NCBI GenBank assembly: GCA_030532025.1 | Contig: JAUNLY010000002.1 | Coordinates: 1 to 41,342 of the forward strand | Reading direction: 5' to 3' | Length of the DNA stretch: 41,342 nucleotides | Source: Eubacteriales bacterium | Lineage (GTDB): Bacteria; Bacillota; Clostridia; Christensenellales; Aristaeellaceae | Shown here: piece after piece, positions 1 through 41,342 of the stretch | How the letters are laid out: each line of letters opens with the position of its first letter | Numbering within the stretch: the stretch's first letter is position 1 | Translations under genes and position numbers: made by a program | Notes under the pieces: model-generated | What the model saw: only the letters and a program-made list of their open reading frames with translations | Database searches by the model: none | What the model was told of the DNA's origin: nothing

Positions 1-45
1 GTATCGTTTTCAAGGTTCCTGCGCCCGTTTTTTGAGCGCCTGAAT

Positions 46-74
46 AATATACCACAGCCCGCCACTTGTGTCAA
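46..74 (-). promoter_or_regulatory. Strong sigma-A promoter, probably of an rRNA operon leaving the window
   Basis: Read on the minus strand there is TTGACA (74-69), a 17-bp spacer and TATATT (51-46), so transcription would begin near position 39 and run off the left edge. The next bases contain CCTTGAAAACGATAC, which resembles the conserved leader upstream of 16S rRNA in Firmicutes. The promoter is seen directly; that it drives an rRNA operon is inference from the leader-like sequence and the divergent tRNA cluster. Confidence 0.6.
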
Positions 75-249
75 CTACTTTTTTAAAGTTTTTTTGTTTT
101 TCTGTGAAACTCAGTTTTTGTGCACACGATAATGCGTATATATAATGAAGCGACTTTTTGCAGACAGTTTGCAGACAGTTCTAAAAACACGGATTTTCCC
201 TTTAAAAACACGATTTCTGCATTTTTGAAAAAAATTTTTAAAAAAGTGC

Positions 250-278
250 TTGACACCAACCTTAAAATCAAGTACAAT
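250..278 (+). promoter_or_regulatory. Promoter of the six-tRNA operon
   Basis: TTGACA at 250-255 and TACAAT at 273-278 are separated by exactly 17 bp. The predicted start near 285 lies about 40 bp before the first tRNA. The near-consensus hexamers fit the high constitutive expression expected for tRNA genes. The AT-rich DNA between the divergent leftward promoter and this one (about 75-249) shows no credible gene. Confidence 0.85.
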
Positions 279-323
279 CTTAACCGTCGCATTTGCGGCT
301 TAACAACGGTAACGGTCAAGCTT

Positions 324-400
324 CGGGGTGTAGCGCAGTTTGGTAGCGCACCTGCTTTGGGAGCAGGGGGCCGGGGGTTCGAATCCCTTCACCCCGACCA
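324..400 (+). tRNA. tRNA-Pro (anticodon TGG)
   Basis: Acceptor arms CGGGGTG (324-330) and CACCCCG (390-396) pair perfectly, the anticodon loop TTTGGGA carries TGG, the T loop GGTTCGAAT is present and CCA is encoded (398-400). It is the first gene of the six-tRNA operon. Confidence 0.97.
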
Positions 401-425
401 AAACACTCCTCAGTCCGTTCTATGT

Positions 426-500
426 GGCCCCGTGGTCAAGCGGTTAAGACATCGCCCTTTCACGGCGGTAACAGGGGTTCGAATCCCCTCGGGGTCACCA
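426..500 (+). tRNA. tRNA-Glu (anticodon TTC)
   Basis: Acceptor GGCCCCG (426-432) pairs with CGGGGTC before an encoded ACCA. The anticodon stem CGCCC/GGCGG-type arm presents CTTTCAC, giving TTC. The T arm contains GGTTCGAATCC. It lies 25 bp after tRNA-Pro in the same operon. Confidence 0.97.
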
Positions 501-522
501 TTACCCGCACCTTAGCGTGCGC

Positions 523-599
523 GGGCCTTTAGCTCAGTTGGTCAGAGCGGTCGGCTCATAACCGATTGGTCCGGGGTTCGAGTCCCTGAAGGCCCACCA
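523..599 (+). tRNA. tRNA with anticodon CAT (elongator Met or Ile2)
   Basis: Acceptor GGGCCTT (523-529) pairs with AAGGCCC (589-595), followed by encoded ACCA. The anticodon loop CTCATAA gives CAT. The first acceptor pair is a normal G:C and the anticodon stem lacks three consecutive G:C pairs, which rules out initiator tRNA. Elongator Met and lysidine-modified Ile2 cannot be separated safely by eye. Confidence 0.93.
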
Positions 600-607
600 C
601 CATTTTT

Positions 608-685
608 GGCCCGGTAGTTCAGTTGGTTTAGAATGCCAGCCTGTCACGCTGGAGGTCGAGGGTTCGAGCCCCTTCCGGGTCGCCA
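608..685 (+). tRNA. tRNA-Asp (anticodon GTC)
   Basis: Acceptor GGCCCGG (608-614) pairs with CCGGGTC (675-681), the discriminator is G as usual for tRNA-Asp, and CCA is encoded. The anticodon loop CTGTCAC gives GTC. Confidence 0.97.
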
Positions 686-695
686 ATTGCCTTTT

Positions 696-771
696 GCTGG
701 TGTAGCTCAATTGGCAGAGCAGCTGATTTGTAATCAGCAGGTTGCGGGTTCGAGTCCCATCACCAGCTCCA
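696..771 (+). tRNA. tRNA-Thr (anticodon TGT)
   Basis: Acceptor GCTGGTG (696-702) pairs with CACCAGC (761-767), followed by TCCA. The anticodon arm CTGAT-TTGTAAT-CAG gives TGT. The T arm GGGTTCGAGTCCC is intact. Confidence 0.97.
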
Positions 772-777
772 CTGTAC

Positions 778-862
<85 letters not shown>

Positions 863-868
863 AATAAG

Positions 869-894
869 CCCGAAATTTGCTTTCGGGTTTTTTT
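869..894 (+). terminator. Rho-independent terminator of the tRNA operon
   Basis: CCCGAAA (869-875), loop TTTGC, TTTCGGG (881-887) and seven T residues. It closes the tRNA transcript. I see no gene in the following ~260 bp (895-1158), only AT-rich DNA and the leftward terminator near 1113-1135. Confidence 0.92.
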
Positions 895-1109
895 GTTTGC
901 TTTTTTATTTTGACGGTCTATCCATTTAGATAATGGAAGTTAGGCTTTGGGTGCATTTCAAAGTAATTAGGTTATAGGCAGAAAAGTGTGTCTTAAAATC
1001 GTGACTTATTTTGTATTGTTTTATAAAAAGAGTGTTTAAATTTTAACGGGCAATAGCAGCCTATGTTTCTTAAGCTATGCTGCCGTAAAATCCTTGGTGT
1101 TTATATAAA

Positions 1110-1135
1110 AAAGAGGGCACATTGTGTCCCTCTTT
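1110..1135 (-). terminator. Terminator of the nfeD-floA operon
   Basis: On the minus strand GAGGG plus CAC pair with GTG plus CCCTC around an AAT loop (one bulged A), followed by a run of six T (plus-strand A run at 1107-1112). It lies about 25 bp beyond the stop of the last gene of the operon. Confidence 0.75.
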
Positions 1136-1158
1136 GTTTAAGTTTATTTTGTGTTTTG

Positions 1159-1566
1159 TTAAATTAAATGTTTGTCCCTTAACGTAACGGGCTTATCCAA
1201 AACTTCGCTCATGACTACGGCTCCAGCAAGCCCTTTTGCATATATGCCGGGTACGGCGGTTTTTTTACGGGGCTTTACGGGCTCACTTTTTATAGCGGGT
1301 TTTTGGCTCCGAGCGCTTAAAGGCGGTATGGTTTCTTGCTCCTCCATTTTTGCCTTTTGCTTAGATTTATTGCGTATAAGCTCGCTTTTTTTGCTACGCC
1401 CCGAATAAGCCAAAGGCTTCTTTGGCTTTTGAGCCTGTGCTCGTTTCGCCTCCTCAAATGCACGCTTTGCGTGAGCGGCCTTTTTGGGCGCACCGGACTC
1501 TTTTTTTATTTTCGAGACGATAGAAGCTATAAAATATATAGCCACTATAAGCCAATAGACTTCCAT
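1159..1566 (-). CDS. Small basic membrane-anchored protein, third gene of the nfeD-floA operon
   Basis: A 135-aa protein beginning MEVYWLIVAIYFIASIV, one predicted N-terminal membrane helix, followed by a very Lys/Ala/Arg-rich cytoplasmic stretch (about residues 24-100) and an uncharged C-terminal block containing AVVMSEVLDKP. I do not recognise the family. The start at 1566 lies 1 nt after the floA stop (TAATATG), consistent with translational coupling; an in-frame ATG at 1581 inside floA is an alternative that adds five residues. In Bacillus the yqeZ-floA pair is also followed by a small gene (yqfB), so position suggests an accessory of the flotillin system, but I cannot show homology. The basic low-complexity middle could bind anionic lipid, nucleic acid or an acidic partner; that is inference. 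Confidence 0.7.
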   Translation of the reverse strand: MEVYWLIVAIYFIASIVSKIKKESGAPKKAAHAKRAFEEAKRAQAQKPKKPLAYSGRSKKSELIRNKSKQKAKMEEQETIPPLSARSQKPAIKSEPVKPRKKTAVPGIYAKGLAGAVVMSEVLDKPVTLRDKHLI

Positions 1567-1567
1567 A

Positions 1568-2566
1568 TTACTTGTCGCCATCCTGACCTTGGGCGCTGTC
1601 TTCCATATCCGCAGACTTTGAAATGGCTTCGCGCATGGATGTGTCCGCAGATACATTCTGCAGGCGGTAATAATCCATAACGCCTAATTTGCCGCTGCGC
1701 AACGCGTCCGCCATCGCAAGCGGTACCTCTGCTTCTGCGGCTACGACTTTGGCGCGCATTTCCTGCACTTGAGCCTTCATCTCCTGCTCCTGTGCTACCG
1801 CCATGGCACGGCGTTCTTCGGCCTTTGCTTGGGCTATGCGCCTATCCGCCTCGGCTTGATCCATTTGAAGCTGTGCACCTATGTTGCGGCCAACGTCCAC
1901 ATCGGCAATATCTATGGAGAGTATTTCGTATGCGGTGCCGGCGTCTAAGCCCTTATATAAAACCGTACGGCTTATTTTGTCCGGGTTTTCGAGCACTTCT
2001 TTATGTGTGTTGGAAGAACCTATTGTGGTAACTATGCCTTCGCCGACCCTTGCGATTATGGTCTCTTCGCCGGCACCACCTACCAACTGCTGTATGTTTG
2101 TACGCACGGTTACGCGCGCCTTGACACGAAGCTCTATACCGTCCATAGCCATGGCGGATACTGGAGGCGTTTCTATTATTTTGGGGTTAACGCTCATCTG
2201 CACAGCCTGCAAAACATCTCTACCGGCTAAGTCTATGGCACAGGCCTGTTCAAATTTGAGCGGTATACTCGCCTGCTGTGAAGATACAAGCGCTTTTATA
2301 ACACGCTCTATATCGCCACCTGCAAGCACGTGTTTTTCCAGCTGGTCTACAGATACGTTAAGACCCGCCTTGCTTGCGGTTATGAGTGCGTCCGCCATGC
2401 GATGAGGCGATATGCGCCTGAGTCGCATACCTATAAGCATACCTATGCTAAGGGGCACACCAGAAGCCTGTGCGCGCACCCAAATGCCGAGCGGCACATA
2501 GCGCAAGAAAACAGCTATAAGCAGTATTGCTGCAACGATAATGACACCAAGTAGTATTTCAGACAT
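1568..2566 (-). CDS. floA: Flotillin-like protein FloA
   Basis: A 332-aa SPFH/flotillin-like membrane scaffold that, in Bacillus, organises functional membrane microdomains and affects signalling and envelope synthesis. The N terminus [20 protein letters not shown] is a membrane-inserted hairpin; an SPFH-type domain follows (about 50-230), then an Ala/Glu/Gln-rich coiled-coil (about 230-295, with repeated A-E-A patterns) typical of flotillin oligomerisation. Length matches the family. The start at 2566 is chosen because GGAGGAGGAT lies 4-5 nt upstream; a longer reading to 2590 has no such site. The start codon lies inside the last codons of the upstream nfeD gene (8-nt overlap), so the two are translationally coupled, matching the widespread nfeD-floA pairing. 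Confidence 0.93.
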
Positions 2567-3071
2567 TTTTATCCTCCTCCACCCGCTCAACTAAAAGGCG
2601 GGCTCCTTCCGCTTTTTTAACTTTTATTTTAATACCTTTGGGGATAAACTCCCCTCCGGTAACAACGTCTATGCGTTTACCGTCCACATGGGCTATGCCA
2701 CTTGGACGCAGTACTGTAAGGCTTATGCCCTCCTTGCCTACCAAAGCCGTCTTGTCTTCGCTTGCGCTGTAACCTTCTTCCTTTGTGGAAGAGCTTCGCA
2801 ATATAAGAGAAGACTTTGACATCCTGCCCTTGGCAGTTGACCGCATGGCTATTATAACCGCAAGCGATACAAGCGCTATCGCTATAAGCAGTACCCCAAG
2901 CCCCGCCAATGCTCCGTGCTGACGCCATGCTATGAATACACCTATAAGCATAAACACTACACCGGAGACGCCCGGCACGCCGACACCCGGCATGTACATC
3001 TCTATAATAAGCAATACGGTTGCCACAAGCAGGCTTATTATAATGGAAATATTTTCTGCTATGAATTCCAT
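2559..3071 (-). CDS. nfeD: Short NfeD-like membrane protein
   Basis: A 170-aa protein with three hydrophobic segments (about 5-25, 29-48 and 56-76, the second after the motif MPGVGVPG) and a C-terminal OB-fold-like domain (about 105-165, [23 protein letters not shown]...), the hallmark of NfeD partners of flotillins. Unlike Bacillus YqeZ it lacks the N-terminal ClpP-like serine protease domain, so it is the short NfeD form. The site AGAAAGGAGTTTCTT precedes the ATG. A TATAAT at 3106-3101 on the minus strand is a plausible -10, without a clear -35. First gene of a three-gene operon (nfeD-floA-small protein). Confidence 0.9.
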
Positions 3072-3227
3072 AAGAAACTCCTTTCTTAGTAGCTTTATAT
3101 ATTATAACCAAATTTAACAAACTTTAAGCTTAACCTTAGTGCGCTGTTATTTTAGCATATGCAACCCCGCCATTCAAACACTTGGTGCATATTTTTTAAA
3201 TCTAAATTCGCTTTTATCGATTCATCA

Positions 3228-3800
3228 TTAAACCATTAAAGTTATTAGTTCCTTAAGTTTAAAAAAATCCCTCTCAAAAACCTCTGCAAGCTCCCTGTTG
3301 TATATAAGCGCCGCAGGGTGATAGAGCGGGAAAAGCACATGGTTTTTGTATTGTAGTTTCTGCGCATGGCAAATACCAATATTGTATTCCTGACCCATAA
3401 TAGCTTTAAGAGGTGTGTTGCCAAGCGTTACTATTATTTTGGGGGAAATAATATCTATTTCTTCAAGCAAAAAGGGTAGCATATTAGCGACTTCCTTTTT
3501 ATTGGGGGTACGGTTGCTTATAGTACCTTTAGCGCTCGTCTTTGTCGGGCGGAATTTGACGGTATTTGTAATATATATTTGTTCCCTTATGAGCTCTGTT
3601 TTAATTAAAATTTCGTCCAAGTTTTTGCCGGCTTTGCCCACAAAGGGGCGGCCTTGCAGGCTTTCTTCTTTACCGGGGGCTTCACCTATAAACAAAACAC
3701 GGGAATTTATATTACCCTCGCCTAAAACAGGTGTTTTATCGGGGTAATCTTTAATAATAGCTTCTTTTATTCTTTTGTTTAAACTATCAAACTTTTCCAT
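3228..3800 (-). CDS. Uracil-DNA glycosylase superfamily protein lacking Fe-S ligands
   Basis: A 190-aa protein with the uracil-DNA glycosylase fold motifs: GEAPGKEE (39-46), [23 protein letters not shown] (78-85) and YHPAALIYN near the C terminus. These match family 4 (UDGa-like) enzymes, which excise uracil from DNA. The four cysteines that ligate the [4Fe-4S] cluster in family 4 are absent: the N-terminal CxxC is missing and the third ligand position is Phe83 (VKFRP instead of VKCRP); the only Cys is in GICHAQ. Its start overlaps the neighbouring cluster-containing UDG by 14 nt, so the pair is co-expressed. It may be an active cluster-free variant or a regulatory paralogue; function beyond the fold is inference. 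Confidence 0.85.
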
Positions 3801-4356
3801 TTATTTCTTCCAACTTTTGGCGTATTAATTTCATGTCTTCCCACGCCGCGCGTTTTTTGCTTTCGTCCCGCAAAAGAGCCGCGGGGTGAAAGGTCGGCAT
3901 AAACCATACATCTTTTATGTTTATCCATTTGCCACGCATGGCAGTTATAGAGCCTTGCGGTGCTATCGTGTTTTTAAGGGCAACCGAGCCCATAAGCACT
4001 ATTATTTTAGGTTTTACAAGCGCAAGCTGTGCGCGCAGAAAATTTTTGCATGCTTCCGCCTCCGAAAATGTGGGTACGCGGTTGTTAGGTGGTCTGCACT
4101 TTACTATATTGCATATAAAAACGTCTTTACGTTCTATATCTATAGCCGCAAGCATCTTAGTTAAAAGATGGCCCGCAGGGCCTACAAAGGCAAACCCTTC
4201 TATATCTTCCCTGTACCCAGGGCCTTCCCCTATTATCATGATATCTGCCTTTGGGTTGCCTTGCCCCGGCACCTTGTTTGTAATATTCAAATGCAGCGGG
4301 CAAGCCGTGCAAGAGAGTATTTGCCGGTTTAAGCTTTCCCAAGAAATTTTAATCAT
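3787..4356 (-). CDS. Family 4 uracil-DNA glycosylase with [4Fe-4S] ligands
   Basis: A 189-aa uracil-DNA glycosylase that removes deaminated cytosine from DNA in base-excision repair. The four cluster cysteines of family 4 are visible: C16 and C19 (CTACPL), C87 (VKCRPP) and C103 (EACKNF). Catalytic-site motifs GEGPGYRED (43-51), FVGPAGHLLTKML and FHPAALLRD are present; the second motif residue pattern GEGPG rather than GEAPG is a mild variant. Length is typical. Its ATG overlaps the stop of the upstream small membrane-protein gene (ATGA), and its own 3' end overlaps the second UDG gene by 14 nt, so all belong to the trmL operon. Confidence 0.92.
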   Translation of the reverse strand: MIKISWESLNRQILSCTACPLHLNITNKVPGQGNPKADIMIIGEGPGYREDIEGFAFVGPAGHLLTKMLAAIDIERKDVFICNIVKCRPPNNRVPTFSEAEACKNFLRAQLALVKPKIIVLMGSVALKNTIAPQGSITAMRGKWINIKDVWFMPTFHPAALLRDESKKRAAWEDMKLIRQKLEEINGKV

Positions 4357-4571
4357 CTTACGTTTAGGTTTAATATGGTGGAGCGTATGTCCTGCCTAAG
4401 CCAGTTTGTAAGGCTTATAAGCAGTAGTACCAGAATAAGTATTACAATTACGCCTAATACAATGAAGAAAAAATCAGACATACCGGCTGCAAAGCGCATG
4501 CGGTCTTCGTGTAGTTCTACTTCTTCCTGTATGTCGTAAAGTTCTTCGTCCAAATCGCTCTTATACCACAA
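4353..4571 (-). CDS. Small single-pass membrane protein in the UDG operon
   Basis: A 72-aa protein: an acidic, helical N terminus (about 1-28, many Glu/Asp), one strong membrane segment (about 33-53, FFFIVLGVIVILILVLLLIS) and a short basic tail. It starts with TTG, supported by AGAGGTGA about 6 nt upstream. It sits 13 nt after trmL and its stop overlaps the ATG of the Fe-S UDG. I do not recognise it; topology is probably cytoplasmic N terminus. Its tight coupling to two DNA-repair genes is conspicuous but no function can be assigned. Confidence 0.75.
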   Translation of the reverse strand: MWYKSDLDEELYDIQEEVELHEDRMRFAAGMSDFFFIVLGVIVILILVLLLISLTNWLRQDIRSTILNLNVR

Positions 4572-4584
4572 ATAATATCACCTC

Positions 4585-5088
4585 TTATAGATTAAGCGGT
4601 TCCTCTTGTCTTCCGGTAAGCCGCCCCGTTTTGTTAAGGCCTTTAAAATTCTGTTGTCTTAAGGCTTCGTAAACCACAATAGCTACGGAGTTTGAAAGGT
4701 TTAGCGAACGTGTATCGCCCAGCATAGGGATTCTAAAGCTGTCCTGATAATATTTTTCGATTAATTGTTCGGGAAGCCCCGCGTCTTCCGGGCCGAACAC
4801 TATAAAATCTTCCTCTGTATAATTTATATCGGCATAGCAATTTTTGGCCTTTGTAGTCAAAAAACGGTATGTGGCGCCTTGTGAATAGTCAAAAAAAGCC
4901 TTAAGGTTTTTGTGTACCACGAGCTTAAGATCCGCCCAGTAGTCCAGCCCCGCACGTTTTAAATGCTTATCGTCTATAGAAAAGCCAAGCGGCTCAATAA
5001 GATGCAGGGCAGAACCCGTGGCAACACAGGTTCTGGCTATATTGCCGGTGTTCTGTGGTATTTTGGGGTTGAACAATACCACATTCAT
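4585..5088 (-). CDS. trmL: tRNA (cytidine(34)/uridine(34)-2'-O)-methyltransferase TrmL
   Basis: A 167-aa SPOUT-class methyltransferase (CspR/TrmL), which 2'-O-methylates the wobble base of tRNA-Leu isoacceptors using S-adenosylmethionine. Diagnostic segments are the N-terminal NPKIPQNTGNIARTC (8-22), the middle IVFGPEDAGLP and the C-terminal knot MLGDTRSLNLSNSVAIVVYE. Length equals the usual ~155-170. The ATG is preceded by GGAGG. It is the first gene of the leftward operon driven by the promoter at 5156-5128 and is followed by the small membrane protein and the UDG pair. Confidence 0.93.
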   Translation of the reverse strand: MNVVLFNPKIPQNTGNIARTCVATGSALHLIEPLGFSIDDKHLKRAGLDYWADLKLVVHKNLKAFFDYSQGATYRFLTTKAKNCYADINYTEEDFIVFGPEDAGLPEQLIEKYYQDSFRIPMLGDTRSLNLSNSVAIVVYEALRQQNFKGLNKTGRLTGRQEEPLNL

Positions 5089-5106
5089 ATTTTTTCCTCC
5101 TTTGCC

Positions 5107-5135
5107 TTTGCAAAAAGCTTAATGTAGAGTATACT
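5107..5135 (+). promoter_or_regulatory. Rightward promoter of the nucleotidyltransferase gene
   Basis: TTTGCA (5107-5112), 17-bp spacer, TATACT (5130-5135). The start would be near 5142, giving a ~33-nt leader with GGGAGG before the ATG at 5175. The -10 overlaps the opposite-strand -10 of the trmL promoter. Confidence 0.75.
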
Positions 5136-5156
5136 GTATAGGAAGAAACATTTCAA
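5128..5156 (-). promoter_or_regulatory. Leftward promoter of the trmL-UDG operon, sharing its -10 with the divergent promoter
   Basis: On the minus strand TTGAAA (5156-5151), 17-bp spacer, TATACT (5133-5128). The palindrome AGTATACT (5128-5135) serves as -10 on both strands, so RNA polymerase can hardly occupy both promoters at once. Confidence 0.7.
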
Positions 5157-5174
5157 CTGGGAGGTAAATGAAAG

Positions 5175-6086
5175 ATGAAAAAACCGATTCTTGTCGTGTT
5201 GGCTGCGGGCGTAGGCAGCCGTTTTGGTGGGTTAAAACAGATGACACCCTTTGGCCTGCACGGCGAAGGCATAATAGACTACTCTCTGTACGATGCTTTG
5301 CAGGCAGGCTTTGAGCGCGTCGCTTTTATAGTAAACAGCAAAATCAAAGACGATTTTCACAATTTCATAGGCAAAAACATAGAAAAGCACATGGAAGTAA
5401 GCTACGTACTGCAAGAGCTTGACATGCTGCCCGAAGGCTTTCACCCTCCCAAGGACAGGCAAAAACCCTGGGGCACCGGCCACGCCGTGCTATGCGCAAA
5501 AGACGCCATTGACGCACCTTTCTGCGTTATAAACGGGGACGACCTGTACGGTCGCAGTGCATACGAGCAAATGTACGCCTATTTAAGCAAAGAACCCAAG
5601 GAAGGCGAATACGCCATGGTAGGCTTTGAGCTTGGCAAAACCCTGTCCGATTACGGCTATGTTTCCCGCGGTGTGTGCGATGTGTCCGAAAACGGCTACC
5701 TAAACAGCGTAGTGGAACGTCTGCATATAATTTCCTCGGTAGATGGACCCCTGTACACCGAAGACGGCAAAAACTATGTGCTGTTGCCGGCAGATACCAC
5801 CGTTTCTATGAATATGTGGGGCTTTACACAAAACTATATAGACCACCTTGCAGAAGGCTTTGGCGCCTTCTACAAAGAAGCTATGGCGACAAACCCCACA
5901 AAGGCTGAATACCTTTTGCCCAACATAGTAGGGGATTTGTTAAAGCAGGACAAAGCAAGCGTTAAAGTGCTGCACTCAAGCGACAAATGGTACGGCGTTA
6001 CAAACGCTTCGGATAGGCCTTTGGTGGAAGCCGCAATTAAAAACATGACACAGGACGGCATATACCCTGACGGTCTGTGGAAATAA
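5175..6086 (+). CDS. Sugar-phosphate nucleotidyltransferase family protein
   Basis: A 303-aa NTP-transferase with the GT-A-like nucleotide-binding signature LAAGVGSRFGGLKQM (8-22; Gly-rich loop, Arg and Lys that bind the NTP phosphates), WGTGHAVLCA (about 99-108) and the metal-binding INGDDLYG (about 118-125). Such enzymes make nucleotide-sugars from a sugar 1-phosphate; the exact sugar and NTP cannot be read here. It is single-domain with no C-terminal beta-helix acyltransferase. The chosen ATG follows GGGAGG by 10 nt. Monocistronic, with its own promoter and terminator. The following secreted cell-wall-binding protein hints at envelope polysaccharide work, which is inference. Confidence 0.85.
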   Translation: MKKPILVVLAAGVGSRFGGLKQMTPFGLHGEGIIDYSLYDALQAGFERVAFIVNSKIKDDFHNFIGKNIEKHMEVSYVLQELDMLPEGFHPPKDRQKPWGTGHAVLCAKDAIDAPFCVINGDDLYGRSAYEQMYAYLSKEPKEGEYAMVGFELGKTLSDYGYVSRGVCDVSENGYLNSVVERLHIISSVDGPLYTEDGKNYVLLPADTTVSMNMWGFTQNYIDHLAEGFGAFYKEAMATNPTKAEYLLPNIVGDLLKQDKASVKVLHSSDKWYGVTNASDRPLVEAAIKNMTQDGIYPDGLWK

Positions 6087-6115
6087 GCTAATTACAAAAA
6101 CAGTTTAAACTTTTA

Positions 6116-6138
6116 GCACCCTACGCGGGTGCTTTTTT
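6116..6138 (+). terminator. Terminator of the nucleotidyltransferase gene
   Basis: GCACCC (6116-6121), loop TACGC, GGGTGC (6127-6132) and six T residues, about 30 bp after the stop. Confidence 0.92.
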
Positions 6139-6192
6139 GGTGGAGCTTTTGGGTTTGTTTTATGGTTACCAAAAATAAACTTCGATTAAGTT

Positions 6193-6240
6193 TTTTATAC
6201 TAATCCCAAACCTTAATACTTTGATAAACCGGTATAAAAA
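6193..6240. repeat. Short intergenic repeat, best-formed copy
   Basis: TTTTTATAC and GTATAAAAA form 9-bp inverted ends around a core containing CCTTAATACTTTGATAAAC. The core or its left end recurs at 25391-25428, 35774-35806 and, inverted, 29050-29073, with left-end-only matches at 19034, 28934 and 29568. No coding capacity. The rest of the 6139-6286 gap shows nothing else. Confidence 0.6.
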
Positions 6241-6286
6241 TAATGGCGCTTACATATGTATGAATTGTAAAATATGTTACTAAAAG

Positions 6287-6315
6287 TTGAAAAAAGCGGC
6301 AGACTTTGTTATCCT
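6287..6315 (+). promoter_or_regulatory. Promoter and structured leader of the secreted PG-binding protein
   Basis: TTGAAA (6287-6292), 17 bp, TATCCT (6310-6315). The ~125-nt leader that follows contains GGCGGTATAAG (6330-6340), able to pair with CTATAACCGCC (6414-6424), and a small hairpin GGGG-TATAA-CCCC (6402-6414). The promoter is fairly clear; a regulatory role for the leader is inference. Confidence 0.6.
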
Positions 6316-6446
6316 TTACTTAAAAGGAGGGCGGTATAAGAAGATTTAAGCATCCAATACATAACAACTGTTACAGTATAAAGTGCAAATATATGCTTTT
6401 TGGGGTATAACCCCTATAACCGCCTTAGTGGCAGAAAGGAAAAGAC

Positions 6447-7718
6447 ATGAATTTTAAAAAGCACATTATAAAAAGATTTGCAACATTGCTAATCGCAATA
6501 GCTATGTTGGTACCGGTAGCATTTGCTACGCAAGTGCAGGCACAACCGCTTGCGGGCTTTAATCACCTTGTTATTACTGCCCCAAACAGCCTTTACACGG
6601 AGATTTTGCTTCCCGGTTTGGATAAAACGGTATATGCCTTTAACGATATAAAGGGCGTAACTCAGTTTAGAGTTTACGGCAGTTACAACAATATACTCGG
6701 CTACTACCCCATAACCGTTACCGCCGGCGAAGACTACGAAGAAGGGCAACCATTGCAATTCGCCTTAGCATCAGACAAACCCATAAAGGATCGCATGGAA
6801 GATGCCGGAAAGGCCGTTATCCCTAAGGAAAACATAGTTATTCCCGCAGGCTTCAGCCCCGCACGCACACATGGCCTTGTATATGTTGAAAACCTATTCG
6901 GCCAAAAAGAATATAGAGCCTACGCTTCCTACGACAACAACACAACGTTTGTATATGTGCCGACACAAAACAGCAGACCAAAGCCAGGCGCCTTGGGCCG
7001 TGTTACGGAGGATATGCTAACAAGAGCTAAAATAGCCGGCGAAAGAAACTTCGCGGTGCCGGAAGCACTCAAAAACGGCTTTGCGGAGCTTGTGTTAATT
7101 AAAACAAACGACAATGTAGAACTTAGCGTATCAACCGCATACCCCGAACTTAATGCAGGAGAAATAAGGGCGCTTGCCGCACAGTCGGTAGTAATCGTTC
7201 CTCCATACGACTATGTTTATGAGGAAAGAAAAACTGCGGCACAGAGAAACCACGAGCTTAACAGCAAAGACGACATAAGACAAATACAGATAAAACTTAA
7301 CGAGCTGGGCTTTGATGCGGGCGCTGTTGACGGCCTTGCAGGCGAAAAAACCGTTGCCGCAATAAAAGCCTTCCAAAAGGCCAACGGCCTTTCACAGGAC
7401 GGTATAGTAGGCAAATACACTTGGGCTAAGCTGTTTTCGGGCGTTGTTATAACGCAAGCGCCAAAGCCCTTGCCCACAGCCACGCCTGAACCCCAGAAAA
7501 AGGGTGAACCCTATTTCGCCATAGCCAACACCACAGGCGGTGACCTTAACATTTGGAAAACGCCCGAACTTATAGGCAAAAACGCCAAGATTAATGCACT
7601 ATATTCCGTTAAAAACGGCGAAGACATAGGTATGGTACAGGAATACGAAGAAGGCTACGCCGAAGTGTTGGACGAAACCGGCGGCTTTGTAAGGGTAAGG
7701 TACCTTAAAGAGAAGTAA
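6447..7718 (+). CDS. Secreted protein with a peptidoglycan-binding domain
   Basis: A 423-aa exported protein. Residues 1-33 form a Sec signal peptide (basic start, hydrophobic LLIAIAMLVPVAFA, likely cleavage after QVQA). The N-terminal half seems to hold an internal duplication: QFRVYGSYNN...YYPIT (about 72-90) resembles EYRAYASYDN...VYVPT (about 155-173). Residues about 275-331 are a PG_binding_1 domain (IQIKLNELGFDAGAVDG...TVAAIKAFQKANGL...DGIVGKYTW). A Pro/Thr linker (about 338-352) leads to a C-terminal ~60-residue SH3-like segment. No amidase, peptidase or glycosidase motif is visible, so it probably anchors or scaffolds on the wall rather than cutting it. AGAAAGGAAAAG precedes the ATG. 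Confidence 0.8.
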   Translation: MNFKKHIIKRFATLLIAIAMLVPVAFATQVQAQPLAGFNHLVITAPNSLYTEILLPGLDKTVYAFNDIKGVTQFRVYGSYNNILGYYPITVTAGEDYEEGQPLQFALASDKPIKDRMEDAGKAVIPKENIVIPAGFSPARTHGLVYVENLFGQKEYRAYASYDNNTTFVYVPTQNSRPKPGALGRVTEDMLTRAKIAGERNFAVPEALKNGFAELVLIKTNDNVELSVSTAYPELNAGEIRALAAQSVVIVPPYDYVYEERKTAAQRNHELNSKDDIRQIQIKLNELGFDAGAVDGLAGEKTVAAIKAFQKANGLSQDGIVGKYTWAKLFSGVVITQAPKPLPTATPEPQKKGEPYFAIANTTGGDLNIWKTPELIGKNAKINALYSVKNGEDIGMVQEYEEGYAEVLDETGGFVRVRYLKEK

Positions 7719-7779
7719 TAACAGCTAAATATATAGCGTTTGCACCGGTATTTCGCAAAGTAAACATCAATAGAATTTA

Positions 7780-7814
7780 CACCCGACTTTATACATGGTC
7801 GGGTGTTTTATTTT
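7780..7814 (+). terminator. Terminator of the PG-binding protein gene
   Basis: CACCCGAC (7780-7787), loop of 10, GTCGGGTG (7798-7805), then TTTTATTTTA. It lies about 60 bp after the stop. Confidence 0.9.
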
Positions 7815-8068
7815 AATGAAACACAGAAACAATCCAAAAACGGAATAACAAAAAAATAAAGACAGTGGCGTATCAAGGTGCTACAAAAAACGGGATATAG
7901 AATATAATATTAATCCAAATCGTTAATGCATAGAGTTACGCAGGATTTTTTCTTTTTTGTAAAGCTGACTGAAGAAAGCGTAGCCATAGCTCTGTCAGCT
8001 GAAAACGACAAAGCTAAAATAGAAAAGACAAGTTTATCGAAGCGTTAAGGCTTGCGATTAGTATTAAT
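7815..8068. other. Intergenic stretch with a doubtful 40-codon frame
   Basis: The gap between convergent genes holds one small rightward frame, 7926-8048 (40 codons, starting MHRVTQDF and ending KTSLSKR). No ribosome-binding site precedes it and I do not recognise it; it could be a gene remnant or chance. No clear terminator for the leftward rsmG gene is visible. Confidence 0.3.
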
Positions 8069-8842
8069 TTATAAAGGCCTTTTGTTTGGTATTCCTGCAC
8101 GCCTTGGATATTTATCCGGCGTGTTTTTTGTTTTGTTTACAACCTGTACAAGGTGCGTCCTATTTTCTATGGGAAGCTCTATTGTTTTATAAAAGCTCCC
8201 ACCGAGTATTTCCACAGCTTTTTTAGCAGTTTCAAGCTCCTGATAAAGGCTTGGGCCTTTCCAACAAAGCGCCGCTCCATCTACGCGCACAAATGGCAGC
8301 ATATATTCAAGCAATACATTCATGGAAGCTACCGCTCGGCTTAGGCTCAGGTCAAATTTTTCTCTTAATTCCCCATGGGCTGCGTCTTCAACCCTTGAGT
8401 GTAAAACACGCACATTTTTAAGCCCCAGCTCCTTTACTGCAAACTCCAAAAAATCACAGCGTTTTTTTAGGGCGTCAAGCAGCAAAAAATTTATGTCTTG
8501 CCTTGCAATAGCAAGTGGCATTCCGGGGAAACCCGCGCCAGTGCCAACATCTATTACCGAAAAACCGGGCTTAAACAGTTCTTTACTCTTAAGTATTAAA
8601 AGGCTGTCGGCGTAGTGCCTTATTGGGCTTTCCTCTTGCGGGACGTTTGTAAGGTCCGTCCTTTGGTTGGCATCGTAGAGCAAATCGTTAAACTGCTTAA
8701 GTTTTTCGTATATATCTTCATTTAAATTTAAGCTCGCGTTTTTAAGTGTATGTTTAAGCAAAGCAAAACCAGAGTATTCCGGACGAATATTCAAATCCTT
8801 GGCTTTATTTTCCTTTGAATATGTATTAAGCGTTTCTTTCAT
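8069..8842 (-). CDS. rsmG: 16S rRNA (guanine(527)-N7)-methyltransferase RsmG
   Basis: A 257-aa Rossmann methyltransferase (GidB) that makes m7G527 in the 530 loop of 16S rRNA; loss of this modification gives low-level streptomycin resistance in other bacteria. The SAM-binding motif DVGTGAGFPGMPLAIA (about 97-112), the acidic LLLDALKKRCDFL strand and the SRAVASM motif are all present, and the C terminus KYPRRAGIPNKRPL is the usual RsmG ending. About 20 N-terminal residues precede the usual family start. AAGGA lies 9 nt before the ATG. It follows holA by 13 nt in the comEC operon rather than sitting next to mnmG. Confidence 0.95.
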   Translation of the reverse strand: MKETLNTYSKENKAKDLNIRPEYSGFALLKHTLKNASLNLNEDIYEKLKQFNDLLYDANQRTDLTNVPQEESPIRHYADSLLILKSKELFKPGFSVIDVGTGAGFPGMPLAIARQDINFLLLDALKKRCDFLEFAVKELGLKNVRVLHSRVEDAAHGELREKFDLSLSRAVASMNVLLEYMLPFVRVDGAALCWKGPSLYQELETAKKAVEILGGSFYKTIELPIENRTHLVQVVNKTKNTPDKYPRRAGIPNKRPL

Positions 8843-8855
8843 TGGTTTGTGTCCT

Positions 8856-9887
8856 TCAAGATACTTTATTATTCTTTAATACAAGCAGACGGTAGACGGC
8901 ACTTTCAAGCGAGCCAAGCTCCGGCATTTCGCCGGATTTTACAGAGTATTCGGAATCAATAAGCATTTTATAGGCCTTTTTTAAGTCCGAAACGCTGTAA
9001 TTCTCTGTAGTCTTTAACAGCTTAGCTACAACAAAGGGCGGCACACCCAAAACTTGTGCCATATAGCTATTTTGTTTGCTTGCTTCCTTTAATATTTTAG
9101 CAAAGAGCATTTGCCTGTATTGCCTTTGCAGCAGCGACAACAACAGCAGACGTGCTTCGCCGTCCTCTATAAGCCCGTTCATAAGCCTTACCGCATTGGC
9201 ACTTTCGCCCGCTGCCACCTGTTCTGACAGGTCAAACACCCTGTACTCGCGGGTTTTTGTGCATATAAGGTCTATATCCCGCTTGGTTAAAACATCGCTA
9301 CTTATGTCTACCAAGGCAGCCTTTGCCAGTTCGTTAGACAAAACCGTCATATCGCTGCCGCATATAAACAAAAGGTATTGGGCTGTTTGGCTGTCGGTCT
9401 TTTTGCCGTATTTTTTAAGCTCCCTTGCTATCCATTTTATAAGGGAAGCTTCGCTCAAGCTGTCAAAAATTACCTGTCCGCCGTTCTTTTTTATCTGCTT
9501 TACTATTTTTTTGTTGCCGGTGGATTTGCCCTTGCAGTAAAACACGAGCACCGAAGACGAAGATAAATTCTCTAAATACTTGGACAGGTTTTCCTGTTGT
9601 TTTGGGGTTTTGCTTTTGCCAACCCCCTCCTGTATGAACCGGCTGTCCTTTACAACTATTAGACGTTTATCTGCCATAAGTGGAAGCGTTTCGCAAAGGG
9701 ATATAAGCTGTTTATCATCCGGATCTTCTAAAACGCTGTAATTTATATCGCCAAAGGGCGGTTTGATTATTTTTTCCTTGAGCGACAAAAGAGCGCTCTG
9801 CTTTAAATATTCCTCATCACCTTCGAATATAAAACAGTTTTGCCTTAAATCTTCTTTTAAAAGTCCAAAAAAGTCCTTGGAATTCAA
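8856..9887 (-). CDS. holA: DNA polymerase III subunit delta (HolA)
   Basis: A 343-aa clamp-loader delta subunit, which opens the beta sliding clamp. Seen: the N-terminal FIFEGDEEYLKQSALLSL (family pattern of an initial strand and helix), LPLMADKRLIVVKD (about 68-81) and the C-terminal helical collar domain. It starts with TTG, preceded by AAGGAG 6 nt upstream, and the TTG overlaps the comEC stop (TTGA). In Bacillus holA (yqeN) also directly follows comEC, which supports the call. Confidence 0.92.
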   Translation of the reverse strand: MNSKDFFGLLKEDLRQNCFIFEGDEEYLKQSALLSLKEKIIKPPFGDINYSVLEDPDDKQLISLCETLPLMADKRLIVVKDSRFIQEGVGKSKTPKQQENLSKYLENLSSSSVLVFYCKGKSTGNKKIVKQIKKNGGQVIFDSLSEASLIKWIARELKKYGKKTDSQTAQYLLFICGSDMTVLSNELAKAALVDISSDVLTKRDIDLICTKTREYRVFDLSEQVAAGESANAVRLMNGLIEDGEARLLLLSLLQRQYRQMLFAKILKEASKQNSYMAQVLGVPPFVVAKLLKTTENYSVSDLKKAYKMLIDSEYSVKSGEMPELGSLESAVYRLLVLKNNKVS

Positions 9888-12187
9888 TTAAATCTCCTTA
9901 TCTTCGCTTCGCCGTCAAGGCATATAATACTTGCTGCACCGTTTGAAAAGCTTGTAATAATTTGGCTTTCGCTAAATTTATCATACAGATGACTAAGGCT
10001 TTCCGCCTTGTTTTCTTGGGTTGATACTAAAACATAATCCGGCCGTACTTGCTCTAAAAAACTATCGCTCAAAGCACTTTTTGAGCCGTGGTGCGAGGCT
10101 TTGAGCATGTTTGCAGGCGTTCCTGCGTATATTTCGTAAGTTCTTCCTAAGTCCCCCAGATTTAAAAAGCTTACGCCATCAAGCTCTATATAAATCCCTA
10201 AGGAGCGGTCGTTTAGAGGGAGCAGCGGGTGCATTTTGTCCTTGTCCGGCCAAAGCACGGTAAAGCGCAGCTTGTTAAAATTTAGGCTGTCACCTCGGCT
10301 TATACGGCTTATGGGTATGCCGTTTTGTATGGCAAGGTTTAGGGCATAGGGTATTTGTTTTAAATCGGGCGCCAATTCTGCATGGTAACTTAGGTATATA
10401 CGCTCTATTTTTACGCCCTTTTTTATAAGCTGTTCAAGCCCTCCCACATGGTCCTCGTGCAGGTGGCTTATTAAAAGCGCCTTTACTCTTTTGCCCCTGC
10501 TTAGAATGCAGTTTGCAAGGTCCGAGGCATTTTCGCCCGTGTCTATTATAAAGCAATCCGGCCCGTATTCAATATATGCACAGTCGCCTCTACCTACGCT
10601 AAACATAGTATAGCTTATGCCGTGTTCACGTTGCAATAGGCCATTTAATCCCGCAAACACCGCAAAGCCCGTCAGTATTGCCATTTTTTGTTTTATATTA
10701 AGCAATACATAACGTGACAGCATTATAAGTACAGCATAATAAAAGCAAGTTACATACCAAGGGAATGCAGGTAAAAGCACATTTGATAAGGGCAAATTTG
10801 CTACGTATTCTGCCGAAAGTTCAAAAAAATTCGTCAATAAAATTACGGGTTTTGCTACAAAACCCTCTGCTAAAGGCATATGTATAAACGAAAATAAAAA
10901 AGTAAATATATATACCGGCATAAGTAGCCCTACAAAAGTTATAGCCACAGGAGAAAAAAGCAAGGAAATAAACGGTACGAAGTGAAATGTGTTGGCTATT
11001 ATAGGCAAAGTATAAAGCGCTGCACCTAAGCTTATACCGTAGGCTAGCCATATTTTGTGCGTTTTTCGGTAAGGGCGTTTTCTTAAATAATGGCGCACAG
11101 AGTTACCCGTTAAAATTATGCCCAAAACCGCAAGGAAACTCAGCTGAAAGCCCACAGCAAAAAGCTCAAGCGGTTTAAAAATAAGTATTATTAAAAACGC
11201 AAAGGATAAGCTTGTAAGGCTGTCCCGCCTTTTCCTTTTGCTTTTGCCTAACATAAGCACCGCCGCCATAATGGAAGCCCGTACAACAGACGATGTAAAG
11301 CTTAAGAACACGCAGTAAAAGCCCAAAAACAGGAGTATTATTGCATTTGAGACAAAGGGTTTTATTTTAAGCTTTGAAAACACCCAACTTAAAACATATA
11401 CAAGCAAAGATATGTGAAGCCCGCTTATAGCAAGCACATGCGAAATACCAGCCATACGGAAGTTCTGCGAGGTTTCTTCGTCTATGCCGTCCCTTAAGCC
11501 TATAAGAAGCGCCTTTGGCAGAGCGGAATTTTCACGAAATATTTCGTCCAGTTTTTCTTCCGCATAAAGCTTTAAACGCAAAAGCGGGCTTTGGTGCTGC
11601 AACTGTCTTTCGGGAATAAAACTTAAATCCTTTGCACCGGATAAACCTAAAGCTATACCTTTTTGCAAAAGGTATAGCCTAAAATCAAAACCGTATGAGT
11701 TTTGAGCAGGCCTTGGGTGATAGAGCTTTGCCGAAAACTCAAGCCTTTGGCCGTCAAGCGGCATAGCGCCACCGTATTCATTTATATAATAAGTCCAGTA
11801 AGCCTTGGGTATATTGTATGTTTTGTTTGTGTCGTCCTTTAGCTTTACATTTCTCAAAATAAACCTTGCACGCTTACCGTCAGAAGACATAGTACCTACG
11901 CCTTCAACCCGCGCTGTAACCTGCACTTGGCCTTCAGGCGGGAGCTTCGGGTTATTTACATACGCACATCGCAGAGCGCCAAAAAAGAAACTAAGCAGTA
12001 CAAGCGCCAACATGGCATCTTGCTTTTTATTTACACAAAAAAATGCGGCCATTATGGACAATATAAGCCCCGCCGCAATTAAACATACATTTGGATTTTT
12101 CCATATGAAGCCCACAAAAACCCCTAAGGCAAATGCACAGGCTATAGAAAATATTTTTCGCTGTTTAAAAAAGCTGTGCTCCTTCAT
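9884..12187 (-). CDS. comEC: DNA internalisation competence protein ComEC/Rec2
   Basis: A 767-aa polytopic protein that forms the channel moving single-stranded DNA into the cell during transformation. The order is two N-terminal hydrophobic helices, an OB-like soluble domain (about 80-200), the ComEC competence membrane domain (about 215-500, containing MAGISHVLAISGLHISLL) and a C-terminal metallo-beta-lactamase-type domain (about 525-767, with LLISHLHEDHVGGLEQL and ASHHGSKSALSDSFL). Full length with no break. Its ATG overlaps the stop of the upstream MBL hydrolase (ATGA), and holA follows with overlap. No comEA is seen in the window, so competence elsewhere in the genome is unproven. Confidence 0.95.
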   Translation of the reverse strand: MKEHSFFKQRKIFSIACAFALGVFVGFIWKNPNVCLIAAGLILSIMAAFFCVNKKQDAMLALVLLSFFFGALRCAYVNNPKLPPEGQVQVTARVEGVGTMSSDGKRARFILRNVKLKDDTNKTYNIPKAYWTYYINEYGGAMPLDGQRLEFSAKLYHPRPAQNSYGFDFRLYLLQKGIALGLSGAKDLSFIPERQLQHQSPLLRLKLYAEEKLDEIFRENSALPKALLIGLRDGIDEETSQNFRMAGISHVLAISGLHISLLVYVLSWVFSKLKIKPFVSNAIILLFLGFYCVFLSFTSSVVRASIMAAVLMLGKSKRKRRDSLTSLSFAFLIILIFKPLELFAVGFQLSFLAVLGIILTGNSVRHYLRKRPYRKTHKIWLAYGISLGAALYTLPIIANTFHFVPFISLLFSPVAITFVGLLMPVYIFTFLFSFIHMPLAEGFVAKPVILLTNFFELSAEYVANLPLSNVLLPAFPWYVTCFYYAVLIMLSRYVLLNIKQKMAILTGFAVFAGLNGLLQREHGISYTMFSVGRGDCAYIEYGPDCFIIDTGENASDLANCILSRGKRVKALLISHLHEDHVGGLEQLIKKGVKIERIYLSYHAELAPDLKQIPYALNLAIQNGIPISRISRGDSLNFNKLRFTVLWPDKDKMHPLLPLNDRSLGIYIELDGVSFLNLGDLGRTYEIYAGTPANMLKASHHGSKSALSDSFLEQVRPDYVLVSTQENKAESLSHLYDKFSESQIITSFSNGAASIICLDGEAKIRRFN

Positions 12188-12888
12188 ACCTCAAAACGCT
12201 TGTTTTCTTCCGCTAAATGAGAGTTTTTGTATATTTTTACAGCTTCTAAAAGTAGGGCGTCCAAGTCCTCCCCCGGTATAAAATGCGTAAGCACAAGCTT
12301 TGCCTTATCCGTCTTTTTTGCAAGCTCCGCCGCCATAAGGGCGCTCATATGCGGGGCGTTTTCAGGTCTTTCGGAATAAATAAACGCCGCATCGCACAAA
12401 ATTAAATCCGCATCTTTGCAGAAAGGCAAAAGCCCGCTTTCGTCTGCGGCATCGCCCGTGTATACAAATATCCTGCCTTTATTTTCAAACTTTGTTGCAA
12501 AGCAGGGTACCGGGTGCCGTGTTTTAGAGGAGCTTAATTTTATATCGCCTATGCGGTCAATGTTTTCTATATTGAGAAGTTCAAAAGGCAGCTCTTCCAA
12601 AAGATTTTTCATGTGTTCAGGTGGTGTTGGGGCAATTAAAGGCAATGTTTTACCCGATTTTTGAAGAAGATATCCCAGCACAAACAGGTCGCTCATATGG
12701 TCGTAATGCCAATGGCTTAAAACAACGGCATCTAAGTCTTCGGGCGATGCAAACTGCATTAAACGGCTTATAACGCCACTGCCACAGTCAAACAGTACAA
12801 GGCTTTTATCGCTTGAAACAAGGTAACCTGATGTAGCGCCGCAGCTTGCAGGGTATGGGCCAAAAACTCCAAGACAGGTGATGAGCAT
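12184..12888 (-). CDS. MBL-fold metallohydrolase, YhfI/RNase Z-like
   Basis: A 234-aa metallo-beta-lactamase-fold enzyme. Seen: the zinc motif LSHWHYDHMSDL (about 57-68), the Asp ligand in VYTGDAADESG and a late His in LVLTHFIPGEDLD. The N terminus GVFGPYPASCGATSGYLV resembles Bacillus YhfI and cyclic-phosphodiesterase-like members of the RNase Z branch; the substrate is unknown. GGAGGAATAAGCG precedes the ATG. First gene of the operon MBL-comEC-holA-rsmG. The 283 bp upstream (12889-13171) show only a weak inverted repeat (GTTAT/ATAAC around 12969) and no clear promoter. Confidence 0.85.
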   Translation of the reverse strand: MLITCLGVFGPYPASCGATSGYLVSSDKSLVLFDCGSGVISRLMQFASPEDLDAVVLSHWHYDHMSDLFVLGYLLQKSGKTLPLIAPTPPEHMKNLLEELPFELLNIENIDRIGDIKLSSSKTRHPVPCFATKFENKGRIFVYTGDAADESGLLPFCKDADLILCDAAFIYSERPENAPHMSALMAAELAKKTDKAKLVLTHFIPGEDLDALLLEAVKIYKNSHLAEENKRFEV

Positions 12889-13171
12889 CGCTTATTCCTC
12901 CTGTAAAATCAAAAACTTTATATGGTTTAATTAAGTTAAGCATAAATTAAATACGCTTTTCGTGAACGTTATGTTCTATAACGCAAGGTGTAGATGTATC
13001 TCCGTTTTAAAGTAAATTATACTTATTGCAATTTAACGGAGCATAAAAACTAAAAGTGGTTTTTATTTGGGCTTGTCGTTTTGGGTAAAGGCGTAACAAA
13101 GCCTGTGTTTTTACCTAATATGCAAGCGTAAACAACCCGTTTAACTATGTTTATTTGGTTCTTATTAAGCG

Positions 13172-13972
13172 TTAGCTTATGCAGAATACAGGGCTGCTTG
13201 CATCGGCATCCGCAACGCTTAAATCTATATCCCGCCCAACTTGCACGCCTTTTTCTTTTAATATGTTGGATACCGTGTCAAAGGCAAGCTCCGGCGTGTT
13301 ATTGTGTTGGCTTAAATGACCGAGCAAAACATGGCGCGTACCCTTTTCGCACACATTTATAAGCGCATTTGCACAGGCTTCGTTGCTCAAATGTCCCTTG
13401 CTGCCGAGTATTCTTTTTTTAAGGTACATAGGGTAATTAGGGTTATTTTTAAGCATATCAGGGTCGTGGTTGCTTTCAAAAAGCAAAAAATCCACACCGT
13501 AGAGCTGTTCTGCAAGCTGTTTTGTAATACGGCCGGTATCCGTTGCAACCGCAACAGAACGCATACCGTAATGCAGGCGATAGCCCACGGGGTCGTTAGC
13601 GTCGTGCGACACGGAAAAGGGCGATACAACTATGTCGTCTATATAAAACTCGTCGCCCGCATCTATTGTGCGCACCTGCCACGGCGGTATCTCCCCTATG
13701 CATTTTTGCATTCCCGCCCATGTGCCTTCCGTCGCATAGACGGGCAGATTGTATCTGCGCGCTAAAACGCCTATTCCTTTTGTATGGTCGCTGTGTTCGT
13801 GGGTTACTAATATACCATGAAGCTCACCGGCTTCTGTGCCTATTTGTTTCAATTTATCCTGTATTCTTTTGGCGGATATGCCGGCGTCCACAAGCAGTCT
13901 GGTGCCGCCCGCGGCCACAAAACTGCAGTTGCCGGAAGATCCGCTAACAAAAGAACATATTGATAAGTCCAT
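13172..13972 (-). CDS. walJ: MBL-fold exonuclease-like protein WalJ (YycJ)
   Basis: A 266-aa metallo-beta-lactamase-fold protein of the YycJ/WalJ group, linked in Firmicutes to coordinating cell-wall and DNA metabolism, with 5'-3' exonuclease activity reported for a Bacillus homologue. Seen: N-terminal SFVSGSSGNCSFVAAG (family signature), LVTHEHSDHTKGIGVLA (zinc motif), ATDTGRIT (Asp ligand), ESNHDPDML and LLGHLSQHNNTPELA. Here it is not next to walRK. AGGAG precedes the ATG by 6 nt. A promoter at 14460-14432 predicts an unusually long (~450 nt) structured leader. Confidence 0.92.
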   Translation of the reverse strand: MDLSICSFVSGSSGNCSFVAAGGTRLLVDAGISAKRIQDKLKQIGTEAGELHGILVTHEHSDHTKGIGVLARRYNLPVYATEGTWAGMQKCIGEIPPWQVRTIDAGDEFYIDDIVVSPFSVSHDANDPVGYRLHYGMRSVAVATDTGRITKQLAEQLYGVDFLLFESNHDPDMLKNNPNYPMYLKKRILGSKGHLSNEACANALINVCEKGTRHVLLGHLSQHNNTPELAFDTVSNILKEKGVQVGRDIDLSVADADASSPVFCIS

Positions 13973-13994
13973 TCCTAACTCCTATAAAAAATAA

Positions 13995-14425
13995 GGCTCT
14001 AATAAAAATAAGTTTATTGCGCCTTTCAGCCTTGCGAGGCGTGATTCATCTAAGATACTTAATTCGTCCAAGCTAATTGCCCGCGGAAGGCTCAAAGCTT
14101 TTAAAAAGCCTGATGTTTTTAGAGATACACCTCATAATGGGGTGATACCGCAAGCCCTGCAAGAGTTCGCCCGTGCTTTATGGATATACCCCCCCGCAAC
14201 GGGGTGATGCCGCAAGCCCTGCAAGAGTTCGTCCGCGCTTTATGGATATACCCCACGCAACGGGGTGATACACCTACGGAAAACTTCCCGTCAGAACCGC
14301 CACCGACTTGCGAAGTATAGTCTTAGCTCTTCGACCGCTCAAGCAGATTGCTCATCAAAGCTTAACAGCCCTTTGCGATACAAGCCAAAAATCTTTCAAG
14401 CCGGTTGTCGCCCGCGCCTAAAATC
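13995..14425 (-). ncRNA. Candidate structured leader RNA or ncRNA upstream of walJ
   Basis: A promoter reading left starts transcription near 14425 and no gene exists until walJ (13972). The RNA has several potential hairpins: GACT...AGTC near 14306-14323, ACGG...CCGT near 14277-14292, then three related C4/G4 hairpins (around 14262, 14201 and 14139) separated by near-identical spacers, then AGGCT...AGCCT near 14090-14119 and GCCT-CGCA-AGGC near 14030-14041. I could not match it to RNase P, tmRNA, SRP, 6S, T-box or a riboswitch I know. Whether it is a walJ leader or a separate ncRNA is open. Confidence 0.5.
14139..14275. repeat. Tandem ~62-bp repeat, two full copies and a partial third
   Basis: Units begin GGGGTGAT at 14139, 14201 and 14262 (periods 62 and 61 bp, not multiples of three). 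Full units 1 and 2 differ at only about four positions and one indel; each contains GCAAGCCCTGCAAGAGTTCG and TTTATGGATATACCCC. The joints ACCCC...GGGGT form hairpins with a GTTGCG loop on the minus strand. Copy 3 diverges after GGGGTGATAC. Confidence 0.85.
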
Positions 14426-14431
14426 CCCTTA

Positions 14432-14460
14432 ATTATAACCGTAGAGACAAAAACAGGCAA
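14432..14460 (-). promoter_or_regulatory. Promoter of the walJ leader RNA
   Basis: On the minus strand TTGCCT (14460-14455), 17 bp, TATAAT (14437-14432), with a predicted start near 14425. It is the only good leftward promoter in the 740-bp gap upstream of walJ. Confidence 0.7.
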
Positions 14461-14649
14461 GTGAGCGCTATGTATAATATGCTTTTCAGAAATTATTAGA
14501 ACATATTTTAATTTACGCCGCATTTGCTATTATTTATCGTATAGTTTAAGCAAATATTGTCTTATTTCCCCGAAATATGTAACTTATATCAAGAATATTT
14601 TTTCGGATAAAAATTATTGCAAAAATTTAAATTTATTCTAAATATACAC

Positions 14650-14678
14650 TTGCTACTTGTGGTTATAAATGTTATAAT
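14650..14678 (+). promoter_or_regulatory. Promoter of the orphan protein gene at 14714
   Basis: TTGCTA (14650-14655), 17 bp, TATAAT (14673-14678), within very AT-rich DNA. The predicted start near 14685 gives a ~30-nt leader. Confidence 0.75.
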
Positions 14679-14713
14679 ACTCTATATATAGTTGTTCGTG
14701 GGGTTGATATTGT

Positions 14714-15205
14714 ATGAATTTTTTGGTTTTATTCGTCGTATTATTATGTATAGTTAGCTCCTTTGTAATGCACGGTTATTGCAAAGCGAAGCAAAAAAGA
14801 GACGCCAAGCTTATGAAACACCTACGTTCTTCCCGCCTTTATACACAACTTTTAGAGCAGATGAACAACATTTCCAAATATGCAATAGACGAAATGTTTA
14901 TAGAAAACAGCGGGGTTAAGGTTTCGAGCGTCGCCCCGTCACACTTGCTTATAGACTACTCTTTTAAGCAAAACGGCAAACCCTGCCGAAACGAAAACAT
15001 CGCCCGCATAACAGCTCTGCTTTTAGCACAGGATTTTCAACTCCTTCAGGACAGCAGCATATACCAATTTAAACGCTACCGCATATACCGCCTAAACGGC
15101 AAAAAAGAGTACGGCTACCGTTACACCATGCACCGTTACTGCAAGGACCAAATATTCAGCTTCCAAAGCAGAATGCAAAAAAACGCCTCTCTGTTTATAA
15201 GGTAA
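14714..15205 (+). CDS. Orphan membrane-anchored basic protein
   Basis: A 163-aa protein with one N-terminal membrane helix (about 2-20, FLVLFVVLLCIVSSFVMHG) followed by a soluble, strongly basic domain rich in Tyr, Arg and Lys (for example YQFKRYRIYRLNGKKEYGYRY, here cited as residues about 117-137). I do not recognise the family; the soluble part looks folded rather than low-complexity. The ribosome-binding site is weak (GTGGGGTTGAT about 9 nt upstream) but the promoter is good and the frame is clean. It stands alone between the walJ leader RNA and the lactate-dehydrogenase cassette. Confidence 0.65.
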   Translation: MNFLVLFVVLLCIVSSFVMHGYCKAKQKRDAKLMKHLRSSRLYTQLLEQMNNISKYAIDEMFIENSGVKVSSVAPSHLLIDYSFKQNGKPCRNENIARITALLLAQDFQLLQDSSIYQFKRYRIYRLNGKKEYGYRYTMHRYCKDQIFSFQSRMQKNASLFIR

Positions 15206-15389
15206 ACAAGAAAGCGTTTAGTATATATCCACGTCAACCGTATTAGTATTATTATAACCTATTAGATTATAAAATTTTTTAGATATAGATCGCTTACAGT
15301 TGTAAGCTGTTTAGTCTATAAATCATCTCACTCATAAACCGTTTAACATAAAGTATAATTATTTTTTATTCGTTTTCTCCTTAGACAAG

Positions 15390-15418
15390 CAACACCCCGA
15401 CAAATTGTCGGGGTGTTG
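15390..15418. terminator. Perfect 13-bp stem between convergent genes
   Basis: CAACACCCCGACA (15390-15402), loop AAT, TGTCGGGGTGTTG (15406-15418). It lies between the orphan gene (+) and lctD (-) and probably ends both transcripts, although neither strand has a real T run after the stem. The rest of the 361-bp gap also holds a near-palindrome GCTTACAGTTGTAAGC (15293-15308), of unknown role. Confidence 0.55.
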
Positions 15419-15566
15419 TGTGTATATTACTTTGTAGGTTTAATGTTATATCGCAAAATAGGCACATATAAGTTTTTAGCAATACTCACAAATTATACAT
15501 TTCCTTTACTAACGCAAATTCTTACAAGCCTTTTTGCATCGCCATTTTCAAATTGTGTGGTGTTTT

Positions 15567-16970
15567 TTAGCCTATAACCACTTTTCCGGGGTTTAATATG
15601 TTGTTTTTGTCGAACACTTTTTTAATTCCGCGCATCAGCTCCATCTGCCTTTCGCCGACGCTTTCAAGGAGGAAACGGCGTTTGGCGTGGCCTATGCCGT
15701 GTTCGCCGGAAACTTCTCCCCCTAAGCGGTATGCTTCGTTATACAGGGCATCCATAACGCGGGCGTTGGTTTGTTTCCACGCTTCGTCGCTCAAATCGTC
15801 CTTACAGACGTATATATGCAGGTTACCGTCTCCCGCATGGCCAAAGGAGCATAGGCGTATGTTGTTTTCCTTGCCTATCTTTATGCTGGTGCGCACAAAT
15901 TCCGCTATGCGATCACGAGGAACAACAACGTCGCACTCGTCCATCTTGGGAGTGCTGTTGTTTATCGCCTCCAAAAATGCGCCTCTTGGATCCCAAATGC
16001 TCTCCTTGCGCTCATCAGTATCCGCCATTAGAACGTCCTTAGCGCCCAAATCAAGCAGGGTATCGGTTAAAATTTGCACCATAAGAGAAAGAGAATCCGA
16101 GCTTTCCGCATCAAGGCGAACCAACAGATAGGCGTCTGCATTGGAATCCGGAAACTGCTTGCCTAAGTATTTCTCGGCGGATTTTATTACTTCCCGCTCC
16201 ATGAATTCTACTGCGGTTGGGTTGCAACCGCTTGCAAGCACCGCGGGAACGGAGTTTATACATTCGTCAAGATTATCAAAAGATATAAGCAGGCTTATGT
16301 TTTCTTTAGGTAAAGGTATAAGCTTTACAATGAGTTTTGTAAGCACACCCAATGTGCCCTCGCTGCCTATCATAAGCTGCATAAGCGGGTATCCGCTGCT
16401 GGTTTTTACCGTTTTGCCGCCTAAGGTGATTATTTCTCCGTCCGGCAACACCATTTCCAGCCCTAATATATAATCCCTTGTAACGCCAAAACGCACGGCC
16501 TTCATACCGCCTGCGTTTGTCATGGCGTTTCCGCCTATGGTCGCGGTTTTTTCGCCAGGATCCGGCGGGTAAAAAAGCCCTGTGTTTTCAAGGTGTTTGG
16601 GAAAGTCTATTATGAGAAGCCCCGGCTCTACCGTTGCCGTCATATTGCTTGTATCTATTTCTAAAACTCGGTTCATTTTTTCGAGGCTTAAAACCACGCC
16701 ACCGTGTATAGCAACACAGCCGCCGCAAAGACCGGTGCCTGAGCCTCTTGGAGTAACGGGTATGTTTTGCTCGTTGCAGTAGTGCATAATTTGGGAAACC
16801 TCCTGCGTGCTCTGCGCCTGCAGGACAGCTTCCGGCATGAAGCGACCGTATTCCAACATTTCGTCACGTCCATAGTCTGCGCTTATGGCTTCGCCGTAGA
16901 AAACCCGGTTTGGCAGTAAAGCCTTAAAAAATTGAATATCCTTGTCGTCTACCTTTTTATAATTGCTCAT
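15567..16970 (-). CDS. lctD: FAD-binding D-lactate/glycolate dehydrogenase (GlcD/LctD type)
   Basis: A 467-aa flavoprotein of the vanillyl-alcohol-oxidase fold. The FAD phosphate loop PRGSGTGLCGGCVAIHGG (about 84-101) and the C-terminal FAD_oxidase_C block with FGHAGDGNLHIYV and GEHGIGHAKR are intact, giving a GlcD/D-LDH oxidising a 2-hydroxy acid. Its ATG overlaps the etfA stop (ATGA) and the order etfB-etfA-lctD matches the lctBCD genes of Acetobacterium, where the complex oxidises lactate with NAD+ by electron bifurcation using reduced ferredoxin. I infer the same role; glycolate or another 2-hydroxy acid is possible. No lactate permease or racemase is adjacent. Confidence 0.9.
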   Translation of the reverse strand: MSNYKKVDDKDIQFFKALLPNRVFYGEAISADYGRDEMLEYGRFMPEAVLQAQSTQEVSQIMHYCNEQNIPVTPRGSGTGLCGGCVAIHGGVVLSLEKMNRVLEIDTSNMTATVEPGLLIIDFPKHLENTGLFYPPDPGEKTATIGGNAMTNAGGMKAVRFGVTRDYILGLEMVLPDGEIITLGGKTVKTSSGYPLMQLMIGSEGTLGVLTKLIVKLIPLPKENISLLISFDNLDECINSVPAVLASGCNPTAVEFMEREVIKSAEKYLGKQFPDSNADAYLLVRLDAESSDSLSLMVQILTDTLLDLGAKDVLMADTDERKESIWDPRGAFLEAINNSTPKMDECDVVVPRDRIAEFVRTSIKIGKENNIRLCSFGHAGDGNLHIYVCKDDLSDEAWKQTNARVMDALYNEAYRLGGEVSGEHGIGHAKRRFLLESVGERQMELMRGIKKVFDKNNILNPGKVVIG

Positions 16971-18157
16971 AGTTTTCCCTTTTCTAAAATATAATTTGTG
17001 AGCTTGGGAACTATGTCATACAAGTCTCCCACAAGCCCTAAGTGCGCAACACCGAATATCTGCGCTTTTTCGTCCGTGTTTATGGCTATTATATATTCGC
17101 TGTTGTCCATGCAGGCGGTAAACTGTATAGCACCGCTTACACCGCACACTATTATAAGCTTAGGCTTAACCGTGCGACCGCTCATACCGACTTGTCTGTC
17201 AACGCTTGCCCAGCCTTTTTCTACCAAAGGTCTTGTAGTAGCCCAGTCGCCGTTTAGGGCTTTTGCAAGATTCTGTATCAATATTAAATCGCTTTCTTTT
17301 TTTAGACCTCTGCCGCCTACGACAAGAATATCCGCATCGGCTATAGTCCTCCCCTTGGGTATGGGTTTTGTTTCTATGTGTTTAACAGGGGATTCCATAA
17401 CAACTTTGGGGATTTTTCTTTCTATAATGTTACCCGAAGCCTTATCTTCCCGCTTAGCGGAATCCATAATCTTATAGCGCACGGTCGCAAACTGCGGGCG
17501 CGTGTTTTCGGTAACTATTTGAGCCATTATGTTACCCCCAAAGGCCGGACGTATCTGGACCAAGTCGCTGTTTGGTTTCATATCGAGCACTGTACAGTCC
17601 GCCGTAAGGCCGGTTCTAAAGCGGGTTGATATGCGGGGCGCTAAGCTCCTGCCAAGGGATGTAGCACCTATTAGCACGGTTGACGGCTTACGAAATTTAA
17701 TATAATCCTCCGCACAGTCTGCAAACACGTCCGCGCGGAAAAAGCCGAGCGCTTCATCGTCGTAGACGGCAACCTCGTTTACGCCGTAATGCAAAAGCTC
17801 TTCCGCTGCAGCTTTCACATTATGCCCTATAACGATTACGTTTACATTATAATTTACTTTTTTTGCAAGCTCTTGAGCTTTGCCTATAAGCTCCATTGTA
17901 ACGGGGTGAAGCTTGCCTTCGCTTGTTTCCGCAAATACGAGTATGTCATTCCACTTGCTTTTATCCACACTTTTAGCGCGCGTTTCCAAGCGGTAAAGCG
18001 CTTTTTCGGGGCAGTTTTTAACGCATATATTGCACATTTTGCAAGCAGAATTTATGTCCGGCTTGCCAGCAACCATTGTAATTGCACCAAAGGGGCAAAC
18101 TTCCGCACACTTCCCGCAAGAGGTGCATTTCCTTTCCAGAAGCGCAATATTAGCCAT
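16967..18157 (-). CDS. etfA: Electron-transfer flavoprotein alpha subunit with N-terminal 2[4Fe-4S] ferredoxin domain
   Basis: A 396-aa EtfA. The N terminus has two [4Fe-4S] motifs: C11, C14, C17, C21 (CTSCGKCAEVC) and C39, C42, C45, C49 (CKMCNICVKNC). The ETF alpha domain follows, with the C-terminal FAD site GRTVKPKLIIVCGVSGAIQF and FGVAHLGLVGDL. This fused ferredoxin form is typical of Etf complexes working with bifurcating lactate dehydrogenase (LctC), where ferredoxin-derived electrons enter. Its start overlaps the etfB stop by 8 nt with AAGGGGGGAT as ribosome-binding site. Confidence 0.95.
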   Translation of the reverse strand: MANIALLERKCTSCGKCAEVCPFGAITMVAGKPDINSACKMCNICVKNCPEKALYRLETRAKSVDKSKWNDILVFAETSEGKLHPVTMELIGKAQELAKKVNYNVNVIVIGHNVKAAAEELLHYGVNEVAVYDDEALGFFRADVFADCAEDYIKFRKPSTVLIGATSLGRSLAPRISTRFRTGLTADCTVLDMKPNSDLVQIRPAFGGNIMAQIVTENTRPQFATVRYKIMDSAKREDKASGNIIERKIPKVVMESPVKHIETKPIPKGRTIADADILVVGGRGLKKESDLILIQNLAKALNGDWATTRPLVEKGWASVDRQVGMSGRTVKPKLIIVCGVSGAIQFTACMDNSEYIIAINTDEKAQIFGVAHLGLVGDLYDIVPKLTNYILEKGKL

Positions 18158-18950
18158 TTATTCTATCCCCCCTTATGAATTTCTTATCGAGCAGGTCTTC
18201 GTAAAGTTTTTCCGCAAGACCATCGCCTGTTAAAATAATATGCTCCTTGTCCGTCTTGGGCGGGAAAACCCTTTCAACCTGTGTAGGGCTGCCGGAAAGC
18301 CCGTAATGGCTTTCGTCCTTATCCACAAAACGCTCAAGGCCAAAAATTTCAATAGGTTTGTCCGCCACGTTTTTAGCTAACTTGAGCGACGGCAATCGGG
18401 GGGTGAATATATCCTTTTCCACCGTTACAAGGCAGGGGAACGGCATATACACGGTTTCCACCGCATCTTGAAGCTGTTGTTCCGCTATGACGCCTTTTTC
18501 TTTAATTTCTATACGGCTTACCCAAGCCGCATGCGGTATTCCAAGGTGCTCGGCTATTGCGGGGCCTACCTGTGCAGTGTCCCCGTCGGTGGTCTGCTTG
18601 CCGCAGAGTATAAGGTCAAAATCCCCAACGGAACGTATAGCCTGTGATAAAGTATAGCTTGTCGCAAGCACATCCGCCCCGCCTAAACGCCTGTCGCTAA
18701 ACACATAGCCATGGTCCGCACCCATCATATAAGCTTCTTTTATTACGGCCTGCGCTTGGTTTGGCCCCATGGTACCAACCGTAACCGTAGCTCCGGTTTT
18801 TTCTTTTATACGCAGGGCGGTTTCAAGGGCATATAGATCGTAAGGGTTCATCTTCGCCGCAGCGCCCTCACGCTTCATAACGCCCGTAACGGGATCCACC
18901 TCCACCTTATTTGTGGCAGGAACCTGTTTGATACATACAAATATTTCCAT
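18150..18950 (-). CDS. etfB: Electron-transfer flavoprotein beta subunit
   Basis: A 266-aa EtfB, partner of the ferredoxin-fused EtfA. Seen: N-terminal MEIFVCIKQVPATNKVEVDP, VTVGTMGPNQAQAVIKEAYMMGADHGYV (residues about 58-85, quoted in pieces: VTVGTMGPNQ and MMGADHGYV), and DLILCGKQTTDGDTAQVGP, the classical Etf beta nucleotide-binding and signature region. The start at 18950 is chosen because AAAGGAAAG precedes it; a reading from 18992 adds 14 residues without support. First gene of etfB-etfA-lctD. A TATCAT with a weak TGGTCA 17 bp upstream (minus strand, about 18985-19014) is a possible promoter. Confidence 0.95.
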   Translation of the reverse strand: MEIFVCIKQVPATNKVEVDPVTGVMKREGAAAKMNPYDLYALETALRIKEKTGATVTVGTMGPNQAQAVIKEAYMMGADHGYVFSDRRLGGADVLATSYTLSQAIRSVGDFDLILCGKQTTDGDTAQVGPAIAEHLGIPHAAWVSRIEIKEKGVIAEQQLQDAVETVYMPFPCLVTVEKDIFTPRLPSLKLAKNVADKPIEIFGLERFVDKDESHYGLSGSPTQVERVFPPKTDKEHIILTGDGLAEKLYEDLLDKKFIRGDRING

Positions 18951-19127
18951 ACTCTTTCCTTTGCTTAGATTAATATGCAGGTATGATAACATATTTTAGT
19001 TTTAATGACCACATATAGATTGCATTAATGCTGTTTATACTAATTAAAAATGTTACGATAAAAAGTTGTGCAGAATTTTGTCGTTTTCTATGAAAGATTA
19101 TACTACATTAATTTAATGTAGCAAAAA

Positions 19128-19205
19128 AGGGATACAACGCACAAATAAGGTAATACACTGGCGGAAAATCCCCAGAAGTGTAGCCAAATTGTGCGGTGTA
19201 TCCCT
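19128..19205 (-). repeat. Short MITE-like inverted-repeat element, apparently the sigH terminator
   Basis: AGGGATACAACGCACAA (19128-19144) and TTGTGCGGTGTATCCCT (19189-19205) are inverted with 16/17 matches; the 44-bp middle also folds (CACTGG...CCAG..AGTG). Read leftwards, the stem is followed by six T, so it can end the sigH transcript. Its ends match those of the longer elements at 25459, 29075 and 29298. Confidence 0.75.
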
Positions 19206-19241
19206 AGAAAAAACAGTTTATTACAGCATTAAAAACTGAAC

Positions 19242-19874
19242 TTAGTGTTCCCTATCAAGGTATAGCCTTGTCTTCTTGCGTATGCGTTGCAGGGCGTTAT
19301 CTACGGCTTTGGTGGTTCTTGAGAGCAGCAGGGATATCTCCTGATAGCTTTTGCCTTTTAGGAATAAATTAAGCACTTCTTTTTCGAGAGGGCTTAAGTT
19401 TTCCTCGTAGTATTTTTCCATGCTGCGCATACATTCTCTGGATATTACCTCATCTTCAAGGCTTAGGCCGTCGTCCTGTATGATGTCTAACAGCATACGC
19501 TCCCCGTCTTCCATATCGCCGTTTACGGGAGAGTCGAGCGGTACATAGTCGTTTAAAGGTTTATGCTTTAAGCGGCTCGCCTTTCTTATGGCGGTAATCA
19601 TATTGCGTTTTATACATAAATCCGCAAATACAGAAAACGAAGCGTTGCGATCCTTGCGGTAGTCCCTAACGGCCTTTACAAGGCCTATAAGCCCCTCCTG
19701 CATAAGGTCGTCCTGATCGCCTCCGGCTATAAAATAGCCCCTTGCCTTAATAAGAACCTGTGTTTTATAACGGTTTAATATATTAAGCATGGCATCGGCA
19801 TTGCCGCTTTGGGCAATTGTTACGAGCTCCTCATCGCTTAATTTTTTTAAAACATCGTTGTTTTCTTCCACCAT
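19242..19874 (-). CDS. sigH: RNA polymerase sigma factor SigH (sporulation/stationary-phase type)
   Basis: A 210-aa sigma-70 family factor. Region 2 is clear (DDLMQEGLIGLVKAVRDY, then FADLCIKRNMITAIRKASR) and region 4 ends the protein (LSPLEKEVLNLFLKGKSYQEIS...VDNALQRIRKKTR). Sequence and neighbourhood (mrnC-rlmB-sigH) match Spo0H, which in Bacillus drives early sporulation and competence genes. The start at 19874 sits directly after the rlmB stop, with AAGGTGA overlapping the junction; GTG at 19871 is an alternative and a GTG at 19895 inside rlmB is less likely. Last gene of the operon, ended by the repeat element at 19128-19205. Confidence 0.93.
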   Translation of the reverse strand: MVEENNDVLKKLSDEELVTIAQSGNADAMLNILNRYKTQVLIKARGYFIAGGDQDDLMQEGLIGLVKAVRDYRKDRNASFSVFADLCIKRNMITAIRKASRLKHKPLNDYVPLDSPVNGDMEDGERMLLDIIQDDGLSLEDEVISRECMRSMEKYYEENLSPLEKEVLNLFLKGKSYQEISLLLSRTTKAVDNALQRIRKKTRLYLDREH

Positions 19875-19875
19875 A

Positions 19876-21102
19876 TCACCTTGTGATAAATACACGGTGC
19901 ATTATTATTCCTGCGGCAACAGAAGCATTAAAGGAGCCTATTTCGCCCGTCATGGGTATAGATAGCACTTCGTCGCAGGCTTCGCGTACATTTTTGGAAA
20001 TGCCGGAACCCTCGCTACCTATTACTATTACAACGCCCGATGTGAAATCCGTTTCGGCATAGGGTTTTCCGCCCATGTCCATACCATACACCCAAAGACC
20101 TTGCTTTTTAAGTTCTTTTATAGTCTGTGCAAGGTTTGTTACCCTTGCTACTGGTATGTATTCCACAGCACCGGCGGCAGCCTTTACAGCTGCATTTGTA
20201 AGACCTACGGCCCTATGACGGGGGATAATTACGCCATGTGCACCGGTACATACCGCCGAGCGCATTATGGCACCCAAGTTATGGGGGTCTGTGATTTGGT
20301 CGAGCATTACTATGAATGGCTTTTCGTTCTTTTCTTTAGCTTTATTTAAAATATCTTCCACTTCTGCGTATTCGTAGGCGGAAGCGAAAGCCACCATGCC
20401 TTGATGGTTTTTGGCAAGCTTATCCAGATGTATTTTATCGACTGTCTGCACACGCACGCCGGCTTCCCTTGCAAGCGCCAAAATCTGATTGGCGGAGCCT
20501 GACATCTCCCCCTTTTGCACCATAAGCTTTTCAAGGTCTCGACCGGCCTTTATGGCTTCTTTTACGGGGTTTCTTCCGGCTATGAGTTCGCCGTCGTTAA
20601 GCTGTGTGTTGTTTTCAAAATCCTTATCAATATTTTCTTCAAACGGCTTTTTGTATTGGGGTTTTTCCTCATGCCTGTTAAAGGGCTTTTTATCGTATGA
20701 AGCTTTTTTATTGGCAAATTCTTTTTCCTGTCCGGATTTTTTAAAGGGCTTGCCTTTTGGGTTTTTCCTGTCTGCTTTTTTGCCGAAAAACTCTTTGCGT
20801 TCCCCGCCGTTTGCGGTATATTCATCGCCGTAGCTTTTGCCATAAAAGCCACCCTTTGTGTTTTTCTTGCCGAATTTATGGTTGGTGCTTACAACACCCT
20901 CCATATTGCCACCGCCAAAGCCTTTGCGCTTCCTTGGCGGTCTTGAAGGCGGCATCATGCTGTATGGGTCGTTTGCATCAAAATGGTTTTTGTCGGCATA
21001 GCGCCTCTGTTCGTTACGATTGTTTTGGCCGTTGCGTTTATCGCGGTTATAAAAACCGCCTTTTTGCCCCTTGCTGGCGGGGCCTTTTTTATTAAATGCC
21101 AT
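19876..21102 (-). CDS. rlmB: 23S rRNA (guanosine(2251)-2'-O)-methyltransferase RlmB with a long basic N-terminal extension
   Basis: A 408-aa SpoU-class methyltransferase that 2'-O-methylates G2251 in the peptidyl-transferase P loop. The catalytic part (about 168-408) is a normal RlmB: ELIAGRNPVKEAIKAG substrate-binding domain, then VMLDQITDPHNLGAIMRSA, VIVIGSEGSGISKNV and SIPMTGEIGSFNASVAAGI. The first ~165 residues are low-complexity, rich in Gly, Lys, Asn, Phe and Arg (repeated KPF, GGFY and KK blocks), far longer than usual for the ~245-aa family, and look disordered and RNA-binding. The ATG follows the thyX stop by 3 nt. It is co-transcribed with thyX, mrnC and sigH. Confidence 0.93.
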   Translation of the reverse strand: MAFNKKGPASKGQKGGFYNRDKRNGQNNRNEQRRYADKNHFDANDPYSMMPPSRPPRKRKGFGGGNMEGVVSTNHKFGKKNTKGGFYGKSYGDEYTANGGERKEFFGKKADRKNPKGKPFKKSGQEKEFANKKASYDKKPFNRHEEKPQYKKPFEENIDKDFENNTQLNDGELIAGRNPVKEAIKAGRDLEKLMVQKGEMSGSANQILALAREAGVRVQTVDKIHLDKLAKNHQGMVAFASAYEYAEVEDILNKAKEKNEKPFIVMLDQITDPHNLGAIMRSAVCTGAHGVIIPRHRAVGLTNAAVKAAAGAVEYIPVARVTNLAQTIKELKKQGLWVYGMDMGGKPYAETDFTSGVVIVIGSEGSGISKNVREACDEVLSIPMTGEIGSFNASVAAGIIMHRVFITR

Positions 21103-21105
21103 AAT

Positions 21106-21828
21106 TTAATCCTCTTTTAAGTATTTTTTGCGGACTTCCTGTATTTTGCCGCATGTCCTTTTGCCTTCGGGGCAAGCACCCCTTAGACAGGCCGGGCCCG
21201 CCTTTGCAAACACGGCGGGCATTTTTTCCTTGCAAATTTTAAGCATTTCGTCCGCCATGAAATGTATCTCCCATTGAGCTCTATTGCAACAGCGCAGTGT
21301 AAAGAAATGCAAAAGCTCTCTTGCGTTCATTGTAACGACAAGCTTTGTTTCCGCAGCATTTGGGAGCACAAAGCGTGCGTCTTCGTTACCGCCCTCGCCT
21401 TTTTCAAGTTTTTCTTGCCATTCTTTATACCAAGAATGCATGGTCTGCATCTGTCTTTCGTATTCCTTTATAGCGTCTTCCCCAAGGGCTGCAATTTTTG
21501 GGGGCAGAATATAGTTTAACCCTTTGGCTTTTGAAACATAGCGCTGGCTCTGCACGCTGTATGACGCTATACGGTGGCGCGTAAGCTGTGCTAACAGAAC
21601 ACGGCTTACACCTTCCACGCCAAATGTAAAGTTTATATGCTCTATTACAGAAAGGTGACCCGTATTTATTACACCCTTTAGGAATTCGTCCTGCGGCTCC
21701 CTTTCTACCTTCTGCTTTAACTCTTCAAAGCCACTTGGAGAGTAGCAAATCCTTGCAGCCATAGCCGCAATAGCTTCCCCCTGTGGGCTTATTGACAATA
21801 AATGTACCTGTGGTTTAACCGCCGGCAT
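21106..21828 (-). CDS. thyX: Flavin-dependent thymidylate synthase ThyX
   Basis: A 240-aa FAD-dependent enzyme making dTMP from dUMP with methylene-tetrahydrofolate and NADPH. The ThyX signature appears as RHRIASYSVQSQRY (family pattern RHRxxSxxxxSxRY), with HINFTFGVEGVSRVLLAQLTRH just before it (quoted in two parts: HINFTFGVEGVS and RVLLAQLTRH) and ARELLHFFTLRCCNRAQWEI near the C terminus. GAGGAGG precedes the ATG, 1 nt after the mrnC stop. Its position between mrnC and rlmB is common in Clostridia. Confidence 0.96.
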   Translation of the reverse strand: MPAVKPQVHLLSISPQGEAIAAMAARICYSPSGFEELKQKVEREPQDEFLKGVINTGHLSVIEHINFTFGVEGVSRVLLAQLTRHRIASYSVQSQRYVSKAKGLNYILPPKIAALGEDAIKEYERQMQTMHSWYKEWQEKLEKGEGGNEDARFVLPNAAETKLVVTMNARELLHFFTLRCCNRAQWEIHFMADEMLKICKEKMPAVFAKAGPACLRGACPEGKRTCGKIQEVRKKYLKED

Positions 21829-21829
21829 A

Positions 21830-22213
21830 TTAAGCCTCCTCGTTTTGATTTATGCAAAGAGAAAATAACTCTTGGATTCTCTCTATATTGCCGTTTAAAT
21901 AAAGAAACCCAAACACAGCCTCAAGCGCTGTGGAGCTTGCATATTCTTCGCTGCTTGCGGCCTTAGGCGCACGGTGCTTAGGCTGTGCGTTGCGCCCCCG
22001 TTTTGCAATTTGTTTTTCTTCTTCCGTTAAACTTTCAAAAAGCCTTGAATATATTTTAGCCTGTGAAGGCGCGCATACAAGCCCCGTTTCCGCCCTATGC
22101 AGGTCGTTTAGGCGTTTGTTGGAATTTAGCACAAACTCCCGCACGAGCAGATCGTACACAGCGTCCCCTATGTATGCAAGCTGCAGCGCATTTAGATTAG
22201 ATGTTTTATTCAC
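21830..22213 (-). CDS. mrnC: Mini-ribonuclease III (MrnC)
   Basis: A 127-aa RNase III catalytic domain without the dsRNA-binding domain; in Bacillus it matures 23S rRNA ends. The catalytic helix ALQLAYIGDAVYDLLVREFV (about 9-28) and the second acidic helix ASSTALEAVFGFLYLNG (about 99-115) are intact. It starts with GTG, inside the last codons of the AraC-type regulator gene (8-nt overlap), so translation is probably coupled to that gene. In most Firmicutes the upstream neighbour is cysS instead. Confidence 0.93.
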   Translation of the reverse strand: MNKTSNLNALQLAYIGDAVYDLLVREFVLNSNKRLNDLHRAETGLVCAPSQAKIYSRLFESLTEEEKQIAKRGRNAQPKHRAPKAASSEEYASSTALEAVFGFLYLNGNIERIQELFSLCINQNEEA

Positions 22214-23099
22214 GTGTGGCTTTGCAATACTTTGAAGGGCTTACGCCTACAATGTTTTTGAATGTTTTGGAGAAATGGTATGGGTCTTTCATACCTACTT
22301 CCACACCCGTCTGGCGAACGGAAATACCGTCCTTAAGGAGCATTTTTGCACGCTCCATTTTGCAGTGGAGCTGGTAGCTCTGCGGTGGCATACCAACCTC
22401 CGACACGAAGCGTTTGCGGAATGTTTCCACGGGCATACGGCTTATATCCGCCATATCGTTTAAGGAATAGCTTTCTTTATACTTGTGTTTATGCATTTCG
22501 TCAAGCACTTTGGCTATCTCGTGCGAAAGAACGGCGTTCATCGCAACGGGCTGACCGCTGTGAGATGCAAGCATAGCCCACAAAAGCTGTTGTAACTGCG
22601 CTGAAGCGCCCGTCTGCTCCGCAGCCTGCGCCCTTACCGCTGCCTGAACTACATTTCTTGCAAGCTTGAGCTGTGCGGGCAAAACGCCCTGCTTTAAGGG
22701 TTTGCGGCTTACGGCCCCCATATTTTGCATGTATTGTTCTACCAGAGGGCCGCGCACGGCTATCCACAGCACACGCACCTCTTTAATTACGCATAATTTG
22801 GTACCGTTTACATAGGGCGGTATTATAGCGCCCTCCCTGTCTGTTATGGGAAACTCCAGATTATCGTTTTCTAAAACCATCTCGCCGTTTTGCACGGTAA
22901 ACCATATCCAGTCTTCCTGTGGCTTTAATTTGTATTCGCCTACGGGGAGCATGGCATTGCCAGCAGATGCAATCCATACACCGCTTGCCCTTGCAAGCGA
23001 GTCCGGCTCGTGAACACCTTCCACCAAGAAGGGGTATTGCGTTTCATCTATATCGCTTAAATCAAACAATTTAGAATCCAATTTTTTAGTATCAGCCAT
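22206..23099 (-). CDS. AraC-family transcriptional regulator
   Basis: A 297-aa regulator. The C-terminal ~100 residues are an AraC-type double helix-turn-helix: DMADISRMPVETFRKRFVSE (first), then GVEVGMKDPYHFSKTFKNIV with the family ending VGVSPSKY. The N-terminal ~190 residues are probably a cupin-like sensing domain. It is divergent from the sugar ABC permease genes (23527 onward), so sugar-responsive control of that importer is the natural inference. Unusually its 3' end overlaps mrnC, placing it at the head of a housekeeping operon. AAAAGGAGGT precedes the ATG. Confidence 0.9.
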   Translation of the reverse strand: MADTKKLDSKLFDLSDIDETQYPFLVEGVHEPDSLARASGVWIASAGNAMLPVGEYKLKPQEDWIWFTVQNGEMVLENDNLEFPITDREGAIIPPYVNGTKLCVIKEVRVLWIAVRGPLVEQYMQNMGAVSRKPLKQGVLPAQLKLARNVVQAAVRAQAAEQTGASAQLQQLLWAMLASHSGQPVAMNAVLSHEIAKVLDEMHKHKYKESYSLNDMADISRMPVETFRKRFVSEVGMPPQSYQLHCKMERAKMLLKDGISVRQTGVEVGMKDPYHFSKTFKNIVGVSPSKYCKATRE

Positions 23100-23128
23100 T
23101 TAATAACCTCCTTTTGAGCTGCTCGGCT

Positions 23129-23157
23129 ATTATATCCACCAAAATTTACATTGTCAA
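23129..23157 (-). promoter_or_regulatory. Consensus promoter of the AraC-mrnC-thyX-rlmB-sigH operon
   Basis: On the minus strand TTGACA (23157-23152), 17 bp, TATAAT (23134-23129): a perfect sigma-A match 30 bp before the regulator start. No other strong promoter is apparent between this and mrnC. Confidence 0.88.
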
Positions 23158-23439
23158 GATATGAACCTGTTTTTACATTTATAATATAAATTTCAAAATA
23201 AACCGCTTATATATAGGTTAAGGATACCCTCAAAAATGAAGTTTAGGCTAAATAGATTTTTACTTGGATAATTTTTTCATATTTTTATTTATTGATATTA
23301 TGGTTTATGAAATTTCTGCCAGTTTCAATCCTAATAAATAAAGGTTTATCAATGGTAAATCTAACTTTTTCAGGCAGTAAATATAAAAACTTCCGCCTGA
23401 GATTTGTTGTATTTCTTCCGTCTAAAGCTCTTATTTGCA

Positions 23440-23468
23440 TTGACAAGAGAGAAAACTGTCGCTATAAT
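23440..23468 (+). promoter_or_regulatory. Consensus promoter of the sugar ABC transporter operon
   Basis: TTGACA (23440-23445), 17 bp, TATAAT (23463-23468), giving a ~50-nt leader to the TTG start at 23527. Such a perfect promoter suggests repression or catabolite control rather than dependence on an activator. The 280 bp between this and the divergent promoter are AT-rich; I see no convincing gene or operator. Confidence 0.85.
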
Positions 23469-23526
23469 CGCATAAGATTAATAAAATTGCAGATGCCTGT
23501 TAGGTATATTTGGAAAGGAGCCCTAT

Positions 23527-24456
23527 TTGCAAAGAGGTACGCCCACTAAATGGGCGAAAATAAGGAACAACATTTGGCGCAACCGCTATATTTATATGAT
23601 GGTTTTGCCTATACTCATTTATTTAGCTTTGTTTAAATATATGCCTATGTGGTTTTTAAAAACCTCATTTTATGACTACAAGCTTTTAAAAGGCTTTGAC
23701 GGCAGTAAATACGTTGGATTAAAGTGGTTTAAAAGGCTGTTTTCAAACCCTAATTTGATGCGTTATATAGGCAATACCTTGCGTCTTAATTTAAGCGCCA
23801 TGGTGTTTCTGTTCCCTTTACCCATGATTTTTGCAATATTCCTTAACGAATTGCGAAGCGTAAGGTACAAAAAAACCGTACAGACAATATCATACCTGCC
23901 CCACTTTGTATCAACGGTTGTAATGGTATCCATGATAACTACCATCACTTCTCCAAGCCTTGGTATAATCGGCAAAATAATAAGTGCATCGGGCGGCGTA
24001 CCAAAAAACTACCTTGCAGATCCAAATTATTTTGTGCCTATAAACGTAATTTCCGGCGCATGGCAGTCCATAGGCTGGGACGCTGTAATATACGTATCGG
24101 CTTTAGCGAGCATAGACCAAGGGCTTTATGAAGCCGCTAAAATAGACGGCGCTAACCGCTTCAAACAGGTTTTGCATGTTACATTGCCCGGCCTTCTGCC
24201 CACATTTATAATTATATTAATTATGCGCATGGGTCAGATGCTTAATGTAAATTTTGAAAAAGTATATCTTCTGCAAAACAACTTAAACCTTCCCGCTTCC
24301 GAAATGCTACCGACCTTTTCGTACAAAACAGGTATGGAAAGTCGCAATTACGGCTACGCAACAGCAGTAGGGTTGTTTAACTCCGTTATAAGCTTATTCC
24401 TTGTTTTGATTGCAAACCAGATAAGCAAACGTACTTCAGAAATTTCTTTGATGTAA
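23527..24456 (+). CDS. Sugar ABC transporter permease, LplB-type
   Basis: A 309-aa binding-protein-dependent permease with six predicted membrane helices and the EAA loop YEAAKIDGANRFKQVLHVTL (about 198-217) that docks the ATPase. The N-terminal RNRYIYMMVLPILIYLALFKYMPMW (residues about 18-42) is characteristic of LplB/YtcP-group carriers of oligosaccharides or uronate-containing sugars. It starts with TTG, preceded by AAAGGAG 6 nt upstream. First gene of the importer operon; no ATPase gene is present, as usual for this group, which shares an MsmX-like ATPase encoded elsewhere. Confidence 0.92.
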   Translation: MQRGTPTKWAKIRNNIWRNRYIYMMVLPILIYLALFKYMPMWFLKTSFYDYKLLKGFDGSKYVGLKWFKRLFSNPNLMRYIGNTLRLNLSAMVFLFPLPMIFAIFLNELRSVRYKKTVQTISYLPHFVSTVVMVSMITTITSPSLGIIGKIISASGGVPKNYLADPNYFVPINVISGAWQSIGWDAVIYVSALASIDQGLYEAAKIDGANRFKQVLHVTLPGLLPTFIIILIMRMGQMLNVNFEKVYLLQNNLNLPASEMLPTFSYKTGMESRNYGYATAVGLFNSVISLFLVLIANQISKRTSEISLM

Positions 24457-24466
24457 AGGAGATAAA

Positions 24467-25390
24467 ATGGCAGTTAAAACACGGGAATTTAATAAAAACA
24501 ATTTAATAGCTCGTTCAAGGGGCGAAAAAATATTTGATGCATTCAACGTAATACTCATGCTTATGCTTATAATGTTTTTTATGTTCCCAATATTTAATAT
24601 GATTTCCATATCCTTAAGCGACGAATACGCCGTTTTGAGGGGCGATATAACCGTATACCCCATAGGGTTTAACGGGACGGCTTACCAAAACATATTTACA
24701 AACACAAGCCTGTGGAACTCCGCAAAAAACTCCATAATAGTTGCGGGGCTTGGCTGTGCGCTTGGAATAGTTGCATTATGCATCGCTGCATACCCGCTTG
24801 CTTTTGGCAATTTCTACGGCAAAAAGCTTTATAACATACTTATATTAGTTACCATGTGGTTTAACGGGGGCATAATACCTACGTTTTTAACCATATCAAA
24901 ATTAGGCCTGCAAAACTCGCTGTGGTCGCTTATACTAAACAGCCTATTGACAGCCTATTACGTAGTAATAGTGCGCAGCTATTTTGAATCACTGCCTAAA
25001 TCCATAGTGGAATCCGCCAATATAGACGGCGCAAACGATTTCCGCATACTTTTTCAGCTTATAATGCCACTTTCAAAACCGGTGCTTGCAACGGTAGCCT
25101 TATGGATTATAGTAGGGCATTGGAACGACTTTTTAAACCCGCTTCTTTTTATAGGCGTTAAAGATAAGTTTACGCTTCAGTTGATACTTAAAGAAATGGT
25201 ATTAAACGCAGAAAGCTCTACATATTCAATATCCTTGGGAAACAGCGGGGATACTGCCGGCGCTGCGGCATTGGGTCAGCAGACACGCAATGCCGTGCTT
25301 GTGGTTTCCATGGTTCCTATGGTTATACTATACCCATTTTTGCAACGTTATTTTATATCCGGCATAACACTCGGAGCCGTAAAAGGTTGA
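24467..25390 (+). CDS. Sugar ABC transporter permease, LplC/YtcP-type
   Basis: A 307-aa carbohydrate ABC permease pairing with the preceding one. Six predicted helices; EAA-like loop VESANIDGANDFRILFQLIM (about 183-202); and the C-terminal FLQRYFISGITLGAVKG ending typical of this subgroup. AAGGAG is 5 nt before the ATG and the gene follows its partner by 10 nt. Confidence 0.92.
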   Translation: MAVKTREFNKNNLIARSRGEKIFDAFNVILMLMLIMFFMFPIFNMISISLSDEYAVLRGDITVYPIGFNGTAYQNIFTNTSLWNSAKNSIIVAGLGCALGIVALCIAAYPLAFGNFYGKKLYNILILVTMWFNGGIIPTFLTISKLGLQNSLWSLILNSLLTAYYVVIVRSYFESLPKSIVESANIDGANDFRILFQLIMPLSKPVLATVALWIIVGHWNDFLNPLLFIGVKDKFTLQLILKEMVLNAESSTYSISLGNSGDTAGAAALGQQTRNAVLVVSMVPMVILYPFLQRYFISGITLGAVKG

Positions 25391-25428
25391 TTTTATACTA
25401 ATTTCACCCTTAATACTTTAATTTGGTA
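25391..25428. repeat. Short intergenic repeat directly after the permease stop
   Basis: TTTTATACTAAT followed by CCTTAATACTTT and GGTAT, the same layout as 6193-6240, although the inner bases differ. It starts immediately after the stop codon of the second permease. Confidence 0.55.
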
Positions 25429-25458
25429 TTAATACGGTAGACAGCCGTATTAACATAA

Positions 25459-25631
25459 AGGCAACACCGCACATTTAAGCGGTGCCGCTGGAGATGAATT
25501 TTCTGCCTGCTGTTGCCTGCAAAAAGCTTGGTTTACATTTAGGTTTAGCTTAAGTAACCATCTGCTTTTGCGGTCGCATTTAGCAAAAAATTCATCTACC
25601 GTCGCACGAGCCGATTTGTGTGGTATAGCCT
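25459..25631. repeat. MITE-like inverted-repeat element in the leader of the binding-protein gene
   Basis: Ends AGGCAACACCGCACA and TGTGTGGTATAGCCT are imperfect inverted repeats. Inside, AGATGAATTTTCTGC (25492-25506) pairs with GCAAAAAATTCATCT (25583-25597). CCTGCAAAAAGCTTGGTTTA (25516-25535) matches, in inverse, 29163-29182 with 18/20 identity, showing that these are one family. It ends about 8 bp before the ribosome-binding site of the binding-protein gene. Confidence 0.75.
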
Positions 25632-25650
25632 AAAAATTAAGGAGGAAAAC

Positions 25651-27267
25651 ATGAAGAAACTGTTGTCCCTGTTGCTCGCAGTCGGTATGCTGCTAAGCCT
25701 TTCTCTTGCTTTTGCAGAAGAAACAAAGGCTCCGGATCCCAAGTCCATTTTAGAAGGCGTAAAGCTTGAACCTTCCAAATTGCTCTATCTTGAAAAGCCG
25801 CTCGAAATTACCGGTATGGGTATACACTTTAACAACTACCCCACCGAGTACGATGGCTGCTACTATTTCCCTGCAATAGAGCAAAAAACAAATGCCAAAT
25901 TTATGATAGACTGGCGCAGCACAGACGGCTATGACACCCATGTTGCGACAACGCTGGCTTCCGGAAAATTGCCGGACATAATAGGTGCAGGAACCTATGG
26001 CGTTTTAAACCTTGCTGAAGAAGGCGCCATCGTACAGCTTGACGAATATCTGGATCTTATACCCAATATCGTAGAAGCAGTTGGCGAAGACAGAATGGCA
26101 TACTGGCGCCAAGCGGACGGTCATATTTATACAATCCCCACCATTGTAGACGTCCCCGGTGCGCACAGTGTAATGCTGCGCAAAGACTGGCTTGATAAGC
26201 TTAACATGGAAGTTCCCACCAACTGGGACGAATGGATGGCGCTCTGGCGCGGCATTCGCGATAACGACCTTAACGAAAACGGCGATGCGACAGACGAAAT
26301 ACCGTTGGCACTCGAAATGGGCGCAAGCGGCGAACGCTGCATGTCAAGCCTTATGAACGCTTTTGGCATAAGAACATCATCAGACACGCAGTTCTGCGTT
26401 TTGGACGATGGCACTTACACCATGGTTTACGAACACCCCCGTTACATGGAATTCCTTCAGACCGTACAGGATATGTACAAAGAAGGCCTTATAGACCAAG
26501 AATTCACCATGCGCAAACAGGCAGAACTTTTCACAGCCATGGATTCAGGCCTTGTAGGCACAGCCATGACTTGGGCTGAGCGTGCAAGAATTTCAACGGG
26601 CACAAACCGCGATTCGGGTGCAAAAGACGCTCTTTGGGAATGCGTAGCTCCTATAGTAGGACCGCACGGCGATCAGATAACACAAGAGCGTAACGCTGTT
26701 ACAAACGTATGGTGCATAACCTCCGCAGCTCAAGAAAAAGGCATCGTTGAAGACATTCTTAGAGTATTCAACTGGAACTTCGGCGAAGAAGGTCTTATTC
26801 TCTACAACTACGGTATAGAAGGCAAAACCTACGACATGGTTGACGGCAAATATGTACTGAAGCCCGAAATCGTAGCAAACGGCTTTGTCGATTACCGTGC
26901 AACCGGTATGGAATATGAGCCTTTCGGCGGCAAATGGTTTACAGATGCTTTCACACAGTGCTTGTTTAAGGGCCTTACAATCGACGAACTCGATGACGCT
27001 TCTCAGTCTTTCTACAATGGCTTGGCCGTTGTAAACAACGATTACTTCTATGCTATGCCACAAACCCTTGAAACCGAAGCTTACAAGGAATTCAGGGGCG
27101 AACTCATAACGGGTGCTGCCGGCGTTTGCGTACTTCGCGACCAGTGCATAGCAGGCCAGATAAGCGTTGAAGAATTCCAACAGAAATACAACGAACTTAA
27201 AGCCATGGGCTTGCAAGATGTTATAGAGCAAGGCTCCACAGCCTATGCAGAAATAATGGGCAAGTAA
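25651..27267 (+). CDS. Extracellular sugar-binding protein of the ABC importer (LplA-like)
   Basis: A 538-aa solute-binding protein delivering the sugar to the two upstream permeases. Residues 1-22 are a Sec signal peptide (MKKLLSLLLAVGMLLSLSLA) with a likely cut after AFA; there is no lipobox cysteine, the first Cys being about residue 70, so it is not an obvious lipoprotein. The mature part has the two-lobed type 1 oligosaccharide-binding pattern with a DNDLNENGDATDEIPLALE-like Ca-loop segment (about 207-225). The start at 25651 is fixed by AAGGAGG; an upstream in-frame ATG at 25618 lies in the repeat. Its ~260-nt leader contains the fold-forming repeat at 25459-25631. A strong terminator follows. 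Confidence 0.92.
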   Translation: MKKLLSLLLAVGMLLSLSLAFAEETKAPDPKSILEGVKLEPSKLLYLEKPLEITGMGIHFNNYPTEYDGCYYFPAIEQKTNAKFMIDWRSTDGYDTHVATTLASGKLPDIIGAGTYGVLNLAEEGAIVQLDEYLDLIPNIVEAVGEDRMAYWRQADGHIYTIPTIVDVPGAHSVMLRKDWLDKLNMEVPTNWDEWMALWRGIRDNDLNENGDATDEIPLALEMGASGERCMSSLMNAFGIRTSSDTQFCVLDDGTYTMVYEHPRYMEFLQTVQDMYKEGLIDQEFTMRKQAELFTAMDSGLVGTAMTWAERARISTGTNRDSGAKDALWECVAPIVGPHGDQITQERNAVTNVWCITSAAQEKGIVEDILRVFNWNFGEEGLILYNYGIEGKTYDMVDGKYVLKPEIVANGFVDYRATGMEYEPFGGKWFTDAFTQCLFKGLTIDELDDASQSFYNGLAVVNNDYFYAMPQTLETEAYKEFRGELITGAAGVCVLRDQCIAGQISVEEFQQKYNELKAMGLQDVIEQGSTAYAEIMGK

Positions 27268-27300
27268 TATAGAGATATATTAAAACCATAATTTAATTAG

Positions 27301-27341
27301 GGAGCTGTCGCAAAACAAAAAAGCGCGACAGCTCCTTTTTT
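27301..27341 (+). terminator. Terminator of the sugar ABC importer operon
   Basis: GGAGCTGTCGC (27301-27311), A-rich loop, GCGACAGCTCC (27325-27335), then six T. A perfect 11-bp stem. Confidence 0.95.
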
Positions 27342-27373
27342 GTGAAAGCTATTAGCTTGTATGTTGTAAACCA

Positions 27374-28771
27374 TTATATCCAGCCGATTATTTTCCACCA
27401 TGCAATACAGAAAACTACGCAAATTAAAACAGGGATTGTGCAGGCTATGCCAAAGCGGATAATGTCACCGGTTGTATACCCTCCGGCTCTATCTCCAAGA
27501 CCTATGGTGACATTTAGGTTTTGATAGGGAAAAATATATTGGGTTGCTGCAATTATATACACGATAAAGGCAACCACCATGGGGCTTAACCCCGCAGGCT
27601 CCGCCATAATAATAAGTGCGGGGGTTACCAGCGCAATTGTAGCCATAATGCTACCCACAGCTAAGTGCATAAGCATAGTAACACCGGCAGCCACCAACGC
27701 AAAAACAACGGGGCCAACATCTAATTCGGAAGGCAGTATAAAATTAGCAAGATATGTGTTCATGCCCGTAACTCCACCTACGTTAGCAATGGCTATACAG
27801 GCGGTGAGAAACATTAGCGTACCTATGTTAATCTCCGCCCAGTCGTCTTTAGTTATAACATCGCCTATTAAGGGCATACTCATCAAAACTGCTACTCCTA
27901 TGGTAACCCAGCCAAGGTCCACGCCGTGAAGTCTATCTGTCATCCATAAAGCCACCGCCACAGCCAACCAGAATATTGTTTTAATCTCTTGGGAAGACAA
28001 TGCACCCAAGGCTTTTAATTCTTCTTGAGCTGTTTCTTTAGAGAAATTAAATGTTTTTGGGCTGGGAAATAGCTTGAGTTGCACAAAGCACATCATAACT
28101 CCCAACAATAAAGACGGTATCCCTAAGCCGTAGGCCCATTCTCCCCAAGAGGGGCGAAACTCCACAGGTATTTGTTCCAACAAAGCAAAATTTAACATGC
28201 TTTCGCTTGTCATTAAAAACATAATGGAACCAATTTGAGAAGCAAACACGGCAAAACCTATGTTTGCGGCGACTTTTTTGTCCATACCGGACTTGTTTAT
28301 TACGCAACTCATAGCGCTCATAATCAAAAAAGCACGAGGGAAAGACTGGGGAATAATCAAGCTCAGCGCGTAGCTAAGCAGGTAACAGGCAATTATCGCT
28401 TGCTTATAAGTTTTTACAAACCGCCCAAGGAAGAGCAAAGCAAAACGATTAGCAACGCCCGAATTTTTAACCGCCGCGGCGATGAGAAAACCTCCAATAA
28501 TAAGGTACTGCATGGGCATAGACCATAGTTTAAAAACAAGGCTTGGCGTAATAATCTGCGGGTCAAGCAGCAGCATATACCCTACAATAAGACCGCAGCC
28601 TATAAAACCAGCATTTGCTACCTCCATAGCCCACATAATAACCGCACATAGCGTCAGCGATAGACAATGCCGACCTATGGGATCTAAACCTTTTAAGGGA
28701 ATAAACCATATCGCAATGGCAACGGATAATCCGCCGACAAAGCCAATTACTCTCTTATTATTTATTTGCAT
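27374..28771 (-). CDS. SLC13/DASS-family anion:Na+ symporter
   Basis: A 465-aa transporter with 11-12 hydrophobic segments, of the divalent anion:sodium symporter family that carries di- and tricarboxylates or sulfate. Seen: an early GGFLIAAAVKNSGVANRFAL region (about 92-111), and duplicated inner repeats with SMLNFALLEQ and the later TATQ-like IIAATQYIFPYQNLNVTIGL, in the position of the substrate/Na+ hairpin. The substrate cannot be deduced; dicarboxylates are the usual cargo. GGAG lies 7 nt before the ATG. Monocistronic, and not adjacent to enzymes of an obvious pathway. Confidence 0.85.
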   Translation of the reverse strand: MQINNKRVIGFVGGLSVAIAIWFIPLKGLDPIGRHCLSLTLCAVIMWAMEVANAGFIGCGLIVGYMLLLDPQIITPSLVFKLWSMPMQYLIIGGFLIAAAVKNSGVANRFALLFLGRFVKTYKQAIIACYLLSYALSLIIPQSFPRAFLIMSAMSCVINKSGMDKKVAANIGFAVFASQIGSIMFLMTSESMLNFALLEQIPVEFRPSWGEWAYGLGIPSLLLGVMMCFVQLKLFPSPKTFNFSKETAQEELKALGALSSQEIKTIFWLAVAVALWMTDRLHGVDLGWVTIGVAVLMSMPLIGDVITKDDWAEINIGTLMFLTACIAIANVGGVTGMNTYLANFILPSELDVGPVVFALVAAGVTMLMHLAVGSIMATIALVTPALIIMAEPAGLSPMVVAFIVYIIAATQYIFPYQNLNVTIGLGDRAGGYTTGDIIRFGIACTIPVLICVVFCIAWWKIIGWI

Positions 28772-28797
28772 TTTTGTCTCCTACATTTTATTTATAT

Positions 28798-28826
28798 TTT
28801 ATATCTTAATTTAATAATAATTCAAA
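28798..28826 (-). promoter_or_regulatory. Promoter of the SLC13 transporter gene
   Basis: On the minus strand TTTGAA (28826-28821), 17 bp, TATAAA (28803-28798), about 27 bp before the start codon. Confidence 0.55.
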
Positions 28827-29074
28827 CTGTCCTTTTGTTTTATTGATATAGCCGTGTACGTTCCTTGCTATAAGCTAAAATTTTTCTTTGTTTTAAGCGC
28901 ATTGCCATTTTAATTTGTATAAAATTAAAACTAATACTAATTAAAAACCTTAATTCACAGCTAAACTCCGTTTTTTTGCTAAACCGAATTAGCGAAGCGT
29001 ACCCAAAAACTTAGTTGACCTAATTAGGCAAGCAAAACAGTAAAAGGCTGTTTACCAAAGCATTAAAGGTGAAA
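28827..29074. other. Gene-free AT-rich stretch with short repeats
   Basis: No gene. It contains two pieces of the short repeat family: ATACTAATTAAAAACCTTAA near 28934-28953 and an inverted copy around 29050-29073 (TTTACCAAAGCATTAAAGG). The latter abuts the MITE-like element that begins at 29075. Confidence 0.5.
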
Positions 29075-29242
29075 TTAAGGATACACCGCACAAATGAGGT
29101 GGTTCGATGGCTCACGAAGTTTTCGTCAGATGCAACTGTAAAAAGCGCAGGTTTACCTGCTGTAAATCAAGCTTTTTACAGGCAGCAGATGGCGGAAAAT
29201 TCGTCGCCAGCGACGCCGCTGAATTGTGCGGGGTTTCCTTAA
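29075..29242 (-). repeat. MITE-like inverted-repeat element (168 bp)
   Basis: Terminal arms TTAAGGATACACCGCACAA (29075-29093) and TTGTGCGGGGTTTCCTTAA (29224-29242) are inverted with 17/19 matches and both carry TTAA at the tip. The interior holds AACTGTAAAAAGCGCAGG (29134-29151), whose complement occurs exactly in the neighbouring element at 29387-29404. The orientation is opposite to that element. No open frame of note. Confidence 0.8.
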
Positions 29243-29297
29243 TATAAGTTAAGCAAAGCAAGCTCAAAAAGGACCGGCTATCAAAGCAAAATTGGTA

Positions 29298-29461
29298 TAA
29301 GGCGATACCGCACCATTAAACGGTAACTTAGGGCAAATTTTCTCACCGCCAGTTCCCCGCAAAAGGCCTGATTTACTTTTAGTAAACCTGCGCTTTTTAC
29401 AGTTACATCTGATAAAAAAATTTTCTCCATCGTATCACCTCGTTTGTTCAGCATTGCCTTA
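29298..29461 (+). repeat. MITE-like inverted-repeat element (164 bp), inverted neighbour
   Basis: TAAGGC...GCCTTA ends with the family-like GATACCGCAC next to the left tip. The interior shares CCTGCGCTTTTTACAGTT exactly with the inverse of the element at 29075-29242, and a TTTACTTTTAGTAAA hairpin lies at its centre. Only 55 bp separate the two elements. A 61-codon leftward frame inside it is not a gene. Confidence 0.72.
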
Positions 29462-30188
29462 AGCAATCCTACTATTTTTAATGTTATATTGTACGCTTTA
29501 TTGCTAAAGCATATATAACTCGGTCATTAAATTTGGGCGAGTATAAGGCATCAGTTGGGGATTGTCAATTTATATACCAATTAAAAACATTATTGAAGAT
29601 AAAATAGGGATTTTTATGTTTTTCAAAGATAAACAAAGGATAGTTAGAGGAAATAAGCTGACCTAGCACAGAGATGTATAAATATAAAAACAAGTTAGCT
29701 TTAAGGCTTAATTTATCATTATATTTTTTAGTGTTAAGTTTAATTTTTAGCTTAAGAGATATTACAAGTTCAGTGGAATTAAATATATTAAATTAAAATA
29801 CACAGCTTATTTTGTGCGGTTTATAATCGCAAAAGCACAAAAAATAGGTTGTGTATGGATAATTATAGCTAAGATAAAAACAGCTCTCGTCCCTTAGATT
29901 ATTGAAATAAAAAAGGGAAACTTTGCGTTCCCCCTTTTTTAATTGCTAACATTGTTATTATTTAATTCATGTGCTTTCTCTTTTGGTTTACAGTTTGCAT
30001 ATTGTAGAGTACAAAAAGAAAACAAAATACAGCACGAAATCACAAAAAATTACCTAATTGGCGACTATGTCATCTTCGTTAAATGTTTTATTTTTTTGTA
30101 AATAGCATAAATAACATAGCTTATAAAGCCATATACACTTAACGCCGCAGAAATTTAATGACTTATTCTATTACTAAACGAATAAAAA
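29462..30188. other. Gene-free stretch with an 18-bp inverted repeat and a terminator
   Basis: No coding region seen. It holds a short-repeat piece (ATACCAATTAAAAACATTA near 29568), an inverted repeat at 29799-29856 with CACAGCTTATTTTGTGC against GCACAAAAAATAGGTTGTG, and a two-way terminator at 29909-29942. DNA from 29943 to 30188 is AT-rich without features. Confidence 0.5.
29909..29942. terminator. Bidirectional terminator
   Basis: An A-run, GGGAAAC/GTTCCCCC-type stem and a T-run (AAAAAAGGG at 29911-29917 against CCCTTTTTT at 29932-29940) work on both strands. It probably ends the leftward aldo/keto reductase transcript although it lies 250 bp beyond its stop. Confidence 0.7.
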
Positions 30189-31199
30189 TCACCAAACACG
30201 GCTATTCCACTGCCAAAAATCGCAGTTCGGGCCACATAGCTCTGCAATAGGAGCGCTTAAGTCGTTAAGGCGAGCGATGATATCCTCAGGTAACTTTATC
30301 TCCATAGCTTTTACATTGGCTTTAAGCTGTTCTATATTGCGGATACCGACGAGTATTGTGCTAACAGCTTTATTGGAAAGCACCCAGCTGATGCACAACT
30401 CGCTACAGCTGATACCGGTTTCTTTAGAGAGCGCTTTTAAGTCCGTTATAAATTGCTGTACTTCCGGTTCCATACCTTGGCCGCCATGGCGGATCAGGTC
30501 GTTCTTACGGCTGTCAAAGTGTATTGTACGGCGGCGAGTTGGCGGAATTTCGTCTGTGGAATCATATTTGCCGGCAAGTATGCCTTGCATTAAAGGCATA
30601 TACGCCATTACGCTTATATTATTTTTTTCGGTATAAGGGAAGATAGCGAGTTCGGCGCCACGATGTATTACGTTGTAAGCCAGCTCGTTAACGCAAATAT
30701 CTATGCCCATTTCGTTAACTATAATCATCTGACCTACGCCAAAATTGCTTACACCGATTTCGCGCACAAGGCCTTTGTCCTTAACTTTTTGCAGCTGCTC
30801 AAGGTTGGCGCGCAGTAAGTCTTTATCGTTACAGGGCCAGTGCATCAACAAAACGTCTAAATAATCCGTCTTTAAGCGGGATAGGCTGTCGTGTACCATT
30901 TGCTCGTATTTAGGAAGCTCATCATAGGATAGCTGCGGTATTTTGTTGCAGATGATCATTTTTTCGCGCAGGCCGTGGCTAATAATATCACCCAGCGCTT
31001 TTTCCGATTCGCCGTCGTTATAGACAAATGCCGTGTCATAATAATTAACGCCCATATCAACGGCCGCGTGCAGGAGCGCTTCGCTCTCTTTGGCTTCCTG
31101 TTTGCCCCAATAGCTGTTGCTGCCGCCCCCAAAGGACCAGCAACCCAGTGTCATTCTGCTAACCATAAGGTTAGAGTTACCAAGTTTAACCATTTCCAT
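30189..31199 (-). CDS. Aldo/keto reductase
   Basis: A 336-aa NAD(P)H-dependent oxidoreductase with the AKR TIM-barrel pattern. The catalytic tetrad is visible: D55 and Y60 (VNYYDTAFVY), K86 (IICNKIPQL) and H120 (DVLLMHWP). GVSNFGVGQ supplies the cofactor-strand motif, and VLVGIRNIEQLKANV near the end the nucleotide-binding helix; the C terminus has an extra Cys in ELCGPNCDFWQW. The substrate is probably a sugar or aldehyde but cannot be told. GGAGGTATC lies upstream of the ATG. It is alone, divergent from the DUF4838 operon. Confidence 0.92.
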   Translation of the reverse strand: MEMVKLGNSNLMVSRMTLGCWSFGGGSNSYWGKQEAKESEALLHAAVDMGVNYYDTAFVYNDGESEKALGDIISHGLREKMIICNKIPQLSYDELPKYEQMVHDSLSRLKTDYLDVLLMHWPCNDKDLLRANLEQLQKVKDKGLVREIGVSNFGVGQMIIVNEMGIDICVNELAYNVIHRGAELAIFPYTEKNNISVMAYMPLMQGILAGKYDSTDEIPPTRRRTIHFDSRKNDLIRHGGQGMEPEVQQFITDLKALSKETGISCSELCISWVLSNKAVSTILVGIRNIEQLKANVKAMEIKLPEDIIARLNDLSAPIAELCGPNCDFWQWNSRVW

Positions 31200-31520
31200 A
31201 AAAAGATACCTCCATTATTGTTAGTCAGGCGAAGCGCCCGCTTAATTGTTAAGTTATATAGCACAAGGCTGTGTTTAGCATACCTTATTTGTGTGGTGTG
31301 TTAGTGATAAATTTCCCCCGACAATGTAACTCGTTGATACTTATATGTTTATACAACATGTTGCGTTGAAAAGCAACCAAAACCGCGGAACAGCTCGTTA
31401 TAAAAAGTTTATCTCGTTTTATTATATGTCTTTATCTACCAATGTATATACCCCCTCCCCGCTTGAAAGTGGAGCGGGGATTTGTTAAAATTGTGTCAGC
31501 GGATTAAATAGGGAGGAGTT
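31200..31520. other. Intergenic region between divergent genes, with a GC-rich hairpin
   Basis: Contains CCTTATTTGTGTGGTGTG at 31283-31300, a degenerate relative of the MITE-like element ends (15/18 against the left arm of 19128, inverted), a palindrome CAACATGTTG (31354-31363), and the hairpin TCCCCGC...GCGGGGA (31456-31480) followed by TTTGTT, 40 bp before the DUF4838 start. The hairpin could be an attenuator or an operator; no clear promoter was found. Confidence 0.45.
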
Positions 31521-33227
31521 ATGGAATATTACAGTACTTTTTGTATTAAGGGCAGAGAAAAAAGCCCTTATGCTTTTGAACAACTTGTTTCCTACCTAAA
31601 AAAAACAAACGACGTCGATATTGTGGACTTTGCGGGAGAGGGTATCTGTTGCGTTTCTCTTGAAGAAGATACAGATACACCTAAAGATTCCTTTAAAATT
31701 AAGGTAGATACCGATTCCATCAAAATATGTTCCGGCAGTGTTTCGGGCTTTGTGTACGGAGTATATTCTCTTTTGGAAATGTGGGGCTACCGCTTTTTTG
31801 CGCCGGACTGCGAAAAAACACCCGATAAATTAATCAAACTGCAACCTGGCGAACACATTGAAAGGCCTTCGTTTATTGCGCGGGAGCTGTTTTGGCGCGA
31901 AGCCATGGACGGAAGCTTTGCAGTAAAGCTTAAACTCAACTCCGCAAGGTCTTCCATAGAAGAAAAAATGGGCGGTAAGCTCATGTACTATAACTTCAGC
32001 CACAGTTTTAACGACTTGGTGCCTGTTGAACGCTATTTTGATGAACACCCCGAATATTTTTCCGAAATAGACGGCAAGCGCACAAAAAATAAAACTCAGC
32101 TTTGTTTGACCAACCCTGATGTGCTGCAAATTGTTATTGACGGTGTACTAAAATGGAAAAAGGAAAATCCCGATTACAAAATATTTTCCGTTTCAATGAA
32201 CGACTGGTATAATAACTGCACCTGTGAAAATTGCCATAAAATAGATTCTCACGAGGAAAGCGGTGCGGGTACCGTTATACATTTTGTAAATAAAGTTGCA
32301 GAGGAAGTAGAAAAAACATACCCAAATATATTTATACACACCTTTGCGTACCTGTATTGCCGTAAACCGCCTAAATATCTTAAACCCCGCCACAATGTAA
32401 TAATACGCCTGTGTGGTATAGAGAACTGTTTTTCCCACCCTATAGAAGAGTGCGGGGCGCATATAAGCGCAATAGACGTGCAACAGGGCAACGCCGCTTC
32501 TTTCCGTGGAGAAAAACAGGACGAAAATTTGTTCTTGAAGGACCTTAAAGGCTGGGCTAAAATAGCAGAAAACCTTTTTATATGGGACTACACAACCAAT
32601 TATGCAAATTATCTGCAACCTTTCCCAAATATTAATGTATTACAGAAAAACATTAAAACCTACAAGCAATTTAATGTAAAGGGCGTGTTCGCACAAGGCA
32701 ATTTTGCTTTTGGACACGCAAGCGCCTTAGCGCAGCTTAAGATATATATTTTAGCAAAACTGTTGTGGAATGCAGACGAAAACGTTGAAACGCTTATACA
32801 TGAATTTTGTGAAAGCTATTATGGTAAAGCAGGCGCCACGATGGAAGAATACGCAAAGCTGTTTTTAGATGCGGGTGAACACCACGCCGGCATTTACGAC
32901 AGCCCTGCTGCCCCATATTTAAGCAACGAACTGCTTTTTAAAGCTGACGAGCTTCTTAAATCCGCCTTTAGAAAAGAAACGGAAAACCCCTATTTAGAAA
33001 GGCTTCAAAGGGAACACTTAAGCATACGCTATGTGCTTTTAGCGCGCGAAAACCTAAGTAATCCCGATAGAGAAAAACGCATAGATTTATTTGCACAGGA
33101 CGCAAGACGCCTTGGCATAAGCGAACTTTTTGAACGCAAAGACTTTGATTCTTCAATAAAGTTTTTAAAAGAAACTCCGCTTAACTCAAACCGCAAAGGA
33201 GTGCTTTCTATAAGCTATCCGCTTTAA
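31521..33227 (+). CDS. DUF4838-containing putative glycoside hydrolase
   Basis: A 568-aa cytoplasmic protein (no signal peptide). Residues about 60-120 resemble the N-terminal domain found in alpha-glucuronidase-like and GH20-type enzymes (SGFVYGVYSLLEMWGYRFFA, 73-92). The central part (about 155-330) has the DUF4838 pattern: HPEYFSEIDGKR, LCLTNPDVLQIVIDGV, SVSMNDWYNNCTCENC with a CxCxxC cysteine cluster. These proteins are predicted carbohydrate-active enzymes with a TIM-barrel; the substrate is unknown. GGGAGGAG precedes the ATG. It heads an operon with an aldehyde dehydrogenase and an amidohydrolase, suggesting breakdown of an unusual amide- or amino-sugar-containing compound. Confidence 0.8.
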   Translation: MEYYSTFCIKGREKSPYAFEQLVSYLKKTNDVDIVDFAGEGICCVSLEEDTDTPKDSFKIKVDTDSIKICSGSVSGFVYGVYSLLEMWGYRFFAPDCEKTPDKLIKLQPGEHIERPSFIARELFWREAMDGSFAVKLKLNSARSSIEEKMGGKLMYYNFSHSFNDLVPVERYFDEHPEYFSEIDGKRTKNKTQLCLTNPDVLQIVIDGVLKWKKENPDYKIFSVSMNDWYNNCTCENCHKIDSHEESGAGTVIHFVNKVAEEVEKTYPNIFIHTFAYLYCRKPPKYLKPRHNVIIRLCGIENCFSHPIEECGAHISAIDVQQGNAASFRGEKQDENLFLKDLKGWAKIAENLFIWDYTTNYANYLQPFPNINVLQKNIKTYKQFNVKGVFAQGNFAFGHASALAQLKIYILAKLLWNADENVETLIHEFCESYYGKAGATMEEYAKLFLDAGEHHAGIYDSPAAPYLSNELLFKADELLKSAFRKETENPYLERLQREHLSIRYVLLARENLSNPDREKRIDLFAQDARRLGISELFERKDFDSSIKFLKETPLNSNRKGVLSISYPL

Positions 33228-33239
33228 AAGGAGAAATAA

Positions 33240-34610
33240 ATGGAACTACAAGAAATTATAAAATCTCAGAATGAATTTTTTGAAACCGGTGCGACAAGAA
33301 ACCCCGCAATACGCATAGCGGCCTTAAAAAAGCTTTATGACAATATAGTAAAAAACGAAAGCGACATACGCAAAGCGCTCTATGAAGACCTTAACAAAGA
33401 TGCGCTCGAAAGCATGACTATGGAAATCGGCATTACATTATCCGAAATTAGTTACATGCTTAAAAATATAAATAAGCTATCAAAGCCAAAGCGCCGCATG
33501 TCGCCCCTTTCGCACATGCCTTCGCACCTTATGGAATACTGCGACCCCTATGGTACTGTGCTTATAATAGCACCGTGGAATTTTCCATTCCTATTAAGCA
33601 TTACACCTCTGATAGACGCCATAGCTGCAGGCAACACCTGTATTATAAAGCCAAGCGCTAAGGCACCTGCAACCAAGGCTATAATAAAAAAGCTGCTCGA
33701 TAGCAGTTTCCCCGAAAACTATGTATACACGGTGGAGGGCGGACGGGAGCAAAACGCAAATTTGCTTGATTTTAAATACGACTATATATTTTTTACCGGA
33801 TCAAAAAGCTTTGGGCGGGAGATTATGAAAAAAGCATCCGAACATTTATGCCCTATAACGCTTGAGCTTGGCGGTAAAAGCCCCTGTATAGTTGATAAGA
33901 GCTGCAATTTAGAAATAACGGCAAAAAGAACCGTTTTTGGCAAGCTTACAAACGCAGGCCAAGTATGCGTCGCACCGGATTATTTTTTGGTACATGAAGA
34001 TATAGTACAGGATTTTATAAAGACCTTTATAGAACGCACGGAGGAAATATATACAAAAGACCCCATAAACTGCCCCTATTACCCTAAAATAATAACCGAA
34101 AAGGATTTTAACCAAGTTTTAGGCCGCATAGACAAAGAAAAAACAATATACGGCGGGAAATTTAACAGGGAAAATCTTAAAATAGAGCCTACCATAATTT
34201 ACCCTGCAACGCTTGCCGATAAATGTATGCAGGAAGAAAACTTCGGCCCCATAGTGCCTATAATACCCTTTAGCAGCTATCAGGATACGCTTAAAATAAT
34301 AAATGCACACCCTGAGCCCTTGGCGCTTTATGTTTTCGCGGAGGACAAAAATGTTGTACAATATTATATGCAGCGTGTGCGTTTTGGCGGCGGCTGCATA
34401 AACGATACGCTCATGCACGTAGGCACCCACAAAATAGGCTTCGGCGGTGTAGGGCAAAGCGGCATGGGGCTGTATCATGGCAAATACGGTTTTGACACAT
34501 TTACGCACCGCAAAGGCGTGGTGGTAAGTTCCACCCGCTTTGACATACCTGTGCGCTATGTGCCCAATACAAAAAATAAAATGCGCATAATAAAAAGGCT
34601 TATGCGCTGA
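33240..34610 (+). CDS. Aldehyde dehydrogenase, class 3-like
   Basis: A 456-aa NAD(P)-dependent aldehyde dehydrogenase of the short ALDH3 type (YwdH-like). Seen: IAPWNFPFLLSITPLIDAIA (about 110-129, cofactor site), FTGSKSFGREIM, the general-base glutamate in LELGGKSPCIVD and the catalytic cysteine of NAGQVCVAPDY at about residue 243. The C-terminal end KNKMRIIKRLMR is basic. AAGGAG is 5 nt before the ATG and the gene follows DUF4838 by 12 nt. It probably oxidises an aldehyde generated by the pathway of this operon. Confidence 0.92.
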   Translation: MELQEIIKSQNEFFETGATRNPAIRIAALKKLYDNIVKNESDIRKALYEDLNKDALESMTMEIGITLSEISYMLKNINKLSKPKRRMSPLSHMPSHLMEYCDPYGTVLIIAPWNFPFLLSITPLIDAIAAGNTCIIKPSAKAPATKAIIKKLLDSSFPENYVYTVEGGREQNANLLDFKYDYIFFTGSKSFGREIMKKASEHLCPITLELGGKSPCIVDKSCNLEITAKRTVFGKLTNAGQVCVAPDYFLVHEDIVQDFIKTFIERTEEIYTKDPINCPYYPKIITEKDFNQVLGRIDKEKTIYGGKFNRENLKIEPTIIYPATLADKCMQEENFGPIVPIIPFSSYQDTLKIINAHPEPLALYVFAEDKNVVQYYMQRVRFGGGCINDTLMHVGTHKIGFGGVGQSGMGLYHGKYGFDTFTHRKGVVVSSTRFDIPVRYVPNTKNKMRIIKRLMR

Positions 34611-34621
34611 CAGGAGGAATT

Positions 34622-35773
34622 ATGTTAGCAATCACAAACGGTAAAATCTACACTATGGCGGGCGATATAATCGAAAACGGCACCGTACTTATTGAGGACG
34701 GCAAAATTTCAGCCGTGGGTAAGGATATACAAATACCCGAAAACGCCCGTGTTATAGACGCAAAGGGTCTGCCGGTAACGCCCGGCCTTATAGACGGCCA
34801 CAGCCATATAGGCATAGGCGAAGAAGGCATAGGCTTTGAAGGCAGAGATTATAACGAAGTTACAGACCCCACAACCCCCCATTTGCGTGCAATAGACGGC
34901 ATATATCCCTTTGACGAAGGGCTTAAGCAGGCATACCAAGGCGGTGTTACGACAGTTGTAACAGGCCCCGGTTCCGCAAACTCCGTTGGCGGCACTTTTG
35001 CAGCCATTAAAACTTACGGCCGCCGTGTAGAAGATATGATAGTAAAAGACCCCTGCGCCATGAAGATAGCCTTCGGCGAAAACGTTAAGCGCGTATATAA
35101 GGACCGTGGCCCCATGACACGCATGGGCAATATGGCAAAGCTTCGCGAATTGCTATACAAAACAAAAGAATACCTTAATAAAAAATCCACAGCTGATTCT
35201 GACAAGCAACCCCCATACGATATGAAGCTTGAAGCCATGATACCTGTTTTGAAAAAAGAAATACCTTTAAAGGCACACGCCCACCGCACGGACGATATAT
35301 TTACTTCAATACGCCTTGCTAAAGAGTTTGATGTTAATTTAACATTGGACCACTGCACGGAAGGCCACTTAATTGCAGATATTTTAGGCAAGGAAGGCTA
35401 CCCCGCATTTGTCGGCCCCAACATGAGCAACGCTTCAAAATACGAGCTTCGCAACCGCAGCTACGAAACCGCAGCAGCGCTTTCAAACGCAGGCGTAAAG
35501 GTAGCTATAATTACAGACCACTCGGTAATACCGGAACCGCTTCTACCTGTATGCGCCGGCATGGCGGTTAAGGCCGGTATGGACGAGTACGAGGCTTTAA
35601 AGTCCATCACCATAAACCCAGCAGAAATATGCGGTATAGCAGACCGTGTCGGCAGCCTTGAAAAAGGCAAGGACGCAGACCTTGTTATATGGAGCAAAAA
35701 CCCCATACGCAACATAGACGCATATGTAGAGCTGTGCGTGCTTAACGGCGAAGTTGTGTTTGAGAGGGAATAA
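34622..35773 (+). CDS. Metal-dependent amidohydrolase (imidazolonepropionase-like)
   Basis: A 383-aa amidohydrolase-superfamily protein (COG1228-like). The small composite domain MLAITNGKIYTMAGD...ILEDGKISAVG-type start is followed by the first metal ligands in GLIDGHSHIGIG (about 56-67), further His in KAHAHRTDDI and LDHCTEGH, and the catalytic Asp in IITDHSVIPE. The C terminus returns to the beta-sandwich (GSLEKGKDADLVIWSKNPI). Substrate unknown: such enzymes cleave cyclic amides, peptides or N-acyl groups. AGGAGG precedes the ATG, 11 nt after the aldehyde dehydrogenase. Last gene of the operon. Confidence 0.9.
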   Translation: MLAITNGKIYTMAGDIIENGTVLIEDGKISAVGKDIQIPENARVIDAKGLPVTPGLIDGHSHIGIGEEGIGFEGRDYNEVTDPTTPHLRAIDGIYPFDEGLKQAYQGGVTTVVTGPGSANSVGGTFAAIKTYGRRVEDMIVKDPCAMKIAFGENVKRVYKDRGPMTRMGNMAKLRELLYKTKEYLNKKSTADSDKQPPYDMKLEAMIPVLKKEIPLKAHAHRTDDIFTSIRLAKEFDVNLTLDHCTEGHLIADILGKEGYPAFVGPNMSNASKYELRNRSYETAAALSNAGVKVAIITDHSVIPEPLLPVCAGMAVKAGMDEYEALKSITINPAEICGIADRVGSLEKGKDADLVIWSKNPIRNIDAYVELCVLNGEVVFERE

Positions 35774-35806
35774 TACCACCCCCAAACCTTAATGCTTTGA
35801 TAAACT
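35774..35806. repeat. Short intergenic repeat after the amidohydrolase stop
   Basis: ATACCACCCCCAAACCTTAA and TGCTTTGATAAAC; the core CCCAAACCTTAATRCTTTGA is shared with 6206-6224 apart from one base (R). As at 25391, it lies immediately after a stop codon. Confidence 0.55.
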
Positions 35807-35918
35807 TGTCTTTTCCCATTTTTGTTGCGCATTCTTCGTTCAGCACTACAAAAAAATCTGGCGTAACTCTTTGCATTAACGGTTTGGAACAGTGTAAAAA
35901 ACAATAAAAACAACTAAA

Positions 35919-35952
35919 GGCACTGTTCACTTGAGCAGTGCCTAAATTTTTA
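35919..35952. terminator. Bidirectional terminator between convergent operons
   Basis: GGCACTGTTCA (35919-35929) pairs with TGAGCAGTGCC (35932-35942); T-rich sequence follows on both strands (TTTTTA on plus, TTTAGTTGTTTTT on minus). It serves the amidohydrolase operon and the leftward telA operon. Confidence 0.85.
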
Positions 35953-36030
35953 TAAAAAACTCTATTTTACAGCAATATCGCTTTATATTTATATTAATTA
36001 AAGATATTAAGTGCTAAACCGGCGCTGAGA

Positions 36031-37086
36031 CTAATCTTCTTTCAAAGGCTTTAGCAACTCCCTGTGGGTGCTGTCTTTAATTGGGCCATTTAGTTGGGAT
36101 ATTTGCATAGAGAGTTTGGAGAGTTCTTTTTCTGCGTCCAAGCGTTGCTGTTCTCCCGCCTGCTGTATTGCCTGTGCCTTTAATACGGTTTGCTTTAGCT
36201 CCTCGTTGGCACGCTCTATGGCCTGTGCTTCTGCGCCGCCTTGTTTTTTTATGTCAGAAAGGCGTTGTGCCGCCTGTTTAATATCCTGCGAGAGCTTTTT
36301 TGTTTCCTCTATGGATTTTTGCCCCGCAAGGCGAGTACGGTTTAGAACGGCATTCTGCTTGTCAAGCCCCGCCGCAAGCGCCACTTGGTTACGCCAAAGC
36401 GGTACGGTTTGGTATATAATCATCTGCAGTCTTTCGCCTATACGGCGGTTGTTTTCCTGCAAAAGCGCTATCTGTGGAGCGGTCTGCAAAGCTATTGTGC
36501 GGGATAGTTTTAAATCGTGCAGGCGTTTTTCAAAGCTGCGTATACCCGCCTCTAAATTTGAAAGGCGGCTGTCTTCTATAATATTGCCTGTTTTTTGCGT
36601 TACAGCTAATTTTGCCTGAGCTTCTGCAAGAGCCTTTTCGCCCGCTTCTATATATATTTCAAGCATTTTAAGGCGGAGCAAGTTTTCCTTGTACATTTCT
36701 TCCATTATTACATTATCTTTTAAAAGGCCTAAGCGCATTATGTCCATCTCTGATGCTAAAGAATCTATAGCAAGGTCGGCATCTTCAAAGCGTTTCAGAT
36801 AACGCTCCCTACCGCCAAAAAGCCCCGCAAAAAAGCCCTTTGGTTCTTCAAAAGCGCTTATTTCTTCTATAAGGTGTAAAAGTTCGTCTATTAGCTTGGC
36901 ACTTTCGTTAAGTGAAGTGTTTGACTCCATGCGACGAAGGAGCCTATCCGAAAGGTCTGACAGTCTTCTCTGCACACCCGCCCCAAACTGCACAGATGTC
37001 TGCACACGGCTTAGGTCAAGGCTCTTTGCTATTTCCTCTATCTGCTGCTGTTCTTCCGTGGTAAATGCGCGTTTGTTTTCTTCCAT
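36031..37086 (-). CDS. telA: TelA-family (toxic anion resistance) protein
   Basis: A 351-aa, almost wholly helical protein of the TelA/YaaN/YceH family, named for tellurite resistance although its biochemical function is unknown. Seen: an N-terminal helical part (about 1-80), FFAGLFGGRERYLKRFE (about 85-101) and long coiled-coil helices containing IYQTVPLWRNQVALAAGLDK (the most conserved TelA block, about 223-242) and Ala/Gln-rich tails. No membrane helix; presumably cytoplasmic, peripheral to the membrane. It starts 1 nt after the stop of the binding protein gene and ends the four-gene operon with xpaC, matching the xpaC-yaaN pairing of Bacillus. Confidence 0.9.
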   Translation of the reverse strand: MEENKRAFTTEEQQQIEEIAKSLDLSRVQTSVQFGAGVQRRLSDLSDRLLRRMESNTSLNESAKLIDELLHLIEEISAFEEPKGFFAGLFGGRERYLKRFEDADLAIDSLASEMDIMRLGLLKDNVIMEEMYKENLLRLKMLEIYIEAGEKALAEAQAKLAVTQKTGNIIEDSRLSNLEAGIRSFEKRLHDLKLSRTIALQTAPQIALLQENNRRIGERLQMIIYQTVPLWRNQVALAAGLDKQNAVLNRTRLAGQKSIEETKKLSQDIKQAAQRLSDIKKQGGAEAQAIERANEELKQTVLKAQAIQQAGEQQRLDAEKELSKLSMQISQLNGPIKDSTHRELLKPLKED

Positions 37087-37087
37087 A

Positions 37088-38146
37088 CTACTCCAATGCG
37101 TTTATTATATTTAGCATAACATTTGACGAGGGCATTTGGATAATGTCCTTTATGACGGGTGCCACACCATAAACCGGCAAGCTATCGGTGTTGGCACGGG
37201 CGGTATTTACCCCCGTCCTAAAGCCGTGCTTTTCCCATGCTATTTGCTGTATTTCCTCGTCCATCATGGCGGGGATTACACGGCGACCATTGTCTGTAAG
37301 CGCTATAAACACATGGCTTGACCACACGGTAGGCACCGGATAAATCATAACTACGTCGTCTTTAATCTGATTATAGTCTTGCGGGTTGGTGTTTGCAAAC
37401 TCTATAAGCTGGCTTTCGTAGCCCGCTACCAAGGGGCGCGCGCCCACGCCAAGCTTTAAAAACTGGCTGAAAAGGTCGGAGGAACTGCTCTCCGTAAACC
37501 CAAGCCTACTCGTTATTGCTTTAAGCTTAGGTATAACAGATTGCATGTTTTGTTCGGTTACGACGCTACCGCCCGCCAACATGTTAGCCAAAAGCCCCGA
37601 AAACATATTGCCGGAGTTTGACTTTGATGGGTTTGTCGTGTGCACTACAACGGTATCGTACAAATCGACACCTATATCACGCCATTTGGTGCTGTTTTCA
37701 AGCACGGGGAGAAACTTTGCCATATCCATATAATATATGCCGTTATCTTGCTTAACATAGCCGGAATTTATAAGGCTGTCCGCAACCGCTTTACGGCTAT
37801 ATATAACTATGGGGGTGTTGAATATAATTTCGTTTTGCTTAGGCTTGCCGTAAGTTTTTTCGTATAAATCCAAAGCTGTTTGGCTGGACGGCCACAGGTA
37901 GTCTTGCTCCGTATGGTTCGCCCTTATCATATCATAGGAGCCGGCCTTTTGGTAGTCAAAATCCATGGCGTATTTTTTGTTCAGTATTTTCTTTACCTGC
38001 TCGTCTTCGATAAGGCCTATTTTTTCGCCACCTATATATCCCTTTATCTGCACATGGGGAGCTTGGTTGTTTTTAAAAACGCCGTATACGCCAGAAGCAA
38101 CTATGACAAGCAAAAGCAATATAAGCCCTTTATGTTTTGATTTCAT
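37088..38146 (-). CDS. Membrane-anchored solute-binding-protein-like component
   Basis: A 352-aa protein with a single N-terminal membrane anchor (about 6-24, GLILLLLVIVASGVYGVF), no lipobox, and a large outer domain resembling a type 2 periplasmic-binding fold. It is paralogous to the binding part of the VWA protein in this operon: LWPSSQTALDLYEK and FNTPIVIYSRKAVADSL mirror VWPASSMW and STTPVVFGIRKSLAEKL there. No transporter permease is nearby, so a sensor or adaptor role is more likely than uptake. The start at 38146 follows GGAGGG; a longer reading to 38179 overlaps xpaC. Translationally coupled to xpaC (4-nt gap) and to telA (1-nt gap). Confidence 0.82.
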   Translation of the reverse strand: MKSKHKGLILLLLVIVASGVYGVFKNNQAPHVQIKGYIGGEKIGLIEDEQVKKILNKKYAMDFDYQKAGSYDMIRANHTEQDYLWPSSQTALDLYEKTYGKPKQNEIIFNTPIVIYSRKAVADSLINSGYVKQDNGIYYMDMAKFLPVLENSTKWRDIGVDLYDTVVVHTTNPSKSNSGNMFSGLLANMLAGGSVVTEQNMQSVIPKLKAITSRLGFTESSSSDLFSQFLKLGVGARPLVAGYESQLIEFANTNPQDYNQIKDDVVMIYPVPTVWSSHVFIALTDNGRRVIPAMMDEEIQQIAWEKHGFRTGVNTARANTDSLPVYGVAPVIKDIIQMPSSNVMLNIINALE

Positions 38147-38150
38147 AGTT

Positions 38151-38753
38151 TTAGCCCTCCAAATGCAGCGTTTCTTCAAGCGTTTTTATGTCCGCCTCCA
38201 CGTCCAACACTTCGTTTTGAACAAGCCTTCCAAACTGCTTTGTAAAGGCTTCGTACAAAATATCCATCGCGCGGGAGGTTTCTTTTGACAATCTATCTAT
38301 TTGTTCACCCGTGGGGCTGCCTATCTCTATCTTTCTGTATTTTTTAAGTATATTTGCACCCGTGTCAAGGTAATATGTAAAAAAGCGCCTCGCCTGCGGT
38401 ATCCTGTCAGGATTATTGTTTAAAAACGCAAGTATGCGACTGCCCAATTCGTGCAAGTTCTCCGCCTTTTGTTTTATTTCTATACTGTTTAATGTTTGAG
38501 AGCAATTATATATTGCCTGCATATCCTCGTTCGCTTCAACCATCATGCGGTGCATATTTTCGCCGCCCTTTAGGTTTTCCACATTTACCTTGCCTATTTT
38601 AAGAGCAGGTTTAAGCAAAAGATACACCGCAAAGTACAGCACGACGGCGATTACGCCCGCTACTATAGGGTTCCAGACCAACATGTTTTTTAACACAAAA
38701 TATACCGCTAAAGACACAACTGCCGAAACGCCGGTGCGCAAATTTTCTTTCAT
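38151..38753 (-). CDS. xpaC: XpaC-like membrane protein
   Basis: A 200-aa protein with two N-terminal membrane helices (about 7-24 and 30-48) and a cytoplasmic helical domain, matching the XpaC family (named after a Bacillus locus affecting hydrolysis of a phosphatase substrate; real role unknown). XpaC and TelA proteins are repeatedly linked in stress-response (Ter-like) gene contexts, which the neighbour telA supports. AAGGGGG precedes the ATG. With both tails inside, it is the likely link between the two outer binding domains of this operon and cytoplasmic TelA; that wiring is inference. Confidence 0.85.
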   Translation of the reverse strand: MKENLRTGVSAVVSLAVYFVLKNMLVWNPIVAGVIAVVLYFAVYLLLKPALKIGKVNVENLKGGENMHRMMVEANEDMQAIYNCSQTLNSIEIKQKAENLHELGSRILAFLNNNPDRIPQARRFFTYYLDTGANILKKYRKIEIGSPTGEQIDRLSKETSRAMDILYEAFTKQFGRLVQNEVLDVEADIKTLEETLHLEG

Positions 38754-38776
38754 TGTTTTCCCCCTTTTAATAAAAA

Positions 38777-40462
38777 TCAGTTATAACCCTTTGCCTTTCG
38801 GAAAGCCTCTATTAAATCTCTGCTGCCGTCAAACACCCTTGCGTGTGTAAGCTCCGCTATAAGCCCAAGCTCCTCTTTGTCGGCCTTGCCGAAAGATATA
38901 CAAAACACCGGTATATCCTGACCGTTTTTTTGGTAATAGCTTTCAAAATCCTTGTAATCCTTTTCGCCGTTGGCCTTGCCATCTGTCATAAGTATTACAG
39001 CGGGGTTGTAGCGGCTTAAATTAACATCGCTCATATGGGAAAAAGCCTTTTCAAGCCCCTCGTACATGGCGGTACCGCCGAATGCATCATGTTCTTTTAT
39101 GGCGGAGTAAAGGTTTTCTATATCTACATTGCCCTTTGCAGTTTCTATGTTTTTTATAGACGTGCCAAACAGTATAACCGTGTTTATTTCGTCCGACGAA
39201 GCCTGCAAGAGGTTTTTTGCAGCCCTATCCTGTAAAAGTATTTCTTCCATCGCCATACGCAATTCTTCTATGGGTCTTCCGTCCATGGAGCCGGAATAAT
39301 CAAGCACATATACGGTATAAGAGGGCTTTCTAAAATTTGTCTGGTAGAGGTTTAGAGCCTTTATTATAGTACCCGCCTCAGGCATTCTTATGGGCGTTAT
39401 TATAAGCTCCGTATCCGCTCCCCAATCTTTATTCCATACCTGTTTATGCTCCTGCGCTATTCCTATATAGCCTGTACGTCTGCCGTAAGCTTGTATCTCT
39501 TTTTGGACATCATGGGACATTATAAATTCTTTGAGCTTTAAAAACAGCTCTTCTTTTTGTTTATCCCCTTGGTTTACATAGCCCAATGGAGCGTCAGATA
39601 TTGACAAGCCGTCGTAAGGGTACACTATGTATAAAGGCTCTCTGCCCTGCTTTATAAGCTCTTTATTAGTTGTCAATATCAAGGATTCGTAGTTTACCAT
39701 GGCATCAAAATTCCCGTTTAAGAACAGGGTTTTAAGCCATTCGGAAGAACCCGATGAACGGTCCACACCCAAAAGCAACGCCCTTATATCCTCCGCAAGC
39801 TTTGGTGATTTAAGCATATCTTCCGTAATCATATCGGGTGAATCTAAAAGCGCATAGAGGAAACCCATATACGCAGAACAGCCGGAGTTTGATTGCGTTG
39901 CGCTAGTCATGCAGAATTTAAGCTCCCCTGACTGTATTTTTTTAAGTATGTCGCGCACGGAAACTTGACCCTCTGTAAAACCCAGTTTTTCTGCGAGCGA
40001 TTTTCTTATGCCAAACACAACCGGTGTCGTAGAAACGGATTCTGCATATTTTACCTTGTGGTTTTTATCCCCCATTGTAATCCACATGCTTGACGCCGGC
40101 CAAACGGCATCGTAGGGAACATGGTCTAACATAAGGCTCCTTGCTATATCTATACTGCCTTGGTATACCATGTTGAGCGAGACCTTGTTTTCTTTTGCAA
40201 AACGCTCAAGTATAGGCTCCAGCTCTTTGTTTTCGGAACCCGATACAATGGTAAGCTCGTTTTTCCAACGAGGGTCGCTTAGCTTGTATTCGCTTGCGCT
40301 TTGCGGCAGCTTAAGTGTTTCTTTAATACTTTCTTTAGTTTTATCTTTACTAAACAATCCCACTATAAGAAATGCTATTATTATGACCAACAGGTTTAAA
40401 ATGCAACCGAGCTTCCTTTTACCCGCCCTTTTGCCAGATTTTTGCATATTATTTCCGCTCAT
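38777..40462 (-). CDS. Membrane-anchored fusion of a solute-binding domain and a VWA domain
   Basis: A 561-aa protein. Order: short basic cytoplasmic N terminus, one membrane helix (about 18-38), an outer binding-protein-like domain (about 60-355, with VWPASSMW and NSGCSAYMGFLYALL), then a von Willebrand A domain (about 383-555) with an intact MIDAS: DYSGSMDG, GGTAMYEG and LMTDGKANG. VWA domains bind protein partners through the metal. The start at 40462 follows GGGGGAGGA; a GTG at 40477 is less likely. The binding domain is paralogous to the protein at 37088. First gene of the VWA-xpaC-binding protein-telA operon; it resembles bacterial VWA/extracellular-binding fusions of unknown function. 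Confidence 0.85.
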   Translation of the reverse strand: MSGNNMQKSGKRAGKRKLGCILNLLVIIIAFLIVGLFSKDKTKESIKETLKLPQSASEYKLSDPRWKNELTIVSGSENKELEPILERFAKENKVSLNMVYQGSIDIARSLMLDHVPYDAVWPASSMWITMGDKNHKVKYAESVSTTPVVFGIRKSLAEKLGFTEGQVSVRDILKKIQSGELKFCMTSATQSNSGCSAYMGFLYALLDSPDMITEDMLKSPKLAEDIRALLLGVDRSSGSSEWLKTLFLNGNFDAMVNYESLILTTNKELIKQGREPLYIVYPYDGLSISDAPLGYVNQGDKQKEELFLKLKEFIMSHDVQKEIQAYGRRTGYIGIAQEHKQVWNKDWGADTELIITPIRMPEAGTIIKALNLYQTNFRKPSYTVYVLDYSGSMDGRPIEELRMAMEEILLQDRAAKNLLQASSDEINTVILFGTSIKNIETAKGNVDIENLYSAIKEHDAFGGTAMYEGLEKAFSHMSDVNLSRYNPAVILMTDGKANGEKDYKDFESYYQKNGQDIPVFCISFGKADKEELGLIAELTHARVFDGSRDLIEAFRKAKGYN

Positions 40463-40519
40463 TGCGTCCTCCCCCACAATATTTACCTAATACCATTTTA
40501 CGCGCCCCGTAAGCAAGCT

Positions 40520-40548
40520 ATGTTAAATCGCGGTAAAATCTATGTAAA
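40520..40548 (-). promoter_or_regulatory. Promoter of the VWA-xpaC-telA operon
   Basis: On the minus strand TTTACA (40548-40543), 17 bp, TAACAT (40525-40520). Moderate match; it gives a leader of about 50 nt. It is divergent from the oxidoreductase gene. Confidence 0.55.
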
Positions 40549-40658
40549 GTCTTGAAAAAAACGAGAATAAAACGGAATTTTAGGGCTTTGAGATTGCTTT
40601 TTGAAGCATATATGTGTATTATTTACGCTAACAATTAGCATACTATTTGGAGGTAGCT

Positions 40659-41342
40659 ATGAAGACCAATTTCGATAAACAGGAGCGCCTTCTTCGCATA
40701 GGCGTGTTAGGCTGCGGTACAATAAGCCAAGCAGGGCATTTTATAAGTGCACTTAAATCTAAAAACACAGAGCTTTACGCAATATGCGACGTCTCGGAAG
40801 CTCTGCTAAACAAGATGAACGATATTTATGCTCCCAAAAAATGCTATAACAGCTTTGAAGAAATGCTTAAAGATGACAATATTGAAGCCGTTATAATAGG
40901 CATAGGCGACCAGTTCCACACGGATTGCACTTTACAGGCTTTAGAAGCCGGCAAACACGTCTTGGTAGAAAAGCCAATAGGCGTAAGCATTGCGGAAACC
41001 GAAAAAGTAGTTAAAAAAGCAAAGGAAAAAGGGCTTATAGTACAGGTAGGCAACATGAAGCGCTTTGACCAAGGCATTGAATATGCCAAAAACTTTGTGG
41101 ATAAGTGCATAGGCACAGTTACAACATACAAGGGTTGGTATTGCGACAGCAGTATGCGCTATACACTCTGCGACAATGTAATGCCCGTGCTGTATTCCTC
41201 CTCCGACATGAAAAAACCTAAGGGCAGCCCAAAGCAGATAAGGGATAGGTACTACCTTTTAGGGCATGCAAGCCACCTTTTTGATACTGCGCAGTATCTA
41301 TTAGGCGATATAGAAAGGCTTTCCGCCAAACTTAAGCAGGTG
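40659..41342 (+). CDS. Gfo/Idh/MocA-family oxidoreductase (partial, runs off the right edge)
   Basis: The first 228 codons of an NAD(P)-dependent sugar/inositol dehydrogenase-type enzyme. The Rossmann motif GVLGCGTISQAGH (about 15-27), the IEAVIIGIGDQFHTDCTLQA strand-helix, and the family Lys motif HVLVEKPIG (about 103-111, catalytic Lys in EKP) are present. GGAGGT precedes the ATG at 40659. The rest, including the C-terminal substrate domain, lies beyond the window. GCTAA-CAA-TTAGC (40627-40639) just upstream is a possible small operator. Confidence 0.93.
   Translation, partial: MKTNFDKQERLLRIGVLGCGTISQAGHFISALKSKNTELYAICDVSEALLNKMNDIYAPKKCYNSFEEMLKDDNIEAVIIGIGDQFHTDCTLQALEAGKHVLVEKPIGVSIAETEKVVKKAKEKGLIVQVGNMKRFDQGIEYAKNFVDKCIGTVTTYKGWYCDSSMRYTLCDNVMPVLYSSSDMKKPKGSPKQIRDRYYLLGHASHLFDTAQYLLGDIERLSAKLKQV

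Follow-up and report, generated by a model that had tools for sequence, protein, structure and literature searches.

What does an operon do that joins XpaC and TelA, two poorly understood families with ties to tellurite, nisin, and envelope stress, to a pair of predicted outer solute-binding domains? We addressed this question for the leftward gene set near the end of a 41,342-nt stretch of Eubacteriales DNA (contig JAUNLY010000002.1, positions 1 to 41,342), referred to here as the window.

Gene content and folds of the operon

Four minus-strand open reading frames (40462 to 36031) encode, in order, a fusion of a solute-binding protein (SBP) domain with a VWA domain, XpaC, a second binding protein (SBP2), and TelA, separated by intergenic gaps of 23, 4, and 1 nt (Table 1). 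A Shine–Dalgarno-like GGGGGAGGA precedes the start codon of the SBP–VWA gene (ATG at 40462), and the hairpin just 3′ of the operon is likely a terminator common to the operon and a converging gene. Promoter-like sites were not clearly above expectation (14 versus a shuffled mean of 9.7; sd 3.5). The hydropathy scan identified one N-terminal hydrophobic segment each in SBP–VWA and SBP2, two in XpaC, and none in TelA. No histidine kinase was found in the operon among open reading frames and Pfam matches, so the set is not an SBP-coupled two-component sensor; it also encodes neither a permease nor an ATPase, as an ABC importer would. A PADLOC scan for known anti-phage systems returned zero matches.

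Table 1. Positions of the operon's genes, domains, and candidate terminator in the window
Feature	Position	Strand	Basis
SBP–VWA fusion, 561 aa: signal-anchor helix, solute-binding domain, and VWA	38777..40462	-	ORF, Pfam, AF2, Foldseek
SBP–VWA hydrophobic anchor, residues 13–42	40337..40426	-	Hydropathy scan; AF2 helix 16–37
SBP–VWA solute-binding domain, residues 73–328	39479..40246	-	Pfam, alignment; S103, N192-S193-G194, Y258 conserved
VWA domain, residues 384–542	38837..39313	-	Pfam
MIDAS core DYSGS, residues 388–392	39287..39301	-	Sequence and alignment
XpaC (PF10112), 200 aa: two N-terminal helices, very short loop, helical cytoplasmic domain	38151..38753	-	ORF, Pfam, hydropathy
SBP2, 352 aa: one helix and type II solute-binding fold, no Pfam family	37088..38146	-	ORF, AF2, Foldseek
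SBP2 anchor helix, residues 5–27	38066..38134	-	AF2 and hydropathy scan
TelA (PF05816), 351 aa, no membrane segment, fast-evolving copy	36031..37086	-	ORF, Pfam, tree, hydropathy
Candidate operon terminator: 11-bp stem hairpin with T-rich tail	35918..35943	.	Consensus match only

Both halves of the fusion were recognized by Pfam (SBP_bac_11, PF13531, E = 3.4e-15; VWA, E = 6.7e-11). Its AF2 model (pLDDT 90; pTM 0.84) matched type II SBPs, including HptA (6lkg), and the VWA domain of ITI heavy chains in Foldseek, giving the outer domain a type II solute-binding fold. The MIDAS residues D388-x-S390-x-S392, T464, and D494 were invariant in 39 aligned homologues, and DxSGS was kept in 86 of 89 Clostridia loci surveyed. 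The anchor varies: a lipobox-like motif was present in 66 of the 89 homologues, with a relaxed version in most others looked at, so that most relatives look like lipoproteins, unlike the window's copy, which is predicted to be helix anchored. S103 aligns with a serine of ModA; the sequence match to ModA is weak (E = 0.005), the remaining correspondence is motif based, and this likeness does not identify the ligand.

Searches with the SBP2 sequence against Pfam, NCBIfam, and the PDB returned nothing significant, and structure was therefore needed to assign its fold; phage records also gave no match. The AF2 model (pLDDT 91.9; pTM 0.85) has a type II solute-binding fold, with the sulfate-binding protein 1sbp as its best Foldseek match (E = 1.1e-10; TM 0.55 to 0.62), and profile alignment identified SBP2 and the outer domain of the fusion as paralogues (hhalign P = 98.2; E = 3e-14). 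Only 2 SBP2s in the 89-locus survey carry a lipobox-like motif. Because the fusion is usually a predicted lipoprotein and SBP2 is helix anchored, SBP2 is the likelier transmembrane link of the two.

The remaining genes belong to established families: XpaC exceeded the PF10112 gathering score (75 versus 29.8 bits; E = 8.7e-21) and has the two hydrophobic segments expected of the family, and TelA matched PF05816 over residues 16 to 330 (169 bits versus a 30-bit cutoff; E = 1.8e-49). Since XpaC has almost no extracellular loop, any coupling to the outer domains must pass through membrane helices. In the tree, SBP-linked TelAs are for the most part separated from the canonical ones, and the window's TelA forms a long branch. 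A canonical xpaC–telA pair is also present in the same genome (G000:C63), and 47 of the 51 adjacent XpaC–TelA pairs in 291 genomes have no SBP–VWA. We considered the window set as such a canonical system and rejected this assignment, given the SBP–VWA gene and the placement of SBP2 between XpaC and TelA. An earlier note on this DNA, made from the letters and translations, had described the leftward four-gene operon with its gaps, the number of helices in each membrane protein, the intact MIDAS, the paralogy of SBP2 with the fusion, and binding-type outer domains in both proteins; each of these points agrees with the analyses above. Structural models lacking binding-protein folds would have told against that reading, and both models have such folds.

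Conservation in Clostridia and related sets elsewhere

Among 89 Clostridia loci carrying the SBP–VWA fusion, XpaC adjoins the fusion in 88. In 86 the genes share a strand and run SBPVWA–XpaC–SBP2, and TelA comes next in 55 of these; of the other three loci, two are truncated by the end of a contig. Because the window is one contig in a draft assembly, a chance neighborhood or assembly artefact might be suspected; this explanation is refuted, and we give it practically no credence, because the order is kept in 86 of 89 loci and dozens of independent genomes, among them isolates and complete chromosomes, share the arrangement. In an even sample of the class (291 genomes), the full-length fusion was found in 5, with XpaC adjacent in all 5.

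TelA is less tightly bound to the set. About 25 loci have room for TelA but none adjacent; in 22 of 24 genomes where TelA does not adjoin the set, a canonical TelA lies elsewhere, and one complete genome (G303) carries the module with no TelA anywhere. These absences indicate that TelA is not a required receiver. Measured as median identity to the window, the outer SBPVWA (55%) and SBP2 (52%) are better conserved than the inner XpaC (39%) and TelA (32%).

In neighborhood clustering of 83 loci, every further sense-strand gene family was limited to about 15 loci at most, and thus no permease was co-conserved. Antisense and alternative-frame families that emerged from the clustering were judged to be shadow ORFs cast by the four genes where loci are GC rich. 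The usual role of an SBP domain is in transport, and orphan SBPs exist, which would fit ordinary ABC- or TRAP-type import through a permease encoded elsewhere. We disfavor import as very improbable, since the 83 neighborhoods share no conserved permease or ATPase gene, and the SBP has VWA as its fusion partner and XpaC, rather than a transporter, as its companion. The survey supports the earlier note on two counts: xpaC stays with the binding/VWA genes across loci, and the set is no ordinary importer. A third point, that the set centers on xpaC–telA, holds for XpaC but not for TelA, which is not obligatory.

The gene set is found in many gut and soil bacteria. In Pseudomonadota and Actinomycetota (Sphaerotilus, Variovorax, and Nonomuraea), the gene pairs are swapped, with SBP2–TelA followed by SBPVWA and an N-terminally anchored helical protein; Deinococcus has SBP2–SBPVWA–helical protein and no adjacent TelA. 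The ∼210-aa helical protein of these phyla bears only a weak likeness to XpaC (hhalign P = 18), and we therefore do not give it that name. A Clostridium-type SBP–VWA (L101 to L109) has no XpaC or TelA beside it and is accompanied instead by a different two-helix protein of 246 aa. We considered this neighbor as a candidate XpaC, and no relationship was detectable (hhalign P = 2); it also has no detectable likeness to the ∼210-aa protein. Neither TelA nor SBP2 adjoins these copies or two others (L170 and L172). As a wider class, SBP–VWA proteins are thus also found apart from XpaC/TelA, which qualifies the tie that had been proposed from the window. Given the weak XpaC likeness of the membrane partner in other phyla and the lack of any relationship in the two-gene set, no single conserved protein fills the relay role.

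A candidate ligand sensor and its alternatives

We propose, at about even confidence, that the operon encodes a transporter-less extracytoplasmic ligand sensor joined to an XpaC/TelA envelope-stress effector. SBP–VWA (a probable lipoprotein in most relatives, helix anchored in the window) and helix-anchored SBP2 would be exposed on the membrane's outer side, where ligand would close one or both Venus-flytrap domains while the VWA MIDAS possibly engages a partner in a metal-dependent manner. Closure would alter the packing of the SBP2 helix with the two-helix hairpin of XpaC, which would relay the change to its own cytoplasmic helical domain and then, where present, to soluble TelA, acting at the membrane. 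Cells with the set may in this way detect an external cue and reinforce the membrane. The proposal builds on gene content, folds, the intact MIDAS, predicted anchors, co-conservation in Clostridia, and related sets in three other phyla; from these we infer complex formation, the direction of signaling, the ligand class (small anion or phosphoryl-type), the output, and what the VWA domain does. The conserved gene order, XpaC adjacency, swapped sets, lack of a permease, and conserved outer domains all support a sensor. HptA, an SBP that senses through the kinase HptS and that Foldseek matched to the fusion, is a precedent, and XpaC/TelA pairs are members of envelope-stress regulons.

We consider two other readings, both unlikely. 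In the first, the binding proteins are structural or glycan-binding modules of a membrane or cell-wall scaffold, the MIDAS VWA contacts the wall or a protein, and XpaC/TelA is a sub-membrane assembly. For TelA, assembly into structures beneath the membrane has been proposed (PMC7824862); a predicted membrane-remodeling system with FtsZ-like 1 includes VWA proteins (PMC2875224); and the annotation of L. lactis XpaC points to a part in cell morphology (PMC3139573). However, conservation is high and centered on the outer SBP domains, where it takes in the cleft-type SNSG and Y-E motifs, a pattern that better fits ligand recognition. In the second, the two proteins are surface sinks for a toxic anion or antimicrobial and XpaC/TelA handles damage independently, with no signal. 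The historical ties of TelA to toxic anions and nisin and the anion-type folds found by Foldseek are consistent with sequestration, yet two tethered, low-capacity SBPs would make a poor sink, and strict co-operonic pairing with XpaC of two paralogous, differently anchored SBPs suggests a complex rather than bulk binding.

More tentatively than the sensor itself, we suggest a multi-phylum, previously undescribed transmembrane signaling or gating complex. In it, a two-helix XpaC-type protein and TelA would be controlled by a lipoprotein with Venus-flytrap and VWA domains together with a second, helix-anchored Venus-flytrap protein, and no kinase, transporter, or sigma factor would take part. The module offers two conserved, predicted ligand-binding soluble domains genetically tied to XpaC/TelA, and a ligand screen of these domains could yield the first chemical input to this machine. 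The idea is testable in tractable laboratory strains, since related sets occur in Clostridia, Betaproteobacteria, actinomycetes, and Deinococcus.

Comparison with known systems

The xpaC–yaaN (telA) pair of B. subtilis, llmg_1115–telA1 of L. lactis, and lmo1966–1967 of Listeria share the adjacent XpaC/TelA families and an envelope-stress context, respectively the sigma-W regulon (PMC3498285), the response to membrane-protein overproduction in a CesSR study (PMC3139573), and LiaSR and nisin susceptibility (PMC12791056). Unlike the window, these canonical operons contain no binding or VWA genes. In HptA–HptS–HptR of S. aureus, a type II SBP likewise serves sensing through a membrane partner rather than import, with HptA detecting glucose-6-phosphate (PMC8534201), but the partner is a histidine kinase and the system has no VWA, second SBP, or XpaC/TelA. 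BvgS and EvgS also use two Venus-flytrap domains for sensing outside the membrane, although in tandem within one polypeptide fused to a kinase.

Ter/TelA systems (Anantharaman, Iyer, and Aravind 2012, as presented in PMC7824862) combine TelA and VWA proteins in membrane-linked stress responses; their VWA protein TerF is described there as a sub-membrane component, in contrast to the outer SBP–VWA of the window, and the texts examined make no mention of an outer SBP–VWA. FtsZ-like 1/VWA remodeling operons share a membrane-associated VWA, an intact MIDAS, and conserved operons, with a PBP-like neighbor noted in one species (PMC2875224), but are defined by FtsZl1, which is absent from the window, and XpaC/TelA are unmentioned. 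In the open literature searched, which covers neither the Ter/TelA survey of 2012 nor the Listeria study of telA, we found no description of the SBP–VWA/XpaC/SBP2/TelA set. Another counterpart is the NCBI-named "substrate-binding and VWA domain-containing protein" of Variovorax and Streptomyces, a name with no described function or system, which has the same two-domain architecture and, in Variovorax, sits in the swapped TelA set.

Gene content and outer-domain folds

The leftward four-gene operon described in the earlier note, with gaps of 23, 4 and 1 nt, an intact MIDAS (the metal-site motif of the VWA domain) and the claimed membrane helices, was borne out. Pfam matches identified the first product as a fusion of SBP_bac_11 and VWA (SBP–VWA), the second as XpaC (PF10112) and the fourth as TelA (PF05816); the third, SBP2, had no Pfam match. 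The MIDAS residues of the fusion (D388, S390, S392, T464, and D494) were invariant across 39 homologues. By hydropathy, the fusion and SBP2 each carry one membrane anchor, XpaC two close helices joined by a very short loop, and TelA none. About 90–110 nt 3' of telA there is a strong hairpin, which is followed by a T-rich tail.

An AlphaFold2 model of SBP2, built from an alignment of 40 homologues (pLDDT 91.9; pTM 0.85), was compared with the PDB by Foldseek, returning sulfate-binding protein 1sbp as the top match (E = 1.1e-10); next came proteins that bind hexose phosphate, ferric iron and molybdate. The fusion model (pLDDT 90; pTM 0.84) matched solute-binding proteins, including HptA (6lkg); a separate set of matches was to the VWA domain found in heavy chains of inter-alpha-inhibitor. 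Both outer domains thus have binding-protein folds, as had been proposed, and profile comparison confirmed that they are paralogous. S103 of the fusion aligns, weakly, with a ModA serine that we take to be a ligand residue, and SNSG and Tyr–Glu motifs are kept in both paralogues. Because of these matches, the ModA alignment and the conserved motifs, an anion or phosphoryl type of ligand is plausible but unproven. Elsewhere in the window, a 549-aa ORF 3' of a binding-protein-dependent permease gene had no Pfam match at E ≤ 1e-4 and is possibly the solute-binding protein of that permease's transporter.

Coordinates of the operon, other window features and related loci
Feature	Coordinates	Strand	Description
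Four-gene operon	window 40462–36031	minus	SBP–VWA, XpaC, SBP2, TelA
tRNA cluster	window 324–859	plus	six genes
FloA flotillin-like gene	window 1568–2590		~33 kb away from operon
549-aa ORF	window 25618–27267		
Canonical pair (L020, window genome)	G000:C63:6573–9854		xpaC–telA, then gene for 420-aa alkaline-phosphatase-superfamily-like protein (by eye)
Duplicate (L155, one genome)	G706:C4:45223–49217		tandem SBP–VWA/XpaC; second SBP–VWA split across two frames
Thiodictyon plasmid set	L171:3536–7567		SBP–VWA, second SBP_bac_11 protein, 224-aa protein
Variovorax set	L167:2512–4907		SBP2–TelA–SBPVWA near flotillin, OB-fold and Wadjet JetA-family genes

Conservation with XpaC and TelA

A genome-collection scan yielded 318 relatives, of which 80 were kept (Christensenellaceae-like, Lachnospiraceae-/Oscillospiraceae-type and other Clostridia, mostly from gut or digester); with loci from whole-genome searches, 89 loci carried a full fusion. 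XpaC adjoins the fusion in 88/89 and SBP2 in 86/89, and wherever all three occur their order is invariably SBPVWA–XpaC–SBP2 on a single strand. Of the three loci that lack a member, two are interrupted by contig ends. TelA follows 3' at 55 of the 89; it is also present at an additional locus, L088, where no SBP2 was recognised. The proposed co-conservation of the binding-VWA gene with xpaC–telA therefore held for XpaC and failed for TelA as a constant member. Median identities to the window proteins were 55% (SBPVWA), 52% (SBP2), 39% (XpaC) and 32% (TelA). Among 83 loci, no further sense-strand gene family recurred at more than about 15.

Adjacent TelA is missing at about 25 loci despite room. 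Among genomes of this kind, 22 of 24 tested encode TelA elsewhere; G303 (one contig, 99% complete) has none anywhere. These trans-encoded TelAs group with those of canonical xpaC–telA pairs, apart from SBP-linked ones, in a quick tree whose several long branches leave the topology uncertain. In a sample of 291 genomes drawn evenly from the class, XpaC occurred in 59, TelA in 69 and adjacent pairs in 48. An SBP–VWA gene was absent from 47/51 adjacent pairs, and all five full-length SBP–VWA genes had XpaC adjacent. XpaC–TelA is therefore the commoner, general pair, and the SBP–VWA operon is derived and specialised, relying on XpaC more than on TelA. The window genome has both versions.

Anchoring and a candidate sensor

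A lipobox-like motif was found in 66/89 SBP–VWA proteins, with a relaxed form in most others inspected, and in just two SBP2 proteins. SBP2 is therefore the likelier transmembrane link to XpaC, and is predicted to be the conserved helix-anchored outer partner. HptA acts with the kinase HptS in glucose-6-phosphate sensing, not import (PMC8534201). An importer model of the operon is disfavoured and highly improbable, with no permease or ATPase co-conserved across the 83 neighbourhoods surveyed. XpaC/TelA pairs belong to envelope-stress regulons (sigma-W, PMC3498285; CesSR study, PMC3139573; LiaSR, PMC12791056), and their nisin and tellurite phenotypes in these reports are mild. The simplest reading, to which we give an even chance, is a transporter-less sensor upstream of XpaC/TelA, which would feed this envelope-stress effector. 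A scaffold model and sequestration, with no signal passed, are both unlikely, about equally so.

Related gene sets

Searching plasmid records with SBP2 (tblastn) gave matches in Sphaerotilus, Variovorax, Nonomuraea, Deinococcus and Streptomyces. The first three carry SBP2–TelA–SBPVWA followed by a helical protein of ~210 aa with an N-terminal membrane segment; Deinococcus has SBP2–SBPVWA–helical protein. Relative to Clostridia, these sets have the two gene pairs swapped. Since its likeness to XpaC is weak, membership of the ~210-aa protein in that family is not claimed. The Variovorax set has a possible island or defence context, and the Thiodictyon set resembles a transporter-less SBP pair whose third partner differs. 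More distant still is a two-gene version in other Clostridia (L101–L109), in which a 246–279-aa two-helix protein belonging to no Pfam family sits beside a ~565-aa SBP–VWA fusion, with neither TelA nor SBP2 alongside. No description of the set was found in the openly accessible literature, a scope outside which the 2012 Ter/TelA survey falls, and the operon is therefore classed as a variant of the XpaC/TelA kind.
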